64,000 nucleotides of DNA, from positions 3,472,501-3,536,500 of the forward strand of contig NZ_CP040094.1 of NCBI RefSeq assembly GCF_013343235.1, written 5' to 3'. The notes beneath the pieces were generated by a model. It searched no databases. It was not told where the DNA came from and saw only the letters and a list, made by a program, of their open reading frames with translations. Origin of the DNA: Nostoc sp. TCL240-02 (GTDB lineage: Bacteria; Cyanobacteriota; Cyanobacteriia; Cyanobacteriales; Nostocaceae). This document shows positions 1-64,000 of the stretch, one piece after another (position 1 is the first letter of the stretch; the number at the start of each line of letters is the position of its first letter). The position numbers and the translations under genes are program-made.

Positions 1-485
1 GTGAAATCCTCTCTTTACCGGTTTCCAGTTTCAAGCTATTGCAGAAGCTTGGAAAATTAACAGCTTTTATTTTTAAGGTTTTATGCCTTTAATGATGGAA
101 CATAAAACTTAACATCGTCATTCTACTACCAAAGTGAAGATAAAGTGAAGATGAGAACAAAGTACTTCGCCGATAAGTCAAATCGCTATGAATTCACGGT
201 TATAAATAAAAATGGCTAATATCTCGTAGCGAAAGTCCAATCTGTAATTAGCATTTAGCAATTAAAGTTTTAATACTTCTATCTTTAGTAGGATTAATTT
301 CGATGTGGTAAATCAGTCGAAAGCGAGATGATTTAATACTTAAATAATCTAATAATCTTAAACTAGGTCTTAATAAATCACTAATAAAATTATCTTACTT
401 TTAAATATTGTTTTGAGGATGGTAAGTGAATAATTACTCACCCACCACCCTTTGAAACTAAAAAGTTAACAGTAAATAGCGGTGA
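1..485. other. Intergenic stretch at window start
   Basis: AT-rich sequence downstream of panC/cmk. No open reading frame with a convincing ribosome binding site was seen on either strand, and no tRNA-like or strong terminator-like fold was recognised. The neighbouring gene on the left lies outside the window. Confidence 0.5.
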
Positions 486-2084
486 TTAGCACTGAGATAA
501 ACACTGCTGGTAATAGTTAACAATTTGTGCCGTGACTTCAGACACATCCAAACCATCAGTTTGAACTTCAATGGCATCTGCTGCTTTTTGCAAAGGCGAA
601 ACTTTGCGTGTGCTATCTTTCCAATCACGTTCGGCAATATCCCGTTCTAGCTGCTCTAAATTGATTGCAGATTGACCTTGTTTGTGAAAGTCTTCCTGGC
701 GGCGACGGGCGCGTTCACTCACAGAAGCAGTTAAGAAGATTTTGACTTCGGCATCGGGGAAAACGTGAGTACCAATATCTCGCCCTTCAGCGACTAAACC
801 ACCTTTTTTACCCCAGCTTTGTTGTTGTTTAACCAGTGCTTGACGGACAGCGCTTTGGGCTGCGATCGCAGATACTTGAGATGTCACCTCAATGGTGCGA
901 ATTACCTGGGTAACATCAGTACCGTTAATCCAAACCCGCACAGACGATTGTAAATCCTGGGTAGGAGTAAGTTCAATTTTACACAGGTTAGTTAATTCAG
1001 CGATCGCACACTCATCATCAATAGCAATCCCCTTTTGCAGTACAAGCCAAGTGACAGCACGGTACATTGCTCCTGTATCTAAATAGACTAAACCTAGATT
1101 TGCTGCCACTTGCCGCGCCACTGTAGATTTTCCAGCCCCGGCGGGGCCATCAATGGCGATGATGGGTTGACGATCGCGCAAGATGATATTGTCAATCAAA
1201 CGTGTAGAACCAAGACGGGCTGCGATCGCCAACATTCCTTCCTCCTCAACTTTTTCTAAAGACATCAACGTAGTCGGATCAACTAATTCAATATATTCCA
1301 CTAAAATCGTGCTGACTATTGCCACTTCTTGCTGTACCACTGCTATCAACTTGTTACTATTGCGATCGCCTGCAATAAATGCAGCTTCAGCCCGTTGCAA
1401 GCCGCGATATAATGCTGCCGCTTGTTCTTTTGCCGTTGCAGTCAAATATTGATTACGAGAACTGAAGGCAAGACCCGACGCTTCCCGCACTGTTGGACAA
1501 GCAACAATTTCTACTGGCAAATTTAAGTCAGCTACTAAGCGTTTAATAATTGCCAGTTGCTGACCATCTTTTTGACCAAAGTAGGCACGGTCAGGCTGTA
1601 CCAAGTTGAAAAGCTTGGTAACAATCGTAGCCACACCTTGAAAGTGACCCAGGCGAGAACGACCACACAAGCCTGTCATCATAGCAGATGGGGGTATAAC
1701 TTGTGTAACCTTTGATTCTTGTATACTCTTCTGGGGAACTGCCATCTCTTCAGGAGTCGGTGCAAAAATGGCATCTACCCCAGCTTGTTCGCAAAGTTTT
1801 TGGTCTTGCTCTAAAGTCCGGGGGTAGCGTTGGTAATCCTCATTGGGAGCAAATTGCAGGGGATTGACGAAAATACTCACAATCACCGTAGAATTTTCTT
1901 GCCGCGCCCGTTGGATCAAGCTTAAATGACCTTGATGCAAATTCCCCATCGTTGGTACTAGACCGACTGCCGTCTGATACCAGCCAGTTATCTCATCTAG
2001 TCTTAGATCCTCAGTAACCGCGTTTTCTGAGCAGCGTTTAGTTAAATAGCAGCGTAAAGCTGCGACTGTTGTCAGCAGGCGCAC
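486..2084 (-). CDS. panC/cmk: Bifunctional pantothenate synthetase / cytidylate kinase
   Basis: The N-terminal half (about residues 1-300) condenses pantoate with beta-alanine using ATP, the last step of pantothenate (CoA) synthesis. The C-terminal half (about 310-530) phosphorylates CMP and dCMP. The PanC nucleotide-binding motif MGNLHQGHL is at about residues 46-54, followed by FVNPLQF and YFGQKD. The kinase P-loop [10 protein letters not shown] is near residue 315, followed by [10 protein letters not shown]. This fusion is the usual cyanobacterial form and 532 residues is the expected length, so no truncation is apparent. The ATG start puts the PanC domain at the very N-terminus. The gene stands alone between a long empty stretch and a divergent 7-base repeat tract. 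Both enzymes act in the cytoplasm. Confidence 0.95.
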
Positions 2085-2177
2085 AAAAATACCCCTAGTT
2101 CTTATCGATCCCTCCCCCGTTAGTTTATATCTGAAACAGAGGGAAGAGTTGATTGAACTAGGGGAATTAAGTGATAC

Positions 2178-2262
2178 GGAACTGGGAATTGGGAATTGGG
2201 AATTGGGAATTGGGAACTGGGAATTGGGAACTGGGAATTGGGAACTGGGAATTGAAAAATGA
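2178..2262. repeat. 7-base short tandem repeat tract (STRR)
   Basis: About eleven copies of a heptamer of the form GGGAATT or GGGAACT follow one another between panC/cmk and the RlpA-like gene. Heptanucleotide repeats of this kind are typical of Nostoc/Anabaena intergenic DNA. Related, shorter tracts occur near 6626-6655, 27590-27655, 29397-29480, 46864-46976 and 63716-63760. The function is unknown and copy number probably varies between strains. Confidence 0.85.
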
Positions 2263-2340
2263 GAGACTTTTTTAATAATTTTTCTTTCTATACAAAGTCT
2301 CAGTCCTAGTCACCAGTCACCAATCCCCAGTCCCTAATAA

Positions 2341-3453
2341 TTATTTTCCCAAAACTTCAATATGTACTGGTGCAACACCACTACCCATCATTCCCAAAAC
2401 TCGAGCCGCGCCAGCAGATACGTCAATGACTCGACCCCGAATGTATGGGCCTCGGTCATTAATTCGCAGCACTACAGAACGACCGTTGCGGGTATTGGTT
2501 ACACGGACTTGCGTACCAAAGGGTAAGCTGCGATGAGCAGCAGTCATTGCTTCTGGGTTGAATCTCTGACCGCTTGCAGTCTGAGTACCAGAACCGTCAT
2601 AGCCGTAATAAGAAGCCATGCCTCTCAAAGTGGCTTGCACTACTCCAACGGCAATCTGTTGAGGCAGCTTTGGTATTGAGACTGGTTGACGGACTGGTAG
2701 ATTAGCAATTTCTTTTAGGGGAGATGCATTGCCAAGAAGTCTCCGCAGGCGATTAGTTGCTTGCAATGCATCTTCTGCCAAATTGTTGGTGGGATTGGTC
2801 TGTGCTAGTCGTGTAGCTTCGTTGATTTCGACCAATTCTTCGCCATTAATTTTGATTACATAGCGATCGCCATCTTGCTGGGAGGGAGCGCTTTTGTTTT
2901 GTGCTTGATTGGCATTAGATTTTTCCCCTGCTTTCCAACTGACGGTAATTTTACTGCCGTCTACACTTTCCCGATTCAACTGATTGATCTTAGCTGCTAC
3001 TACACCAGCCATCTGAACCGGGTCATTGTCAGAGGAGCTAATCTGGTTACTCACATCTGTTACGTCGTCAGCATTCAGTGCCTTTGGTGAATTGCTAGCA
3101 GCAATAAGGGCGTACCCTTGTACGCCCCCAGTATTTCCAATTGCACCAACTTTTTTAGATTCAAAATTCGTATTTGATACAGAACTCAAAAAGGTGAGAA
3201 CAGGTATATTTCGGATAAAAAGGGTTGCCGCCTTACGTCCTCTAATGTTGTGAGGATGAATTTCTGTAATCACAGCATCCAAGGTTTGTCTCCCTGTTCT
3301 GGATTGGTACTCTCCCACCTTAACCACATCAGGGGCAGGTGATTTTTGGGATGCTAGAGCATTTCCCTTGGTGGTTTGAGTACAACCGACTGAAGGTATG
3401 CCCAAAACAGCCATAGACAGGGCAACAATAATCCACAAATGTCTTTGATTCAT
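2341..3453 (-). CDS. RlpA-like septal ring lytic transglycosylase family lipoprotein
   Basis: The C-terminal 95 residues form an RlpA double-psi beta-barrel: GMASYYGYDGSGTQTASG is followed by HRSLPFGTQVRV and NDRGPYI. RlpA proteins are cell-envelope proteins that in some bacteria cleave peptidoglycan lacking stem peptides. The N-terminus has a hydrophobic segment ending in a lipobox-like SVGC (about residues 21-24), so the protein is probably a lipoprotein. The long middle part (about 40-270) is poorly conserved and is likely a linker or a cyanobacterium-specific domain. At 370 residues it resembles other cyanobacterial members, which are longer than the core domain. The family call is firm; the enzymatic activity is inferred from homology only. 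Confidence 0.85.
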   Translation of the reverse strand: MNQRHLWIIVALSMAVLGIPSVGCTQTTKGNALASQKSPAPDVVKVGEYQSRTGRQTLDAVITEIHPHNIRGRKAATLFIRNIPVLTFLSSVSNTNFESKKVGAIGNTGGVQGYALIAASNSPKALNADDVTDVSNQISSSDNDPVQMAGVVAAKINQLNRESVDGSKITVSWKAGEKSNANQAQNKSAPSQQDGDRYVIKINGEELVEINEATRLAQTNPTNNLAEDALQATNRLRRLLGNASPLKEIANLPVRQPVSIPKLPQQIAVGVVQATLRGMASYYGYDGSGTQTASGQRFNPEAMTAAHRSLPFGTQVRVTNTRNGRSVVLRINDRGPYIRGRVIDVSAGAARVLGMMGSGVAPVHIEVLGK

Positions 3454-4312
3454 GCGTCCGTTTTTGAAAGCGACTGTAGAACTTTAAGTTTTATAAATTG
3501 CGGGATTTTTCACTCGTAAAAGTGATCTCCCTTCTGAAAAACTCGAACTCGTTCCGTTTTCACTTTGTTATTTATAACTCGCAACAGACTAACACGAACC
3601 TTTTCGCTTGGGGATCAGGGTTTTAGCGTAATTATCGACTACTTAATCAAATTAAAGTTCCAAATTTAAGGTTGAAACCTTTCTCAAAGGCGGACTTTGG
3701 CTATGTAACGCTTTTTTCTGCAACTCAAAAATTTCTTAAAAAAACTTTACGCTTGTTGCACACCAAAGTAACGACACCCTATTGACTTCTGTTCTAAAGG
3801 CTCACTAATACTCGTGTATTTTAGATAACATGTATTTTCACTATTTCCTATAAGAAGATAATATAACTTTAATTAAATGACATCGGCATAAATACTTAAA
3901 ATCGTTTATTTAATAAAATATTTAGATTTCCCCATGAATAAGTCGTGATATGAGTTACATCTACAATAATTATGCAAATTAGTTTGAGTTTAAGATGTTT
4001 TTTCTACTTAGATTAATCATGACTTTTATTCCCCATGACTAAACGTAGAAGAGTGATAAATATAACTTGCAATTACCGTATTACTGAGTATAAAATAAAG
4101 AAGTATACTCAACTTAATATTTCTTGTGATTAATGATGAAAAAATTAGGAAATCTTCGCGATCGCTTGTAGATCAACTTTTAGCGGTATCAAAAATAACA
4201 ATAGCCATTTTTGGTACTAAGTAATTGCTCAAGGATGATTTTTTAGAGCAAGCTATCTTGTCCAAAATCTTTGCGGCTGTAAGTATGTACGGCTGCACCC
4301 CTACTATATATA
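3454..4312. other. Long AT-rich intergenic region between divergent genes
   Basis: About 860 bases separate the start of the RlpA-like gene from the start of glsA on the other strand, so both promoters must lie here. The DNA is AT-rich with a HIP1-like GCGATCGC near 4159. No convincing small gene or structured RNA was recognised. An open frame running from 4225 overlaps glsA in another frame and has no homology I recognise. Confidence 0.5.
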
Positions 4313-4342
4313 GTGAGTATTTTGGGGAGTGCTATCACCGTG

Positions 4343-5326
4343 ATGACAAGCCAAGTAAATCAAAGAGATTTAGAAATAGATTCATCGCCATTATTAGCTG
4401 TTCTTCAGGAATTGCATTCTCAGTACAAGTTACTGCAAGAGGGTGCAGTAGCGAAATATATTCCAGAATTGGCCAAGGTAAACCCGGATTTGTTCAGCAT
4501 TTGCATTGTCACAGTAGATGGTCAGATTTACAAAGTTGGCGATTACGACCAACTCTTTACCATTCAGTCGATTTCCAAAGTGTTTGCTTATGGACTTGCC
4601 TTAGAAGATCATGGACTGGATTACGTTTTAACTAGAGTTAGCGTAGAACCGACGGGCGATGCATTCAACGCGATCGTTTTAGATGAGCAATCGAAGCGAC
4701 CTTATAACCCAATGGTAAACGCTGGTGCGATCGCAACCACTAGCTTAATCAAAGGTTCTGGTCCAACGGAACGTCTTAACCGAATGCTGGATATGTACAA
4801 GCGATATATCGGCCGGGACGTGTTCGTTGACATTTCAGTTTTTACCTCAGAACGCAGTACCGGACATCGCAACCGTGCAATGGCGCATCTGATGCTCAAC
4901 TTTGGTATGATTGACCGGAATATTGAAGAGTCGCTGGATCTTTATTTCCAGCAATGTGCTGTGATAGTGAATTGCGAAGACTTAGCAGTGATGGCGGCTA
5001 CTCTAGCTAACAAAGGTATGAACCCCATCACCAAAGAACAGGCGGTAGATAAGCGTTACATCAAAGATATTCTGAGTGTGATGTATACCTGTGGAATGTA
5101 CAACTTTGCAGGTGAGTGGGCTTATAAAATTGGTATTCCGGCAAAAAGTGGAGTTTGTGGTGGGATTATCGCCGTTGTACCCAATAAGATGGGTATTGGG
5201 GTTTTTTCGCCCCTGCTAGATGTGCGTGGTAATAGTGTGCGCGGGGTGAAGGTATGTGAAGAACTTTCCCAAAGGTTAGGTTTACATCTATTTGATTGTT
5301 CAGGACAAGAGGCGAAATTTGATTGA
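4343..5326 (+). CDS. glsA: Glutaminase A
   Basis: Hydrolyses glutamine to glutamate and ammonia in the cytoplasm. It belongs to the serine-dependent beta-lactamase-like glutaminase family. The catalytic Ser-x-x-Lys motif is seen in the stretch [16 protein letters not shown]. Other family blocks are [11 protein letters not shown], the [13 protein letters not shown] segment and the glycine-rich [14 protein letters not shown]. About 327 residues is normal for the family (300-330). The frame is open back to a GTG at 4313, but the ATG at 4343, preceded by GGGGAG 12 bases upstream, gives a normal N-terminus and was chosen. In a diazotroph the enzyme could recycle the glutamine that heterocysts export; that role is inference. 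Confidence 0.93.
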
Positions 5327-5649
5327 AGAACAGTTTGACAGTTCATATAGTTGCTGTCTAATCAGACTAATAACAAGACCTCTCCCTGGTTTTGCTAGGC
5401 AAAATCTGTCCTTCTCCGAGGCGGAGAGGGAAAAATCGGAACACAAGGTTAAGGCAGGGAAAGGTTTATCGAACTCTCGTTTATCTATATGTTTATCTAT
5501 ATATAGATATAGTCAACAAACTCTAAATTATCTCTCTTCGCGTGTCCTCAAGTTACAGCTATTTTCAGGTAAATAGACCACGCTGTAGGGGCAATTCATG
5601 AATTGCCCCTACGACAGATGTGCTTCAAATATATGAAAACTGCTGTAAT
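5327..5649. other. Intergenic region with repeat elements
   Basis: This 320-base gap between converging glsA and the DUF1838 gene holds a dispersed repeat (5375-5450, with CTTCTCCGAGGCGGAGAGGG-like pairing arms) and the perfect palindrome at 5585-5612. No gene is supported. Confidence 0.5.
5585..5612. repeat. Perfect 28-bp palindrome, likely bidirectional terminator or dispersed repeat
   Basis: The arms GTAGGGGCAATTCA and TGAATTGCCCCTAC pair perfectly with no loop. It lies between two converging genes, glsA (+) and the DUF1838 gene (-). It could end both transcripts, but there is no clear T-run, and similar GGGGCAATTC palindromes are dispersed repeats in Nostoc genomes. Confidence 0.7.
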
Positions 5650-6465
5650 TTACAACTCTTCTGCTTGGGGAAGTGGGAAGATTTCACCAGCTAAGTAAGC
5701 CTCAAAGTGCTTTTGAAAGTACAACCAGGAAGTCATATCTTCTCCATCTATCAATGCTTTTGGAGCTTGTTTATATAGAGGAATACGGTTATTAATTTCG
5801 TCTTGCAGCAGTGAGGGCAGTTCTGTTAAACCATTGACTTTACTGCCAACAGCACTGTAGATTAGTTGACCGGGGCGATCGCCCATTTTCATCCAAGGAA
5901 GCCATTGACCAATACGATCCCAACTCAGTTTGAGTTCAGAAACTGAGGGAAGCGCTGAGTTGAATAAATCTGCGGTTGGCACAGTCAATTTAAACAATTC
6001 TGCCGCCTGATAAATTGGATTTGGGCTATATTCGGCAAATTTGCGATCGTCTGCTAGGGGATTGGGGTAATAGGGAAATATGTCAAAAACGAAGGTTGTG
6101 CTGTCACCATCTACTTGTGCGGGGAAATTTCCCTCAAACTTCCCCTGCACTGGATTATTGGCAACGTGAATTACTGGAACTGTCTCGCTTGTCCAAGGAT
6201 TCTCCCATTTGCGTAAGATTTCATCTGTTTTTGGGTTGAGGTAGTAAGTCAGTTCTCTAGAAGTAAAATCCCAGCTACCCTCTGCTGTGGGAATACATCG
6301 GCTAACACTCAATCCCAGGATTTTAAATAGGAGTTGTCTTTTCTCGCCGGGGATAAAGGCATAAATCTTACCTTTCCAAATCAGGAAAGTTGATTCGCTA
6401 GGGTCGAGGGAAGAACGAGTTTTAACCCAGTGCTGCGCTTCAAGTTCTTGGATTTGAGCAACCAT
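5650..6465 (-). CDS. DUF1838 family protein
   Basis: I recognise the overall pattern of the DUF1838 family, found in cyanobacteria and some proteobacteria, whose biochemical role is not established. Visible features are an N-terminal FLIWKGKIYAFIPGEKRQLLF strand-rich region, a DPKTDEILRKW-like segment (here NPKTDEILRKWENPW) and a tryptophan-rich C-terminal part (GQWLPWMKMGDRPGQLIYSA, then SWLYFQKHFEAY). No signal peptide or membrane segment is visible, so it is probably cytoplasmic. 271 residues is near family length. It is a single gene with its own upstream space and no evident operon partner, so the context does not suggest a function. Confidence 0.7.
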   Translation of the reverse strand: MVAQIQELEAQHWVKTRSSLDPSESTFLIWKGKIYAFIPGEKRQLLFKILGLSVSRCIPTAEGSWDFTSRELTYYLNPKTDEILRKWENPWTSETVPVIHVANNPVQGKFEGNFPAQVDGDSTTFVFDIFPYYPNPLADDRKFAEYSPNPIYQAAELFKLTVPTADLFNSALPSVSELKLSWDRIGQWLPWMKMGDRPGQLIYSAVGSKVNGLTELPSLLQDEINNRIPLYKQAPKALIDGEDMTSWLYFQKHFEAYLAGEIFPLPQAEEL

Positions 6466-6541
6466 CTAAAGCATCCTTAGTGTTTGGATAACAAAAGGAT
6501 AAGCTAACCAGCATTCAAGTTGCATTTTTGTCATTTGTCAT

Positions 6542-6650
6542 TTGTCAAAAACTAATGCCCCATACTTCTCTACGAGAGGCTATGCTTCTCCAAAGGAGTA
6601 CGACTGCGCTCAGTACCAGTGCCTAATTCCCAATTCCCAATTCCCAATAC
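6542..6650. repeat. Dispersed intergenic repeat cluster
   Basis: Copies of GTCATTTGTCA, a palindromic module (ACGAGAGGCTATGC followed by GCGCTCAGTACCAG) and an AATTCCC heptamer tract fill the gap between two minus-strand genes. The same modules recur near 20757-20800, 26420-26480 and 44140-44190, so this is repeat DNA rather than a gene. Confidence 0.65.
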
Positions 6651-6659
6651 CTTCATCAA

Positions 6660-7844
6660 TTAAACTGATTCAGAAAGTTGCTCATCTAGACGGCGAAACA
6701 AAAATACCCAAAGAGGTAGGGAACTATTAATCGCAATTAGTCGCACTAAATGACCAGTTGTCACAATTTCAACATTATGATTTAATGCCAGGGAAACCAA
6801 GATCATTTCTGCCGATCCTCCTGGTGCTGTGACTAGCAAACAGGTTAACCAATCCCAAGAGGTGAATTGCATCGCAAGTATAGCAGCGATCGCTCCGGCG
6901 ATGAGGGTCATCCCTACAGACATCAAGGCATAGCCGACAGTCCGCTTCTGAAAGTTGGGTTTGTCTCCCCAATACTCACCAATAGTAATTCCCAGGAGCA
7001 TTTGACCCAATAAGTTAATTAAAGGCGGCGGACTAAAACTAATATCACCCACAAAAGGCAGCCAATGTAGCAAAGGATTAAACCCGATACCAATCAACAA
7101 TGCACCAAAGAAATCGCCTGCGGGAATTTTAAATAATATAGCTGGATAAACTACTAATGCAGTGATTAGGAGTATTAACAAGAGTAATTCTAGTTGAGAT
7201 GGATCGAGATTGAGCCAATCAGGGTTGATTGGGAGCGTTTGCGGGTAGTAATTACTGGCTGATGTCTTAGCGATGAAGGGGATCAAAACAACTACTGAAG
7301 TGACGCGAATCGCCTGAACTAGGGCAACTAAGCTGACATTTTTATTGTAATCGGCTGCGATCGCTGCCATAATTCCGACACCACCAGGAACAGTAGCCAG
7401 CATTGCTGTTAATAGGTTGGTTTTGCTGAGGCGGGCATACATATAACCAATACAACTTCCACTCAGCAGGAGAAACAAGGTCAGAAAAATAAATATGGGA
7501 ATACCAGAAGCAACACTAGCTAGATTACCGTGGGTATTGGAAGCGCCGACAGTTAAGCCTACAAGTGCCATTCCCACTTTTCTGGCAGTGCGATTAGGCT
7601 GGGGAGAATATTGATAAAAAATTCGACACCCTTGAAGAACTACCGTACCAGCAGCAATCCCGCCAAATATCCAGGCAATCCTGCCAATTTGGAACTTGGC
7701 GAGGAGTAAACCCAGAGGTAATGCCAGAAGCATTTCCAAGACGAGGACAATTAGTTGCTTCGTAAATACCTGTTGTTTGTTGACAACAGGATTTTCATGA
7801 GTGTGTTCTTCCAGGCTGGGAGCAACACTTAGGCTTTGATTCAT
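6660..7844 (-). CDS. AbrB family membrane protein (putative ammonia monooxygenase-like transporter)
   Basis: This 394-residue protein has about ten hydrophobic segments arranged as two similar halves, each with a glycine-rich turn. The halves are marked by TVPGGVGIMAAIAADYN and VTAPGGSAEMILVSLALN, the duplicated PGG...E/IM signature of the AbrB (AbrB_dup) family. The family was once annotated as ammonia monooxygenase, but that activity is unproven; a transport or regulatory role in the inner membrane is more likely. The soluble N-terminal 25 residues precede the first segment. The length is normal. It sits alone in the minus orientation, and nothing nearby indicates a substrate. Confidence 0.85.
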   Translation of the reverse strand: MNQSLSVAPSLEEHTHENPVVNKQQVFTKQLIVLVLEMLLALPLGLLLAKFQIGRIAWIFGGIAAGTVVLQGCRIFYQYSPQPNRTARKVGMALVGLTVGASNTHGNLASVASGIPIFIFLTLFLLLSGSCIGYMYARLSKTNLLTAMLATVPGGVGIMAAIAADYNKNVSLVALVQAIRVTSVVVLIPFIAKTSASNYYPQTLPINPDWLNLDPSQLELLLLILLITALVVYPAILFKIPAGDFFGALLIGIGFNPLLHWLPFVGDISFSPPPLINLLGQMLLGITIGEYWGDKPNFQKRTVGYALMSVGMTLIAGAIAAILAMQFTSWDWLTCLLVTAPGGSAEMILVSLALNHNVEIVTTGHLVRLIAINSSLPLWVFLFRRLDEQLSESV

Positions 7845-8336
7845 CGATACAAGCTTTTTTATTAATTTAACTTATGTACTCAAGCTAATGCGATCGCACA
7901 ACATAGCTAGAGTCTATCAAGTCAAGTTTACAAGGTTCGTAGTGAGTACTTTAGCGCTCAAATTAAGAACTAAAGTCCTTATTATGAACTTATTTATCTA
8001 TCAAAGTTAGTCTAGTGGACTACTAAGTGTAAATTTAGCGCGTCTTGTTGACTTCAAAAAAAAATCTCTATGGAGAGAGCATAAGGGCAGAATGAGGAGC
8101 GAAGTATATCTACGGCTGGATGAAACTCAATGCTTTAGGACAAATCTTACAAAGCTTTTTGTCTTTTTCTAACCATCGAACTTTTTAAAGCATAATTTGG
8201 TTCTTGGCAACTTTTGGTGATCTTGGTTGGGGAAGGCAGAGGGCAGAAGGCAGAAGTCGGAAGTCAGAAAGATATAATTGAGATACTTCAAACTTCACTC
8301 CATCAAACATTTGAGGGATAAGGCTCAGCAAGCCCT
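7845..8336. other. Intergenic region before transposase remnant
   Basis: About 490 bases with no supported gene. It contains a GGCAGA/AGTCAGA purine-rich imperfect heptamer tract at about 8230-8270. Just before the transposase remnant it contains the imperfect inverted pair AAGGCTCAG/CAAGCCC (8319-8337), which may be the worn left end of the element. Confidence 0.4.
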
Positions 8337-8732
8337 ATGTCGGTGCTAACTCACCTCTTACCAGATTCAAACAATCTGAAACTTGAGAATTGCCAACTTG
8401 ACGAGATAAAAACTCAGATAAAGTTGATTGTTTCCGCCATCAATAGAGTAGTTAATTGTCCAGTTTGTAACCAACCAACTCATAAAATTCATAGTCGCTA
8501 TGAACGCTTCTTAGCAGACTTACCCTGGGCTGATTACAACATTACTTTACAATTAAGGGTGCGGAAGTTTTTTTGCATTAACACTTCCAAGAGCTTCAAC
8601 AGCTTGATCACCCTGACGAAGACAAAGTGGAATCCGTGGCAAACTGTCAAACTCATTTTGGGAAGGGTCAGTGGTCGAGTATTTGAATCGCATGTGGTCA
8701 GACCTAATCTTCCTGTTTCAAGGCTTGCATGA
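8337..8732 (+). pseudogene. ISL3 family transposase, N-terminal remnant
   Basis: The first 80 residues are the N-terminal zinc-finger region of an ISL3-type transposase: CPVCNQPTHKIHSRYER, then DLPWADYNITLQLRVRKFFC. After FFCIN the similarity ends. The rest of the frame is unrelated sequence, and the DDE catalytic domain (normally 300 more residues) is absent. The open frame therefore runs by chance over the 3' end of the neighbouring minus-strand gene. The element is dead. It marks an old insertion-deletion event at the left edge of the accessory genes around 8-13 kb. Confidence 0.8.
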
Positions 8733-8907
8733 GAATTTCACCTGCACCAAACGAATTGTAGGGTGTAGGCAAATCATAGGTTTTAAATGGTTCGAGAGGT
8801 GAAATATCTTTGTTGGTATCCAATTCTTCCGCCAAAATACGGATTAGCTTAATTTTTTCTGATATAGAGAGTTTCCTGACAGCAGGAAGTAGCTCAGTGA
8901 GTGTCAT
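8704..8907 (-). CDS. Small antitoxin-like protein
   Basis: A 67-residue protein beginning MTLTELLPAVRKLSISEKIKLIRILAEELD. This helical, leucine-rich opening is typical of short cyanobacterial proteins often found as antitoxin-like partners of small toxins. The ATG at 8907 has GGAGCG 9 bases upstream; the frame extends a little further to a TTG but without a ribosome binding site. No toxin gene is adjacent on either side, so if it is an antitoxin it is an orphan, perhaps because the ISL3 insertion removed the partner. Its last 29 bases overlap the tail of the ISL3 remnant's frame. The functional call is inference. Confidence 0.5.
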   Translation of the reverse strand: MTLTELLPAVRKLSISEKIKLIRILAEELDTNKDISPLEPFKTYDLPTPYNSFGAGEILMQALKQED

Positions 8908-9156
8908 GTTTCGCGCTCCATTTCTCAAACTAGTGTTAATTACAGCTTACTGGATTAGCCATCTACCTAAGCGATCGCCCAAAAGATAAATTTAGGGAAA
9001 ATGAAGGAGAAATAACCTATTCCCAATGTCCTAAATGTCCTATTCCCAATGCCTTATATTCAAAACTCGTAGCGTACCACACTAAAACTTATAGAAATAG
9101 TGGGTTAGGCTTGCCTTAATGCATTTGCATAAAACAGCAATTTACACGGTAAGCTT

Positions 9157-9579
9157 GTGTCTGATTTAGCGCTACATAATTATCTCCCTCGCGTTCCCGA
9201 TGCAGCATTGCAAGAATACATAGAATGGTGTGTTTTAGAGCAAGCAAAAGCCGCAGAATGTAACTTTACTCCTGATAGAAGTAAGTTAGATAATTTGCCA
9301 CCAGAAGACTATGTTCCTAAACTTGTCGAGCAGTTCATGAAAGTTAAACCAGACCCAATTAAAGCTGGTTTAGTAGCTGCGATCGCAGGCAAAGAAGCTG
9401 ATAAACACGCTTTATCCGGTTTAGCGATCGCAGCCGATTTTGTGTCTCTTTATATTAAGTATTTAATTCCTAAAGAGGGAAGTACTAAAGAACAAGCTGA
9501 AGAGATATTAACTAAAGTGTCACAAGATCAGTATGATAAACTGAATGAAATTGCCAAGAAACATGGTGTTGAGTTCTAG
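9157..9579 (+). CDS. Conserved-looking hypothetical protein, 140 aa
   Basis: I do not recognise the family. The protein is soluble, charged and mostly helical by composition, with an alanine-rich hydrophobic stretch (residues about 70-100: KAGLVAAIAGKEADKHALSG) that is too polar for a firm membrane helix. It starts at a GTG, with only a weak upstream GGTAAG as ribosome binding site. Codon use matches neighbouring genes and HIP1 octamers lie inside the frame, which supports a resident gene. A strong hairpin follows at 9640-9677. The adjacent genes (antitoxin-like, XisI-like) do not define a role. Confidence 0.6.
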   Translation: MSDLALHNYLPRVPDAALQEYIEWCVLEQAKAAECNFTPDRSKLDNLPPEDYVPKLVEQFMKVKPDPIKAGLVAAIAGKEADKHALSGLAIAADFVSLYIKYLIPKEGSTKEQAEEILTKVSQDQYDKLNEIAKKHGVEF

Positions 9580-9639
9580 TTTCCTGCTGATAATTTAGTT
9601 TTTCAGAGGCTTTGTCTATATTTTGAATTTTAGACAAAA

Positions 9640-9677
9640 AGCTTTGTTTGCGAATATCATTCGTCGCAAACAAAGCT
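9640..9677. terminator. Strong stem-loop after the 140-aa gene
   Basis: A perfect 13-bp stem (AGCTTTGTTTGCG / CGCAAACAAAGCT) encloses a 12-base loop, with further outer pairing (AGACA / TGTCT). It lies about 60 bases past the stop of the 9157 gene. There is no obvious U-tract, so it could be a terminator, an mRNA-protecting hairpin or a small palindromic repeat. Confidence 0.5.
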
Positions 9678-9747
9678 TCTGTCTATCATAAATTACTTGA
9701 TTATAGTAATACATAGTTGTAGATGTAGAAAGTGAGGTAATAGTTCA

Positions 9748-10107
9748 ATGGATAAACTAAATCACTATAGAAATATCATTAAAAATATTCTCATAGAATA
9801 TGACCGCCTCTGCAATAGCTCACCTGATGACGACCTAGAGAGCCTTTTATCACTTGATAATGAACGCGATCAATATCTATGGTTCCAGGTTGGCTGGCAA
9901 AAAAATCGTCGAATTAAAGGCACTACTATACATATTCGGATTAAAAATAACAAAATTTGGATTGAAGAAGATTGGACTGAAGAGGGTATCGCCACAGAAT
10001 TATTAGACGCAGGTGTTCCTCAAACTGATATTGTGTTAGCTTTCCATCCTCCAAGCGATGCCTACGGCGGTAAACTACGCGCTTTGACTGAATTTGCAAC
10101 CGCTTAA
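9748..10107 (+). CDS. xisI: XisI-like protein (fdxN element excision controlling factor family)
   Basis: A 119-residue protein of the XisI family. Typical features are the N-terminal DKLNHYRNIIKNILIEY, the central WFQVGWQKNRRIKGTTIHIRIKNNKIWIEEDWTEEGIATELLDAGV and the C-terminal DIVLAFHPPS. In Anabaena 7120 XisI works with XisH and the recombinase XisF in excising the fdxN element. Many genomes carry xisH-xisI pairs unconnected to that element. Here no XisH precedes it, no recombinase is present and fdxN (29006-29377) is uninterrupted, so a role in excision here is doubtful. The ATG start lies in a normal position 12 bases after GTGAGG. The family call is firm and the function unknown. Confidence 0.85.
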   Translation: MDKLNHYRNIIKNILIEYDRLCNSSPDDDLESLLSLDNERDQYLWFQVGWQKNRRIKGTTIHIRIKNNKIWIEEDWTEEGIATELLDAGVPQTDIVLAFHPPSDAYGGKLRALTEFATA

Positions 10108-10126
10108 AACTTTTAAATCTCATCCC

Positions 10127-10597
10127 ATGCTCACTATTATTGGTTGCGGCAATCTCAATCGCAGTGACGACGCAGTAGGCGTAATCATTGCCCAACGCTT
10201 ACAAAAATATCTAGCTGAAAACCCTCATCCTCATGTGCGAGTTTATGACTGTGGCACCGCAGGGATGGAAGTAATGTTTCAAGCTAGAGGTAGTAAACAA
10301 TTAGTAATTATTGATGCAAGTTCAACTGGTTCTGAACCGGGTGCTGTGTTTAAAGTTCCAGGAAAAGAACTGGAAGCAATGCCCGAACCTAGTTATAACT
10401 TGCACGATTTTCGTTGGGATAATGCTTTAGCCGCCGGACGGAAAATCTTTCACAATGACTTTCCCGAAGATGTGACAGTTTATTTAATTGAGGCGGCAAA
10501 TCTTGCTTTGGGACTGGAATTAAGCCCTGCTATCAAACATTCTGCTGATTTAGTTTTTGAAGAGGTAGCTGCACTTATCACGCAGAATATTAACTAA
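10127..10597 (+). CDS. hupW: Hydrogenase maturation protease, probably for the uptake hydrogenase
   Basis: Member of the HyaD/HupW endopeptidase family, which removes a C-terminal tail from the large subunit of NiFe hydrogenase after metal insertion. The N-terminal GCGNLNRSDDAVG (about residues 6-18) carries the conserved metal-binding aspartate. LVIIDASSTG holds the second acidic residue and LHDFRWDNALAAG the histidine block. This last block resembles HupW of heterocyst formers rather than HoxW, so the gene probably serves HupSL, whose genes are not in this window. The chosen ATG at 10127 removes an extension that would start at a TTG inside xisI. 156 residues is the usual length. It begins 19 bases after xisI, so co-transcription is possible. 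Confidence 0.8.
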   Translation: MLTIIGCGNLNRSDDAVGVIIAQRLQKYLAENPHPHVRVYDCGTAGMEVMFQARGSKQLVIIDASSTGSEPGAVFKVPGKELEAMPEPSYNLHDFRWDNALAAGRKIFHNDFPEDVTVYLIEAANLALGLELSPAIKHSADLVFEEVAALITQNIN

Positions 10598-10616
10598 CAC
10601 AAAATCCAAAATCAAA

Positions 10617-10991
10617 TCACGCCCAATCCCGATAAACAGAAAGTTCATCTACTCTCATTTCAAAAGGTACACCTTGACTTTCTGGTGGACAAACACGGAT
10701 TTTAGCACTGCTAACAATACCATGTAGCAATGTCCCCATTGGCACGATTTTTTGCAGAACACGCCAATTAGTAACTTGATCGGGACATTCAATTACCAAT
10801 GTTAGAGCATTAGCATGGGTTGTGACATACCACCGACAATTAGATAACAGATTTTGGATTGTGCGATCGCAAGCTTCATAAAAGTATCTACTAATAGAAT
10901 ACTCTAGTTGCTGACGCAGTATAATATCTGCCGATGTCGGTTGTATTGGATGTGAGTCATCACCATTTAAGTAATACATCTTTCTAGCCAT
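10617..10991 (-). CDS. Hypothetical protein downstream of SagB-like gene
   Basis: I do not recognise this 124-residue protein. It has no signal peptide or membrane helix. The middle has alternating strand-like sequence (CRWYVTTHANALTLVIECP), and the C-terminal part reads IRVCPPESQGVPFEMRVDELSVYRDW. It starts 18 bases after the stop of the SagB-like dehydrogenase and is in the same direction, so the two are very likely one operon with the ankyrin gene upstream. It may act with the dehydrogenase; this is inferred from position only. Confidence 0.6.
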   Translation of the reverse strand: MARKMYYLNGDDSHPIQPTSADIILRQQLEYSISRYFYEACDRTIQNLLSNCRWYVTTHANALTLVIECPDQVTNWRVLQKIVPMGTLLHGIVSSAKIRVCPPESQGVPFEMRVDELSVYRDWA

Positions 10992-11009
10992 CTCTCTTTC
11001 GCTTCCTGC

Positions 11010-12296
11010 TTATATTCCAATCACCATTCCATAAAGTACATCTTTATTTGTTTCTAATAATTCTTGGGTTTCGTCATCATAATAAGCACCAATACCACTA
11101 CACTGAATCCCCAAATAATTACTAGTTAAATAAAGCCTTTGTCCAAGAAAACCAGCTATTTGCATAGCAGTTTGATAGTTTAAATAATCTGACACAAAAA
11201 ATAAAGTTACAGCGCCATCTCTAGCAATAGCTTGATTAATACATAAGTAACCTGTCTTTTCACTAAAGTTACCCGCTTTAACCAGATACGTACCTTTATA
11301 TAACCCAGGTGTCATTCCCTCTACTCGATGCACCACTGAGTAAATTTCTATGTTCTCATAGTTTTCTGTCGGTATTGACTGCTGAAGTTGTTGTACTACA
11401 TATAGATAATCTTCTTGAGAAATAGCTTCTTTCCGGAAACGTCTAATAGAACGTCTATTCCAAACAACTTGATAAAGTTTATCCTTGTCAAAGTCAAATT
11501 GAGGATACTCTAATTTCTGCTGGTTACTATTTTGTAGAGTAGTTGCTTGATAGGCATCTTCAATAAATTGATTAGATTCAAAATAATCAGTACCAGAGAC
11601 AAAAGGAACTTTCAGCCTTAAGCTTCTGATTTTCTTGTCTTGTATTTCTCCTGACACCGCGCAAGCAGTAATAAACTCTTTATTCTCAAATCCCAAATCT
11701 GAACTGAGAGTGAGTTTATCAAAGTCAAAAATTAGTTGTATATCTCGGTTGTGGAGAAAAGCTGAAGCTGCAACTGCACCTAAATGGTGTCCGCTATCTA
11801 AGAAGCAATACCTGATGCTTCTATTTTGATATTTCCAGCTAGACCTATAATAAACACAACTAATTAAAAAGATGAATCCGTTGATACTTTTACCCGGTAT
11901 AATATAATTCTCTAACCCATCATCAATTAATTCGTATATGAGAGTTAGACAATTATTCTCAACTTCTAGATGGTATACACCGTTTACTATTCCCTCAACC
12001 CCACGAACCTGTACGTAAACTTCTGTAGGATACAGAGCGCCTGCTGATGGATTTACCCGCAGTTTTAATGGGCCATCTTTATACACCTTTTCCAGGGTGA
12101 TCGCACTGCTTAATGAGATAAAAGCATGAACAGGATTATTGAGATTTAATTTCACTCTCCGATAAAACTTGGGATAAACTTTAAATGCAGATGGCTGTGT
12201 TGAAGCATCTACATAATTTGGGTCAAGTTGTACCGATAAGTAAGAATGCTTGGTAGCGTCATGATAGGCTTTGCCCGACATCTGACTTGATGGCAT
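11010..12296 (-). CDS. SagB/ThcOx-type nitroreductase-family dehydrogenase
   Basis: A 428-residue protein with two nitroreductase-like halves, as in SagB-type dehydrogenases. The first has RVNPSAGALYPTEVYVQVRG; the second opens with WNRRSIRRFRKEAIS, the usual FMN-phosphate-contacting arginine cluster, and ends near YLGIQCSGIGAYYDDE. SagB enzymes are FMN-dependent oxidases that convert azolines to azoles in peptide natural products, but most stand-alone cyanobacterial members have no known substrate, and no precursor peptide or cyclodehydratase is present here. The start at 12296, preceded by AAGGAT, overlaps the end of the ankyrin gene by 38 bases; an in-frame ATG at 12281 still overlaps. The overlap implies translational coupling. 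Confidence 0.82.
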   Translation of the reverse strand: MPSSQMSGKAYHDATKHSYLSVQLDPNYVDASTQPSAFKVYPKFYRRVKLNLNNPVHAFISLSSAITLEKVYKDGPLKLRVNPSAGALYPTEVYVQVRGVEGIVNGVYHLEVENNCLTLIYELIDDGLENYIIPGKSINGFIFLISCVYYRSSWKYQNRSIRYCFLDSGHHLGAVAASAFLHNRDIQLIFDFDKLTLSSDLGFENKEFITACAVSGEIQDKKIRSLRLKVPFVSGTDYFESNQFIEDAYQATTLQNSNQQKLEYPQFDFDKDKLYQVVWNRRSIRRFRKEAISQEDYLYVVQQLQQSIPTENYENIEIYSVVHRVEGMTPGLYKGTYLVKAGNFSEKTGYLCINQAIARDGAVTLFFVSDYLNYQTAMQIAGFLGQRLYLTSNYLGIQCSGIGAYYDDETQELLETNKDVLYGMVIGI

Positions 12297-12747
12297 TTTT
12301 AAGTATCCTTAAAACTTCTACGTTGCTAGCAAAATCTATCGCTTTATAGTCATCTAAGTTTTTTAAATATAAATTAGGATGATGTTGTAAAAGTAGCTTG
12401 ACTACTTCTGTCTTTCCGGCTGAAGCTGCGTACATTAAAACTGTTGCACCGTTATCATTTTGGTTGTTAATGTTAATCTTGCTAGCAAGCAGTAAATTAA
12501 TTAAATCGTAGTGATTACCAAAACAAGCAAACCACAAAGCATTGTTGCGATCGCTATTTAGAGCATTGATATCCGCGCCTGCATCAATGAGTTCTTTAAC
12601 GACTGCATAAACTCCCTCTCTTGTAGCTTTCATCAAAGCTGTATCGCCATTTTCTCCTGGCTGATTTAAATCCCCAGGGTTATAGCCTTTTGCTACTAGC
12701 CATTGAGTTGTTGCTTCACTCAAGTCTTGTCTATTTAATTGACTCAT
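12259..12747 (-). CDS. Ankyrin repeat protein
   Basis: 162 residues with three to four ankyrin repeats: NGDTALMKATREGVYAVVKELIDAGADINALN, then RNNALWFACFGNHYDLINLLLASKININNQN and GATVLMYAASAGKTEVVKLLLQHHP. Ankyrin repeats mediate protein-protein contact. There is no signal peptide, so the protein is cytoplasmic. Its 3' end overlaps the start of the SagB-like gene by 38 bases, and a third gene follows, so it is likely the first gene of a three-gene operon and a partner or adaptor for the dehydrogenase. Upstream is a 650-base gene-free region that would hold the promoter. Confidence 0.85.
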   Translation of the reverse strand: MSQLNRQDLSEATTQWLVAKGYNPGDLNQPGENGDTALMKATREGVYAVVKELIDAGADINALNSDRNNALWFACFGNHYDLINLLLASKININNQNDNGATVLMYAASAGKTEVVKLLLQHHPNLYLKNLDDYKAIDFASNVEVLRILKNAIKSDVGQSLS

Positions 12748-13396
12748 GATTATTCTTTTAACCTCACACGATTAAGTATTTTTTAAGCAATTTTATGCTT
12801 GGAAAACTTAATGGTAGGCATTATCCACCATTATTTTAAAATTTTATACGAGTAGCTAAAGTCTAGTTGTTTGCCAAAGTAACTTTGCTAGGTATTTAAA
12901 AGTTTGATAAAACGAAAAAATTTTTCCCCACTTACTACTCTTTGCCCTCATCCAGCAATTTTATTTTGGTTTGCTTGAGTACTAAGTTAACTAGCAACAA
13001 TTTAGCTTAGTTATATATTATCACTCTCATAATTTGGAATTATGAATCATTTATAAAGATCCCTAGATATATCTAGGAAAAAATATTTAAAAACAATTAA
13101 AATGCAGTATATTTTACAATCTAATTTCATTATCTAGACTAATAGCAGATAGAATCTTTGCCTAAATAGTAGATTTTTGTGTAAGTTTCCCTAGTTTTAA
13201 CAATGATTTTAAGCCCATTGTCTTGCTAAAATTTGATGCCACTTTTCCATTAAATCTTGTGTTTAATAAAACTGACTTATGATGTTGAGATTTACTTTAT
13301 ACATCTAAGACTTATTAAGAAATTTAAAACATTTTCTTTTTTCAAGCCAAATTTGCTAACTTATTTAAGTATAAATAAGTAAAACACATACAAAAC
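12748..13396. other. AT-rich intergenic region between divergent genes
   Basis: About 650 bases between the ankyrin gene (-) and the molbindin gene (+). It is AT-rich with the small palindrome CTAGATATATCTAG near 13064-13077. No gene or structured RNA is supported; both promoters must lie here. Confidence 0.5.
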
Positions 13397-13606
13397 ATGG
13401 AAATTAGCGCTCGTAATTCTCTTAAAGGTACTGTAAAAAAAGTTGTGCCTGGTACAGTTAACACTGAGGTAATTTTAGAAATTGCACCAGGAGTAGAGTT
13501 AGTGTCAATAATCACAAAATCATCAGCAGAAAAGCTGGGACTTGCAGAAGGCAAGGAAGCTTATGCCGTGATTAAATCATCAGATGTGATAGTTGCTGTT
13601 GAGTAA
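13397..13606 (+). CDS. mop: Molbindin-like molybdate-binding protein (single Mop/TOBE domain)
   Basis: A 69-residue protein that is a single TOBE/Mop domain: MEISARNSLKGTVKKVVPGTVNTEV at the start, then ITKSSAEKLGLAEGKEAYAVIKSSDVIVAV. Such molbindins form hexamers that store molybdate in the cytoplasm. Molybdenum is needed for the iron-molybdenum cofactor, and mop-type genes often accompany nif genes, so storage for nitrogenase assembly is a reasonable inference. The ATG start gives the complete domain. It is transcribed away from the nif cluster. Confidence 0.9.
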   Translation: MEISARNSLKGTVKKVVPGTVNTEVILEIAPGVELVSIITKSSAEKLGLAEGKEAYAVIKSSDVIVAVE

Positions 13607-13729
13607 AAATAGGCAAGTTGCCTTTTATTGCAAGCGGCTCTATCTCTAATACCGAATTGCATTTATATCTCTCAATTTAATGACCTCACTCCTTAAATTA
13701 ATATAGGAGTGAGGTCAATTTAATTCGTA

Positions 13730-13810
13730 ATTCGTAATGACGCTCGTTCGCCCTTGGCGTGCTGTAGGCAAGACTCGCTAACGTTGCGCTAACGTAATTC
13801 GTAATTGCTA
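13730..13810. repeat. Dispersed Nostoc-type intergenic repeat
   Basis: Contains AATTCGTAAT units flanking a GC-rich palindromic core (GCTAACGTTGCGCTAACG). Similar modules occur near 26411-26490 and 14690-14760. It is non-coding and lies between the molbindin gene and feoA. Confidence 0.55.
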
Positions 13811-13880
13811 TGTATGGTCTTAATTAGGAGTCAAAAATTTTTGTTCATGAAAATATTATTTATTGTACATTTAAATGAAT

Positions 13881-14132
13881 TCAATTATCAAGAATGTGGA
13901 TATAAATAGCTTGGATGGTTTCTGTATCTAGTGCTAAAGATGTGTTTTATATTTTAATAAGGAATGATGGAAAGTTTTGTTCTAAAGTAATAGTGGCTTC
14001 GGGAGTTATCCCTATTGATATCAGTCTGTTTAAGATGCTTTCATCCTGACTTTTACAAAAGGTGACGATTCCTCGCTCTCCTGTTTTCAATAATTCTAAT
14101 GAACAGCCAGTAATACTAAAAGGGGTAAACAT
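13881..14132 (-). pseudogene. feoA: FeoA-domain protein interrupted by an in-frame stop
   Basis: The frame from 14132 encodes an FeoA (SH3-like) domain: LKTGERGIVTFC, then ILNRLISIGITPEATITLEQNFPSFLIKI. It stops at a TAA (13947-13949). The same frame continues without a shift as NTSLALDTETIQAIYIHILDN to a TGA at 13881, which matches the normal FeoA ending (a glycine-asparagine turn, a hydrophobic ALD strand and the final helix). The full product would be 83 residues; the TAA falls where family members usually have glycine. FeoA proteins assist ferrous iron transport, and small FeoA genes accompany fdxH in related cyanobacteria. It is 112 bases downstream of fdxH and may be co-transcribed. The stop could be a real mutation, a sequencing error or a functional truncation. 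Confidence 0.7.
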
Positions 14133-14244
14133 TTGAATTATAAATTAATAATTTTGAAGGGAAGAAGGAAGGTATATTTTCATCCTTCATCCTTCATCCT
14201 TCATGCTTTATTTGGTTGCCAAAGACAGCAGCCAAAGTAATACT

Positions 14245-14544
14245 TTATACGAGATACGCTTCTTGATGTGTTTTGATTGTGCAATTAGAACGAGGATAAG
14301 TTACACAAAGTAGAGCGTATCCTTTAGAAACCTGATCGTCATCCAGGAAGTTTTGATCGTCTTGATTAACTTCACCTTCGACAACTTTACCAACACAGCT
14401 AGAGCAAGAGCCTGCATGACATGAAAAGGGCAACTCAATACCATTTTCTTCTGCTGCTTCTAAGATGGTAGTGTCTTCTTCAACTTCGATTGTGGTGTCG
14501 AGGTCTTCTTTTTTGTTGATTAATCTAACTTGGTAGGAAGCCAT
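14245..14544 (-). CDS. fdxH: Heterocyst-type [2Fe-2S] ferredoxin
   Basis: A 99-residue plant-type ferredoxin with cluster ligands in CHAGSCSSC and a final Cys in [10 protein letters not shown]. FdxH is the electron donor to nitrogenase reductase in heterocysts. The N-terminal [21 protein letters not shown] and the lysine- and aspartate-rich surface are characteristic of FdxH rather than photosynthetic PetF. It follows hesB at the distal end of the nif cluster. The spacing to hesB (about 260 bases, filled with repeats) suggests its own promoter or processing rather than tight coupling. The ATG start is standard. Confidence 0.95.
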
Positions 14545-14807
14545 TTTCCGATTCTCCTCAAACGTTATACAGTTGGTTTAATTTCCGAAGTTTTTGAGCA
14601 ACCTATCCTACTTTTTGCTCCCCTCTTTCTTGCGGAGATGCAAAGTTTAGTTGGCTTCTCTATAGAGGTAAGGGATGCAACGCGAACGAGAAGCTGCCTC
14701 AAGGCAAGGGGATAAGCCTGCGACGGCAACTCTTAGAGACGCTCCGCGAACGCTTACCGCATCTATGGGAAGCCTCTACGATCAAACTTGGCGCTAACGG
14801 AATGATG
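14545..14807. repeat. Repeat-rich spacer between hesB and fdxH
   Basis: The spacer includes dispersed repeat modules (AGGGATGCAACGCGAACGAG, GAGACGCTCCGCGAACGC, then CATCTATGGGAAGCC) seen widely in Nostoc genomes. A short open frame here is only repeat sequence. The fdxH promoter probably lies in the part nearest 14545-14600. Confidence 0.5.
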
Positions 14808-15179
14808 TTAGCTGCAAGGTACACCAGTAGGCGTACCGTCGTCTGTTTTGAAGGACTTTCCACAACCGCAGGTATCAGTTGCGTTGGGGTTGATGAATTT
14901 AAAACCGCTTTCCATCACTCCCTCAACGAAGTCAACGATAACTCCGTCTAATAACGGCGCGCTTTTGGCATCAACGTAAACTACCACTTTGCCTTGGTGA
15001 CTTACCAAATCATCTGGTTGGGGTTTGCTGGTGATATCAATTGCATATTCATAGCCACTGCAACCACCATCTTTTACAGAGATGCGGACACCTTTAGTTG
15101 CGCCATTAGCGTCGGGTGCGGAACCTTTAAGAAATGCCCGCAGATGAAATTCTGCTTTTTCTGATAAAATAACGGCCAT
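14808..15179 (-). CDS. hesB: HesB, A-type iron-sulfur carrier of the nif cluster
   Basis: HesB/IscA-family protein of 123 residues. Its three cluster-binding cysteines are in GGCSGYEYAID and the C-terminal CGCGKSF. A-type carriers accept and deliver Fe-S clusters. This nif-linked copy probably serves maturation of nitrogenase proteins. It follows hesA by about 90 bases of repeat-containing spacer. The ATG start at 15179 is preceded by AGGAGA on the minus strand, a strong ribosome binding site. Length is typical. Confidence 0.95.
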   Translation of the reverse strand: MAVILSEKAEFHLRAFLKGSAPDANGATKGVRISVKDGGCSGYEYAIDITSKPQPDDLVSHQGKVVVYVDAKSAPLLDGVIVDFVEGVMESGFKFINPNATDTCGCGKSFKTDDGTPTGVPCS

Positions 15180-15229
15180 TAAGTCTCCTGATTTGTAGCG
15201 ATTAGTTGTTCTGATTTCAGGTGTGGGTT

Positions 15230-15290
15230 GTTATTTGTCAGTTGTCATTTGTTATTTACTAATGACCAATGACTAATGACTATTTTGTGT
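15230..15290. repeat. GTCATTTGT-type short repeats
   Basis: Variants of the heptamer-like units GTCATTTGTTA and ACCAATGACTAATGACTA form an imperfect inverted arrangement between hesA and hesB. The same family occurs at 20700-20800, 44090-44200, 54200-54235, 55940-55975 and 58925-58982. It marks cyanobacterial intergenic repeat DNA. Confidence 0.6.
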
Positions 15291-16079
15291 AATACCTGTG
15301 GGTTCCATCGAATTAGATTGCGCGTGTCTCCAAGGCGCACTATTGCCGCATACTGGACAAGAGCGATCGCGGTAAGAACGGCGTTTAGCAAATTCCATCC
15401 GATTTAGGTCAATTGTCAGCAATTGTGACAATAGAGGCTGACTAAACCCAGTGATCAGCTTGATAGCTTCCAGTGCTGTTAGACAAGCTAGGGTTCCAGA
15501 AACAGCGCCTATAACTGAAAAACCGCGCTGATCCCACTCAGGCTTTTCTGGAAACAGACAAGATAAACAAGGAGTCACACCAGGAATAATCGTCGTCAGG
15601 TAAGCCTCCATTCCATTCATTGCGGCTTCTACCATTGGCTTACGCGATCGCACACAGGCTTCATTTAACAAATTGCGCTCTGTAAAGTTGTGGGCGCAAT
15701 CAAGAGCCATATCAGCCGACTGCACTAACGAATCTACATTTTCCGGGGTGATGTAATCATGAACAGCTTCCACTTGGACATCAGGATTAATCGCATCCAG
15801 AGTTTCTTTAGCTTTGAATACCCTTGGCTTACCTACCCAATCATCAGTCATGAGAACCTGACGATTCATATCATCTAGCCGTAAGTCACCACCCCGGACT
15901 AGGATTAGCCGCCCAACGCCCGCTACTGCTAAGTAAAGCGCCGCCGTACCGCCTAATCCCCCCACACCTGTAACCAAAACTGTCGCTGACTTCAGGCGTT
16001 TCTGTGCTGTTTCGCCAAAATTCGGAAGCATCATTTGGCGACGATAGCGTTCTAATTCGGTAGGCGTTAGGTTAACCAA
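15273..16079 (-). CDS. hesA: HesA, MoeB/ThiF-type adenylyltransferase
   Basis: A 268-residue E1-like enzyme. The nucleotide-binding segment GVGGLGGTAALYLAVAGVG (about 36-54) is followed by MNRQVLM, and zinc-type cysteine pairs are seen in CLSCLF and CPVCGN. Relatives adenylate the C-terminus of small sulfur-carrier proteins. HesA's substrate in nitrogen fixation is not settled; a link to molybdenum or sulfur delivery for the cofactor is the usual proposal. It begins 10 bases after nifW, in one operon. The length matches heterocyst HesA proteins. Confidence 0.93.
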   Translation of the reverse strand: MVNLTPTELERYRRQMMLPNFGETAQKRLKSATVLVTGVGGLGGTAALYLAVAGVGRLILVRGGDLRLDDMNRQVLMTDDWVGKPRVFKAKETLDAINPDVQVEAVHDYITPENVDSLVQSADMALDCAHNFTERNLLNEACVRSRKPMVEAAMNGMEAYLTTIIPGVTPCLSCLFPEKPEWDQRGFSVIGAVSGTLACLTALEAIKLITGFSQPLLSQLLTIDLNRMEFAKRRSYRDRSCPVCGNSAPWRHAQSNSMEPTGITQNSH

Positions 16080-16089
16080 TTTATACCTC

Positions 16090-16407
16090 CTAATCAGAAG
16101 TGATTTCTGTCAGTGTGACTACATTTTTCGGCTTGTCGTTAAACACTTTGAACAGCTTTTGTTCGTAAGCTGTCGATTCGGTAAATAACTGATAAGCTTT
16201 TTGCAAAGCCAAAGAATATTGATTTAATTTCTCTTCTTCGCTCAAGTCAGGAGAATTATCATCAATTTCCTGGATGTGTTGAGAAAACTTTTTCAGAATA
16301 TGTAGACGATGCACATTCACAACTTCTAAATCGTAGGGCATATTAAAGAATTGAAAAAATTCTTCTGCATCTACGAGCTTCTTGAATTCATCAATTGTTC
16401 CAGTCAT
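16090..16407 (-). CDS. nifW: NifW, nitrogenase-stabilising protein
   Basis: A 105-residue NifW with the family opening FKKLVDAEEFFQFFNMPYD and the helical segment HRLHILKKFSQHI. NifW associates with the MoFe protein and helps protect or mature it, especially against oxygen. Its start overlaps the stop of the upstream CCE_0567-like gene by 4 bases (ATGA arrangement), so translation is coupled. hesA follows 10 bases later. Confidence 0.95.
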   Translation of the reverse strand: MTGTIDEFKKLVDAEEFFQFFNMPYDLEVVNVHRLHILKKFSQHIQEIDDNSPDLSEEEKLNQYSLALQKAYQLFTESTAYEQKLFKVFNDKPKNVVTLTEITSD

Positions 16408-16619
16408 TTCGCATTCTCCAATTGTTTCAGATGTTGCTTAAGTTCATCTAACTGGCGATAGATTTCATAAGTTGCGGCGGCAACATCCATAAGTTGTGTG
16501 TAATCTGTTGGCAGTCCTTCAGCTAAATCATGCAGATCCATTTTCATTTGACCTGCTTTGCTGTTGAGCCGTCGGATTTGTCCTTGTAGTTCCTCAATAC
16601 TCGTTTCTTCTGCTTGCAC
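16404..16619 (-). CDS. CCE_0567-like small helical nif protein
   Basis: A 71-residue protein predicted to form a two-helix hairpin: IEELQGQIRRLNSKAGQMKMDLHDLAEGLP is followed by TYEIYRQLDELKQHLKQLEN. It belongs to the small family (DUF683, CCE_0567-like) found next to nifX and nifW in diazotrophs; a metal-binding role has been suggested for a relative. A turn at GLPTDY separates the helices. It overlaps nifW by 4 bases and follows the NifX-associated gene across a repeat-filled 170-base spacer. Confidence 0.85.
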   Translation of the reverse strand: MQAEETSIEELQGQIRRLNSKAGQMKMDLHDLAEGLPTDYTQLMDVAAATYEIYRQLDELKQHLKQLENAK

Positions 16620-16787
16620 AATCAGCCACTCCTTTTTCAGTGCTGTTAGCGGTAGCGGGGCGTTTAGCCCGTGCTGAGTTATGAGTTATAAGTTATGAGT
16701 TAGAAGTTATAAATTATATAATTTATATTTTATAATTTATCACTTTTCACTATTTACTCTTAACTCTTCACTCAGCACTCAGCACTC
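16620..16787. repeat. Repeat-filled spacer in nif cluster
   Basis: Contains repeated GAGTTATAAGTT-like units and an ACTCAGCACTC heptamer-type tract, a common Nostoc intergenic pattern, plus AT-rich palindromic TTATATAATTTATA. No gene is present. Confidence 0.55.
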
Positions 16788-17264
16788 TTAAAGTTTGCCA
16801 ACTTCAGGAAAGCGTTTCGCCAAATCAAGACCTTTTTTGACGTAGTTTTCTCCCTCTTCTGCTAATTTCTCTACTGAGTCAAAGCCAAAGCGATGAGCAT
16901 CTCGCAAGGTTTTCACAGCTAGCAAGAGACGACCAGAAAAAACTAGCGCCCAGCCAAATCCTTCATGACTCAAATCAACTACAACCTGGGATATCAAGCC
17001 TGTTTCTTGTTCAATTCCAGCCGCTACAGCCCGAAAAAATGCCATAATTCGTGCTTGTGTGATCGGATCGACTTCGCCCTCAACGGAGATTTCCCGTTTC
17101 TTTTGTTTGGTGACAATAAAGGGTTTGAGAATCAATTCATCCGACCAAGTACGATAAACTCCATAACTGTCTTGACCACGGATTTGTTTGATTAATACCT
17201 TCAGGAAAGGTGAGTTCAAGACTTCAGTTGTAGCGGTTCCGTTAACACTATTATTTGCGGTCAT
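16788..17264 (-). CDS. NifX-associated nitrogen fixation protein (DUF269)
   Basis: A 158-residue protein of the DUF269 family, always found next to nifX. Family landmarks are FLKVLIKQIRGQDSYGVYRTW, the middle DPITQARIMAFFRAVAAGIE and the C-terminal KLAEEGENYVKKGLDLAKRFPEV. Its exact biochemical role in nitrogenase assembly is not established. The start codon overlaps the nifX stop by 4 bases, so the two are translationally coupled. Confidence 0.93.
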   Translation of the reverse strand: MTANNSVNGTATTEVLNSPFLKVLIKQIRGQDSYGVYRTWSDELILKPFIVTKQKKREISVEGEVDPITQARIMAFFRAVAAGIEQETGLISQVVVDLSHEGFGWALVFSGRLLLAVKTLRDAHRFGFDSVEKLAEEGENYVKKGLDLAKRFPEVGKL

Positions 17265-17674
17265 ACTGTTGCTTCGTCTTCAATTTCATCAGCAAAGTTT
17301 GTGGTTTTTGGCTGCAAAGCTTTACGCAACCAAGGTGGAGGATTACCTTTGAGGGTTTTCACTAGCTTATTTAGCACTTCACTAATTTCTTCTTCTTCCG
17401 ATCGCGCCTTCACTGGCGTGACACCTTTCTTGATTAACCGAGCGGCAGCACTACCACCAATTGCGAAAACATAAATAATTGTGCAGTCACCTAATGCTTC
17501 AATTTTTGGTGCGAGTTTACCCTCATTATTCTCTTCTTGGATTTCATAATTAAATTTGAGGCTTTCTACAAATTGATATCCTTCATCTGAAATTTCATAA
17601 ATATCAATTTGTTCTGAGCCTCCAAAGTGAGTATTAATATGAACTCCGTCACTTGTCGTAAAGGCAATTTTCAT
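17261..17674 (-). CDS. nifX: NifX, FeMo-cofactor precursor carrier
   Basis: A 137-residue NifX/NafY-type protein: MKIAFTTSDGVHINTHFGG at the start, then TIIYVFAIGGSAAARLIKKGV. NifX binds cofactor intermediates passed between NifB and NifEN. The stop overlaps the following DUF269 gene by 4 bases. The ATG is preceded by GAGGAGA, a strong ribosome binding site. A 290-base spacer holding a MITE-like element separates it from nifN, so it may depend on read-through or its own promoter. Confidence 0.95.
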   Translation of the reverse strand: MKIAFTTSDGVHINTHFGGSEQIDIYEISDEGYQFVESLKFNYEIQEENNEGKLAPKIEALGDCTIIYVFAIGGSAAARLIKKGVTPVKARSEEEEISEVLNKLVKTLKGNPPPWLRKALQPKTTNFADEIEDEATV

Positions 17675-17750
17675 TGTAATTCTCCTCTCTAAAGTTTTGA
17701 ATTTTGAAGCAATACGGTTCAGTTAGTGATATTTAGCCTTGGAAGATCCC

Positions 17751-17909
17751 CCTTAAAAAGCTGCGGTGTATACACAAGTCTGAAATAGCTGATTAACCAA
17801 GGTTTTACCCCACCCTAACCCTCCCCTTATAAAGGGGAGGGAACTAGATTTATTATTTCCCCCCTTCTTAAGGGGGGTAATTCGACTTGTGTATACACGC
17901 CTTAAAAAG
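17751..17909. mobile_element. MITE-like foldback element between nifN and nifX
   Basis: A 139-bp stretch (17761-17899) has terminal inverted repeats (GTGTATACACAAGTC and GACTTGTGTATACAC, 15 bp perfect). It contains two further hairpins (CCCTCCCCTTATAAAGGGGAGGG-type and CCCCCCTTCTTAAGGGGGG-type). It is flanked by the direct repeats CCTTAAAAAG at 17751-17760 and 17900-17909, which look like a target-site duplication. There is no coding capacity. It probably moved by a transposase supplied in trans. Confidence 0.65.
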
Positions 17910-17965
17910 GAGGGTTAGGGAGGATCAATTCTTAACTGAACTGTTTTGAATTTTCAAGTGTGAAT

Positions 17966-19303
17966 TCAAAACTCAGCGCTCACAGTTCCGAACTCTTGGA
18001 ACTGTTTAACTCTCGCTTCTTCTGCCTCTAAAAACAGGTTGCCGATGCCAAACAAAAGTTCCATCGTGCCTCGATAGCCAACTTTGGTAAATTGACCATT
18101 ACCTAAGCGGTCATAAATGGGCAATCCTAAACGATAAAGAGGAATCGAAAGGCGTTTTGCGATCGCACCCACATTCGAGTTACCAATCAGCAAATCAGAA
18201 CCACCTGCTAAACTATCAAAGTCTTCTAAGTCGCCGATGGTGATACTTTTAACCGGGAGTTTTTCCAAGAGGTGCGATCGCGTGGTTGTCACCACAGCAT
18301 GAATTTGCGCTCCCATTGATTGCAGAAAATGCACTGTTGACCACAACAAATCAGGTTCCAGCGCTAAGGAAACTCGTTTTGCACCAAAGTAAAAGTGAGT
18401 GTCCAACATTGCATCTTGCAACTGACGGCGTTGGCGGCGGTATTTTTCCGGTACGCTATTACCGCTCAGAATCGCCAATGCTTGGATAAACTCATCTACT
18501 GGTTCCAATCCTGTCAGTTCGCCAAACACCTCATAAGGTGTGCCAAAGCGTTCTTCGAGAATCTTGGCAGCCCCCCGCATACTTTCACCCAATGCCAGGG
18601 TAAAGGCAGAACTACCGACTTCTCGTAGCTGTTTTAAGGTAGTCCCACTGACTGTAACCGCACTATAATTATCCTCTAAATGTCCATCTAGAGAAGCACC
18701 AAGATCAGGTACAAAGATCGGCACTAATCCAAAAGATGTGATTATCTCTTTGATTTCCTGTACATCCCCAGGTGTGAAAGCAGAACCCGCCAAAATCGTG
18801 ACTTGTTCAGTTCTGAGTCCACCCGCGCGAGGAATTTCCTTAACTATGCTTTCGACAGCGACAGCAAAACCATCTTGCAACGCACCTTTAAAATCTGGGG
18901 TAGGCGCAAAAACGATCGCTAAATCATTCAATTCGGGATGGCGATCGCGGATTTCCTTCAGAAAACCTTCAATGTCATCGCCTCTAGTTTCCGTTAACCC
19001 AGTACTACATAAACCAATAATTTCTGGATTAGCTTTTTCTACCAGAGTGAGAATTGCTTGCTCCACATTCTCTTCACCACCCAAAATAGTAGTGACTTCC
19101 GTCATCGCCGTCGTAGCAAGGGGAATCGCTTCCCGGAAATGCCGCACTAAGACAACTTTGGCGAAAGCAGTACAACCTTGAGAACCGTGGAATAAGGGCA
19201 TCGTCCCTTTCAATCCCAAAAAGGCTAAGGTTGCGCCCAAAGCTTGACTTTGCTTGAGGGGATTAACTGTCAGTGCTTTGTTAGAAGCGGTAACGATCGC
19301 CAT
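17966..19303 (-). CDS. nifN: NifN, nitrogenase cofactor scaffold subunit
   Basis: NifN pairs with NifE to form the scaffold on which the FeMo-cofactor precursor from NifB is matured. The family motif GSQGCTAFAKVVLVRHFREAIPLATTAMTE holds the cluster cysteine, followed by GLCSTGLTETRGDD. A start at the ATG 19303 gives 445 residues, the normal length, with [20 protein letters not shown] at the N-terminus; the longer frame would overlap nifE by 50 bases and was not chosen. The nifE stop and the nifN start share one base (TAATG), so they are tightly coupled. Confidence 0.95.
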   Translation of the reverse strand: MAIVTASNKALTVNPLKQSQALGATLAFLGLKGTMPLFHGSQGCTAFAKVVLVRHFREAIPLATTAMTEVTTILGGEENVEQAILTLVEKANPEIIGLCSTGLTETRGDDIEGFLKEIRDRHPELNDLAIVFAPTPDFKGALQDGFAVAVESIVKEIPRAGGLRTEQVTILAGSAFTPGDVQEIKEIITSFGLVPIFVPDLGASLDGHLEDNYSAVTVSGTTLKQLREVGSSAFTLALGESMRGAAKILEERFGTPYEVFGELTGLEPVDEFIQALAILSGNSVPEKYRRQRRQLQDAMLDTHFYFGAKRVSLALEPDLLWSTVHFLQSMGAQIHAVVTTTRSHLLEKLPVKSITIGDLEDFDSLAGGSDLLIGNSNVGAIAKRLSIPLYRLGLPIYDRLGNGQFTKVGYRGTMELLFGIGNLFLEAEEARVKQFQEFGTVSAEF

Positions 19304-20685
19304 TAAACTTCCTCCTCTTCTTCCCAAGGAGCGGGTTTGCGTATTTGTTCCCAAATCGGGCTATACAAAGCTTCGTACAATTCCCGCGCCATCTCAATCA
19401 TTCCTACATAACCTGCATAAGGATGGTGGCGTTCTTGGTTGATATCAAGGAAAGGAATTCGAGCTTTCAAAGCTGTGTATTGGTTACGTCCACCAGCAAT
19501 CAGCATATCTGCGCGAGTGTCTTTAACCAGTTGTAGCAATTCTTGAGCGTTGCCTTTCTCCAACATGATGCCATCGTTGCCAATCAACTTCTTGATTTTG
19601 GCTTTATCTTCTTCAGTACTTTTGCGAGTACTAGTAGCAACAACTTCAATGCCTAAGTCTCTAGCAGCCGAAATAATCGACCAACTCTTGACACCACCTG
19701 TATACAAAACAACGCGCTTACCTTTGAGTCGAGCGCGATAGGGAGCTAGTGCCAAATCTAAAGCAGCCGTTTCATCTGCAATTAGCTTTTCTGTCCGTTC
19801 TTGTAGATCGCGATCGCCTAATTTAGCAGCGATATTTCGCAGACAGCGATTCATATCATCGATGCCGTAAAAAGACTCTTCAATGTAAGGGATGTTGTAA
19901 CGCTCCTCCATCTTTCTCGCCATATTCAGCAACGCTCGTGAGCAGATCATGACGTTGAGCTTTGCGCGGTGGGCGTAGCGAATTTCATCGTAGCGAGCAT
20001 CGCCCGTAATTTTAGACAAAATACGGATGCCTAATTTTTTTAATAGTGGTGTTACTCCCCACATCTCACCGGCGATATTGTATTCACCGATTAAGTTAAT
20101 ATCATAGGGCGTTGTATGTTCCGGTTCTGCTGTTCCGACAACATATTCTAACAAAGCTTCACCGCCAAAACGGTTGCCCAGATTTTTACTGCCAATGAAT
20201 CCTGGGGCAATGACTGGAACAACAGGAATACCAATTTTCTCAGCCGCAGCTTTGCAGACAGCATCCATATCATCGCCAATTAAGGCTGTAACGCAAGTGG
20301 CGTAAACAAATACTGCTGCTGGTTGGTAGCGCTCTTTGAGTTCCAGAATCGCTTTATAGAGTTTCTTTTCGCCACCGAAGATGACATCATTCTCACCCAA
20401 GTCAGTCGTAAAGCCCATTTTGTAGAGTAGAGGGCCAGACGACAGACTACCACGACTGCCCCAGGAATTACCAGCACAGGCGATCGGCCCGTGGACTAAA
20501 TGCGCTGAATCTACGATCGGTACTAGAGAAATCATTGCACCATCAAAGGCACAGCCCCCTTGAGCCGCGCCAGGTTGTGCCTGTTGAGCGCATGATTTGT
20601 TTTTCTTTTGGGCTTGTTTGTGCTGATTATGCTCGCATCCTGTCTCAGTCAGCAGCTCGTTGATTTTACCTTGGGTGCTTTTCAT
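19303..20685 (-). CDS. nifE: NifE, nitrogenase cofactor scaffold subunit
   Basis: NifE is the alpha-like subunit of the NifEN scaffold. Visible features are the N-terminal [19 protein letters not shown], the cysteine-bearing [35 protein letters not shown], the central [12 protein letters not shown] and the C-terminal [20 protein letters not shown]. The ATG at 20685, with AGAGAAGAGAG just upstream, is the better start; the open frame extends 19 codons further into repeat DNA. About 460 residues is usual. It is followed with one-base overlap by nifN. Confidence 0.95.
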
Positions 20686-20794
20686 CTCTCTTCTCTTAAT
20701 TGTTAATTGTCCTTTGTCATTTGTCATTTGGATAACTAACAACTAATGACCAATGACCAATACTTCGGCTTCGCTCAGTACGAGTGACCAATGA

Positions 20795-21142
20795 CTAACA
20801 AATGTATTTTGTGACATCCTCTCCACAGACATCGGTCAGGTAAGATAGAGCGCGGAAACGCAATCCTACAAATTCGTCATATAAAGGATTGAGTTTACAT
20901 AGTGGTGGAATATCAATACACTTCCCAAATAATTTAATTTGTCGCTCAAAAGGACAACAACAAGGAATTGTTTGGCAAATTAGATGAGCGATGCGATTAT
21001 TTTTAACCTGAATTCCATCCACTACACCACGCAACGGATTCAGAAGATTGTTGAACCACCCTCGTTTTTTCTGATTAGGTGGATGGTAATTAGGATGAGG
21101 ATGAGTGTGAGTATGTTCGTGAGTGTGATTGATGGTTTCCAT
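20795..21142 (-). CDS. Mo-dependent nitrogenase C-terminal-domain-like protein
   Basis: A 115-residue protein placed between nifK and nifE in heterocyst formers. It has a histidine- and proline-rich N-terminus (HTHEHTHTHPHPNYHPP), which looks metal-binding. The following domain contains CQTIPCCCPFERQI, a five-cysteine C-terminal part (CIDIPPLCKLNPLYDEF) and CGEDVTKYIC. It matches what cyanobacterial annotations call the Mo-dependent nitrogenase C-terminal domain. No function is established; metal handling during cofactor assembly is a guess from the histidine and cysteine content and the location. Confidence 0.85.
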   Translation of the reverse strand: METINHTHEHTHTHPHPNYHPPNQKKRGWFNNLLNPLRGVVDGIQVKNNRIAHLICQTIPCCCPFERQIKLFGKCIDIPPLCKLNPLYDEFVGLRFRALSYLTDVCGEDVTKYIC

Positions 21143-21179
21143 TTATCAATTCCTTGGGTAAATGCTATCAAGAAAAAGG

Positions 21180-21260
21180 AAAGTTGGGGATGGGGGATTG
21201 GGCATCGGGCATTGGGTTTGGATATTTCCCTATTCCCTATTCCCTATTCCCTATTCCCCT
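21180..21260. repeat. Heptamer repeats between nifK and MDN gene
   Basis: Inverted sets of GGGCATCGGGCATTGGG and repeated CCCTATT units lie between nifK and the following gene. They can pair into an imperfect hairpin. Non-coding. Confidence 0.55.
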
Positions 21261-21301
21261 TCTTTACCCTTTAATTAACACGTTGTGTTTCTACGCAATT
21301 T

Positions 21302-22837
21302 CTAACGAATCAAGTCGTAGGAAATATCTGTCTTAGAAGGAATGTTGGTGTTGCGATCGATTTCTTCAAACAGGGTGTTTACAGTCCAGTTGAGTAGGTT
21401 GATCACACCTTGATAACCAATGGTGGAGTAACGGTGTAAGTGGTGGCGATCCATGATGGGGTAGCCGATTCTCACGAGGGGAATCTTGGTGTCGCGCCAC
21501 AGGTACTTACCGTAGGTGTTACCAACTAAGAAGTCTACTGGTTCGGTGAACAACAAAGAACGCATGTGCCACAAGTCTTTACCACCCCAAACAGTTGCAT
21601 TGCTACCGAAGGGGCTAGAAGCAAGCAGTTCTTTCATTTCTGCTTCAAATACTTCGTTGGTGTTGTGAACCAAGATATGCACAGGTTCAGCACCCATTTC
21701 TAGCATAAAGCCAACTACGCTGTATACTAAATCTGGTTCGCCGTAGATAGCAAAACGCTTGCCGTGAATCCATGAGTGGGAGTCAGTCATGGCATCAACT
21801 GCCTGACCGCGTTCAATTTCCAATTGTTCGGGAATGGGGATACCGCTCAATTCGCTGAGTTTCATCAAGAACTCATCAGTACCCTTAATGCCCCAAGGAC
21901 GGGAAACTGAGGTTGGTTGCTTCCATTCTTTCTCGATGTACTCGCGGGTTTTGGGTGTAGAGTGTGCTTGCAGTGCGATTGTAGCTTTCGCATTGATTGA
22001 ATCTGCTGCATCTTCTAGCTTTGTACCACCTGGGTACATATCGAACTCACCTGTGTTAGGTGAATCCAAGTAGTCGCTGTTGTCGGCTAGAATTGTGTAG
22101 TCAAAGCCGAACAGCGAAGCAATCCGCTTGATTTCGCGGTTGTTGCCTACGTAGGTGTCAAAACCTGGGATGAAGTTGATTTTACCATTGCTGGTTTCTT
22201 TCTTATGACCTGCGGTCAGGTTAGAAAGAATTCCCTTCATCATGTTGTCGTAACCAGTGATGTGGGAACCGACAAAGCTAGGAGTGTGAGCGTAAGGTAC
22301 TGGGAAATCTTGAGGAACTGAACCAGCACTCTTAGCGTTGTTGATGAAGGCTTGTAAGTCATCACCAATTACTTCTGCCATACAAGTGGTGCAGACAGCG
22401 ATCATCTTGGGCTTGTACAGTTGGTAAGAGTTCGCCAAACCGTCGATCATGTTTTGCAGACCACCAAATACGGCTGCATCTTCAGTCATTGAAGAAGATA
22501 CACCAGAGAATGGCTCTTTGTAGTGACGGGTTAAGTGGGTGCGGAAATAAGCAACGCAACCTTGAGAACCTTGAACGAAAGGTAGAGTACCTTCAAAACC
22601 AACAGCAGCAAAAATTGCTCCCAATGGTTGACAACCTTTAGCAGGGTTAACGGTTAAAGCTTCACGAGCGAAGTTCTTTTCACGATAATCCCAACCTTTT
22701 GTCCACTCTGCAACCCGTGTTACTTCTTCAGGGTCGTGACCGTTTTCAAACTGCTTTTTGTTTTCAAATAGCTGTTGGTACTCTGGTTGGTGGAATAACT
22801 CGACGTGATCTTGAATTTTTTCGGGATTCTGAGGCAT
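21302..22837 (-). CDS. nifK: Nitrogenase MoFe protein beta subunit
   Basis: The beta subunit of dinitrogenase, which shares the P-cluster with NifD. P-cluster ligand regions are GCQPLGAIFAAVGF, GSQGCVAYFR and CTTCMAEVIGDD. The C-terminal part includes DRHHLHRYSTIGYQG and LLNWTVNTLF. Starting at the ATG at 22837 (GGAG 8 bases upstream) gives 511 residues, the standard length. The frame continues 26 codons upstream without a ribosome binding site. It is separated from nifD by about 200 bases that include a hairpin. Confidence 0.97.
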   Translation of the reverse strand: MPQNPEKIQDHVELFHQPEYQQLFENKKQFENGHDPEEVTRVAEWTKGWDYREKNFAREALTVNPAKGCQPLGAIFAAVGFEGTLPFVQGSQGCVAYFRTHLTRHYKEPFSGVSSSMTEDAAVFGGLQNMIDGLANSYQLYKPKMIAVCTTCMAEVIGDDLQAFINNAKSAGSVPQDFPVPYAHTPSFVGSHITGYDNMMKGILSNLTAGHKKETSNGKINFIPGFDTYVGNNREIKRIASLFGFDYTILADNSDYLDSPNTGEFDMYPGGTKLEDAADSINAKATIALQAHSTPKTREYIEKEWKQPTSVSRPWGIKGTDEFLMKLSELSGIPIPEQLEIERGQAVDAMTDSHSWIHGKRFAIYGEPDLVYSVVGFMLEMGAEPVHILVHNTNEVFEAEMKELLASSPFGSNATVWGGKDLWHMRSLLFTEPVDFLVGNTYGKYLWRDTKIPLVRIGYPIMDRHHLHRYSTIGYQGVINLLNWTVNTLFEEIDRNTNIPSKTDISYDLIR

Positions 22838-22984
22838 TTTCGGATCTCCAAGCTTACTGAATTCTTTACTAATCGAGGAATGAAGATTTAAGGCGGGAGT
22901 GAGAATATGATTCAAAATTCAAAATGCAAAAATCAAAACGAATTTTTAATCTTTCAATTTTGAATTTTGGATTCCCAACTCCCC

Positions 22985-23004
22985 CCTGGGGTTTTAGCCC
23001 CAGG
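22985..23004 (-). terminator. Hairpin in the nifD-nifK spacer
   Basis: A 7-bp G/C-rich stem (CCTGGGG / CCCCAGG) with a 6-base loop follows nifD by about 30 bases. There is no U-tract, so it is more likely an mRNA-stabilising or attenuating hairpin than a full terminator within the nifHDK transcript. Confidence 0.5.
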
Positions 23005-23035
23005 TTATCCTTAGTTATCTCTCTCTCCCATTTCC

Positions 23036-24547
23036 CTAAACGGCAGCCTTAGCCTTAGCTTCAGCCTTCTTAGCCTGAGCTTTTTCATTCCAAGGAGCGC
23101 CAATTAATCCCCAGGTTGGGCTGTTGAGTGCCAAGTCCATGTCACGTGCGAAGATGGCGAAGCCGTCATAACCGTGATAAGGGCCGGAGTAATCCCAAGA
23201 GTGCATTTGACGGAAAGGAAGACCCATCTTTTGGAAGACGTACTTCTCTTTCACACCAGAAGCTACCAAATCAGGCTTCAGCGCTTTGATAAATTCCTCG
23301 AATTCGTAAGCGGTAACGTCGTCATAAACGATGGTGCCGTTTTCGATGTAGTGAGTGGTACGTTTGTAGTCATCGTTATGAGCGAACTCATAACCTGTAC
23401 CAATCATCTTCATGCCCAAGTCTTGGAAAGCTGGCACAACGTGGCGAGGACGTAGACCACCAACCATGATGGCAACGGTCTTACCATCCAAGCGGGGGCG
23501 GTACTTAGCAACTACCGCATCCATTGTGGGTTGATACTTGGCGATAACCTTCTCAGCGTTTGCTTGGATTGTTTCGTCAAACTTGGAAGCGATTTCCCGT
23601 AAAGATTCAGCAATCTTGGTGGGGCCGAAGAAATTATACTCAAGCCAGGGTATACCATAAGCTTCTTCCATGTGACGGCTGATGTAGTTCATCGACCGGT
23701 AACAGTGGATGAGGTTCATCTTCACATTGGGGGTCATCAACATTTCGTTGATGGTGCCATCACCTGACCACTGAGCGACTACGCGCAAGCCGATTTCTTC
23801 TAACAGGATGCGGCTAGCCCAAGCATCTCCACCGATGTTGTAGTCACCAATGATGGCTACATCATAAGGAGTACCTTCAAACTTGAGTGTACCGTCTTTT
23901 TTCGCTTGGTCGGATCTGGTGAAAACCCAGTCACGAACCATGTCGTTAGCAATGTGGTGTCCCAAAGATTGGGAAACACCCCGGAAGCCTTCGCAACGCA
24001 CAGGTACAACTGGCTTACCAATTTCTTTCGATGTCTTCCGAGCGACAGCTTCGATGTCATCCCCGATTAGACCGATGGGACATTCAGATTGAATGGAAAC
24101 ACCACGGTTGAGGGGGAAAAGTACATCTAGTTCTTGGATGAGCTTAACAAGTTTCTTGTCACCACCGAACACGATATCTCTTTCTTGGAAGTCAGAGGTG
24201 AAGTGCATGGTACCAAAGGTATCAATACCTGTGGTGCCGATGTAGTAGTTACGACGACCAGACCAAGACCAGTAACCGCAACCTACAGGCCCGTGGCTGA
24301 TGTGGATCATGTCCTTAATAGGACCCCAGACCACACCTTTAGAACCAGCATAAGCACAACCACGAGCGGTCATTACCCCAGGAAGGGATTTAATGTTAGA
24401 CTTAACGCCGCAATCGGACTTACCTTCTTCGTATACGCCTAAGTGCTTTTCGCGCTTTTTAGCAGCTTTTTCTGGGTAAGCACTGAGAACTTCTTTAATT
24501 AGTTCTTTTCTTTCTTCGATGATGTTTTGATTTTCTGGAGGTGTCAT
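23036..24547 (-). CDS. nifD: Nitrogenase MoFe protein alpha subunit
   Basis: The alpha subunit of dinitrogenase. P-cluster cysteines are in [16 protein letters not shown] and [10 protein letters not shown]. The FeMo-cofactor cysteine lies in [10 protein letters not shown] and the cofactor histidine in [17 protein letters not shown]. At 503 residues it is slightly longer than most, because of a lysine/alanine-rich tail ([16 protein letters not shown]) common in Nostoc. The frame is uninterrupted: the 11-kb excision element found in nifD of some heterocyst formers is absent. The ATG at 24547 is preceded by GGCTAAAT and TTGAGG-type sequence within the nifH-nifD spacer. Confidence 0.97.
23185..23195 (-). 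other. Empty 11-bp nifD element recombination site
   Basis: On the coding strand nifD contains GGATTACTCCG, the 11-bp sequence repeated at both ends of the nifD element in Anabaena 7120 and used by the XisA recombinase. Here it occurs once within an intact frame (encoding W-D-Y-S-G), so the site is empty. No xisA is present in the window. Confidence 0.8.
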
Positions 24548-24583
24548 ATTTAGCCTCTGTGACTCGTAAGGATCGGGGCATAG

Positions 24584-24600
24584 GGGGACTAGGAGTCCCC
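24584..24600 (-). promoter_or_regulatory. Hairpin in the nifH-nifD spacer
   Basis: GGGGACT and AGTCCCC pair across a 3-base loop, extendable by a G-U pair, about 110 bases after the nifH stop. Such hairpins between nifH and nifD commonly stabilise an abundant nifH transcript segment over the distal message; that role here is inferred. Confidence 0.5.
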
Positions 24601-24709
24601 TCTAAGGTTAGGGGGAGATTAGAGGGAAAGGTAAAAGGTCCAAGGTCAAATATGAAATTCTTCCTTTTTCCTTTTTCCTTGTGCTAAAGCGTTATTTCTT
24701 AGCAGCAAC

Positions 24710-25660
<951 letters not shown>

Positions 25661-25774
25661 TCACGCCAGTTGAGCGACAGTAGTGAGCGCGTGTAGAGCA
25701 TCGTTGGTAGCGTTGGCATAAATGCCTGCTGGGGGCGATCGCTCCACAGCCAAAATTATTGACAGTAAGTTCAT
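25661..25774 (-). CDS. Small ORF in the nifH leader, 37 aa
   Basis: This frame begins at an ATG with CGAGGAAG 7 bases upstream, a better Shine-Dalgarno sequence than many genes here, and ends at a TGA 57 bases before nifH. The product starts MNLLSIILAVERSPPAG and ends HALTTVAQLA. The first ten residues are hydrophobic and the rest is alanine/threonine-rich and mildly polar. It contains one HIP1-like GCGATCGC. I recognise no family. It could encode a small protein, act as a leader peptide controlling nifH translation, or be chance. The strong ribosome binding site and position favour the first two. Confidence 0.45.
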   Translation of the reverse strand: MNLLSIILAVERSPPAGIYANATNDALHALTTVAQLA

Positions 25775-25952
25775 GGATCTTCCTCGTTAAAATTTTTTTC
25801 TTTTGGTTTTTTGTCCTTTGTCCTTTGTCATTTGTTTTGACAAAGAACAAAGAAAAATACGCAATTTACAAATACGTCATAATGTGTTTCAGCTTGCAAG
25901 ATTCAATAGGACTTGATGTTGTTATTTGTCAACAATCAATGCATAAGTCCTA

Positions 25953-26309
25953 TTACTTGTTCAAAATAGCGCCCTTCATATTTGTGACGCGATCTAGTGC
26001 AGCTTTGGTGTCATCTGCTGACACTCCACGCACAGCCATTGCTTCACTGAGATGCTTGGCGATCGCATCGAAGTGTGGTTGCTGTAAATTCAATCCTGCG
26101 TGGGTTTTGTCCATTGGACGACCGCCGTATTGCTTTGGCCCTTCAAATATTTGAGCTAAGAAAGCAACTAGATGATTGCGTTGCTTTGCCATGTCTGTAC
26201 CAGCAAAAACGGGACTGAGGAGGCTGTCAGTGGCAATGCGTTTGTGGAGTTCATCTACTACTTGTTCAATAGCTGGTTGTCCACCAATGTTGTCGTACAA
26301 TGTACTCAT
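25953..26309 (-). CDS. glbN: Cyanoglobin (group I truncated haemoglobin)
   Basis: A 118-residue truncated haemoglobin: YDNIGGQPAIEQVVDELHKRI at the start, the GG motif, YGGRPMDKTHAGLNL with the proximal histidine, and the C-terminal LDRVTNMKGAILNK. In Nostoc commune the same gene lies between nifU and nifH and its product is made under low nitrogen and low oxygen, where it is thought to bind oxygen near the membrane. The location here is identical. It starts at an ATG with AGGAA just upstream. It sits in a 1-kb gap flanked by repeats, so it may have its own promoter. Confidence 0.96.
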   Translation of the reverse strand: MSTLYDNIGGQPAIEQVVDELHKRIATDSLLSPVFAGTDMAKQRNHLVAFLAQIFEGPKQYGGRPMDKTHAGLNLQQPHFDAIAKHLSEAMAVRGVSADDTKAALDRVTNMKGAILNK

Positions 26310-26650
26310 ATCCTGTTCCTTTGAAGCGAGTTAGATGATGAAATTCGCAAGTAGGCGCTTAATTTCTTTGCCTATATGCTGTTAGCCGTAATAGTGATAG
26401 GACTGATACCAATTCGTAATACTTCGGCTACGCTCAGTACAAGTTCGTAATACCTTGGGGGGAGCGATCCTTCGGGTGTATACGTAATTCGTAAAAAAGA
26501 TAAGTTAGATTTCAATCTGTATCTTTCTTTTGGCGAATTGGTATGAAGCATTGAGTGGAGACAATGATTCAATTCAAATCCTACTTTCTGTTCCTGGCTG
26601 AATGCATATTAGGGCGTATTTGTAGAATACGTTAAGTCCTACAGCAATTC
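26310..26650. other. Spacer between nifU and glbN with foldback repeat
   Basis: About 340 bases. Most is a repeat element (26406-26544) bounded by ATACCAATTCG and CGAATTGGTAT with inner AATTCGTAAT units. The rest is AT-rich and may hold the glbN promoter. No gene is supported. Confidence 0.55.
26406..26544. repeat. Foldback intergenic repeat
   Basis: Inverted ends ATACCAATTCG / CGAATTGGTAT (11 bp) enclose copies of TTCGTAATAC and a GGCTACGCTCAGTAC module found at other places in the window. It is a dispersed Nostoc-type repeat with no coding content. Confidence 0.6.
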
Positions 26651-27550
26651 CTAAACTGCTTCGACTACAAGGCTCTTGCTGACACGATCTTGTAATCTGG
26701 CTTCGATCGCAATTTTCAGAGTTGCTGTACTACTTGAACAGGAACCGCAAGCACCTTGCAGTACAACTTTAACGCGATCGCCTTCTACATCATAGAGTTC
26801 TACATCTCCCCCGTCTGCAATGAGTACGGGTCTGACTTCTTCATCAAGAACCTTTTGAATTAGAGCAATCTTTTGGACGTTTGTTAGCGATCGCTCTTTA
26901 GATGTAACAATTTCTGTGGCAACTTTTACGCCGTAATTGTTGAGAGCAGGTGAGGCGTATTCCTGTTGAACTGATCTAATAATATCATCAATGTTCGCCA
27001 GACAGGAACCGCATCCGCCACCAGCTTTTACATAATTTGTTACTTGTTCAGCATCCGTGAGATGATTTTCTAGAATCACGCGACGAATCTTAGACTCGCT
27101 GATGCCAAAGCAACTGCAAACTAATGCACCTTCATCGTCATCATCGTGGGTAGCTAGAGGAATGCCACGATAATTGTAGATAGCGGCTTCTAGGGCTTCT
27201 TGTCCCATCACAGAGCAATGCATCTTTGCTTCTGGCAAACCACCAAGGTAATCTGCAATGTCTTTATTGGACACTTTCAGGGCTTCATCTAAGGTTAAAC
27301 CTTTAACCATTTCAGTTAATGCACTAGAAGATGCGATCGCACTAGTACAGCCAAAGGTTTGAAACCGAGCATCTAGAATCTTATCAGATTCTACTTCCAC
27401 TTTCAGGTGCAATCTCAGAGCATCACCGCAAGCAATGCTGCCGATTTCACCCGTTGCAACCTTAACTCCAGTTTCGCCCGTTTCTTCAATTTCTCCCTGA
27501 TTCTTGGGATCGTAAAACAGTTCTAATACTTTATCAGTGTAGTCCCACAT
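26651..27550 (-). CDS. nifU: NifU, Fe-S cluster scaffold
   Basis: A three-domain scaffold that builds Fe-S clusters with sulfur from NifS and passes them to nitrogenase components. The N-terminal IscU-like domain shows cysteines in IACGDALRLHLKV, FQTFGCTSAIASSSALTEM and MHCSVMGQEAL. The central domain has the permanent [2Fe-2S] cluster ligands in ALVCSCFGISE and GGGCGSCL. The C-terminal Nfu domain has GACGSCSSSTATLK. At 299 residues it is full length. It follows nifS across about 110 bases containing heptamer repeats. Confidence 0.97.
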   Translation of the reverse strand: MWDYTDKVLELFYDPKNQGEIEETGETGVKVATGEIGSIACGDALRLHLKVEVESDKILDARFQTFGCTSAIASSSALTEMVKGLTLDEALKVSNKDIADYLGGLPEAKMHCSVMGQEALEAAIYNYRGIPLATHDDDDEGALVCSCFGISESKIRRVILENHLTDAEQVTNYVKAGGGCGSCLANIDDIIRSVQQEYASPALNNYGVKVATEIVTSKERSLTNVQKIALIQKVLDEEVRPVLIADGGDVELYDVEGDRVKVVLQGACGSCSSSTATLKIAIEARLQDRVSKSLVVEAV

Positions 27551-27657
27551 AATGAATTTTAGATTTTAGATTTTGGATTTTAGATTGGGGGATTGGGTAC
27601 TGGGTACTGGGAAAATTCTTACCTAATCCCTAGTCCCCAGTCCCCAGTCCCTACTCC

Positions 27658-28866
27658 CTAACGATGAGCTAGTGCTTGTTCTTGTCCTTGCAACCAACCT
27701 GCATCATCATTTTTGAAGGGTGAGAGGGCGCGTAAACGTTCTACAATACTGGGCATTACCTCTATCACTCGATCGATTTCGGCTTCTGTGGTGTAGCGAC
27801 AAAGACTGAAGCGAATTGAACCGTGCAAAGTTGTGTAGGGTAAGCCCATTGCCCGCAGGACGTGGGAGGGTTCTAGAGAACCGGAGGTGCAAGCAGAACC
27901 GGATGATGCACAGATACCGTATTTGTTCAATAACAGTAGAATTGCTTCACCTTCGATGTACTTGAAGCCGATATTGGTTGTGTTTGGCAATCTCTGCGTA
28001 ACGTCGCCGTTAACGACACAATCGGGAATTTTAGCTAGTAAAGTTTGTTCGAGGCGATCGCGCAGCTTTCTTTCTCTGGCTGTCGCTTCTTCTAAGTGTA
28101 ACAGTTCTAGTTCCGCAGCTTTGCCCAAGGCGATAATTGCTGGAACATTCTCTGTTCCCGCTCTACGTCCGCGTTCTTGGTGTCCCCCAAGAATAAAAGG
28201 ACGGAACCGAACCCCGCGCCGGATATATAAAGCACCAATTCCTTTTGGCCCGTGCAACTTGTGACCAGACAGGGTTAACATATCCACCGTGCTAGTCTTC
28301 ATATTCAGAGGGATTTTTCCCACTGCTTGCACCGCATCCACATGGAAGATAGCGCCATATTCTTTGACGCGTAACCCAATTTGCTCAATCGGGAAAACCG
28401 TGCCGGTTTCGTTATTAGCATACATAATTGTCACCAAGGCGGTGTTACCCGTCAAGGAAGCTTCTAGTTCATCTAGATCCAGCTGCCCTTGATTATTTAC
28501 TGATAGATAGGTAACACTATAACCTTGGGTTTCTAATTGTTTGCAGACATTGAGTACTGCTGGATGTTCAACTTGGGTAGTGACGATATGTCGCTTTTCT
28601 GGTTGCGCTAACAGTGCGGCTCGAATCGCCGCGTTATCTCCCTCAGTTCCACAACTTGTATAGACAATTTCTGACTCATCGGCTCCCAGGATGGCTGCAA
28701 GTTGTTCTCTTGCGGTTCTCACTGCTTTACCGACTTGCCCACCAAAGGTATGCATACTGGAGGGATTGCCGTAATAATCCGTCAGGTAAGGTAGCATTAC
28801 CTCTATAACTTCTGGGTCTACCTTAGTGGTGGCATTATTATCGAGATAGATGCAGTTATTTTGCAT
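27658..28866 (-). CDS. nifS: NifS, cysteine desulfurase
   Basis: A PLP enzyme that takes sulfur from cysteine for nitrogenase cluster assembly. Landmarks are YLDNNATTKVDPEV at the start, the PLP lysine in TLSGHKLHGPKGIGALY, the active-site cysteine region SSGSACTSGSLEPSHVLRAMG and RRAGTENV. The ATG at 28866 was chosen over an in-frame TTG four codons upstream. 402 residues is typical. It is the third gene of nifB-fdxN-nifS-nifU; a large palindromic repeat lies between it and fdxN. Confidence 0.97.
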   Translation of the reverse strand: MQNNCIYLDNNATTKVDPEVIEVMLPYLTDYYGNPSSMHTFGGQVGKAVRTAREQLAAILGADESEIVYTSCGTEGDNAAIRAALLAQPEKRHIVTTQVEHPAVLNVCKQLETQGYSVTYLSVNNQGQLDLDELEASLTGNTALVTIMYANNETGTVFPIEQIGLRVKEYGAIFHVDAVQAVGKIPLNMKTSTVDMLTLSGHKLHGPKGIGALYIRRGVRFRPFILGGHQERGRRAGTENVPAIIALGKAAELELLHLEEATARERKLRDRLEQTLLAKIPDCVVNGDVTQRLPNTTNIGFKYIEGEAILLLLNKYGICASSGSACTSGSLEPSHVLRAMGLPYTTLHGSIRFSLCRYTTEAEIDRVIEVMPSIVERLRALSPFKNDDAGWLQGQEQALAHR

Positions 28867-28927
28867 TGTTGTCTTCAATTACGAATTAAGAATTATTTAG
28901 GGATTACCAAGAAATAAATTATCCAAT

Positions 28928-28989
28928 CTTGTGGGGTGGACATCTTGTCCGCCTTTAGTCACGGGCGGGCGAGACGCCCACCCCACAAG
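28928..28989. repeat. Large imperfect palindrome between fdxN and nifS
   Basis: Arms beginning CTTGTGGGGTGGACATCTTG and ending CGCCCACCCCACAAG pair over about 26 positions with a short loop. This GTGGGGTGG/CCACCCCAC family is widely dispersed in Nostoc genomes. It may act as a processing or partial termination hairpin within the nifB operon; that is inference. Confidence 0.65.
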
Positions 28990-29005
28990 AAAAGTTGGGT
29001 GTTTT

Positions 29006-29377
29006 TTATTTGGAAGTCCCATAAGCTTCCGCACCCATTGTTTGGGGTTGGCGCTTTTGCAACTGTTCGGAGTATTTCTGCGAATAACAGTTAAACCAAC
29101 GTTCCCAGTAATCTTGTTTATTTGTTAATTTAGCGACTACGCGGTTGTAATTAGCAAACCAGCCTTCCCAGTAATCGCTAGGCTGCTTAACGCAACCGTC
29201 GCAGGTGGGACAACCAGCTTTACACTGAGGCACGGTATGAATGCTACCAACACAATTTGTACAAAGTTCAGGGTCAATCCAGTGCTGTCCGTCAACTACT
29301 TTAACTGCATTTGTGGGACATACAGATAGACAGAGATTGCAGGAAATACACTGGCTAGTAAGAATTTTGTAAGCCAT
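29006..29377 (-). CDS. fdxN: FdxN, bacterial-type 4Fe-4S ferredoxin
   Basis: A 123-residue ferredoxin with two cluster motifs: CISCNLCLSVCPTNAV and CTNCVGSIHTVPQCKAGCPTCDGC. The second has the long insertion typical of nif ferredoxins. It likely passes electrons during cofactor synthesis (NifB) or to nitrogenase. The C-terminal part has repeated DYWEGWF/DYWERWF segments. The gene is uninterrupted, so the fdxN excision element of Anabaena 7120 is absent. It lies about 110 bases after nifB in the same operon. Confidence 0.95.
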   Translation of the reverse strand: MAYKILTSQCISCNLCLSVCPTNAVKVVDGQHWIDPELCTNCVGSIHTVPQCKAGCPTCDGCVKQPSDYWEGWFANYNRVVAKLTNKQDYWERWFNCYSQKYSEQLQKRQPQTMGAEAYGTSK

Positions 29378-29485
29378 GATTTATTCTCCTTTTTTGGGAT
29401 TGGGTATTGGGTACTGGGTATTGGGTACTGGGTACTGGGAAAATTCTTTCTTAATTCCCAGTCCCTAATCCCCAGTCCCTAATCT

Positions 29486-30931
29486 CTAATTCCCTAATTC
29501 CTTAACGTATTGCTCGTAAAACTCTAAAGCAACCTTCTCAATTACGTCGTAAGCTTCAACAGTCTTGATTCCAGCTTCTTGCAATTTTTCTTGAGGACAG
29601 TTACCAATCTTGGAAACTAAAACTGCTTTGCAATCTGCGATCGCTTTCATAATATGCTCAAAGGAAGCTTCTTCGCCGTATCCACCTTGGCAGTATTGGT
29701 CAATTTTGCGATGGCTGACAAAGCGAACTTCGTTTCCACCCACTTCGTAAATTTGGAATTCTTTCGCATGACCGAAGTGTTGGTTAACCAATCCGCCGCC
29801 TTTGGTTGCTACTGCAACTAAAACTTTTGGACTATTGGCAATTTTCTTACCAGCTAGTGCCTTATCTTTAGCTACTTTAAGTTCTTCTTTAAACTTCTCA
29901 ATTCCTTCGTGAACAGTAGCGCGTTGTTCCATGTCATATTCGGGAGCCATTTCCAAGAATTTCTCTTTGGAAAACTCTTGACTGCGGTCTTCTCCCAATA
30001 ATCCGACTGCATCGGCACGGCACTGGCGACAGTGACGCATCATTTTCATGTTACCAGAGCAGTTATCTTGAACTTCTTTGAGTTCTTTAGGTGTGGGGCC
30101 GCGTTGACCGGTTAAACCGAAGTGTGTACCATGTTCTGGTGCAGAAATCAATGGCATGATGTTGTGCAAGAATGCACCTTTCTCACGGATGACTCGATTC
30201 ACTTCGACTAAGTGCTGGTCATTAATTCCGGGAATCATCACGGAGTTAACTTTGCACAAGATATCAGCATCTTTCAGGGCTTGCAATCCTTCCATCTGTC
30301 TTTCATGGAGGATTTTCGCACCTTCAAGACCTCTGTAACGCTTGCGTCTGTAGTGAACCCAAGGATAAATCTTAGCACCGATCTCTGGATCTACCATGTT
30401 AATGGTGATCGTCACGTGATCTATATTTAATTGTTTAATGCGATCGATGTAGTCAGGCAGCATTAAACCATTGGTTGATAAGCACAGCTTAATATCTGGT
30501 GCTTGCTCTGCAATCAACTCAAATGTGCGGAAGGTTTTTTCTGGGTTCGCCAATGGGTCGCCAGGGCCAGCAATTCCCACGACTGTCATTTGGGGAATCT
30601 TGCCACCAATGACCAAAGCTTTGTGTGCAGCTTCTTCTGGTGTTAGCAATTCGCTAACTACTCCAGGACGGCTTTCGTTAGCGCAATCATATTTGCGGTT
30701 GCAATAGTTGCATTGAATGTTGCAAGCAGGAGCAACTGCAACGTGCATCCGGGCATAGTGGTGATGAGCGTCTTCGCTGTAGCAGGGATGTTTAGCAATG
30801 CGTTCTTGGAGCTTTTCGTCCCTTTCCACGGTGGTGCTGGTGGTGCTATCGCAGCCGCAACCACCTGATTTTGCTTGGGTTGGCGATTCCGTAGCGTTGG
30901 AGTTGAGGAGTCGTGTAGACGGTGATGTCAT
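29486..30931 (-). CDS. nifB: NifB, radical SAM FeMo-cofactor precursor synthase
   Basis: NifB fuses two 4Fe-4S clusters with carbide and sulfide into the NifB cofactor. The radical SAM motif lies in [15 protein letters not shown]; other landmarks are [14 protein letters not shown] and [15 protein letters not shown]. The C-terminal 120 residues form a NifX-like domain ([27 protein letters not shown]). The start at the ATG 30931 gives 481 residues, the usual length. The frame stays open for another 59 codons, but that part (to 31108) has no homology I recognise. The mapped promoter-like core at 31290-31318 implies a leader of about 350 bases. Confidence 0.96.
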
Positions 30932-31289
30932 TGAGTTTCGCAAAAGGTCGGTGGACTTGGCTGCCACTGTGGGAGATGCTGTTGCTACTCTTTCATGCCC
31001 AGAATTGAAGTCGCGTCTTCCACACTGCCTGCAAACCCTTGGGTGAGGGCGACTTGTTTTCAAGTCAGGCAGACGATAGATATCTGATGTTCGGCTGGTG
31101 TGTGTCAACGTTCGGTTCTTGGGTAGAATTTGTGCTTACAGCCGCGACTTCTCTTCACTTCAGGCATGGTGCTATGTCATCCCTCCACTCACCCTTCGCT
31201 TTGTTTTGTTTCAGAGCGTTAGGTGATTGGCGATATAAGATTTATAGCAGCTATCTCCCAGCCAGATGTTGCGTCTCTCTAGGATAGAA
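30932..31289 (-). other. Long nifB leader
   Basis: About 350 bases between the promoter-like core (31290-31318) and the nifB ATG. The first 59 codons upstream are open in the nifB frame, including [14 protein letters not shown], but with no ribosome binding site that I can defend. The sequence could be an untranslated leader with regulatory structure. Confidence 0.4.
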
Positions 31290-31318
31290 TTTATTGGATT
31301 TATTACTTTTGTACTCAA
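31290..31318 (-). promoter_or_regulatory. nifB promoter core
   Basis: On the minus strand TTGAGT (31313-31318) is followed after exactly 17 bases by AATAAA (31290-31295), a plausible -35/-10 pair. The same hexamers with the same 17-base spacing, and about 80 percent identical spacer, occur upstream of nifP at 43231-43259. The match between two nif genes is the main evidence. Confidence 0.6.
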
Positions 31319-31376
31319 ATACTAAAAACCCTAATTCTTCAAGCATTACAAGAATTAAAAAAGTTTTTTTCAGGTA

Positions 31377-31427
31377 GGGGTTCTAGTATTTTTTGGTTGG
31401 GGTTCTAGTGTTTATAGATAGGGGTTC
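31377..31427 (-). promoter_or_regulatory. Three CCCC boxes at 22-bp spacing upstream of nifB
   Basis: On the plus strand GGGGTTC begins at 31377, 31399 and 31421, exactly 22 bp apart. The two gene-proximal boxes extend to GGGGTTCTAGTATTT and GGGGTTCTAGTGTTT. Read in the nifB direction this is ACTAGAACCCC repeated. The same three-box layout occurs upstream of nifP. A binding site for a nif activator such as CnfR is the likely meaning; this is inference. Confidence 0.65.
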
Positions 31428-31429
31428 AG

Positions 31430-31927
31430 GATTTCTTTGTACTCAGCTAAAACTCAATCTCAGCAAGGAATTTAATCTAATTCTAACTGGATTTGAGTTA
31501 TTAAAATGTGTACTCAGATCGCCCTCAATTTCCGTCAAAAGCAAGATATGCCAAGGGGTTGAGGGTGAAAAACTGGAGTAGTCTACATCGTTCTACTCCA
31601 GAAACGTGCGAAATTCAATTCTGTATCTAACATATCATTTTTTTGAGGGTAAAAATGCAATTCATATTTATTTAATTTTTGCTTTGACAATCATATTCAA
31701 TTGTGGTTCTAAGTCTTGTCTGATAAGCGATGTGAGGTAATGAAAATAGGTGTGTTGCTGCATATCATTTTCAAAAAACTTAACTTTTAACTCTTTTTTT
31801 TCATTCCCACAATGAGGAGATGGGTAAGAAACTGTTGGATTTTGTGTTTAAGAGAAACAACAAACTATAATCTAACATGATTGAGCGATCGCAATGAATT
31901 TTCTGAATTGCTCACTACAAACCTTAA
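31430..31927. other. Gene-free region upstream of nifB
   Basis: About 500 AT-rich bases between the nifB boxes and the terminator of the sugar dehydrogenase gene. No supported gene or RNA structure was seen. Confidence 0.45.
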
Positions 31928-31958
31928 CGAAAACCCCCTTCCCAAAACGGGAAGGGGG
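31928..31958 (-). terminator. Terminator of the sugar dehydrogenase gene
   Basis: A perfect 10-bp stem CCCCCTTCCC / GGGAAGGGGG with a 5-base loop, followed on the minus strand by TTTTCGTT, about 25 bases past the stop of the 31984-33612 gene. It is a good intrinsic terminator and also insulates the nifB upstream region. Confidence 0.8.
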
Positions 31959-31983
31959 AAAATTTAAAATCCGGCAAGTGGTG

Positions 31984-33612
31984 CTACTTGACCTCTATAA
32001 ACGAGATTATGTTATCGAAGTCAGCCCCAACGGATTTATAATCACCAGCGCTAAACTCACGGCATCGACCACCAGTTTCATGTTGGCAGACACGTACTAT
32101 GGTACCTGATGGTACACTTAACGAGCTTATAGCGTCATTTCCCACAACCTTTAAGTCACCTTGGTTGGCTTTGTATACTCCTGGAGTTGTAGAAAAAGAC
32201 TGGGAAACTCCAGCAAAATTAGCATCTCTGTAGACCTTAACCACCTTTGCTGACGGCGTGTAGGAGAGCTTGTAGATGGTGCCGCTATAATCATCCGAAA
32301 TTAACAAATTACCTTGTTGATCGACTACCATATCTACGGGTCGCCCCCAGATTTCTTGTGTTCCTGGAACTAGCCAACCGTTGACTAAATCCATCTCCTG
32401 CTCTGGAGCCTTTGTGCTATTGTTCCAGGGAAAGTAAGCTATTTTGTAGCCCGTTTTCTTCTGTCGATTCCATGAACCATGCAGCCCCGCCACTGCCCCA
32501 TTTGAGTACTGGCTGGGAAAGTTAGTATTTTGTAGGAATGTTAGTCCCAAGGGAGCGGAATGGGCTTGGATACCCTTGCTAATCCTGTCCATTGCATTGC
32601 AATTGACCTTGCCATTAGCATTGAACTCATAGTCGCGGTCAAAGGGCATATTGTTCACGCCATTTGAAGTATCAGGATTGGGGTTGCAAAAAGGCCAACC
32701 GTAGTTACCACCATCTCGGACTCGCGTAAACTCCTCTGGTGGGTGGTTGTCCACGTAGGAAGGGATAATCTTACCGTAATTGCCACTGCCATCGTTGAAA
32801 GGATAGGCGATGTTATCTCGATTATTAACAACTACCCAAAGGTCATTTGTGTTAGGCAAGAATGCTAATCCTTCGGCATTACGTAAGCCTTGGGCAAACA
32901 GCCGCCGATTGCCTCCGTCTGCGTTGTATTGGTAAACTGCACCACGCACTGGGTTACTGATAGTATCTTCTTTGCAGGCATTGCAGGTAGAGGCAATGGA
33001 CACATACAGTTTGTGATTGGCATCAAGGGCGATGTTTTTCAGTTCGTGACCATAAGCGCCTTTAAGTTCCCCTGTGCTGCTGTCGGGTAAACCAGTTACA
33101 ACAATTTGACGATTTTTTGCGGTTAAATCTCCAGAGTTGTAGATAAAGCGGTTAATTTGATGAGTTTCAGAGATATAAACGTATGTGGTGTTGTTTATCT
33201 TATGAAACACAATGTCGTGTGGTTTGCGTAGACCCGTTACGAAGTCAGAAATAATTGGGTCTTTGCTGCCATTTGACCGGACAATTAATACTTTATTCTC
33301 ACTGGGTTGTGATACTAGAAGATCCCCATTGGGAGCAACTGCCATAAAGCGAGCTTTGTTTATACGAGCATAAACAGCGATGGAGAAGTTGGGGGGTATT
33401 TTCAAGTAACGGTTAATATTGAAAGGTGCATAGTTCATGCTACTAGGCACTTTCAGCTTGATTTCAACAGACGCAGCAGGCGGTTGGGCCAACGCTGCGG
33501 GGGAAAAAACCTCCAGGGATATTAAACTCGCAACTGAAGGGATCAAACTAACTAGCGACGCAGATAATATGCGTCCGAGCATTGGTATTTGGTTTAGGGA
33601 AAACATAACCAT
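31984..33612 (-). CDS. Secreted PQQ-type sugar dehydrogenase (sorbosone/GSDH family) fused to a beta/gamma-crystallin-like domain
   Basis: Residues 1-42 form a signal peptide ending near ALAQPPA. Residues about 60-440 are a six-bladed propeller of the glucose/sorbosone dehydrogenase family: GDLLVSQPSENKVLIV, KPHDIVFH, AYGHELKNIALD, GLRNAEGLAFLP, GLHGSWNRQKKTGYKIAYFPW and EIWGRPVDMVVDQQGNLLISDD. The last 90 residues have the beta/gamma-crystallin Greek-key pattern (VYRDANFAGVSQSFSTTPGVY, NDAISSLSVPSGTIVRVCQHE, GRCREFSAGDY, FDNIISFIEV), including the N-D-x-x-S-S-L calcium-site style. It probably oxidises a sugar-like substrate in the periplasm; PQQ use and calcium binding are inferred. It is a single gene followed by a strong terminator, and lies in the island between nifB and nifP. 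Confidence 0.85.
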   Translation of the reverse strand: MVMFSLNQIPMLGRILSASLVSLIPSVASLISLEVFSPAALAQPPAASVEIKLKVPSSMNYAPFNINRYLKIPPNFSIAVYARINKARFMAVAPNGDLLVSQPSENKVLIVRSNGSKDPIISDFVTGLRKPHDIVFHKINNTTYVYISETHQINRFIYNSGDLTAKNRQIVVTGLPDSSTGELKGAYGHELKNIALDANHKLYVSIASTCNACKEDTISNPVRGAVYQYNADGGNRRLFAQGLRNAEGLAFLPNTNDLWVVVNNRDNIAYPFNDGSGNYGKIIPSYVDNHPPEEFTRVRDGGNYGWPFCNPNPDTSNGVNNMPFDRDYEFNANGKVNCNAMDRISKGIQAHSAPLGLTFLQNTNFPSQYSNGAVAGLHGSWNRQKKTGYKIAYFPWNNSTKAPEQEMDLVNGWLVPGTQEIWGRPVDMVVDQQGNLLISDDYSGTIYKLSYTPSAKVVKVYRDANFAGVSQSFSTTPGVYKANQGDLKVVGNDAISSLSVPSGTIVRVCQHETGGRCREFSAGDYKSVGADFDNIISFIEVK

Positions 33613-34332
33613 TCTTAACTTTTCTCTAGCCTGGTAGTGATGTATCTCACACGTAACTCTCGGCTAGCCGATTTTTCCGAGAGTCAAAACAAAGATTACT
33701 CAGGGTACTTGTTTTTGAAAACACTTCGTTAAATATCTTTATATAGTGCATATACTGTTATCTTTCCTAACTCATCAAAAAATGGGTGAACCAAGAGTTG
33801 CAAAGAAAGGCATAGCGATCGCTCTTTTCAACTAAAATAGTCCTCAAAACCAACGGAATTATCATCATTGCACATAGCCAAAAAACCTTGTATAGACAGT
33901 CTTACAGCATTATTCCCCTATCAATAAACTAAATTGGTGTTTGAAAAACAGTAAGCGTTCAAGACTTGGTTTTCTCAAAGAATTGATTGAACCTGGTAAA
34001 ATCCGTTTGGTGATTGAGCGCACATATCCCTTGGTATAATTAGTGGCAGCTCGTGGTTATAGCGAGAGTGAATGTGCAGTGGGGAAAATTGCCTAGGTGC
34101 GACCCGTCGTAAACATCGCAGTTAGCAATTGATCTAAAAAACTAATACGAAACCTAATCCCCTTCCTTATGCGGAAACGGGGAAAATTCAAAGTCTCTCT
34201 CCTAAAAGGAGAGAGATTTAGAGAGAGGTTCTTCAAATACCTGTAATATTTCCGCAATAACCCTGAAATCTGGAAACATTACTTAAGTTACTGTATATAC
34301 TCGTAATCAAAATCTCAACAGAAGCGAGTATT
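33613..34332. other. Intergenic region with gene debris
   Basis: About 720 bases between the divergent sugar dehydrogenase and NACHT genes. It holds an alcohol dehydrogenase remnant (33956-34095), a dispersed GACCCGTCGTAAACATCGC repeat (34099-34120) and a hairpin repeat CTCTCTCC/GGAGAGAG (34196-34217). The remainder is AT-rich. The NACHT gene promoter must lie in its last 100 bases. Confidence 0.55.
33956..34095 (+). pseudogene. Zinc-type alcohol dehydrogenase, C-terminal remnant
   Basis: The plus strand encodes LGFLKELIEPGKIRLVIERTYPL, which is the C-terminal signature of medium-chain dehydrogenases (usually LKELIEAGKxxPVIDRTYPL). A stop follows, then after a shift GYSESECAVGKI, resembling the family's final YLESGHAxGKIV. 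No start or cofactor domain is present, so it is a decayed fragment of about 45 codons. Confidence 0.55.
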
Positions 34333-37300
34333 ATGCCAAACTTCTTAGTTATTTGGGGTGTAACTCAGGCCGCCGGGTTGATTTTTAAACCCATTTTGGA
34401 AGACTTAGCCAAGGATGCTGCTAAAGATTGGGCTAAAGATTTATTAAAAGGCATCCCTGGCAATATTTTAGAGAAACTTAAGAAAGAAGACATAGAAATC
34501 GCTGCTGGGAAAGCTTTAAAAGAATTTTTACAACTGGTGCAGGAAGATTTAAAAGGTGGAGAACTTTCTGAAGATGAAATCAAAAAGTATACGCAGCCGA
34601 TAAAGCAATTTCTCAAAGTTCAAGAAGTCAAAGAAATTTTGGGAAATGCCTTTAAAGATAATAATCCAGCTATAGATACTAATAGATTACAAGAAATTTG
34701 GGATAAACTTAATGTTTCAAATCCGTTACCAGATGATTTTAACTGGAAGCGGGTTGCGAAGAAATATCTGCAAAAGGTTAAAGAGATTATTCAAGGTATT
34801 CCTGAACTCAGAGATATTCACGATTCCCAAAATCTGGATAAAATCAAAGACATCTTAGAAGGCAATGCTCAGAAAATTACCACATTTGATTTAGTTAAAT
34901 ATCAAGAAGGAATCCGCGAACGCTATGGCAATCTCAAGTTAGATAGTTTAGATACTAGCGGTTATGCCTATAATGAACTGAAATTATGGCGGATTTTTAC
35001 TGCTCAAAATGTCCGGGAAACTCATCAAGTTTTAGCACAAGTTCACGAACTGCCTAAAGAACATCTGAGACGGCTACGAGAAAACGACCAAGTAGAAGCT
35101 GTTGAATTAGAAGAATTAGAACGCCACAAACGGGTTTATATTGAACAGCCGCTCCATTCTGTTTTAGATGTTGTCAATAAAAAGCAAGATTATAAATATA
35201 TTGTCATTTTGGGCGATCCTGGTTCCGGTAAGTCTACATTGTTGCAATTTATGGCTTTGAATTGGGCTGAGTCACCACTGGATAATGTTATGTCTTTACC
35301 AATTCCCTTGCTAATTGAGTTACGCACTTATATGCGGCGACGGGAAGATAAAGAGTGCAATAATTTTCTCGAATTCTTCCATCAATGTAGTGGTGCAATT
35401 CATCATCTTAATCAGCTTGAAGTAGATAAACAATTAAAAGCTGGTAATGCCTTAGTGATGTTTGATGGTTTAGATGAGGTATTTGACCCTGGTAAGCGAG
35501 AGGATGTAATTACTGATATTCATCGCTTTACTAATGACTATCCTGATGTGCAGGTAATTGTCACTTCTCGGATTATTGGCTATAAACCGCAACGATTGCT
35601 TAATGCTGAGTTTCGCCACTTTATCTTACAAGATTTAGACTCAGAACAAATTCAGGATTTTATCTACCGTTGGCATCAGTTAACTTTTACCGATGCTGTA
35701 GATAAAGTCAGAAAACGGGAACGGCTAAAAAGAGGAATTGCAGCTTCCAAATCTATTGCAGAATTGGCGGGAAATCCTCTGCTGTTGACGATGATGGCAA
35801 TTCTTAATCGGAATCAAGAGCTACCAAGAGATAGAGCCGAGCTTTATAATCAAGCATCGCGGGTACTGCTACATCAATGGGATGTGGAGCGCGTTTTGAT
35901 TGAAGATAAGAGGTTAGACCCTAAGACTATTGATTATAAAGATAAGCAAGCGATGCTGCGTCAGGTTGCTTTTCTGATGCAAACTGGTGATAAAGGTTTG
36001 ACTGGTAATTTGATTAATGAAAATGATTTAGTCAAAGTTCTGACTGATTATCTCAAAACCATAGAATTTGATAAACCCAGAGAAGTTGCAAAGGTGATGA
36101 TTAATCAACTGCGGACTCGCAACTTTATGTTATGTTTCGTGGGTGCGGATTATTATGCTTTTGTGCATCGGACATTTTTAGAATATTTCTGTGCTTGGGA
36201 GTTTGTTTGGCAGTTTAAAGAAACGCAAACGCTGACTATTGAGAAACTTAAGAATGAAGTTTTTGGCAAACACTGGCAAGATGAAAGTTGGCATGAAGTC
36301 TTGCTGCTAATTGCGGGAATGATTGAGCCAAGATTCGTTGGCGAGATTCTTGATTATTTAATGGCACAAGATGGCGAAGAGGAAAAGTTTGTCAATCTCT
36401 TTTTAGCGGCTAATTGTCTTGCAGAGGTGAGAAATCGCTCGGCGATCGCGTCAACTGCTACTAAATTATTTAACAAGCTACAAGACCTAACTAAATATGA
36501 CCTCTGGTACTATTACAACCCTCAGCCACTTAATGGAGAAGAAACTAAGCTAGTACAGAAAATTTGCACTCAAGCAGTCACAGCAATTGCAACGACCTGG
36601 CAAGAATCTCCTAACACCAAAACCTGGCTCAAAGAACGCGCTACCCAGGATGATTACTACTATGTGCGATATACAGCAGTCCAAGAATTAGCGAATCACT
36701 TCAAAGATGACCCCGACACCAAAACCTGGCTCAAAGAACGCGCTACTCAGGATGATGACAATGATGTGCGATATACAGCAGTCCAAGAATTAGCGAAGAA
36801 TTTCAAAGATGACCCTGACACCAAAACCTGGCTCAAAGAACGCGCTACACAGAATGATGATAACCTTGTGCGATATATAGCAGTCCAAGAATTAGCGAAG
36901 AATTTCAAAGATGACCCCGACACCAAATCCATTCTCAAAGAACACGCTACCCAAGATGATAATTGGGATGTGCGACGTACAGCAGTCCAAGAATTAGCGA
37001 AGAATTTCAAAGATGACCCCGACACCAAATCCATTCTCAAAGAACACGCTACCCAAGATGATAATTGGGATGTGCGACGTACAGCAGTCCAAGAATTAGC
37101 GAATCACTTCAAAGATGACCCCGACACCAAATCCATTCTCAAAGAATACGCTACCCAGGATGATAACAATGATGTGCGAATTGCAGCAGTCCGAGAATTA
37201 GCAAATTACTTCAAAGATGACCCCGAAACCAAATCCATCCTCAAAGAACGCGCTACCAAGGATGATGACAATGATGTGCGGATTGCAGCAGTCCGAGAAT

Positions 37301-38151
37301 TAGCGAATTACTTCAAAGATGACCCCGACACCAAATCCATTCTCAAAGAATGCGCTACCCGAGATGATTACTACTATGTGCGATATGTAGCAGTGCAAGA
37401 ATTAGCGAATCACTTCAAAGATGACCCCGAAACCAAATCCATTCTCAAAGAATGCGCTACCCAGGATGATTACTACTATGTGCGATATGTAGCAGTCCAA
37501 AAATTAGTGAATCACTTCAAAGATGACCCCGACATCAAAACTTGGCTCAAAGAATGCGCTACCCATGATGATAACCTTGTGCGATATATAGCAGTCCAAG
37601 AATTAGCGAATCACTTCAAAGATAACCCCGATATCAAAATCTGGCTCAAAGAACGCGCTACCGAGAATGATGACAACTATGTACGATGTGCAGCAGTCCA
37701 AGGATTAGCGGACAACTTCAAAGATGACCCCGACACCAAATCCATCCTCAAAGAATGCGCTACCCATGATGATAACCTTGTGCGATATATAGCAGTCCAA
37801 GGATTAGCGGACAACTTCAAAGATGACCCCGACACCAAATCCATCCTCAAAGAATGCGCTACCCATGATGATAACTGGGATATGCGACGTGCAGCAGTCC
37901 AAGAATTAGGTAAATACTTTAAATATCAGCTTGAGTTGTTTAACATCTACCACAACTGTGCTGTTAATGACCCCTTTGAGCGCAAGGAAGAGGATGAAAC
38001 TAATCCTCGGCGCATTGCACTAGAAATAATTCTCAAGCAATTTCCTCAGCATGACCAGACTTTACCACTGTTGCGCGATCGCGCCGAGAATGATCCAGAT
38101 GAGCAAGTGCGGGAATTTGCTCAGAAGAAGTTAAAGCAGTTGGAAGGGTAA
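34333..38151 (+). CDS. NACHT-domain NTPase with C-terminal HEAT-like repeats
   Basis: A 1272-residue STAND-type NTPase. Residues about 1-280 are a helical N-terminal region without a recognised effector domain. The NACHT core starts at VILGDPGSGKST (Walker A, about 292-302), followed by ALVMFDGLDEVFD (Walker B, about 373-385), VIVTSRIIGY and the winged-helix part with NPLLLTMMAILNR and FVHRTFLEYFCAWEF. From about residue 757 to 1196 there are 13 units of 33-34 residues with the pattern DDPDTKSILKERATQDD..VR.AAVQELA.HFK, HEAT-like and nearly identical. Bacterial NACHT proteins are innate-immunity sensors against phage, and the repeats are the likely sensing region; the defence role here is inferred. 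It stands in an accessory island beside toxin-antitoxin debris. Confidence 0.88.
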   Translation: MPNFLVIWGVTQAAGLIFKPILEDLAKDAAKDWAKDLLKGIPGNILEKLKKEDIEIAAGKALKEFLQLVQEDLKGGELSEDEIKKYTQPIKQFLKVQEVKEILGNAFKDNNPAIDTNRLQEIWDKLNVSNPLPDDFNWKRVAKKYLQKVKEIIQGIPELRDIHDSQNLDKIKDILEGNAQKITTFDLVKYQEGIRERYGNLKLDSLDTSGYAYNELKLWRIFTAQNVRETHQVLAQVHELPKEHLRRLRENDQVEAVELEELERHKRVYIEQPLHSVLDVVNKKQDYKYIVILGDPGSGKSTLLQFMALNWAESPLDNVMSLPIPLLIELRTYMRRREDKECNNFLEFFHQCSGAIHHLNQLEVDKQLKAGNALVMFDGLDEVFDPGKREDVITDIHRFTNDYPDVQVIVTSRIIGYKPQRLLNAEFRHFILQDLDSEQIQDFIYRWHQLTFTDAVDKVRKRERLKRGIAASKSIAELAGNPLLLTMMAILNRNQELPRDRAELYNQASRVLLHQWDVERVLIEDKRLDPKTIDYKDKQAMLRQVAFLMQTGDKGLTGNLINENDLVKVLTDYLKTIEFDKPREVAKVMINQLRTRNFMLCFVGADYYAFVHRTFLEYFCAWEFVWQFKETQTLTIEKLKNEVFGKHWQDESWHEVLLLIAGMIEPRFVGEILDYLMAQDGEEEKFVNLFLAANCLAEVRNRSAIASTATKLFNKLQDLTKYDLWYYYNPQPLNGEETKLVQKICTQAVTAIATTWQESPNTKTWLKERATQDDYYYVRYTAVQELANHFKDDPDTKTWLKERATQDDDNDVRYTAVQELAKNFKDDPDTKTWLKERATQNDDNLVRYIAVQELAKNFKDDPDTKSILKEHATQDDNWDVRRTAVQELAKNFKDDPDTKSILKEHATQDDNWDVRRTAVQELANHFKDDPDTKSILKEYATQDDNNDVRIAAVRELANYFKDDPETKSILKERATKDDDNDVRIAAVRELANYFKDDPDTKSILKECATRDDYYYVRYVAVQELANHFKDDPETKSILKECATQDDYYYVRYVAVQKLVNHFKDDPDIKTWLKECATHDDNLVRYIAVQELANHFKDNPDIKIWLKERATENDDNYVRCAAVQGLADNFKDDPDTKSILKECATHDDNLVRYIAVQGLADNFKDDPDTKSILKECATHDDNWDMRRAAVQELGKYFKYQLELFNIYHNCAVNDPFERKEEDETNPRRIALEIILKQFPQHDQTLPLLRDRAENDPDEQVREFAQKKLKQLEG
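36604..37920 (+). repeat. 102-bp in-frame tandem repeats of the NACHT gene
   Basis: Thirteen units follow each other. Unit marks (GATGACCCC-type) occur at 36706, 36808, 36910, 37012, 37114, 37216, 37318, 37420, 37522, 37621, 37723 and 37822, so the period is 102 bp with two 99-bp units. Units starting at 36910 and 37012 differ only in the last few bases, which shows recent duplication. Variation is concentrated at the seven positions between ATQ and the AAVQ helix. Confidence 0.9.
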
Positions 38152-38157
38152 ATGTAA

Positions 38158-38424
38158 GCTGATTTACTATTCACAGTACAAACCGCAAAAGAAAGGCTTA
38201 CTATTATCCATGTCACAATTGAGGAACAGACGATCAACCCAACTAACGAACAAGCCTTAGCCTGTCTCCGTGTCTGCCAGATGTTGTCAAACACCTATCG
38301 GAGTATTGAGCTATTTCGCTTTGATGACCAAACCGGAGTTGTATTTATCTTTGTCAATGAAGAACTCCAAATCATTGTACCCGCTAATGGAAACTGGAGG
38401 TTTTTAAATGCGACCGAATTTTGA
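38158..38424 (+). CDS. Small cyanobacterial protein, DUF6888-like, start unclear
   Basis: The frame encodes NEQALACLRVCQMLSNTYRSIELFRFDDQTGVVFIFVNEELQIIVPANGNWRFLNATEF. I recognise this as a small cyanobacterial family (tentatively DUF6888) that is usually paired with the gene that follows here. No ATG, GTG or TTG lies in frame upstream of NEQALACL. The first in-frame ATG (38281) would delete a third of the domain, so either a rare start such as ATT is used or the 5' end is lost. The frame opens after a stop at 38155. The stop overlaps the next gene by 17 bases. Function unknown; position next to antitoxin debris hints at a toxin-antitoxin-like module. Confidence 0.5.
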   Translation, partial: ADLLFTVQTAKERLTIIHVTIEEQTINPTNEQALACLRVCQMLSNTYRSIELFRFDDQTGVVFIFVNEELQIIVPANGNWRFLNATEF

Positions 38425-38653
38425 AGCAATGACTAACAAAGAACTAATAGCTTACGCACTTGCACACCGGGAAGATGTCGAGCCTTTGCGTGTTTTGTAT
38501 GGCCGCCGCACTCCTGACTCAGAAGCAACATGGTATGGGCCAATGGTAGCTGAAGACGGTACGCCAATAGAAGAAAATATTCGCATTGCAGAAGAAGCAA
38601 TTAGACAACGTATTGAGCAAGCAAATCAAAGCAAGCAAGATTCTCAAAGTTAA
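38408..38653 (+). CDS. Small cyanobacterial protein, DUF6887-like
   Basis: 81 residues: MRPNFEAMTNKELIAYALAHREDVEPLRVLYGRR, then a lower-complexity part ending in a charged helix (EENIRIAEEAIRQRIEQAN). Small proteins with this N-terminus are common in Nostoc as the second gene of a two-gene unit (tentatively DUF6887 with DUF6888). The ATG overlaps the upstream frame by 17 bases and has GGAGG upstream. No enzymatic motif is visible; the pair may be a toxin-antitoxin-like unit, which is a guess. Confidence 0.6.
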   Translation: MRPNFEAMTNKELIAYALAHREDVEPLRVLYGRRTPDSEATWYGPMVAEDGTPIEENIRIAEEAIRQRIEQANQSKQDSQS

Positions 38654-38719
38654 GAATAAAAGATGGGCTAAAAATTATGAACAATACAGAAGTTGCCTAA
38701 ATCCTTCATGAACAACGAA

Positions 38720-38748
38720 ATCCCCGACTTCTTAGAGAAGTCGGGGAT
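38720..38748. repeat. Short palindromic repeat
   Basis: A perfect 13-bp stem (ATCCCCGACTTCT / AGAAGTCGGGGAT) with a 3-base loop and no U-tract. This CCCCGACTTCT palindrome is a frequent dispersed repeat in Nostoc genomes; it could still end the upstream transcript. Confidence 0.75.
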
Positions 38749-38788
38749 CTGAGTCTTGTGATTTTCACAAATCAAATAGGATTGTTAT

Positions 38789-39016
38789 ATGAAATATACA
38801 ATTATTATTTAATGGTCAGAAGAAGACCAATGTTATGTAGTTTTGCTACCTGAGTTTACCTATATAATGTAGCCTTGTACTCACGGAGAGACTTATGAAG
38901 AAGCTTTGAAAAATGCTCAAGAAGTTTTAGAAATGCTGATTGAATCATCTTTAGCTGACGGTGAAACTCTACTAGAGCCTAAAACGCTAGGAAAGTCGTT
39001 AAAAGTAGCGTTGTAA
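38789..39016 (+). pseudogene. HicB-like antitoxin with two in-frame stops
   Basis: Reading from the ATG: MKYTIII, stop (TAA), WSEEDQCYVVLLPEFTYIM, stop (TAG), PCTHGETYEEALKNAQEVLEMLIESS, then ADGETLLEPK to a TAA at 39014. This is a full-length HicB-family antitoxin (75 codons) with no frameshift. Both stops fall where relatives have glutamine, so each is explained by one C-to-T change (CAA to TAA, CAG to TAG). No HicA toxin gene is next to it. It is a decaying orphan antitoxin. Confidence 0.8.
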
Positions 39017-39048
39017 ATTAGTAAAATTAAATAAAAATAGGTAATCTC

Positions 39049-39303
39049 ATGACTACATCTGTAAATACAGCCAAAGTCTACGATGAAATTATAGAGTTTA
39101 TTGCTGCTGGAACCACTCCCCAAAGTGTTATCGATTTCAAACTATCAGATGCGGCTAAAGACCGTTTAGAGGATTTAGTTTATCGGGCAAAAACTGAAGG
39201 TCTTACTGGAAGTGACCAGCTAGAGTTAGATCATTTCCTCACGCTAGAGCATATTATGAGGTTAGCAAAAGCAAGAGCTAATCAGTACATTAACCTTAAG
39301 TGA
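39049..39303 (+). CDS. Small protein paired with an HNH nuclease gene
   Basis: 84 residues, mostly helical: YDEIIEFIAAGTTPQSVIDFKLSDAAKDRLEDLVYRAKTEGLTGSDQLELDHFLTLEHIMRLAKARA. Small genes of this type commonly precede a short HNH endonuclease gene in cyanobacteria, which is the case here (39313, 10 bases later). They are therefore viewed as a two-gene unit; an antitoxin-like role is inferred only. The ATG is preceded by AGGTAATC. Confidence 0.65.
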   Translation: MTTSVNTAKVYDEIIEFIAAGTTPQSVIDFKLSDAAKDRLEDLVYRAKTEGLTGSDQLELDHFLTLEHIMRLAKARANQYINLK

Positions 39304-39312
39304 ATATTCAAA

Positions 39313-39504
39313 GTGTCTCGTCTATATATTAATGCAGAACTGCGGCGTTTAGTTTGCGATCGCGCCGAGCATATTTGCGAGTACTGTCTTATCTCCGAAG
39401 TAGATAGATCGTCGGGTTGCCAAGTTGACCATATAATCAGTGTCAAAAACGGCGGCGCTACAACACCAGATAATCTCTGCGAAGCCCGTCGTAGACATCG
39501 CTAG
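39313..39504 (+). pseudogene. HNH endonuclease truncated by a dispersed repeat
   Basis: A GTG-started frame encoding LRRLVCDRAEHICEYCLISE and CQVDHIISVKNGGATTPDNLC. This contains the HNH zinc-finger opening (CEYC) and the DHI of the catalytic site. Normal members continue with a second Cys-x-x-Cys (as in ACVLCN) that completes the fold. Here the frame runs into GCGAAGCCCGTCGTAGACAT (a dispersed repeat, also near 34099) and stops as ARRRHR. The last catalytic and metal ligands are missing, so the product is probably inactive. The small gene upstream is intact. Confidence 0.75.
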
Positions 39505-39678
39505 AAGAAATTATTCGGGATAATCAATTAGCTAGTTGTATTGTGTGCGTTACGCTGCGCTAACACACCCTACTAAACTAAAAATTACAACAAAATGTGC
39601 GATCGCATCTACCAATGGGAATTATATACTTAGCAACTATTGCTACCTCACCATTAGAACTCCCAAGGTAAATATATA
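39505..39678. other. Spacer with hairpin repeat
   Basis: Includes GTGTGCGTTACGCTGCGCTAACACACC, a dispersed hairpin repeat, followed by AT-rich sequence leading to the 39679 gene. No gene is supported. Confidence 0.5.
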
Positions 39679-40155
39679 ATGGCCTATCAAAATATCGCAG
39701 CCACCCTTTCGCCACAAGATATCCAAGAAATTAAAGCCGCGCTACAGACAATCCAAAGAAAGATGCCCTTTCTGATTACTCTCAGCACTGAAGAACGGCG
39801 TAAGTTAGTAAAAATGGGCGATAAAAGCCTAGCTTTTGTAAACAATAGCATCACTGCTGCTCAATCGAACCGCGAAATCCTTCCAGCCACTTTTGATGTC
39901 GAAGAACTTGTCCGAGATTATCAATTAGCCGCAGCACTGACCGAACTTTTAACTTCAATGCAGCAACTCACCGAACAGGTAGATGATACCCTAATGGCTG
40001 TCGGTAGTGAAGCTATGACTAGCAGTTTGACTGTTTATGATTACGTCAAGACTGCATCGAAAAAGACTCCAGGTTTAAAGATTGTCGCTGAACAGTTGGG
40101 CGAACGCTTTAAAGCTATCAAAGGTAGACCTACTAAAGCTGCATCTGGTTCTTGA
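39679..40155 (+). CDS. Conserved hypothetical protein, 158 aa, with downstream tandem array
   Basis: Predicted all-helical and soluble: LSPQDIQEIKAALQTIQRKMPFLITLSTEERRKLVKMGDKSLAFV, then DVEELVRDYQLAAALTELLTSMQQLTEQVDDTLMAVGSEAMTSSLTVYDYVKTAS, and a lysine-rich end (GERFKAIKGRPTKAASGS). I recognise it as a widespread family without known function. The TGA stop is directly followed, with no gap, by eleven 21-bp repeats. A damaged copy of the last 65 codons plus a second array lies at 41263-41458, so the gene end and array were duplicated together. ATG start with a weak AAGGTAA upstream. Confidence 0.7.
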   Translation: MAYQNIAATLSPQDIQEIKAALQTIQRKMPFLITLSTEERRKLVKMGDKSLAFVNNSITAAQSNREILPATFDVEELVRDYQLAAALTELLTSMQQLTEQVDDTLMAVGSEAMTSSLTVYDYVKTASKKTPGLKIVAEQLGERFKAIKGRPTKAASGS

Positions 40156-40386
40156 GTCTTTGATACTCATTAATAAGCCTTTGAACTCCATTAATGAGTC
40201 TTGGAACTCCATTAATGAACCTTTGGACTCCATTAATGAGTCTTTGATACTCATTAATGAGTCTTGGAACTCCATTAATGAGCCTTTGAACCCCATTAAT
40301 GAGTCTTAGAACTCCATTAATAAGCCTTTGAACCCCATTAATGAGTTTTTGAACCCCATTAATGAGCCTTTGAACTCCATTAAGGA
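40156..40386 (+). repeat. 21-bp tandem array, 11 units
   Basis: Starts at the base after the stop codon of the 39679 gene. Units read G(C/T)CTTTGAACTCCATTAATGA with a few substitutions and exactly constant length. Each intact unit holds the 8-bp palindrome CATTAATG, so palindromes recur every 21 bp, close to two helical turns. The period is a multiple of three, so open frames on both strands pass through it; those are artefacts. Confidence 0.9.
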
Positions 40387-40424
40387 GTCTTGGCAGTTGC
40401 AAATTTACTGCTAATAACTTTAGT

Positions 40425-41021
40425 TCAGGTTACTTTAGTTATTATCTGACTATATTCAGTCACAGCATCATATTGGTCAGTCATTAGCGCATATTTTGCT
40501 AATAAATCCAAATCCAAATCAGGCAATAAAGTACTTTTAGAGACTTTTGTATAGCTGTCACCTTGCAAACAATAAACTGATAATAAACCATCTTCCCAAA
40601 ACCAAACTTCAGGTACTCGCAACCGCCGATAAATTTCTAGCTTATTAATTCCGCCACTCGTGACAGTTATTTCCAAAATTAAATCGGGGATAGGTTTTTT
40701 TGTGCCTAAATTATAAGACTCATCTGGTTCTCGTCGAGTTTTGTCTTCCTGTTTACCTATAGTTGCACTTCCCCGTCCATAAAAGCGGATATTCTTTGCC
40801 CGCAGATAGACTTCCAGCAACATCGCCAGAGTTTTTTTATGATCCTCATGGTCGTCAGAAAGTGGGGACATAATTTCGAGAATCCCATCTAAATAAGTTA
40901 GTCGTGCGCTTGTTCCTGCAAGGGCGACATCAAGCTGTTCTAACTGTTCCCAACTGACATTGTACAGAAGAACGTAGGAAGTCTCAGAAGTCGAAGGTTT
41001 TTCCAGGACAGGGGAAGACAT
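40425..41021 (-). CDS. Uma2 family endonuclease-fold protein
   Basis: A 198-residue member of the Uma2 (DUF820) family, which has a PD-(D/E)XK nuclease fold and is greatly expanded in cyanobacteria. Seen here are YLDGILEIMSPLSDDHEDHKKTLAMLL, the PIPDLILEITVTSGG block (catalytic D and E-x-T) and KLEIYRRLRVPEVWFWEDG. No cellular role is established. It sits between the two 21-bp arrays and is on the opposite strand. Two more Uma2 genes are at 47672 and 57245. Confidence 0.85.
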   Translation of the reverse strand: MSSPVLEKPSTSETSYVLLYNVSWEQLEQLDVALAGTSARLTYLDGILEIMSPLSDDHEDHKKTLAMLLEVYLRAKNIRFYGRGSATIGKQEDKTRREPDESYNLGTKKPIPDLILEITVTSGGINKLEIYRRLRVPEVWFWEDGLLSVYCLQGDSYTKVSKSTLLPDLDLDLLAKYALMTDQYDAVTEYSQIITKVT

Positions 41022-41262
41022 ATATTAAACCATAGAGTGGTTTGTTTCTATCATAAAACTAAGATGAGATAGATTCAGATAATCTTATTTAATCTGCGAT
41101 CGCGGCAATTATTCCGGCGTTAGCGGAGTTTAACGTACCCCTACGGGGAAACAAGCTACGCGTAGCGTTTCGCAGAGAAGTTATCGCTTAAGCACGACTT
41201 ACTTCTGGTAGAAACTGCAAAATACTGTATAAATTACGTTTTTCCGCTCGACAGGGTTGCTG
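41022..41262. repeat. Spacer with dispersed repeats
   Basis: Holds palindromic repeat modules (CCCCTACGGGG, AGCTACGCGTAGC) in a mostly AT-rich spacer. No gene is supported. Confidence 0.5.
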
Positions 41263-41458
41263 ATGAGCAACTCACCAAACAGGTAGATATACCCTAATGG
41301 CTGTTGTTAGTAAAGCGATGATTAGCAGTTTGACTGTTTATAATTACGTCAAGACTGCATCGGAAAAGACTCCCGGTTTAAAGACTGTGGCTGAACAGTT
41401 AGGCAAACGCTTTAAGGCTATCAAAGGTAGACCTACTAAAGCTGCATCTGGTTATTGA
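41263..41458 (+). pseudogene. Duplicated 3' fragment of the 39679 gene
   Basis: About 195 bases are some 90 percent identical to 39960-40155, ending in the same K-A-I-K-G-R-P-T-K-A-A-S-G segment and a TGA. A single-base deletion near 41288 (GTAGATGATACC became GTAGATATACC) breaks the frame, and there is no start. It is followed at once by the second 21-bp array. Confidence 0.85.
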
Positions 41459-41559
41459 GTCTTTGATACTCATTAATGAGCCTTTGAACTCCATTAATGA
41501 GTCTTTGATACTCATTAATGAGCCTTTGATATTCATTAATGAGCCTTTAATACTCGTTA

Positions 41560-42589
41560 TAGCGGTTATCAGTCTTGTGAGGTACAGTAGCAGCAGTGAG
41601 TAAACCAACCCAGCAAATTCTCTATTGTCACTTCTGCGAATGCCGTATCTAATGCCTGGAGTAAATCAGGGTATGTCCTTGCACCGATGCGACGGAGAAT
41701 GTTCTTAATCTTGGACCAACAATTCTCAATCGGTGAAAAATCGGGAGAATAGGGGGGGAGATAAATGAGATGAGCGCCAGCAGCGATGAGCAAAGCTTCA
41801 AGTTCATCACTTTTATGGATTGAGCAGTTATCCATGATCACCACTGCACCAGGCCAAAGTTTGGGTACGAGCTTTTGGGCGATGAAGGCATCAAAAGTCA
41901 AAGCATCGATAGAACCTAAGCCACTCCATTGGGTGAGCAGTCCTTTCAAGCTAATTGCACCAATTACCGAGACATTTTTCCCTTTGCGGTTGGGCTTTTG
42001 AGCATAGGCCCGAAGGCCAGGCAAGGCGCGGGCACATTTGCGGATGAAGGACAGATTAACTCCCGATTCATCTAAGAAAATCAGCTCTTCGACGGGTATC
42101 CCCCTCAAGAGTTTCCAGTACTCAAATCGGGCTAGTTGGACTTCATCACTACCTTTTTTTGTGAGGTGGAGACTTTTTTTTTGAGGTTGAGGTGAAGTTT
42201 CCAGCGAACCATCCGATTCACCGTAGCTACCCCAATTAAGACCTCTGTTTTCTCGTAAAGTCGTTCCCGCAATTCGCTTAACGTCGCATCGGGCTGTGCT
42301 ATGACGAGTTGGCGCAGGATTTCTAACTGTTCAGCATTCAACTTTGTTGCTGTCTGCTCAGTCCGCACCTTGGGGCCTATCATCCCCAATTCTCGATGGC
42401 GTTTGAGTAAATTTTGCACAAAACTTAAGGTGACACCAAAGTTTTTAGCCAGTTTTCGTTGGGAAATGTCACCGCAGGCATAAGCATCAACTATTTTTTG
42501 ACGCAAGTCGAGAGAGTAGGCTTTCATCACCACCAATTATCAGTAGAATTGCTCTCTCCTACTGTACTGAAGTAGACTGATAACCGCTA
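41560..42589 (-). mobile_element. Intact IS630 family insertion sequence
   Basis: The element is about 1.03 kb. Its ends share the 17-bp perfect inverted repeat TATAGCGGTTATCAGTC (counting the flanking TA), with further matching GTACAGTAG inside. It is bounded by the TA duplication expected for IS630 (41558-41559 and 42590-42591). Removing it restores a 21-bp repeat unit of the host array. It encodes a two-frame transposase and looks recently active. Confidence 0.93.
41569..42536 (-). CDS. IS630 transposase made by -1 frameshifting
   Basis: The first frame (42536-42132, 134 residues) holds the DNA-binding helix-turn-helix domains: SLDLRQKIVDAYACGDISQRKLAKNFGV. The second (visible from 42108 to 41569, open further upstream) holds the DDE catalytic domain: FLDESGVNLSF, VIMDNCSIHKS and LPPYSPDFSPIENCWSKIK, which carry the D, D and E residues. 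Near the end of the first frame lies A AAA AAG (the codons CAA AAA AAG on the minus strand), a classical -1 slippery heptamer. Slippage there joins the frames as KKGSDEVQLARFEYWKLLRG, giving one transposase of about 320 residues. Confidence 0.9.
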
Positions 42590-42721
42590 TAATGAGCCTT
42601 TAAACTCAATTAAAGAGTATTTAAACTCCGTTAATGAGTATTTAAACTCAATTAAAGAGTATTTGAACTCCATTAATGAGTATTTGAACTCCATTAATGA
42701 GCCTTTGAACTCCATTAGTAA

Positions 42722-43135
42722 GCCTCTACAAGTTTCGTGGCTAGGGTAGCATAGCTTTACGCCGCTACAGCAATCAGCAATTATTTAACTGCTATGAGAA
42801 TATCTACCTATTATGCCGCTCTAAGATTTTGTGTTGGCTATTCCCACACATCTATATAATAAGAAAACAGTCGCTACGAGCTATAACTATATTTTGAAAC
42901 GTATATCTGCATACAGACAGCAAATCCTAAAAGAAAATAAAGAAACCTGTCTTTCGCCCAACCAAATAATAGGATACTAATAGTAGTAGCATATACAAAA
43001 AATGCATTTATAGCTTCACATAACTCATATTTGAGTGCATCTGAGTACAACTTAATATATTGCAAAATATCTTGACGAAATCTTAGCAAAGGCTTACAGG
43101 TAAAGTTTCTTGTAGCGTGAACAGAAATTCTTAAC
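42722..43135. other. Intergenic region before nifP
   Basis: About 410 bases between the array and the nifP boxes. It contains one weak open frame (42874-43089) and AT-rich sequence, with no recognised RNA. Confidence 0.45.
42874..43089 (-). CDS. Possible small membrane protein
   Basis: A 71-codon frame with a hydrophobic stretch (AINAFFVYATTISILLFGWAKDRFLYFLLGFAVCMQIYV) that could form two membrane helices. No ribosome binding site of note, no recognised family, and it lies in an otherwise gene-free gap, so it may be chance. Confidence 0.25.
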   Translation of the reverse strand: MLRFRQDILQYIKLYSDALKYELCEAINAFFVYATTISILLFGWAKDRFLYFLLGFAVCMQIYVSKYSYSS

Positions 43136-43183
43136 CCCCGCCCTAAAAATACTAGTACCCCTATCGTTAAATACTAGCGCCCC
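43136..43183 (+). promoter_or_regulatory. Three CCCC boxes at 22-bp spacing upstream of nifP
   Basis: CCCC begins at 43136, 43158 and 43180, exactly 22 bp apart. The two gene-proximal boxes are AAATACTAGTACCCC and AAATACTAGCGCCCC. The layout, spacing and orientation match those upstream of nifB (31377-31427), which makes a shared activator site likely. Confidence 0.65.
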
Positions 43184-43230
43184 TAACCCCAGACAAATTT
43201 TAACTTTATGTTAAGTCGGGGTTTTGGCGT

Positions 43231-43259
43231 TTGAGTACAACTGTAATCAATCCAATAAA
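43231..43259 (+). promoter_or_regulatory. nifP promoter core
   Basis: TTGAGT (43231-43236), 17 bases, then AATAAA (43254-43259), matching the core upstream of nifB in sequence and spacing. It lies 47 bases after the last CCCC box; in nifB the gap is 58 bases, one helical turn more. The nifP start codon follows 92 bases later. Confidence 0.6.
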
Positions 43260-43351
43260 TCCAATCAGCATTGGGTTTGCTATCGAGTTAGAAGTCACCT
43301 GATATAAGCATAAAAATAGCAGATGAATCTTTTACCAGATAGACATTACCG

Positions 43352-44092
43352 ATGCAACAGTCTTTAGACAGTATTAGCGATCCCCCCAGTACCAAAATGC
43401 AGGATTCTGCACATAGATCCATGCTGAAAAATTTACTCTCAGGCGTTTTTTTTGAGCCATTATTGAGTGATTTTCGCATTATTTTTGAGCGCGATCCCGC
43501 AGCACGGAATTGGCTAGAGGTGGTGTTTTGCTACCCCGGATTGCACGCACTCTGTTTGCATCGTCTTGCTCACTGGTTACATGGTCGAGGAGTGGGTTTT
43601 ATCCCCCGTTTCATTTCCCACTTGGGGAGATTTTTGACGGGAATTGAAATTCACCCAGGTGCAGAGATTGGTCAGGGCGTGTTTATCGACCACGGAATGG
43701 GTGTTGTCATTGGCGAAACAGCGATCGTCGGTGACTACACACTGATTTACCAGGGCGTTACCCTTGGCGGAACTGGTAAAGAAACTGGTAAGCGTCATCC
43801 CACAGTGGGCAAAAATGCAGTGATTGGGGCGGGTGCGAAAGTTTTGGGTAATCTGCAAATTGGCGATCGCGTCCGTATTGGTGCAGGTTCCATTGTCTTG
43901 CGGGATATCCCCAATGATTGCACAGTTGTGGGCGTTCCCGGTCGAATTATTTCCCGAAATCAAAACGCCAGCCTTTCTCCTTTAGAACATGGAAAGCTAC
44001 CCGATATGGAAGCAACCGTGATTCGTTCTTTGCTCTCGCGCGTTGAGCAATTAGAAAAACAACTGCAAACTCTAGGCGTTAAGAGTCATTAG
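43352..44092 (+). CDS. nifP: Serine O-acetyltransferase of the nif cluster
   Basis: A 246-residue CysE-type enzyme that makes O-acetylserine for cysteine synthesis, thereby feeding NifS with sulfur donor. The family's hexapeptide repeats are seen in [70 protein letters not shown], with the catalytic histidine in [12 protein letters not shown] short N-terminal extension (to about residue 30) precedes the domain. It is the first gene of the plus-strand nif group and carries nifB-like upstream boxes, which supports the nifP name over a housekeeping cysE. Confidence 0.9.
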
Positions 44093-44197
44093 TCATTGGT
44101 CATTAGCAAAGGACAAAGGACAACTGACAACTGACAAATACTTCTCTAACGAGAGGCTATGCCAACGACTCCGCTCAGTACAAGGGACAAAGGACAA
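44093..44197. repeat. GACAACTGACAA-type repeats after nifP
   Basis: Short repeats of the form CATTGGTCATTAGCAAAGGA and GACAACTGACAA, with the CTTCTCTAACGAGAGGCTATG module, fill the nifP to 44198 gap. Non-coding. Confidence 0.55.
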
Positions 44198-44422
44198 ATG
44201 ACAAATCACGTTTTGCAGATACCTCTAGGCGATCGCTGGCGAATTTATCACCGACTACAAGAGTTAAAAATTCAGAGTTGCTGTCCCCCTGATGGTTCTT
44301 TACGAGTGCAAGTGAACAATTTACTGGAAGCAATTCTAATTCGCAGTACAGTTATGCAACTTCTTGGTTCTCGTCAGGAATTATTAGAATGGCTAGAGCG
44401 TTGCTGGCATTACAGAGATTAA
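44198..44422 (+). CDS. Asr1405/Asl0597 family small nif-linked protein
   Basis: 74 residues from MTNHVLQIPLGDRWRIYHRLQELKIQSCCPPDGSLRVQV to LLGSRQELLEWLERCWHYRD. It matches a small family found beside nifP in heterocyst formers (Asr1405 of Anabaena 7120). No catalytic motif is visible and the role is unknown. The ATG at 44198 fits the family N-terminus; the longer frame begins inside repeat DNA. Confidence 0.8.
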   Translation: MTNHVLQIPLGDRWRIYHRLQELKIQSCCPPDGSLRVQVNNLLEAILIRSTVMQLLGSRQELLEWLERCWHYRD

Positions 44423-44706
44423 TCGCGTCTATTAATCTTGAATTCAGGACGAAATCGCTGCACTTTATCCCTTTTGTTCATAGATGCACAAAGCTCAAAT
44501 AGGTTTAGAGTTTGAAGCTACTGTATGCTTGCAGAATTTATTGCAGACTGAGATGGATTAGATGGGATTTAGATTTTATTTATTCTAGTAAATCTAAATT
44601 TTTCCTGACAAATAGCAACAATTAAAAAGGCGAAATTCCTAAATATAAATTGGGATTTCTAATTTTTAAGTTTTTCCCAAATTAGAAATTGAAAGTTCAA
44701 TCATTT

Positions 44707-44904
44707 ATGGCGACTCGGAATAGAGATATAAGACTCCTCACTTTTTTGCACAACGAACTTGAACTTTCAAATGCCGATATTGCTGTAGCTCTGCGACACC
44801 GTGAATTAGAAAATGGGCCACTACCGATGCTCCTCTGGCAGTATGGTTTAGTTGATTTGGAGCAGCTAGGAAAGATTTTTGATTGGCTAGCAGAACACAG
44901 TTAG
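44707..44904 (+). CDS. DUF2949 family small protein
   Basis: 65 residues: MATRNRDIRLLTFLHNELELSNADIAVALRH, then GPLPMLLWQYGLVDLEQLGKIFDWLAEH. It matches DUF2949, small cyanobacterial proteins with a helix-turn-helix-like outline and unknown role. The ATG at 44707 was preferred to an upstream TTG. It lies between the Asr1405-like gene and nifV, as in related nif regions. Confidence 0.8.
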   Translation: MATRNRDIRLLTFLHNELELSNADIAVALRHRELENGPLPMLLWQYGLVDLEQLGKIFDWLAEHS

Positions 44905-44985
44905 CGAATTTGTATCCTGTAGCTCCCAGTCCCATTACCTGCCGAAAGTACACACTAATGCTCTAGAAAATATGAGGTTACTAAG

Positions 44986-45105
44986 ATGATTACATCCTTA
45001 ATTGCTGGTTTCTGTGTTTTACTTTGTTCAGGATTTGCTAATAGTTATATTAGTTCATTGCTACTCGAACAGAAATCAACTGACATCGGTAAAAACGATT
45101 TGTAA
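44986..45105 (+). CDS. Small membrane protein, 39 aa, between DUF2949 gene and nifV
   Basis: An ATG with GAGG 8-10 bases upstream opens a frame encoding MITSLIAGFCVLLCSGFANS, then YISSLLLEQKSTDIGKNDL. The first 27 residues form one membrane helix or a signal-like segment, and the tail is charged. Its place in a nif operon and its ribosome binding site favour a real gene. I recognise no family. Confidence 0.45.
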   Translation: MITSLIAGFCVLLCSGFANSYISSLLLEQKSTDIGKNDL

Positions 45106-45275
45106 TTTATACATTGTTTTAGTTCCCTGTCATACAGATGTGATGCTGCTAATAGGTCAATAATTAAGGATCATGTATCCTACATTATGAATTGTGATAT
45201 TTTTAGCATTTGCCATCGCTGGGGATTGTAGAGAGAAAGGATATTAAGAATACTTCCAAGAGAGGGATATTTGCA

Positions 45276-46409
45276 ATGAATCAAATCATAATTAATGACA
45301 CTACACTACGTGATGGCGAACAGGCAGCAGGTGTTGCTTTTACCCTAGAAGAAAAGGTTGCGATCGCTAAGTTTCTTGATTCCATTGGTATTCCCGAATT
45401 AGAAGTGGGTATCCCAGCAATGGGTGATGAAGAAACCCGGGCGATCGCCGCAATTTCTGACTTGGGTTTACAAGCAAAACTCCTCGGCTGGAACCGCGCT
45501 GTTATCTCAGATATTAAGGCTTCTATTGCTTGCGGACTGAACCGGGTGCATATCGCCATTCCCGTCTCTGGTATCCAAATCGCCGCTAAATTCCACGGTC
45601 AATGGCGAGTCAGTTTGCAAAAACTCAAAGACTGTATCAGCTTCGCCGTCGATCAAGGTCTTTGGGTAGCAGTCGGCGGAGAAGATTCTTCCAGGGCTGA
45701 TGAAAACTTCCTCTTAGATGTAGCGCTTTATGCCCAAGAATGGGGTGCATCCCGGTTCCGCTTCTGCGACACCGTAGGAGTTCTCGATCCTTTCACCACC
45801 TACACCAAGGTTAAACGGCTGGTTTCAGCTTTGATGATTCCCCTAGAAATCCACACCCACAATGATTTTGGGATGGCAACAGCCAACGCTCTTGCGGGTA
45901 TCAAAGCCGGAGCCTTATCAGTGAATACCACAGTCAATGGATTAGGTGAAAGAGCGGGAAATGCAGCTTTAGAAGAAGTTGTCATGGCGATTAAACGCAT
46001 CTACGGCGTTGATTTGGGCATTGACACACCCGGTTTGCTGGAACTGTCTCAACTAGTTGCAGCCGCATCAGGAGCTAGCGTACCACCTTGGAAAGCGATC
46101 GTTGGCGAAAATACCTTTGCTCACGAATCTGGCATCCATGCTCACGGGGTATTGCAGAATCCCATTACCTACGAACCATTTGCCCCCGAAGAGGTGGGTT
46201 GGGAACGGCGTTTAGTATTAGGTAAACATTCTGGACGGCATTTGGTTTCAAACTTGCTAGAACAGCATGGAATTTTCTTGAACTCCCAAGAAACCCAATC
46301 TGTTTTAGACGCAGTGCGCCATCAATCGGTACAGAAAAAACGCAGCCTGACGACAGAAGAACTATTGAATTTGGTCAGAGAACAGAGGTACTCTCATGCA
46401 ACGCGATGA
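45276..46409 (+). CDS. nifV: NifV, homocitrate synthase
   Basis: Condenses acetyl-CoA and 2-oxoglutarate to homocitrate, the organic ligand of the FeMo-cofactor. Landmarks are [19 protein letters not shown] at the start (HMGL-like TIM barrel), [21 protein letters not shown] with the metal-binding His-x-His, [16 protein letters not shown] and [10 protein letters not shown]. The ATG at 45276, with AGAGGG 11 bases upstream, gives 377 residues, the normal length; the longer frame from 45210 was not used. The 3' end overlaps nifZ by 14 bases. Confidence 0.96.
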
Positions 46410-46683
46410 ATTAGAGCTAAACTTGCCACCTGCTTTTGAAATTGGTGAAAAAGTCAGAGTTCGGAAACTGCTCAAGAACGATGGTACTTTCCCTGGTAAA
46501 GAAGTCGGGCAAGTTTTAGTGAACAAAGGAGATATCGGCTACATAGCCAGTATAGGAACATATTTGCAGACTTCCTATATATATGCTGTGCATTTCTTGG
46601 AAACAGGATTCGTCGTCGGCTGTAAGAAAAAAGAACTAGAATCTGTTGAGGAATCTCATGAAAGTAATGCTACGCATGAATGA
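46396..46683 (+). CDS. nifZ: NifZ, MoFe protein maturation factor
   Basis: 95 residues with the NifZ SH3-like core: [45 protein letters not shown], then [20 protein letters not shown]. NifZ helps form the second P-cluster of the MoFe protein. The start lies within the last 14 bases of nifV, and its end overlaps nifT by 26 bases, so all three are translationally coupled. Confidence 0.95.
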
Positions 46684-46861
46684 TGCCGGTACTTTAGTAG
46701 TCTACGTTGCTAAAAAAGACCTTGAAGAAGAAGTAGTCAGACAAACTGATGGAAATGATGGCAAGATTCTCACCCTAGCAAATGGTTGGGAATTGGAATT
46801 TCGTGATTTGCCAGACACAGCAAATTTACCTCAAACAGTAGAAGCTAAACGCCTCGCGTAA
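46658..46861 (+). CDS. nifT: NifT/FixU family protein
   Basis: 67 residues: [27 protein letters not shown], then LTLANGWELEFRDLPDTANLPQTVEAKRLA. NifT is found in most nif clusters but its exact role is not known. The ATG at 46658 fits the family; a further upstream start would overlap nifZ more. It is the last gene of the plus-strand nif group and is followed by heptamer repeats. Confidence 0.93.
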   Translation: MKVMLRMNDAGTLVVYVAKKDLEEEVVRQTDGNDGKILTLANGWELEFRDLPDTANLPQTVEAKRLA

Positions 46862-46863
46862 TG

Positions 46864-46976
46864 GTTCTGGGGACTGGGGATTGGGGACTGGGGACTGGGG
46901 AATAAATATTTAGCAATACTTTTCCAATTCTCAATTCTCAATTCCCAATTCCCAATTCCCAATTCCCAATCCCCAA
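46864..46976. repeat. Inverted heptamer repeat tract after nifT
   Basis: Five copies of GGGGACT-like heptamers are followed by eight AATTCCC/AATTCTC heptamers in the opposite sense, so the tract can fold on itself. It may act as transcription end for nifVZT; similar tracts occur elsewhere in the window. Confidence 0.65.
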
Positions 46977-46992
46977 TAACTTTTTATCAATC

Positions 46993-47535
46993 ATGGGTGA
47001 CAAACATTTGACGTTATCAGAATTGAACCTTGAGGGACAGTTACTAGGTTTTGTTGGTGGTGAATCTGGAAAATATAAATACTTGCAATTGGCAATTCCA
47101 TCTGGAAATGTGGAAGTTAAACTGTCTAAAGAGTTGCGCCGTTCTCTAAGTTCATCCTTAGTTCCTGGTCAGCAAGTTCGCGTTTGTGGTTATAGTAAGA
47201 TAGATTCGCGTACAAGTGAAATTAAAATTAAAGCCTATCAAGTAACACCAATTAATGGGTGTCCAAAGCAAGATTTACCACCTCAAATCAAAGCGAGGAT
47301 TATGGTATGTCAAAAGGGCGGTTGTCTGAAACGTGGTGGGAAAGGGTTATTATCAGAGTTAGAAAAAACTTTGTGCGATCGCGGTTTGTTAGACAAAGTT
47401 ACCATTGAACATACTAGCTGCCAAAAATGCTGTAGCAGCGCTCCCAACTGTGTTTTACACCTTGGTAAAAAGAAATACAAGAATATTCATCCTGACGCGA
47501 TCGCATCTTTACTAGAAAGTCACTTAACAGAGTAA
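46993..47535 (+). CDS. (2Fe-2S) ferredoxin-domain protein
   Basis: 180 residues. The N-terminal 85 residues form an OB-like strand-rich region (LEGQLLGFVGGESGKYKYLQLAIP, VPGQQVRVCGYSK). The C-terminal half is a thioredoxin-like [2Fe-2S] ferredoxin: MVCQKGGCLKRGGKGLL, then HTSCQKCCSSAPNCVLHLGKKKYKNIHPDAI, holding the cysteine ligands. Proteins of this architecture occur next to nif genes in heterocyst formers; the electron partner is unknown. ATG start after repeats; same direction as nifT. Confidence 0.85.
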   Translation: MGDKHLTLSELNLEGQLLGFVGGESGKYKYLQLAIPSGNVEVKLSKELRRSLSSSLVPGQQVRVCGYSKIDSRTSEIKIKAYQVTPINGCPKQDLPPQIKARIMVCQKGGCLKRGGKGLLSELEKTLCDRGLLDKVTIEHTSCQKCCSSAPNCVLHLGKKKYKNIHPDAIASLLESHLTE

Positions 47536-47671
47536 TAATATTCTCTAGCTATTCTTCAAATAATACGCAAGTTTGTAGGGGTAAAACTTTTACCCCTATT
47601 TGTTGTTGGTATCGTCTGTGTAGCTCCCTTGTCTATTAAGATAAAAATAACTCTGCATTCTCGTAGTTGTT

Positions 47672-48247
47672 ATGAGCCTTACCACTGCTAAACGCTTTAC
47701 TATAGCTGAATATCACCGTCTAGCTGAACTCGGCTTCTTTGAGGAAGATGAGCGAGTTGAACTAATTAAGGGTGAAATAATTCAGATGGCAGCAAAAGGT
47801 ACACCGCACTCTGTTTGTGAAACACGCCTAGAGAGAGAATTATATAAGCTAGTAGGTGATCGCGCAACCCTGCGAGGACAACAACCAATTACTTTGTCTA
47901 ATAACAGTGAGCCTGAACCAGATAGAGTAATTGCAAAAAATAGAGATGATGACTATCTAGCGAATCATCCCAGCCCATCTGATATTTTACTCTTAATTGA
48001 GATTGCCGATTCATCCTTAAAATATGACCAAGAGGAAAAGCTACCTATTTATGCCGAAGCAGGTATTTCTGATTATTGGATATTTAATTTAGTAGATAAT
48101 TATCTAGAGTGCTATGGCGAACCTTATCAAGGTTTACAAGGTAAATTTGGTTATCGTCGCAAGTTGATTTATCTGCCAAATGAATTAGTTAATCTGCCCT
48201 GTCTACCTGATTTAGTTGTGGATTTATCTAAGGTATTTCCAGGTTAA
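47672..48247 (+). CDS. Uma2 family endonuclease-fold protein
   Basis: 191 residues: FTIAEYHRLAELGFFEEDERVELIKGEIIQMAAKGTPHS at the start, EPDRVIAKNRDDDYLANHPSPSDILLLIEIADSSLKYDQEEKLPIYAEAGISDYWIFNL in the middle. The catalytic pattern is partly unusual: the normal P-D-(V/I)-A-V is P-D-R-V-I here, though the E-I-A-D-S-S and the following lysine are kept. Role unknown. Single gene. Confidence 0.85.
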   Translation: MSLTTAKRFTIAEYHRLAELGFFEEDERVELIKGEIIQMAAKGTPHSVCETRLERELYKLVGDRATLRGQQPITLSNNSEPEPDRVIAKNRDDDYLANHPSPSDILLLIEIADSSLKYDQEEKLPIYAEAGISDYWIFNLVDNYLECYGEPYQGLQGKFGYRRKLIYLPNELVNLPCLPDLVVDLSKVFPG

Positions 48248-48318
48248 AATATAAAACGCGATCGCTCAACTTTATTATCGTGAGTAGACGCGCTATATTA
48301 CCCTATATGATGGTGTTT

Positions 48319-48357
48319 AAAAAAAATAAATGCCCTGACTAAAAAGTAAAGGCATTT
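48319..48357 (-). terminator. Terminator of the PEP-CTERM gene
   Basis: On the minus strand AAATGCC and GGCATTT form a stem around a 16-base loop and are followed by ATTTTTTTT, about 130 bases past the stop of the 48485 gene. A good intrinsic terminator. Confidence 0.8.
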
Positions 48358-48484
48358 AACTTTATTTATTATGTAATGGCTAAATCTACACAGTTTGGGA
48401 TACTTTTCACTTAAGCTTTATCCAAAATGGCATTACTCACTGAAGATAAATCAAGCCTTATTGCAAATAGTCCCCACCCAATGG

Positions 48485-49414
48485 CTACGCTAATTTCTTG
48501 CGCCGTTTGCTGCCAACTAGTGCCAGACCGACAATTCCTAAACCAGCAAGACTAGCAGGCTCAGGAGTGGGTTGGACAATACCAGATTTCTTAAATTCAA
48601 ATGCAATGGTTTGTGTACCATTGAATTTGTTGGCATCATAACCAGTAGTTAGCAACTGCTGCGTTATATCACCCTGCGCTAAGAACGAGATTCCATTTAG
48701 GTAATTTCCAGAGTCGATGACATTGAGATTAAATGTTTTGTCCTTGCCATTATTGGTAAAGTAACTACTAGTCAAATCACCATAACCAACAACACCACCA
48801 CCTTGTTGTACCTGAGTTTCGTAAGAAATCCATCCATCTCCTGCCAAACCACCATATCCAACACTGTAGCCCTCTTTGCTATCAGCAACTGTCTTTGCTT
48901 GAACACCACTATAAACACCTAGTTGTTGTACCCCTGAAGCATTAACTGAGGAGAAATGAATACCAAACAAATCCCCACTGCTCATAGCATTTTCAAAGGT
49001 CTTACCAGCCATATTGAAGAACAAATCACCATATCCAATCTGACCGCCCGCAGCACCCTGTTCAGCCTCTCCTGTTAACTTCATATTGCCATTGATTGCC
49101 ACAATAACGCTGGTAGCAGTTTCTTTGATAGCCATACCAGAGATATCGTAGGGATTTACTTTCCCTGGCGCAGCACCAACCCAGTAATTTCCGTTCATCC
49201 CATCTGTGTTTGAATCAAATGCATACTGCCAGCCATTAGCATCGGTGGAGTTTTGACCCATGAGAAGACCAGCTGTGTCATTCATACACTCCAAAGATAT
49301 GCTAAATGCTGTTCCCTTTAAGTCGGAGGCATACGCTCCTTGACCAGCCACAAAGAAAATTCCAAAAGTAGCAATACCAACCTTCAGTAAATTGAATAGT
49401 TTTTGAGTTTTCAT
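48485..49414 (-). CDS. PEP-CTERM exported surface protein
   Basis: 309 residues. A signal peptide is at the N-terminus (LLKVGIATFGIFFVAGQGAYASD). The C-terminus has the PEP-CTERM sorting tag: PTPEPASLAGLGIVGLALVGSKRRKK. The middle contains GWQYAFDSNTDG, YGDLFFNMAGKTF and VVGYGDLTSSYF, resembling exosortase-dependent surface proteins of the XDD3 type (tentative). Glycine- and tyrosine-rich, without enzymatic motifs. It is probably transported and anchored or released at the cell surface. A 500-base upstream gap and a terminator make it a single-gene unit. Confidence 0.85.
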   Translation of the reverse strand: MKTQKLFNLLKVGIATFGIFFVAGQGAYASDLKGTAFSISLECMNDTAGLLMGQNSTDANGWQYAFDSNTDGMNGNYWVGAAPGKVNPYDISGMAIKETATSVIVAINGNMKLTGEAEQGAAGGQIGYGDLFFNMAGKTFENAMSSGDLFGIHFSSVNASGVQQLGVYSGVQAKTVADSKEGYSVGYGGLAGDGWISYETQVQQGGGVVGYGDLTSSYFTNNGKDKTFNLNVIDSGNYLNGISFLAQGDITQQLLTTGYDANKFNGTQTIAFEFKKSGIVQPTPEPASLAGLGIVGLALVGSKRRKKLA

Positions 49415-49913
49415 TATTTATAACTTGATTTAGAGAATCACAACTTCCTGGACTTATTTATTTGTAATTTGAATTACAAAAACATAAAAGCGTGATTCTT
49501 CTGAAAATATAATTTGGATAACTTAACGATAGTTTTATAAAACTCAAATAACAAATGACATATTTAGATAAGATTGCTTTTATCTAACCGATTGTTTGAA
49601 AGCAGAAATTGAAGCAAAGCCAGGCAGGTCTAGTAGCCTACAGTTTTTTACATGCATTGTACTTAGACAGTTTTGAAAAACTTTTGGGTTTGTGTAAGCT
49701 TAATAAACCATACTCCGTCAGTATCTACGTACAGAGCATTTAAATGTGCGATCGCTAAAAGTTTTTTGTCTGCTCTGATTTGGATGAACACTTGGGCATT
49801 TACATTGCACTCTTGCTAGTCAAGAAAGTTAAAAGCCAGAGATCAAAATCAATAAGCCTCCTGATGGCTGACACCTTTATTTTGGTTCCTAGCTAAAGAT
49901 GCCACCCTCTGAA
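49415..49913. other. Intergenic region upstream of the PEP-CTERM gene
   Basis: About 500 AT-rich bases between the PEP-CTERM gene start and the end of the acyltransferase gene, both on the minus strand. It should contain the PEP-CTERM promoter. No gene or structured RNA was seen. Confidence 0.5.
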
Positions 49914-51296
49914 TCAAATCAATCCTTCCAATGCGTGTTGCAAATCATTAGTAACATCAGCAACAGCTTGTCTAGCAGACAACCGATTTTCCTGATATGT
50001 CGGGTAACGCTCAGAAATAGATATGGGTTCACCCACATTAATTTTGACTTTTTGCTTACCCAATTGTGGACGTTGTATACCTTTAGCGCCTTTGATTTTA
50101 GTAATCATTTGCCATAAAATTAAAGTCGTTTCAGCAAACCTTTCTACGGTCGGTTTCTCACGAATATAATTACCAGAAACTGCGACAAAACTTTCTACTA
50201 AACGCATGTGCCACATCCGCGCATTCGCTTCTTCTGCAACGCGACCGCCTAAAGCTCTTTCGACAGCAGATACTCCTTTTGCATCCTTAAAATCTTCTCT
50301 AAATATATAATTCCACCCTGCTTGTTCTACTCGCCGACATCGATCACTTAATGTACCTTTTGACTGCAAATCAAAATACTGTTCTGATATTAGTAACGCT
50401 GCATTCAACAAAGCTTGCAAACGAACTGCTAGCGCTTCATTTCTATCTTCAATTTCTCCTACTACTGTTTTGATATCTGGCAGCTTGAGATGATAAAATC
50501 GCGTGTAAAATTTTTCCATCAGCGAAAGTAAATGTTCTGCTAAAGTCAACAACCGAGGATAAAGCGATTCTATAGAAGCATTTTCTGCCGAATTTACAGG
50601 TAAACCACTAGCTGCTTCCAATTCAGTTAAAAGATTGGCGATCGCATCCCAAGGAGCATCAACGTAACTATATTTAATCCCAACTGGTACAATTAGAACC
50701 TGTTCGGGGCGTTCAGCTTTGTGTAAATCTTCAGCACACCAAAAGCCTAATTGGGCGATACCAGGTTCCAGGGGGCTGATATTCTCCGATAAACCATTGG
50801 TTGCACCCTCTGGCGCAGCCGCCATCGGGAATTTCCCATTGGCGAACAAGTCACGCGCCGAACGTAATCCCGTCCAGTCAGCCTTACCTCGCTGAATCGG
50901 AGTCCCACCTAAACGAGAAGCAATCCAACCAACGTAGGAACCTGCCCAGAGAGGAATGCCGCGATCGTAGATAAAATGAGCGTGAATTGGAAGTTGTAGT
51001 GTTGTGTCCTGCGATCGCGCTATCTTTGGTACAAGTTGAGACAACAAGTAGGCCAAACAAAACGGATCGTCTGTTTTCGGATGGCGAAATGCCAGCATAA
51101 AACGGATCTTACCCTCCTGAAACTGGCGATAGAGATCCACTAGAACCTCTACGTTGTCTGCTTCAATTTGGGTAATAGATGTTTGCCAGTTTATCCAACT
51201 GGGTAGCAACAGATGGACAACTCGTAGAAATAAGGGGTTAAACGCCGGAGGAATAAATTCTAAGGGTGGCTGTGCTTGATAAATTACATCTGCCAA
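49914..51296 (-). CDS. Lysophospholipid acyltransferase family protein
   Basis: A 460-residue PlsC-like protein. The family blocks are GKIRFMLAFRHPKTDDPFCLAYLLSQLVP (the normal HxxxxD motif appears as HPKTDD), GGTPIQRGKADWTGLRSARDLFANGKFPMAAAPEGATNGLSENISP (block with the substrate-binding E-G) and VGIKYSYVDAPWD. The long C-terminal 200 residues are cyanobacterium-specific. It probably acylates a lysophospholipid at the membrane; the substrate is inferred. The histidine-aspartate pair is present, so activity is plausible. Confidence 0.75.
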   Translation of the reverse strand: MADVIYQAQPPLEFIPPAFNPLFLRVVHLLLPSWINWQTSITQIEADNVEVLVDLYRQFQEGKIRFMLAFRHPKTDDPFCLAYLLSQLVPKIARSQDTTLQLPIHAHFIYDRGIPLWAGSYVGWIASRLGGTPIQRGKADWTGLRSARDLFANGKFPMAAAPEGATNGLSENISPLEPGIAQLGFWCAEDLHKAERPEQVLIVPVGIKYSYVDAPWDAIANLLTELEAASGLPVNSAENASIESLYPRLLTLAEHLLSLMEKFYTRFYHLKLPDIKTVVGEIEDRNEALAVRLQALLNAALLISEQYFDLQSKGTLSDRCRRVEQAGWNYIFREDFKDAKGVSAVERALGGRVAEEANARMWHMRLVESFVAVSGNYIREKPTVERFAETTLILWQMITKIKGAKGIQRPQLGKQKVKINVGEPISISERYPTYQENRLSARQAVADVTNDLQHALEGLI

Positions 51297-51446
51297 GGTA
51301 TTTTTCTCCTGAAGTTACGATAAAAAAGGGCGGAAGGCTATAAGTAAAAATGAAAAATAAATAACGCTGTGTACTTTGTACTTCATCCTTAATACTTCAT
51401 ACTTTAGTTGACATAGAAATTAGTGATTCTGGAAAGGGAATAAACG

Positions 51447-53258
51447 ATGCGACTTTCACAAATGTTATTCGTTACACTGCGGGATGATCCAGCTGATGCT
51501 GAGATTCCCAGCCATAAATTATTACTCCGTGCAGGTTACATTCGTCGCATCGGTAGTGGTATCTATGCTTATCTGCCGCTAATGTGGCGGGTACTGCAAA
51601 AAGTTTCCCAGATTGTGCGGGAAGAAATGAACGCTACAGGCGCACAAGAATGTCTGTTACCACAATTACAACCTGCGGAATTATGGAAGGAATCGGGACG
51701 CTGGGACACTTACACCAAAGCTGAGGGAATTATGTTTTCCCTAATTGACCGCCGCGAGCAACAATTAGGATTAGGCCCAACTCATGAGGAAGTAATTACA
51801 GCGATCGCTCGTGATATGATTCGCTCGTATCGTCAACTACCTCTACATCTCTACCAAATTCAAACCAAGTTCCGCGATGAAATTCGTCCCCGCTTTGGTT
51901 TGATGCGTGGACGAGAATTTATCATGAAAGACGGCTACTCGTTCCATGCCGATGAAGCCAGCCTCAAAGAAACTTACCAGGATATGTATAAAGCCTACAG
52001 CAATATGCTACGGCGTTCTGGTTTAGCTTTTCGGGCAGTAGAAGCTGATTCTGGTGCAATTGGTGGTTCTGGTTCCACAGAATTTATGATTTTAGCGGAA
52101 GCTGGGGAAGACGAAGTTCTCTACACTGAGGATGGCAAATACGCCGCTAACGTAGAAAAGGCTGTTTCTTTACCAATTGACGCGGAAAGCTCACGGTTTA
52201 CAACCTACGAAAAACGCGATACACCTGGAACAGAAACGATTGAAAAGGTCTGCCAACTCCTCAACTGTTCTCCTACTCAATTGGTGAAAAATGTCCTTTA
52301 TCAGACAGTTTATGATAATGGTATAACGGTGTTGGTTTTGGTAAATATCCGAGGCGATCAGGAAGTTAATGAAGTCAAGTTGCAAAATGAACTGACTAAA
52401 TTAGCTTCTGAATATGGCGCTAAAACTATTATTAGTTTGAATGTACCAAATGTAGAAGCCCAGCAAACATGGACAGCGAAATCTCTACCTTTAGGCTACA
52501 TTGCGCCAGACATTGCAGATGAGTATATTGCTGCTAATAAACAGATTCATCCCAAGTTTTTGCGCTTAGTGGATCAAACAGCCGTTGATTTAAAAAACTT
52601 TGTTACAGGCGCGAATGAAGCTGGTTATCACGTAGTTGGTGCTAATTGGGGTGAGCAATTTAAGTTACCACGAGTAGTAGATATTCGTAAGGCAAGACCA
52701 GGCGATCGCGCCATCCATAACCCAGAACAAACCTTACAAAGCGCCCGTGGAATTGAAGCCGGTCATATATTCCAATTAGGCACTAAATATTCCCAAGCGA
52801 TGGGAGCAACTTATACAAATGAACAGGGTGAAGAAAAGCCGCTATTTATGGGTTGTTTTGGTGTGGGTGTGTCGCGGTTAGCACAAGCTGCCGTAGAGCA
52901 ATTTTACGATAAAGATGGGATTATTTGGCCAGTTGCGATCGCACCCTACCACGCGATTGTGACAATTCCCAACATTAAGGATGCTCAACAAGTCGAAATC
53001 GCCCAAAAACTTTACACAGAACTCAATCAAGCCGGAATTGAAACTTTACTAGATGACCGCGACGAACGGGCGGGAGTGAAATTTAAAGATGCTGACTTGA
53101 TTGGTATCCCATATAGGATTGTAACCGGGCGGGCGATCACTAATGGCAAAGTCGAAGTTGTAGAAAGAGCCACCCGTAAATCTCAAGAAATAGTCATTAA
53201 TGAAGTTACCACTACACTCCAACAATGGATTACCGCCGCAATTAATGTAAATAATTAA
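51447..53258 (+). CDS. proS: Proline-tRNA ligase, bacterial type
   Basis: 603 residues, class II aminoacyl-tRNA synthetase that charges tRNA-Pro. Class II motif 1 region is [26 protein letters not shown], motif 2 [26 protein letters not shown], motif 3 [12 protein letters not shown]. The middle (about 240-390) is the INS editing domain that removes mischarged alanine. The anticodon-binding domain follows ([39 protein letters not shown]). Length and ATG start are normal. A strong terminator follows at 53273. Confidence 0.97.
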
Positions 53259-53272
53259 ACACTAAAACTTCC

Positions 53273-53314
53273 GCAGAGGAATAAATACTTTACTTTGTGT
53301 TCCTCTGCGTTTTC
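53273..53314 (+). terminator. Terminator of proS
   Basis: A 9-bp perfect stem CGCAGAGGA / TCCTCTGCG around a 19-base loop, followed by TTTTCC, 14 bases after the proS stop. Confidence 0.8.
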
Positions 53315-53585
53315 CAGCCTGCGGCAAGCTGCAAAAGCATCTACGACTGAATTGTAAATTTAATCATCTCCAAAAAGAATGAAATTTACATAATTTGGTA
53401 GGTGACGGATTAGAAATATAAATTCTAAAATTGAAAAAGAGACTTGCGAAATTAAAAATAATCGCCTTTTGAGGCATAAAGTCTCCTCCAGGTTTCGGGA
53501 AACTCTCTACTTGTAAGTATCGTCTTTAACCAGGCTGCTCCTCACATAACTACCATATCAGCCCTCAGTCAGGAAGGTTTTGAAC
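53315..53585. other. Spacer between proS and the GerMN gene
   Basis: Contains the promoter region of the 53586 gene, with AGGAAGG close upstream of its start. No gene seen. Confidence 0.5.
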
Positions 53586-54197
53586 ATGAAAGACCAACAA
53601 GGATCTAATCGCATTTCTTCAGGCGCAATTGCAGCCGTTTCAGCAGTGGTTGTAGCGGTGGGTGGCGGTGTGGCTTGGTTTACTACACACTCCAGCAATC
53701 CTCCCACACCATCAAACCCCTCTGGGCCTATCGCTCAACCAGCACAGCCATCAACTAGGCAGCCAGCTAATGAGCAAAGCCCTAATGTTTATTGGCTCAG
53801 ACCAAAAGATAAAAGTGTTGCTTTGGTTCCCCAACCGGTTAAAGTCGCTTCTATACGAGCCAGCCAGCCTTTAGAAGCAGCTTTCCAAAGTTTGTTGGCA
53901 GGGCCGACAGAAGGAACAGATTCCACAACTATCCCCAAAGGAACTAAGCTGTTGGGACTGAAATCAGAAAATGACGAAGTTCACGTTAATTTATCTGAAG
54001 ATTTTACCAGTGGTGGTGGTAGCACATCAATGATGGGTCGCGTCGGACAAGTTGTTTATACCGCGACAAGTTTAAATCCTAAAGCCAAGGTTTACATTGA
54101 CGTGAACGGCAAACCATTGGATGTTTTAGGTGGTGAAGGCGTAGAGTTACAACAACCACTAACTCGTGAAAGCTTTGAGAAAAATTATCAGCTTTAG
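53586..54197 (+). CDS. GerMN domain protein
   Basis: 203 residues. An N-terminal membrane segment (SSGAIAAVSAVVVAVGGGVAWFT) is followed by a proline/serine-rich linker (PPTPSNPSGPIAQPAQPS). The C-terminal GerMN domain includes VYWLRPKDKSVALVPQPVKV, PLEAAFQSLLAGPTEGTDSTTIPKGTKLLGL and VHVNLSEDFTSGGGSTSM. GerMN domains are found in envelope proteins including sporulation proteins; in cyanobacteria the role is unknown. The ATG at 53586 (second methionine of the open frame) follows AGGAAGG. Probably anchored in the cytoplasmic membrane with the domain outside. Confidence 0.85.
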   Translation: MKDQQGSNRISSGAIAAVSAVVVAVGGGVAWFTTHSSNPPTPSNPSGPIAQPAQPSTRQPANEQSPNVYWLRPKDKSVALVPQPVKVASIRASQPLEAAFQSLLAGPTEGTDSTTIPKGTKLLGLKSENDEVHVNLSEDFTSGGGSTSMMGRVGQVVYTATSLNPKAKVYIDVNGKPLDVLGGEGVELQQPLTRESFEKNYQL

Positions 54198-54233
54198 TTA
54201 TTGGTCATTAGCAAAGGACAAAGGACAAAAGAC

Positions 54234-54581
54234 CTAACGTTTGCTATTTAACACACGAAAATTACGGGCTTGCTCCTCTAACCTTGTGGCCAGGCGATCG
54301 CAAACCCGATTACACAAATCAAAAATCATTTCATCTTCCACCCGGTAATAGGCGCAAGTTCCTTCACTGCGGCGGCTAAGGATACCTGCTTGCCACATTA
54401 CCTTCAGGTGTTTTGACACATTTGCCTGAGAAGTCTGTGTTGCCTCTACCAACTCTTGCACGCATTTTTCTTCATCCCGTAATAAGTGGAGCAGCCGCAA
54501 GCGCATCGGCTCACTTAACAGGCTGAAGTATTCAGCTACTTGTTGCACCACTTCTGGCGGTAAAGGCAACGTTTGTTTCAT
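54234..54581 (-). CDS. ArsR family transcriptional regulator
   Basis: 115 residues with a winged helix-turn-helix: FSLLSEPMRLRLLHLLRDEEKCVQELVEATQTSQANVSKHLKVMWQAGILSRRSEGTCAYYRVED. ArsR proteins repress genes until a metal or other signal is bound. A cysteine in EEKCVQEL lies near the classical alpha-3 metal site (ELCVC in ArsR) but the second cysteine is missing, so metal sensing is uncertain. It is a single gene; the target may be itself. Confidence 0.9.
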   Translation of the reverse strand: MKQTLPLPPEVVQQVAEYFSLLSEPMRLRLLHLLRDEEKCVQELVEATQTSQANVSKHLKVMWQAGILSRRSEGTCAYYRVEDEMIFDLCNRVCDRLATRLEEQARNFRVLNSKR

Positions 54582-54656
54582 CAGGATTAACCCGCAAGGA
54601 CTGAAGTTTTAACGATGACTCATTTTAGATGACTCATTTGATATATAGATTAATAC

Positions 54657-55214
54657 TTAATCGGGGTTAATTCGCATCAAAGGTTGACCATATTCTACAG
54701 CGTCACCATTTTGGAGAAGAATTTCCATCACCTGTCCAGAGACTTCGGCTTCGATTTCATTCATCAGCTTCATGGCCTCAATGATACAGACGGTTTGACC
54801 CTTGCGGATGCGATCGCCAACTTCCACAAATGCCGCTTCCCCAGGCGCAGGAGCACGATAAAACGTTCCCACCATTGGGGAAGGCACTTCCACTAATCTC
54901 TGATCGATGATTGAGGGAGCATTTACTGACAACTGCAATTGTGTGCTAGTACCAGTATTCTCAAACACGCGAGATGTGGACACCTCCGTTACCTGACTCG
55001 CGTTCACCTGGTTTCCCCCAGATGAACCCGATGTCAAGCCAGAACCTACCACACCGCCGAAGGTTCCTTGACCTACCGACAACATCTGATTGCTGACGCT
55101 CACAGCCTTACGGACTGTTAGTTCAAAATCATCGCTTTTGAGCGTGACTTCTGCAATATCTGTTTGTGCGATCGTTGCCAATAGTTGGCGGATTTCATTA
55201 AAGTCCAATGGCAC
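54657..55214 (-). CDS. accB: Biotin carboxyl carrier protein of acetyl-CoA carboxylase
   Basis: 185 residues. The C-terminal biotinyl domain includes PMVGTFYRAPAPGEAAFVEVGD and the biotinylated lysine in IIEAMKLMNEIEAEVSG. The N-terminal part (DFNEIRQLLATIAQTDIAEVTLKS) is the usual bacterial AccB start, and the middle is a serine/glycine-rich linker. It carries the carboxyl group for malonyl-CoA synthesis. It starts 110 bases after efp, and efp-accB is a common conserved pair, so co-transcription is likely. Confidence 0.96.
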   Translation of the reverse strand: MPLDFNEIRQLLATIAQTDIAEVTLKSDDFELTVRKAVSVSNQMLSVGQGTFGGVVGSGLTSGSSGGNQVNASQVTEVSTSRVFENTGTSTQLQLSVNAPSIIDQRLVEVPSPMVGTFYRAPAPGEAAFVEVGDRIRKGQTVCIIEAMKLMNEIEAEVSGQVMEILLQNGDAVEYGQPLMRINPD

Positions 55215-55323
55215 AGTTTTTATTACCTCGACCTATCCGTAAATTAGCATCTTAAGTGTGGCAGGGATTAAATCCTTATATAGGGATTTCAATCGTGAAC
55301 AAGCATCTCCATAGAGATGAAAG

Positions 55324-55881
55324 TTATTCCCTGCTGATATATTTATCTTCCTGGGTATCAACTTTGATTCGTTCTCCTTGAGAAATAAACAAAGGAACCA
55401 TCACAATTGCACCAGTTTCCAAAGTTGCTGGTTTTGAGCCACCGGTAGCAGTGTCACCTTTTAAGCCTGGATCTGTTTGTACAATTTCCAGAACCACAGA
55501 TTTAGGCAATTCTACTCCCAGCACCTGGTCGCCCCACTTAATAACTTCAGCTTCCATACCTTCCTTCAGGTATTTGACGCGATCGCCAATTTGTGCGCGG
55601 GTCAATCTGCCTTCTTCATAGGTTTCCATATCCATAAAGACGAACTCATCGCCCTCTTTATAGGTATGCTGCATCGTACTTTTTTCTAGGGTGGCTTGGG
55701 GCACTGTTTCCCCAGCTCGGAACGTTTTTTCCATCACGCTCCCACTCTGGACATTTTTTAACTTAGTTCGGACAAAGGCAGAACCTTTACCTGGCTTGAC
55801 GTGTAGGAATTCAAGCACTCGCCATACAGACCCATCCAATACAATTGAAACACCGGGTCGAAAGTCGTTACTGGAGATCAT
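55324..55881 (-). CDS. efp: Elongation factor P
   Basis: 185 residues with the three beta-barrel domains of [43 protein letters not shown] at the start, the conserved lysine loop PGKGSAF that is modified in many bacteria, and the C-terminal [35 protein letters not shown]. It relieves ribosome stalling at polyproline. Upstream of accB in the same direction. Confidence 0.97.
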
Positions 55882-56050
55882 GAAACTTTCAAATTTTGGA
55901 AGACAATCGGCATTTATTGTACCCTTCTAGAGTCGTCATTGGGCATTTGTCATTAGTTAGTTGTCATTTGTTACCCTGCCCTAGACCTCTGATCCACTCA
56001 GCCCTTAACGTGGGAAGATTATTTATGGGTTACGTCCAGTCAACAAATTA

Positions 56051-57178
56051 ATGCTGCATTTGAGTTATCCCATGCTTAACTTATTAAAATCCTGGCTGAA
56101 GAACAGCCTAATGGCAATACTGCTGGTAACAATATTTTTAGGCATAACTACAGCTGGGTGGACTCCCTCCAGTAGCGCCGCGCTGCCATCTGGCAACGCA
56201 ATTACCGATGGCAAGGCTTTGTTGCGATATGCACTCCCAATAGATAACAAACCTGTACGGCAACTACAAGCCAGTCTAGAGGACATCTCTGCCCAGCTGC
56301 GGGCAAATCGGCGATGGGGTGCAATTTCCAAGGACATCAGCAAAGCATCCCGTATTCTCGATAAACCCTCCCAAATCTTAACAAGCGTTCCCGCAGAACG
56401 CCAACCCCAAGCTGAAGCTTGGATTACCGAGTTGAAATCTGGGGTGGGTAAATTAGAAGAATTGGCGAATAGCAAAGATAAAGAACAAATTCTACAAGAA
56501 AGAGGCAAACTTCTGAATCTCGTCACTCAGATAGAAGAGTCAATGGTGAAAGAATTCCCCTTTGAAGTGCCTGCCCAGTTCAGTAACCTACCACAACTTA
56601 AAGGTCGTGCCACTGTAGAAATCAAAACCAATAAAGGCGATTTAAACCTTGTAGTAGACGGTTATAGCGCCCCTGTCACTGCTGGTAATTTTGTCGATTT
56701 AGTACAGAAGGGTTTTTACAATGGCTTGGAATTTACCCGTTCTGAAGAATCTTACTTTCTGCAAACTGGAGATCCCGCCGGTAAAGACGTGGGTTACATC
56801 GATCCCAAAACGGGCAAATATCGCGCTATTCCCTTAGAAGTCTTAGTCCAGGGTGATAAAGCACCTACTTATGGCATTACGCTAGAAGAAGCTGGTCGTT
56901 ATGTTGATATGCCAGTTTTACCTTTCTCTGCTTTTGGGGCAGTCGTGATGGCTCGTCCCGAAAGTGAAGTAAATGGTGGTTCTTCGCAATTCTTCTTCTT
57001 TTTGTTTGAACCAGAACTCACCCCCGCCGGACGCAACTTATTGGATGGTCGTTATGCGGTTTTTGGCTATCTTACTGAAGGCAGAGAAGTTTTGGAGAAA
57101 CTGAAAGCGGGTGACAAAATTGAATCGGCAAAAGTCGTCCAGGGAATAGAAAATCTGGTTGAGCCGCAAGCTGTATAA
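56051..57178 (+). CDS. Cyclophilin-type peptidylprolyl isomerase, lumenal (TLP40-like)
   Basis: 375 residues. The N-terminus (LKNSLMAILLVTIFLGITTAGWTPSSSAA) is a signal segment. A helical, PsbQ-like domain (about 40-170: LRYALPIDNKPVRQLQASLEDISAQLRANRRWGAISKDISKA) precedes the cyclophilin domain, which has TVEIKTNKGDLNLVVDGYSAPVTAGNFVDLVQKGFYNGLEFTRSEESYFLQTGDP and SSQFFFFLFEPELTPAGRNLLDGRYAVFGYLTEG. This is the organisation of TLP40-like isomerases, which in plants act in the thylakoid lumen. An alternative ATG is at 56072. Its role in folding of photosystem proteins is inferred. Confidence 0.9.
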   Translation: MLHLSYPMLNLLKSWLKNSLMAILLVTIFLGITTAGWTPSSSAALPSGNAITDGKALLRYALPIDNKPVRQLQASLEDISAQLRANRRWGAISKDISKASRILDKPSQILTSVPAERQPQAEAWITELKSGVGKLEELANSKDKEQILQERGKLLNLVTQIEESMVKEFPFEVPAQFSNLPQLKGRATVEIKTNKGDLNLVVDGYSAPVTAGNFVDLVQKGFYNGLEFTRSEESYFLQTGDPAGKDVGYIDPKTGKYRAIPLEVLVQGDKAPTYGITLEEAGRYVDMPVLPFSAFGAVVMARPESEVNGGSSQFFFFLFEPELTPAGRNLLDGRYAVFGYLTEGREVLEKLKAGDKIESAKVVQGIENLVEPQAV

Positions 57179-57244
57179 GAAGAGGAGAGGGGAATGGGGA
57201 AGATGAGGGAGCAGAGGAAGAATAACTCCTAACTCTTAACTCCC

Positions 57245-57817
57245 CTAATTTAGATTTCCGGTAGCGAACACTCGATCGACTGCGATCGCTAATTCTGGAA
57301 AAGTCCGTGATCCAATTTCCTGGGTGGCGGTAAAAACTGTTTCTTCGTAAAATCCCTCTTCCAGTAATAATACTGAAATTTTTGCTTCGAGTGGGTCTAC
57401 AATCCAATATTCAGAAACCTCTAAGGCCGCATATTCAGACCTTTTATAACGATAATCTCGTTTAACCGACTCTGGACTGACTACCTCGACAATTAGTAAC
57501 GGGGGTGACTGAAATACTGCTGAGGCATTCAACAATTCTCTGGCTTGCTCTACTGTCACCACACACAAATCAGTCAACCTAGATTTATTTCTCCCTGTTC
57601 TCACCCCACTTTCTCGAAAACACAGCCAAGGTGAGCTACAACGTTTAATTTCTGTATCTAGTAATTGCTCAAGAAATTTGGCAATCAGGAAATGTTCAAT
57701 AGTAGGTGGGTTCATTAGCTCTAGCTTGCCATCCACCAATTCATAATTGAAATCGCTACCATCATCATAAGTTAAGTACTCCTCAAACGTGATGCTGCTT
57801 ACTGGAGTTGTTACCAT
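57245..57817 (-). CDS. Uma2 family endonuclease-fold protein
   Basis: 190 residues: SITFEEYLTYDDGSDFNYELVDGKLELMNPPTIEHF at the start, then LCVVTVEQARELL, PPLLIVEVVSPESVKRDYRYKRSEYAALEVSEYWIVDP. The catalytic E-V-V-S-P and following lysines are present. It is the third Uma2 copy here. Converges with the isomerase gene (+). Confidence 0.85.
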   Translation of the reverse strand: MVTTPVSSITFEEYLTYDDGSDFNYELVDGKLELMNPPTIEHFLIAKFLEQLLDTEIKRCSSPWLCFRESGVRTGRNKSRLTDLCVVTVEQARELLNASAVFQSPPLLIVEVVSPESVKRDYRYKRSEYAALEVSEYWIVDPLEAKISVLLLEEGFYEETVFTATQEIGSRTFPELAIAVDRVFATGNLN

Positions 57818-57906
57818 CCCAACTGACCCCTAGACGATACTTTTATATTAAACAGTAAAGCAAATCATCAGTTTTCTTAGTAATTTTGCAACACGGAAAA
57901 CCGATT

Positions 57907-58929
57907 GTGAATAGTGACTTATCTTCTCAACAAGTAAAAGATATTGGCGAACAAGGTCTTTTAGAAAAATTGCAGCGCTTCTGTCCTCCAGAAATTATTG
58001 GCGATGATGCAGCAGTCCTTGAGACTGCACCAGAGCAATCTTTGGTGGTGACTACAGATGTGCTAGTTGACGGCATACATTTTAGCAACCTCACCACTTC
58101 CCCAGAAGATGCTGGTTGGCGGGCTGCTGCTGCCAATTTATCAGATTTAGCCGCAATGGGTGCTTCCCCATTGGGAATTACCGTCGGGTTGGGACTTCCA
58201 GGTGAAGTTAGGGTGAGTTGGGTTGAGCGACTCTACCAAGGAATGACAGAATGCCTGCAAAAATACAATACCTCAATTGTCGGGGGTGATGTGGTGCGAT
58301 CGCCTGTGACGACTTTGGCAATTACCGCTTTTGGTCAAGTTAACCCTAATCAAATTATCCGTCGTTCTGCTGCTGTAGTGGGAGATGCGATCGTTGTTAC
58401 AGGCGTTCATGGAGCTTCCCATGCTGGCTTAGAACTGCTCTTACACCCCGAATTAGGACAACACCTCAAAGATACAGAACGCACGGCTTTAATCCACGCA
58501 CACCAGCGCCCACAGCCACGATTAGATGTATTACCAATCCTCTGGAAAATTTTAGCATCCCCATGCCCCATGCCCATTGCTGGTATGGATAGTAGTGATG
58601 GTTTAGCAGATGCGATTATCCAAATCTGCCGCGTCAGTGGTGTTGGCGCTATCTTAGAACGCAGACAAATTTCCATGCCAGTAGCTTTTGACCATTGGCT
58701 AACACCAGAACAAGCACTAGCTTATGCTCTATACGGTGGCGAAGACTTTGAATTAGTGCTTTGCTTACCACAAGAGCCAGCATTAGCCTTAGTACAACAT
58801 CTTGGTCAAGGTGCTGCGATCGTCGGCAACATTACATCCGGATCAACAGTACTATTGCACGACGAACAAAAAAAATTCCCTGACCAAGTTCTGAGTCTCA
58901 GCCAGGGATTTCAACATTTTGCTCAATAG
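57907..58929 (+). CDS. thiL: Thiamine-monophosphate kinase
   Basis: 340 residues. It phosphorylates thiamine phosphate to thiamine diphosphate. Landmarks are GDDAAVLE (about residue 37), VVTTDVLVDGIHFSNLTTSPEDAGWRAAAANLSDLAAMGASPLG (metal-binding aspartates), VGGDVVRSP and GMDSSDGLADAIIQIC. The GTG at 57907 has GGAAAA about 9 bases upstream and was preferred to the TTG at 57886. Length is normal. Confidence 0.95.
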   Translation: MNSDLSSQQVKDIGEQGLLEKLQRFCPPEIIGDDAAVLETAPEQSLVVTTDVLVDGIHFSNLTTSPEDAGWRAAAANLSDLAAMGASPLGITVGLGLPGEVRVSWVERLYQGMTECLQKYNTSIVGGDVVRSPVTTLAITAFGQVNPNQIIRRSAAVVGDAIVVTGVHGASHAGLELLLHPELGQHLKDTERTALIHAHQRPQPRLDVLPILWKILASPCPMPIAGMDSSDGLADAIIQICRVSGVGAILERRQISMPVAFDHWLTPEQALAYALYGGEDFELVLCLPQEPALALVQHLGQGAAIVGNITSGSTVLLHDEQKKFPDQVLSLSQGFQHFAQ

Positions 58930-58984
58930 TCTTTTGTCATTTTTCCAATGACCAATGACCAATAACTAAATGACTAATGACAAA
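58925..58984. repeat. Short GACCAATGACC repeats
   Basis: GTCTTTTGTCATTTTTCC is followed by imperfect GACCAATGACCAATAACTAAATGACTAATGACA between the converging thiL and gap genes, the common Nostoc intergenic pattern. Confidence 0.6.
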
Positions 58985-59998
58985 TTATTGCCACTTCTCG
59001 GCTACCAATTCTGCCAAATCCAAAACTCGTTGGCTGTAACCCCACTCGTTGTCATACCATGCCATAACTTTTACTAAGTCATTGCCCATAACCAAAGTCA
59101 AGCTGGAATCAACAATCGAAGAAGCATCGCTACCTTGATAATCGGAAGATACCAGTTCTAGTTCGCTATAGTCCAAAATGCCTTTAAGTTGGCCTTCAGC
59201 AGCATCTTTGAGAGCTTGGTTAACTTCTTCAGTAATAGTACGCTTCTCAACCTGAACTACGAAATCTACCATTGAGACGTTCGGGGTTGGTACGCGTAAG
59301 GCAACGCCATTAAGCTTGCCTTTCAGGTCTGGGATAACCAGTGCCACTGCTTTTGCTGCACCAGTGGAGGTGGGTACAATGTTTATCGCTGCGGCCCTCG
59401 CCCGTCGCAAATCCCGGTGAGAAGCGTCTAGCAAACGCTGGTCGCCTGTATAGCTGTGGGTGGTGGTCATCGTACCTTTGATGATGCCAAACTTATCGTT
59501 CAACACCTTGGCAATTGGTGCCAAGCAGTTGGTAGTACAACTAGCGTTACTGATAATGTTGTGTATGTTGTGGTCATAATCATGATGATTCACACCAACC
59601 ACAAAAGTACCATCCTCGTTTTTACCAGGAGCGGTAATCAGAACTTTCTTGGCTCCAGCATTTACGTGCTTAAGCGCTCCTTCTTTGCTAGTAAATACGC
59701 CGGTTGCTTCGATAATTAGGTCAATTCCCCAATCTTTCCAGGGCAATTTTTCTGGGTTACGGTCGGATACGCACTTAATGGTCTTACCGTTAACGATGAT
59801 AGAGTTATCATCGGCACTAATCTCAGCACCTTTGATCTTACCTAGCATTGAGTCATACTTTAGTAGGTGAGCATTGGTTCTAGGGTCTGAAGTGTCATTA
59901 ATAGCGACAAGATCGATCCGACTATTCTCTCTACCCACCCAGCAACGCGCAAAGTTACGTCCAATCCGCCCGAAACCGTTGATTGCAACTCTAATCAC
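58985..59998 (-). CDS. gap: Glyceraldehyde-3-phosphate dehydrogenase
   Basis: 337 residues. The Rossmann motif [15 protein letters not shown] is at the N-terminus, the catalytic cysteine in [16 protein letters not shown], followed by [14 protein letters not shown] and [23 protein letters not shown]. The frame extends 17 codons upstream, but the GTG at 59998, with AGAGGG 13 bases upstream, gives the normal start ([13 protein letters not shown]). Sequence features fit the Gap2-type enzyme that uses NADPH or NADH in the Calvin cycle and gluconeogenesis. The upstream region contains a run of nine G residues. Confidence 0.95.
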
Positions 59999-60061
59999 AG
60001 TGTCTTGCCCTCTGTATTTATGCTTATATGTTGATATCGTTGACCCCAATCATATCGCAAA

Positions 60062-60070
60062 GGGGGGGGG
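60062..60070. repeat. Run of nine G residues upstream of gap
   Basis: A homopolymer of nine G's lies 64 bases upstream of the gap start codon (minus strand), next to the short hairpin CACTTT/AAAGTG. Such a run is prone to slippage and may lie in the gap promoter. Confidence 0.6.
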
Positions 60071-60114
60071 CACTTTTAACCATAAAGTGTTAGATCAATA
60101 AAAAAACACATAAT

Positions 60115-60741
60115 TTATTCAGATTTGTAGGAGTAGAGATTGTTGTTAGTGATATATGATCTAACCGATTCCGGTACTAAATAACGAATTGACTGGCGTT
60201 CGCGGCAAAATTTGCGAATTAGACTTGACGAAACTCCTACTAAAGGTATATCCAAGAGTTGCCAGTAAATGGTATACGACTGCTCCCTCAGTTGTTGCTC
60301 CACTTGCTTGCAGATTAATTTGCTTTGAGTTATAGTCTCACCACCTAGCAGTCGGGGTGCGATTAACCAATCACACATTTGTGCTAGTTCGTGTCCACGG
60401 TACCAACGAGGTAAGGTTTGGAAAGTATCCAAGCCCACAATCCAGTACCAGTGAGTATTTGGGTAACAAGTAGATAAGTCAATCAGAGTGTTAATGCCAT
60501 AAGAAGTCCCAGAGCGATTTGTCTCCACTAATGAGACAGTAAACGCTGGGTTATCTTTTATGGCTAATTGCAGCATTTCCACGCGATGCTTAAACAAAGC
60601 TGCTTCTTTATGAGGAGGATTTAGGGATGGCACCCAAATTACCTTTTCAAGAGATACTTCTTGCATTGCTGTCTCGGCTACGAGCAGGTGTCCCCAGTGA
60701 ATTGGATCAAATGTGCCACCAAAAATTGCTAGTTGCTGCAT
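60115..60741 (-). CDS. nadD: Nicotinate-nucleotide adenylyltransferase
   Basis: 208 residues from the chosen ATG: MQQLAIFGGTFDPIHWGHLLVAETAMQE carries the nucleotidyltransferase HxGH motif (HWGH), and GVSSSLIRKFCRERQSIRYLVPESV is the usual S-S-x-x-I-R block. It makes nicotinate adenine dinucleotide in NAD synthesis. The longer frame starts 16 codons earlier without a ribosome binding site that I favour. It is followed by gap in the same direction. Confidence 0.95.
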   Translation of the reverse strand: MQQLAIFGGTFDPIHWGHLLVAETAMQEVSLEKVIWVPSLNPPHKEAALFKHRVEMLQLAIKDNPAFTVSLVETNRSGTSYGINTLIDLSTCYPNTHWYWIVGLDTFQTLPRWYRGHELAQMCDWLIAPRLLGGETITQSKLICKQVEQQLREQSYTIYWQLLDIPLVGVSSSLIRKFCRERQSIRYLVPESVRSYITNNNLYSYKSE

Positions 60742-61144
60742 CCAGTTATGCCTGGGTTTTATGCAATTGAAAAATAGTTTCATTACCAATGTACTATTGT
60801 AGTCAATTCACGGCTAAACTTGATGCAATTTCAAATCAGTTTCACTAAACAATGTATTATGTAGCCAATTCCAGTAAGGTAGACAAAAATATGTATTTGA
60901 CATTACAAGAATTTCTTTCCCGATGTAGCCAAAATTTTCAGAATAATCTTAACAACAGTTCAGAAATAGTAAAAACCTCCAACCAAGGTAAAATCATTCT
61001 GAACACGCAAAACCATACCAGAAACAACATCTGGGCATTAAACATAAATACGATATAGGAGTAGTTACGGTAAAAATCAAATTCCTGTTATGATACGCGT
61101 GTCATTTGTGATTATGGTGTGGTGTGGTGTAAGAGGAGCAATAA
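60742..61144. other. Region between nadD and murC
   Basis: About 400 bases that must hold both divergent promoters. One weak open frame lies inside (60891-61058). A run of GTGGTGTGGTGTAAGAGGAG near 61119-61138 ends in the murC ribosome binding site. Confidence 0.45.
60891..61058 (+). CDS. Possible small protein, 55 aa
   Basis: The frame from ATG 60891 encodes MYLTLQEFLSRCSQNFQNNLNNSSE, then VKTSNQGKIILNTQNHTRNNIWALN. It is asparagine-rich and unrecognised. AAGG lies about 14 bases before the start. It lies before murC with no other gene between. It may be chance. Confidence 0.3.
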   Translation: MYLTLQEFLSRCSQNFQNNLNNSSEIVKTSNQGKIILNTQNHTRNNIWALNINTI

Positions 61145-62590
61145 ATGACTAATTCTGTAGATTTTAGTGGTAGACCATTTCATTTTATTGGCATCGGCGG
61201 CATAGGTATGTCTGCTCTGGCATACGTTCTCGCCAAGCGTCAATTTCCAGTATCAGGTTCGGATCTTCGTCCAAACCACATTACGCACAAATTGGAATCT
61301 ATCGGTGCCCATATTTTTGGTAGACAAGAGGCAAGTAATCTCGAATTCTTTCGTCCTCAAGTATTAAATTCACAAGAACAATTACCTGCTGATACTAAGT
61401 CAAAATTACCTCAAGTCATTTGTTCAACAGCAATTAACACTAATAATTTAGAATACAAAGCAGCGTTGGAATTAGGTTGTCCAGTTTTGCATCGTTCAGA
61501 TGTACTAGCTGCTTTAATTTCCGATTACTACAGTATTGCAGTGGCAGGAACACACGGCAAAACTACAACCAGTAGCATGATTGGTTATATGCTTCTGGAA
61601 GCAGGTCTAGACCCAACGATTTTAGTAGGTGGCGAAGTCAATGCTTGGGAAGGTAATGCTCGATTGGGACAAAGCCAATATTTGGTAGCCGAAGCAGATG
61701 AATCTGATGGTTCTTTGGTAAAACACGCTCCAGAAATTGGCATCATCACCAATATTGAACTCGATCATCCTGACCATTACGATACATTAGAAGAAGTAAT
61801 TGACATCTTCCAGACATTTGCTAAGGGTTGTAAAACTTTAATCGGTAGTATTGACTGTGCGACAGTGCGCGATCGCTTGCAACCCACAATCAGCTACAGC
61901 CTACACTCGGATACCGACGCTGACTACACCGTTACTAATATTGATTATCGTGCTGATGGCACCACGGCTCTAGTTTGGGAAAGAGGCAAAGCCTTGGGCG
62001 TGTTGAAGTTGCGGCTTCTCAGTCGCCACAATCTCAGCAATGCTCTAGCAGCAGTAGCTGTTGGTCGCGCCTTGGGCTTAGAATTTGGAGCGATCGCTAA
62101 AGGCATCGCCACCTTTGAAGGAGCAAGACGACGCTTTGAGCTTCGGGGTGAAGTTGATGGCATTACCTTCATTGATGACTATGCTCATCATCCTAGCGAG
62201 ATTCGCGCTACTCTCGCCGCCGCACGTTTACAGGCAAGACCAGGACAAAGAGTGGTTGCTATCTTCCAACCCCATCGCTATAGCCGAACACTGACCTTTT
62301 TAGAAGAATTTGCCGAGTCTTTTACCCATGCTGATTTGGTTGTGCTGACTGATATTTACAGTGCAGGCGAACCCAATTTAGGGCAAATTACTGGTGAAGA
62401 TTTAGCGGCAGAAATTGCTAAACACCATTCTCCTGTCGTTTATCAACCAACTTTACCCTTAGTGCATGAGTACTTGTTAAAAACATTACGCCGAGGAGAC
62501 TTGGCGCTGTTTTTAGGGGCTGGGAACTTGAATCAGGTGATTCCGGAAATAATTACTGCACTTTGCGAACCTGCTAAAGCCACATCTTAA
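61145..62590 (+). CDS. murC: UDP-N-acetylmuramate-L-alanine ligase
   Basis: 481 residues. It joins L-alanine to UDP-N-acetylmuramate in peptidoglycan synthesis. The Rossmann motif GIGGIGMSALAYVL is at about residues 17-30, the ATP-binding loop in VAGTHGKTTTSSMIGYML, then EADESDGSL and IDDYAHHPSEIRATLAA. ATG start with AGAGGAGC upstream. It is followed at 126 bases by murB in the same direction. Confidence 0.97.
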   Translation: MTNSVDFSGRPFHFIGIGGIGMSALAYVLAKRQFPVSGSDLRPNHITHKLESIGAHIFGRQEASNLEFFRPQVLNSQEQLPADTKSKLPQVICSTAINTNNLEYKAALELGCPVLHRSDVLAALISDYYSIAVAGTHGKTTTSSMIGYMLLEAGLDPTILVGGEVNAWEGNARLGQSQYLVAEADESDGSLVKHAPEIGIITNIELDHPDHYDTLEEVIDIFQTFAKGCKTLIGSIDCATVRDRLQPTISYSLHSDTDADYTVTNIDYRADGTTALVWERGKALGVLKLRLLSRHNLSNALAAVAVGRALGLEFGAIAKGIATFEGARRRFELRGEVDGITFIDDYAHHPSEIRATLAAARLQARPGQRVVAIFQPHRYSRTLTFLEEFAESFTHADLVVLTDIYSAGEPNLGQITGEDLAAEIAKHHSPVVYQPTLPLVHEYLLKTLRRGDLALFLGAGNLNQVIPEIITALCEPAKATS

Positions 62591-62715
62591 GTGGAGACTT
62601 TGCAAAGACTTCATTTCTGAGCAAAGCGCCCGTCTAGCAATGGTTCCATCTGTGAACTCTATTACCGTATCTTTGCGGTAAATTAATGTAAAAATTTTAC
62701 CCATACAAAGTAAAA

Positions 62716-63717
62716 ATGACCATTTCCCAGGCAGCTGGAAACGTCTGCACAGTCTCTGCTTTGAATACAAAGAAACATCAAACAACTAATTCGGTGGATA
62801 GTGAAGTAATTTACTTACCAAATACTGATTGTGCGATCAAGCCCCAGGCTTGCTTGTCAGCCTTTACTTCTTATAGGGTTGGAGGAGCAGCTGATTTGTA
62901 TGTTGCCCCCCGAAACTTAGAAGCACTGCAAGCAAGTCTGAAATACGCAAAAGAACGTAATTTAAAGGTGACAACACTGGGAGCAGGTTCTAACCTGCTG
63001 GTGAGCGATGGCGGTATATCAGGCCTAGTCATCGCGACTCGTCATCTCCGCTTCAGCAACTTTGACCCCCAAACCGGTCAATTAACCGTTGCTGCCGGAG
63101 AATCAATTCCTAGTTTGGCATGGGCGGCAGCAGAATTAGGATGGCAAGGATTGGAGTGGGCTGTTGGCATCCCTGGAACAGCCGGAGGTGCTGTGGTAAT
63201 GAATGCAGGGGCACATAATAGCTGTATCGCAGATATGTTAGTGAGTGCCGAGGTTCTTTCACCCGATGGGACGCTGGAGACTCTTACCCCGGAACAGTTA
63301 GGTTATAGCTACCGGACTTCATTATTGCAAGGTGGCGATCGCATAGTCACCCAAGCCACCTTACAACTCGCGCCAGGTGCAGACCCAGCAAAAGTTGTGG
63401 CAATCACCAAAGAACACAAAAGGCATCGCTTAAGCACCCAACCATACAACTTCCCCAGTTGTGGGAGTGTGTTCCGCAATCCCAAACCTTACAGTGCTGG
63501 CTGGTTAATTGAACAAACTGGCCTCAAAGGCTACCAAATTGGTGGAGCGCAAGTAGCACTACTCCATGCTAATTTCATCGTTAACCGTGGTGGAGCCAAA
63601 GCTAGTGACATTTTCTGTCTCATTCGCCACATCCAATATCAGGTGCAAGAACGTTGGTCTATTAATTTAGAGCCAGAAGTCAAAATGCTCGGAGAGTTTC
63701 AAGGTGCTTGTGGATAG
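62716..63717 (+). CDS. murB: UDP-N-acetylenolpyruvoylglucosamine reductase
   Basis: 333 residues, type I MurB using FAD. Landmarks are [57 protein letters not shown], the catalytic serine in [11 protein letters not shown] and a C-terminal EPEVKMLG. The N-terminal 25-30 residues before the fold are variable. It follows murC in what is probably one operon. Confidence 0.96.
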
Positions 63718-63810
63718 GGAATGGGGAATGGGGAATGGGGAATGGGGAATCGTAAAGATGATGCTGTAACGAAGAATTGATAACCAATGCCCAATGCCCA
63801 ATTCCCAATT
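63716..63810. repeat. Heptamer repeats after murB
   Basis: GGGGAAT repeats five times, then an oppositely oriented CCCAATG/CCCAATT group; the tract may form a hairpin at the end of the murB transcript. Confidence 0.65.
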
Positions 63811-63909
63811 CCAGGATGCATTAATTATTGGTAAAAAAAGAGGCAAATTACTTACCGCATCTATAATTGAATTTGATTTGTTATTCAACGCACAAGCGTA
63901 CAAATAATT

Positions 63910-64000
63910 ATGACAGGAAAAGGACAGGGATTTGGCTTTGGCTTAGGAAAAATGAAGGAACTAGCCGATGCTTTTAAGAAAGCACAGCAAGTTCAAGAAG
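63910..64000 (+). CDS. YbaB/EbfC family nucleoid-associated protein, partial
   Basis: The window ends 30 codons into this frame: [30 protein letters not shown]. The K-M-K-E-L-x-x-A-x-K-K-A-Q-Q opening is typical of YbaB/EbfC, small dimeric DNA-binding proteins (about 110 residues). It follows murB after a repeat tract. The rest is outside the window. Confidence 0.85.

What the first reader, a model, noticed from the sequence alone, without database searches (positions are those of the whole stretch)
31290..31427. nifB and nifP share a three-box regulatory layout with exact 22-bp periodicity and a matching promoter core
Upstream of nifB (read on the minus strand) and of nifP there are three CCCC boxes exactly 22 bp apart (GGGG at 31377, 31399, 31421; CCCC at 43136, 43158, 43180). 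The two proximal boxes in each are extended as ACTAGNNCCCC preceded by an A/T-rich run. Both are followed by TTGAGT-N17-AATAAA with about 80 percent identity around it. The gap between boxes and core is 58 bases in nifB and 47 in nifP, different by one helical turn, so the boxes keep the same face of the DNA. In cyanobacteria the activator CnfR controls nifB and other nif genes, and these boxes are a strong candidate for its binding site. I did not find this layout upstream of nifH in the window.
Basis: partly seen in the sequence, partly recalled or inferred. Interest (0 to 1): 0.85.

Follow-up and report, generated by a model that had tools for sequence, protein, structure and literature searches.

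The report
CnfR control element of nitrogenase genes
Two nitrogen-fixation promoters in this Nostoc-type genome carry an evenly spaced DNA element that matches the already described control region of the cyanobacterial nitrogenase activator CnfR, and the same element also stands before a third, little-studied gene group whose predicted transcript begins with a strikingly conserved RNA fold.

Summary
In detail: three CCCC boxes at 22-bp steps stand before nifB and nifP, followed by TTGAGT-N17-AATAAA. Comparison shows a fixed grammar. Boxes 2 and 3 lie 22 bp apart in 43 of 43 scorable nifB and 26 of 29 nifP promoters. The box-to-core distance in nifB is 59-61 or 68-72, never between, with a minimum of 5 switches on a NifB tree, so helical phase seems conserved. 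The element is in print as the CnfR cis-element, so it is a known kind. New to my knowledge: 85 of 99 Nostocaceae genomes hold exactly three such elements. The third (93 of 97 regions) precedes an operon of unknown function, beside cnfR and cox2 in this genome (alr2522-alr2527 of PCC 7120 by gene order). Its predicted transcript starts with a nearly invariant ~30-nt block and a three-way-junction fold, single copy, not in Rfam. No binding or transcript data were produced.

The parts
31421..31424 (-). nifB box 1 (CCCC)
   Evidence: 3 or more C in 39 of 43 nifB promoters, step to box 2 is 22 in 28 and 23 in 8
31399..31409 (-). nifB box 2, ACTAGAACCCC
31377..31387 (-). nifB box 3, ACTAGAACCCC; pooled consensus of boxes 2 and 3 is AAATACTAGTACCCC
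31510..31516 (-). TGAGTAC copy 1 of the nifB element
   Evidence: 71 bp to copy 2
31439..31445 (-). TGAGTAC copy 2; 56-57 bp from box 3 in all 39 nifB promoters where it is recognised
31311..31318 (-).
31290..31300 (-).
31240..31249 (-). extended -10 of nifB, TGCTATAAAT; predicted start near 31234, leader about 303 nt
29486..30931 (-). nifB
   Evidence: TIGR01290, 676.6 bits
43042..43048 (+). TGAGTAC copy 1 of the nifP element (copy 2 near 43116 is degenerate in the window, 5 of 8)
43135..43139 (+). nifP box 1 (CCCCC)
43151..43161 (+). nifP box 2, ACTAGTACCCC
43173..43183 (+). nifP box 3, ACTAGCGCCCC
43231..43238 (+). TTGAGTAC copy 3 of the nifP element
43249..43259 (+). AATCCAATAAA of the nifP element
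43300..43308 (+). extended -10 of nifP, TGATATAAG; predicted start near 43315
43352..44092 (+). nifP (serine acetyltransferase family)
   Evidence: TIGR01172 cysE 246.3 bits; called nifP from its promoter and nif neighbourhood

Best explanation
These are the CnfR-responsive activator elements of nifB and nifP. [quoted passage not shown] The boxes with TGAGTAC copy 2 form one rigid unit; TGAGTAC copy 3, AATCCAATAAA and the extended -10 form another; the distance between the units changes only by about one helical turn. Shown here: the sequence grammar, its conservation, the phase pattern, and a CnfR-type gene in this genome. From print: CnfR dependence in L. boryana and A. variabilis and the extended -10. 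Inferred: direct binding to these boxes, multimer binding on one face, and that this genome behaves alike.
For: Boxes 2-3 exactly 22 bp apart in 43 of 43 nifB and 26 of 29 nifP promoters (23 in 3; searched 19-25); TGnTATAA complete 49-52 bp after AATCCAATAA in 47 of 47 nifB and at 51 in 29 of 29 nifP (searched 45-57; promoters were admitted on a joint core plus -10 score of at least 13 of 17, so completeness was not required). Box 3 to TGAGTA is 59-61 (9) or 68-72 (34) in nifB and 60-61 (29 of 29) in nifP; fewest changes on the NifB tree 5, of which 4 are forced by starred branches. TGAGTAC copy 2 sits 56-57 bp from box 3 in 39 of 39 nifB promoters where it is recognised. CnfR-type gene L275:2652-4319 with Fer4 and HTH_3 over cut-off. 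Print: three conserved cis elements thought to bind CnfR, loss of two lowers nifB1 expression by 75%, extended -10 without -35 (PMC8510180); motifs I to IX recognised by CnfR, and CnfR-dependent nifB and nifP promoters (PMC5943405).
Against: No binding, footprint or transcript data exist for this genome. The paper that defines the motifs (Tsujimoto 2016) and reference 35 of PMC8510180 (Vernon 2017, name and year recalled) were not read, so the register between their motifs and these boxes is unknown. 5 of 52 nifB regions lack a recognised core and 4 more have weak boxes (one cut by its contig end); 1 of 30 nifP regions failed. The tree is a quick one, and two of the rows that make changes (L080, L074) have long branches. 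Predicted nifB leaders range from 32 to 580 nt over 47 promoters, and the mapped 5' ends come from species I could not identify in my set, so they favour but do not prove the extended -10. PMC8510180 places the elements 300-600 bp upstream of the start sites; here the boxes lie about 143-190 bp upstream of the predicted nifB start (446-493 bp upstream of the ATG), which fits only if that text means the start codon.
Confidence: 0.87

Rival explanations
1. TTGAGT-N17-AATAAA is a sigma-70-type -35/-10 promoter core, and the boxes are an ordinary upstream activator site.
For: 17-bp spacing and near-invariance of both hexamers.
Against: AATAAA is a poor -10; AATCCAATAA is conserved as a block and is mostly AATTTAATAA or similar before the third operon; an extended -10 is complete 49-52 bp downstream in 76 of 76 promoters with a core and in 93 of 93 third-site promoters; printed 5' ends and the printed extended -10 statement fit the downstream site better.
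Confidence: 0.05
2. A different regulator than CnfR (for example an NtcA-, HetR- or sigma-factor-linked protein) reads the boxes.
For: I saw no direct CnfR-DNA binding result; [quoted passage not shown]
Against: CnfR activates the L. [quoted passage not shown] the elements also occur in lineages without heterocysts, such as Lyngbya and Oscillatoria (names), which argues against HetR.
Confidence: 0.06
3. The likeness of nifB and nifP upstream regions is only a recent promoter duplication without function.
For: Both elements are alike in the same genome.
Against: The layout is shared across distant cyanobacteria while the bases between the motifs diverge, and spacing is kept nearly to the base.
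Confidence: 0.01

Closest known systems
CnfR cis-acting element of Leptolyngbya boryana nifB and nifP (Tsujimoto, Kamiya, Fujita 2016; paper not held, seen only through PMC5943405 and PMC8510180)
   Same: Upstream of nifB and nifP; several motifs (I to IX); activated by CnfR.
   Different: There nifB and nifP are divergent from one intergenic region; here they are about 12 kb apart with an element each. Exact motif register not compared.
CS1, CS2, CS3 of Anabaena variabilis nifB1 and nifB2 (PMC8510180; TGAGTATA and 'turquoise' motifs in PMC4284476)
   Same: Three conserved upstream elements, TGAGTA motif, extended -10 without -35.
   Different: Whether CS1-CS3 are these three boxes is not stated in the passages I saw. 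The 22-bp step, the one-turn rule and the third operon are not mentioned in those passages.

Membership tests
CnfR-responsive cis-element | Lies upstream of nifB or nifP in a diazotrophic cyanobacterium | tested here: met
CnfR-responsive cis-element | Several conserved motifs at fixed spacing, shared across diazotrophic cyanobacteria | tested here: met
   core plus two boxes in 43 of 52 nifB and 29 of 30 nifP regions
CnfR-responsive cis-element | Agreement with printed motifs I-IX or CS1-CS3 base by base | not testable with these tools
   Tsujimoto 2016 is not held; figures are not held
CnfR-responsive cis-element | Downstream extended -10 and no -35 | tested here: met
   TGnTATAA complete in 47 of 47 and 29 of 29 promoters with a core; absence of a -35 was not scored separately
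CnfR-responsive cis-element | Genome encodes CnfR (4Fe-4S sites plus XRE-type HTH) | tested here: met
   L275:2652-4319, 555 aa, Fer4 and HTH_3 over cut-off, with a ferredoxin gene and coxBAC beside it; identified by domains and neighbours, not by comparison with a known CnfR sequence
CnfR-responsive cis-element | Activation by CnfR and binding of CnfR | not testable with these tools
   needs reporter or footprint

The most novel reading that the evidence does not exclude
The core CnfR regulon of heterocyst formers has three fixed entry points: nifB, nifP and a third promoter, beside cnfR-cox2 in this genome, which drives an operon of unknown function (alr2522-alr2527 type: small membrane-type protein, three small orphans, luciferase-like monooxygenase, one more orphan). 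Its transcript begins at about its first base with a new ~80-nt structured RNA (UAGGAUUUACGCAGAGAUUCCCCUCUACCCCCC ... GGGGGG ACUUCUUA) that works as a regulatory leader (riboswitch-like or protein-bound) or as an sRNA made only in nitrogen-fixing cells.
Probability: 0.5. Interest if true: 0.68.

Novelty: new member of a known kind. Interest (0 to 1): 0.47.

Why it matters
CnfR is the master activator of nitrogenase genes in cyanobacteria and matters for moving nitrogen fixation into other hosts. A base-exact grammar (22-bp boxes, whole-turn rule, extended -10) makes its mechanism testable and lets its targets be read from genomes. The third site would put an uncharacterised operon, kept in nearly all Nostocaceae genomes examined, and a conserved RNA under the same switch as nitrogenase.

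Tried and rejected
Rejected: TTGAGT/AATAAA as -35/-10. Not used as evidence: the number of ACTAGNNCCCC-like words, which is at chance with one mismatch. Hairpin upstream of nifB: pairing does not exceed its shuffle control (86.4% paired, shuffles 87.2%; 202 of 500 shuffles reach the covariation score) and its folding energy is not unusual (z -1.6, 14 of 200 shuffles as good), so only its sequence conservation supports it. Searches for papers on an sRNA near nifB gave nothing specific in what I saw.

Rows dropped and limits: the nifB set is loci L031-L082 without L075 (51) plus the window; loci L083-L110 were not examined. The nifP set is the 30 best nifP matches of 99 genomes. Tree: 42 of 43 rows, L049 dropped for a broken translation. 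Models R1 and R2 used 38 and 40 of 41 prepared sequences, the window sites among them. A3 used 29 of 31 candidates (L064 and L067 dropped as misplaced). A4 used 32 of 90 leaders: of every second one, those with a 3-8 nt inner loop were left out. The 20 extra model sites were picked by hand from the visible part of the list, away from known nifP places. The count of 85 of 99 genomes and the nifB/orf121 cross-match were made by eye. Model searches scored only 47-150 of 1,340-5,676 first-look candidates per genome, and with stricter filters.

Not done: no protein structure prediction; no test on sequence that I could identify as Anabaena PCC 7120 or Nodularia; the third site was not examined in non-Nostocaceae genomes.

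Full report
Observation. Every coordinate in the finding holds. Three CCCC boxes at exact 22-bp steps lie before nifB (minus strand) and before nifP, the two proximal ones as ACTAGNNCCCC after an A/T run, then TTGAGT-N17-AATAAA with 58 and 47 bases between. The number of ACTAGNNCCCC-like words in the window is at chance with one mismatch (10 against 7.7), but the full combination is found only at these two places and in 0 of 300 first-order Markov sequences. No model match at E up to 10 is listed between nifH and 26650.

Comparison. I took the upstream regions of nifB from 51 genome loci plus the window and of nifP from 30 Nostocaceae genomes including this one (the 30 best of 99). A core TGAGT[A/G] followed 16-18 bp later by AATCCAATAA, with TGnTATAA downstream (joint score at least 13 of 17), was recognised in 47 of 52 nifB and 29 of 30 nifP regions. 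In all 76 the TGnTATAA is complete, 49-52 bp after AATCC in nifB and 51 in every nifP. Where two boxes score at least 14 of 20 (43 nifB, 29 nifP), boxes 2 and 3 are 22 bp apart in 43 of 43 and 26 of 29 (23 in three). Box 1 is present (3 or more C) in 39 of 43 and 29 of 29, with more slack: its step is 22 in 28 and 13, 23 in 8 and 10, other in 3 and 6. Pooled over 330 boxes of nifB, nifP and third-site promoters the consensus is AAATACTAGTACCCC. Two more TGAGTAC copies lie upstream of box 1: copy 2 lies 56-57 bp from box 3 in the 39 of 43 nifB promoters where it is recognised, and copy 1 another 70-74 bp upstream in 37 of these 39. In the window's nifP, copy 2 is degenerate (5 of 8).

Helical phase. 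Box 3 to TGAGTA (searched 45-84) is 59-61 (9) or 68-72 (34) in nifB, never 62-67, and 60-61 in 29 of 29 nifP. On a quick NifB tree of 42 rows the two classes need at least 5 changes, 4 of them forced by starred branches; two of the rows concerned, L080 and L074, have long branches.

Promoter. The motif that is complete in every promoter with a core is the extended -10. Print says the A. variabilis nifB1 and nifB2 promoters have an extended -10 and no -35 (PMC8510180, introduction passage).

What is known. PMC8510180 (abstract, section 12 and passages) states that regions upstream of nifB1, nifB2 and L. boryana nifB have three conserved cis elements thought to bind CnfR, and names CS1-CS3. It puts them 300-600 bp upstream of the start sites; here the boxes are 143-190 bp from the predicted start and 446-493 bp from the ATG. 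PMC5943405 (passages) speaks of motifs I to IX recognised by CnfR and of CnfR-driven nifB and nifP promoters of L. boryana. PMC4284476 (passages) describes conserved motifs including TGAGTATA and reports that nifH1 has no promoter of its own. Tsujimoto 2016 is not held. From memory only, its abstract already names nifB and nifP together and claims conservation in all diazotrophic cyanobacteria. So the element is a known kind.

CnfR gene. L275:2652-4319 (G000 C1, minus) encodes 555 aa with Fer4 near the N-terminus and HTH_3 at the C-terminus, both over their cut-offs, next to a ferredoxin gene and coxBAC. It was recognised by domains and neighbours, as PMC2821919 lists patB all2512 together with alr2517-alr2524 genes, not by alignment to a known CnfR.

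Third site. A sequence model of the box block (R1) and one of the core with extended -10 (R2) find in this genome the two window sites and one more, C1:4234903-4235103 (58.2 and 40.7 bits; next best 14.4 and 16.2). Of 99 Nostocaceae genomes 98 have R1 matches and 85 have exactly three (counted by eye; the other 14 have 0, 1, 2, 4 or 5). Of 20 further sites picked by hand and fetched, 14 precede the same six-gene order (140-aa membrane-type protein, 93, 103 and 121 aa, luciferase-like monooxygenase, 124 aa), 5 precede nifB; for the last (L214) no query protein was found, and its sequence resembles the nifP promoters. The 93-aa gene matches in 97 of 99 genomes, and 93 of these 97 regions have the element (joint score at least 27): boxes 22 bp apart in 88 and 23 in 5, core spacing 17 in 93, complete TGnTATAA at 50-52 in 93, box 3 to TGAGT 59-61 in 91 and 55 in 2 after correcting the 19 rows where box 2 had been taken for box 3. 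G349, G314, G270 and G343 failed. By gene order this is the alr2522-alr2527 group of PCC 7120 (tags listed in PMC2821919 and PMC7065334); I did not align it to PCC 7120. Print shows co-regulation: the patB-alr2524 region rises by 21 h after nitrogen step-down (PMC3141674), alr2522-alr2527 fall together with nif in a cse mutant (PMC7065334), asr2523 and alr2524 are in tables of genes lowered in the sigma-factor work (PMC4390870), asr2523 is in a nif co-occurrence module with PatB (PMC5862535); all seen as passages. The 121-aa family occurs in 35 of 214 genomes of the order, all 35 among the 69 with nifB (cross-checked by eye); in 15 of the 21 outside the family the homologue lies 14-18 kb from nifB. 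This genome has four homologues, so paralogy is possible. The 103-aa search gave 121 proteins; none of the 120 listed has a Pfam domain. None of the 7 papers found with these locus tags is among the 40 listed with 'CnfR' as a whole word, so I saw no printed link under that name; links to PatB by co-occurrence and co-expression are in print as above.

RNA at the third site. In 93 of 93 third-site promoters the block GGATTTACGCAGAGATTCCCCTCTAYCCC starts 16 or 17 bases after the TG of the extended -10, that is at about the predicted first base of the RNA. 91 of 93 continue with a C-run/G-run stem, a loop of 3-30 nt and CTTCTT; the other two show the same with another base in the runs. With up to two mismatches the block is found once per genome in 14 of 14 Nostocaceae and in 0 of 200 other genomes of the order. 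RNAalifold on 32 chosen leaders gives a three-way junction (closing stem, AGAG/CUCU hairpin, C6/G6 arm). The inner arm covaries: 27 cells with a change on both sides against 11.7 in shuffles, and 0 of 500 shuffles reach the covariation score, while sliding the partners lowers every measure; but the number of pairs with such a change is not exceptional (5 against 4.0, 152 of 500 shuffles). Closing stem, AGAG/CUCU and C6/G6 pairs hardly vary and are not tested by covariation. Related sequences can exceed shuffles without structure. One leader folds at z -3.1. No Rfam match at E up to 1. A table of predicted sRNAs of heterocystous cyanobacteria (PMC4734099, section 17) does not name it; I did not have the PCC 7120 coordinate, so it is not excluded from that table.

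Verdict. The finding is real and mostly already explained by the CnfR literature; its promoter core is misread; its phase idea is right in kind and now has comparative support; and the search for the same element led to a third, probably new, target with a conserved RNA.

Noticed in passing
L161:3405-3600 and 3935-7100 (G000:C1:4234903-4238600): Third CnfR-type element and an operon of mostly unknown proteins beside cnfR-cox2; element before the 93-aa gene's operon in 93 of 97 Nostocaceae regions.
   Followed up: partly
L161:3605-3690 (block at G000:C1:4235104-4235131): Nearly invariant ~30-nt start of that predicted transcript with a three-way-junction fold; one copy per genome in 14 of 14 Nostocaceae, no Rfam match.
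   Followed up: partly
window 31568-31637 (-): Conserved unit about 330-400 bp upstream of the predicted nifB start: TGATATGTT (extended -10 like), GATACAGAATTGAATTTCGCAC, then hairpin CTGGAGTAG/CTACTCCAG and T-run; aligned from 29 nifB loci, one strong match in this genome. Candidate ~60-nt RNA or NtcA-related site; neither covariation nor folding energy stands out.
   Followed up: partly
window 31161-31194 (-): The nifB 5' leader holds a stretch like AGTGAGTGGAGGGATGAGATAGCACCATGCC that is well conserved in most Nostocales rows of the alignment.
   Followed up: no
window 34333-38151 (+): Large NACHT protein with NNH2 N-terminal domain and many HEAT repeats between nifB and nifP, a possible defence or signalling STAND protein.
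   Followed up: no
window 41569-42536 (-): IS630-type transposase parts (HTH and DDE) in two open frames about 500 bp upstream of the nifP element.
   Followed up: no
G292, G327, G346, G358: Genomes with four or five CnfR-type elements instead of three; extra targets or second nif clusters were not looked at (G358 is 38% contaminated).
   Followed up: no
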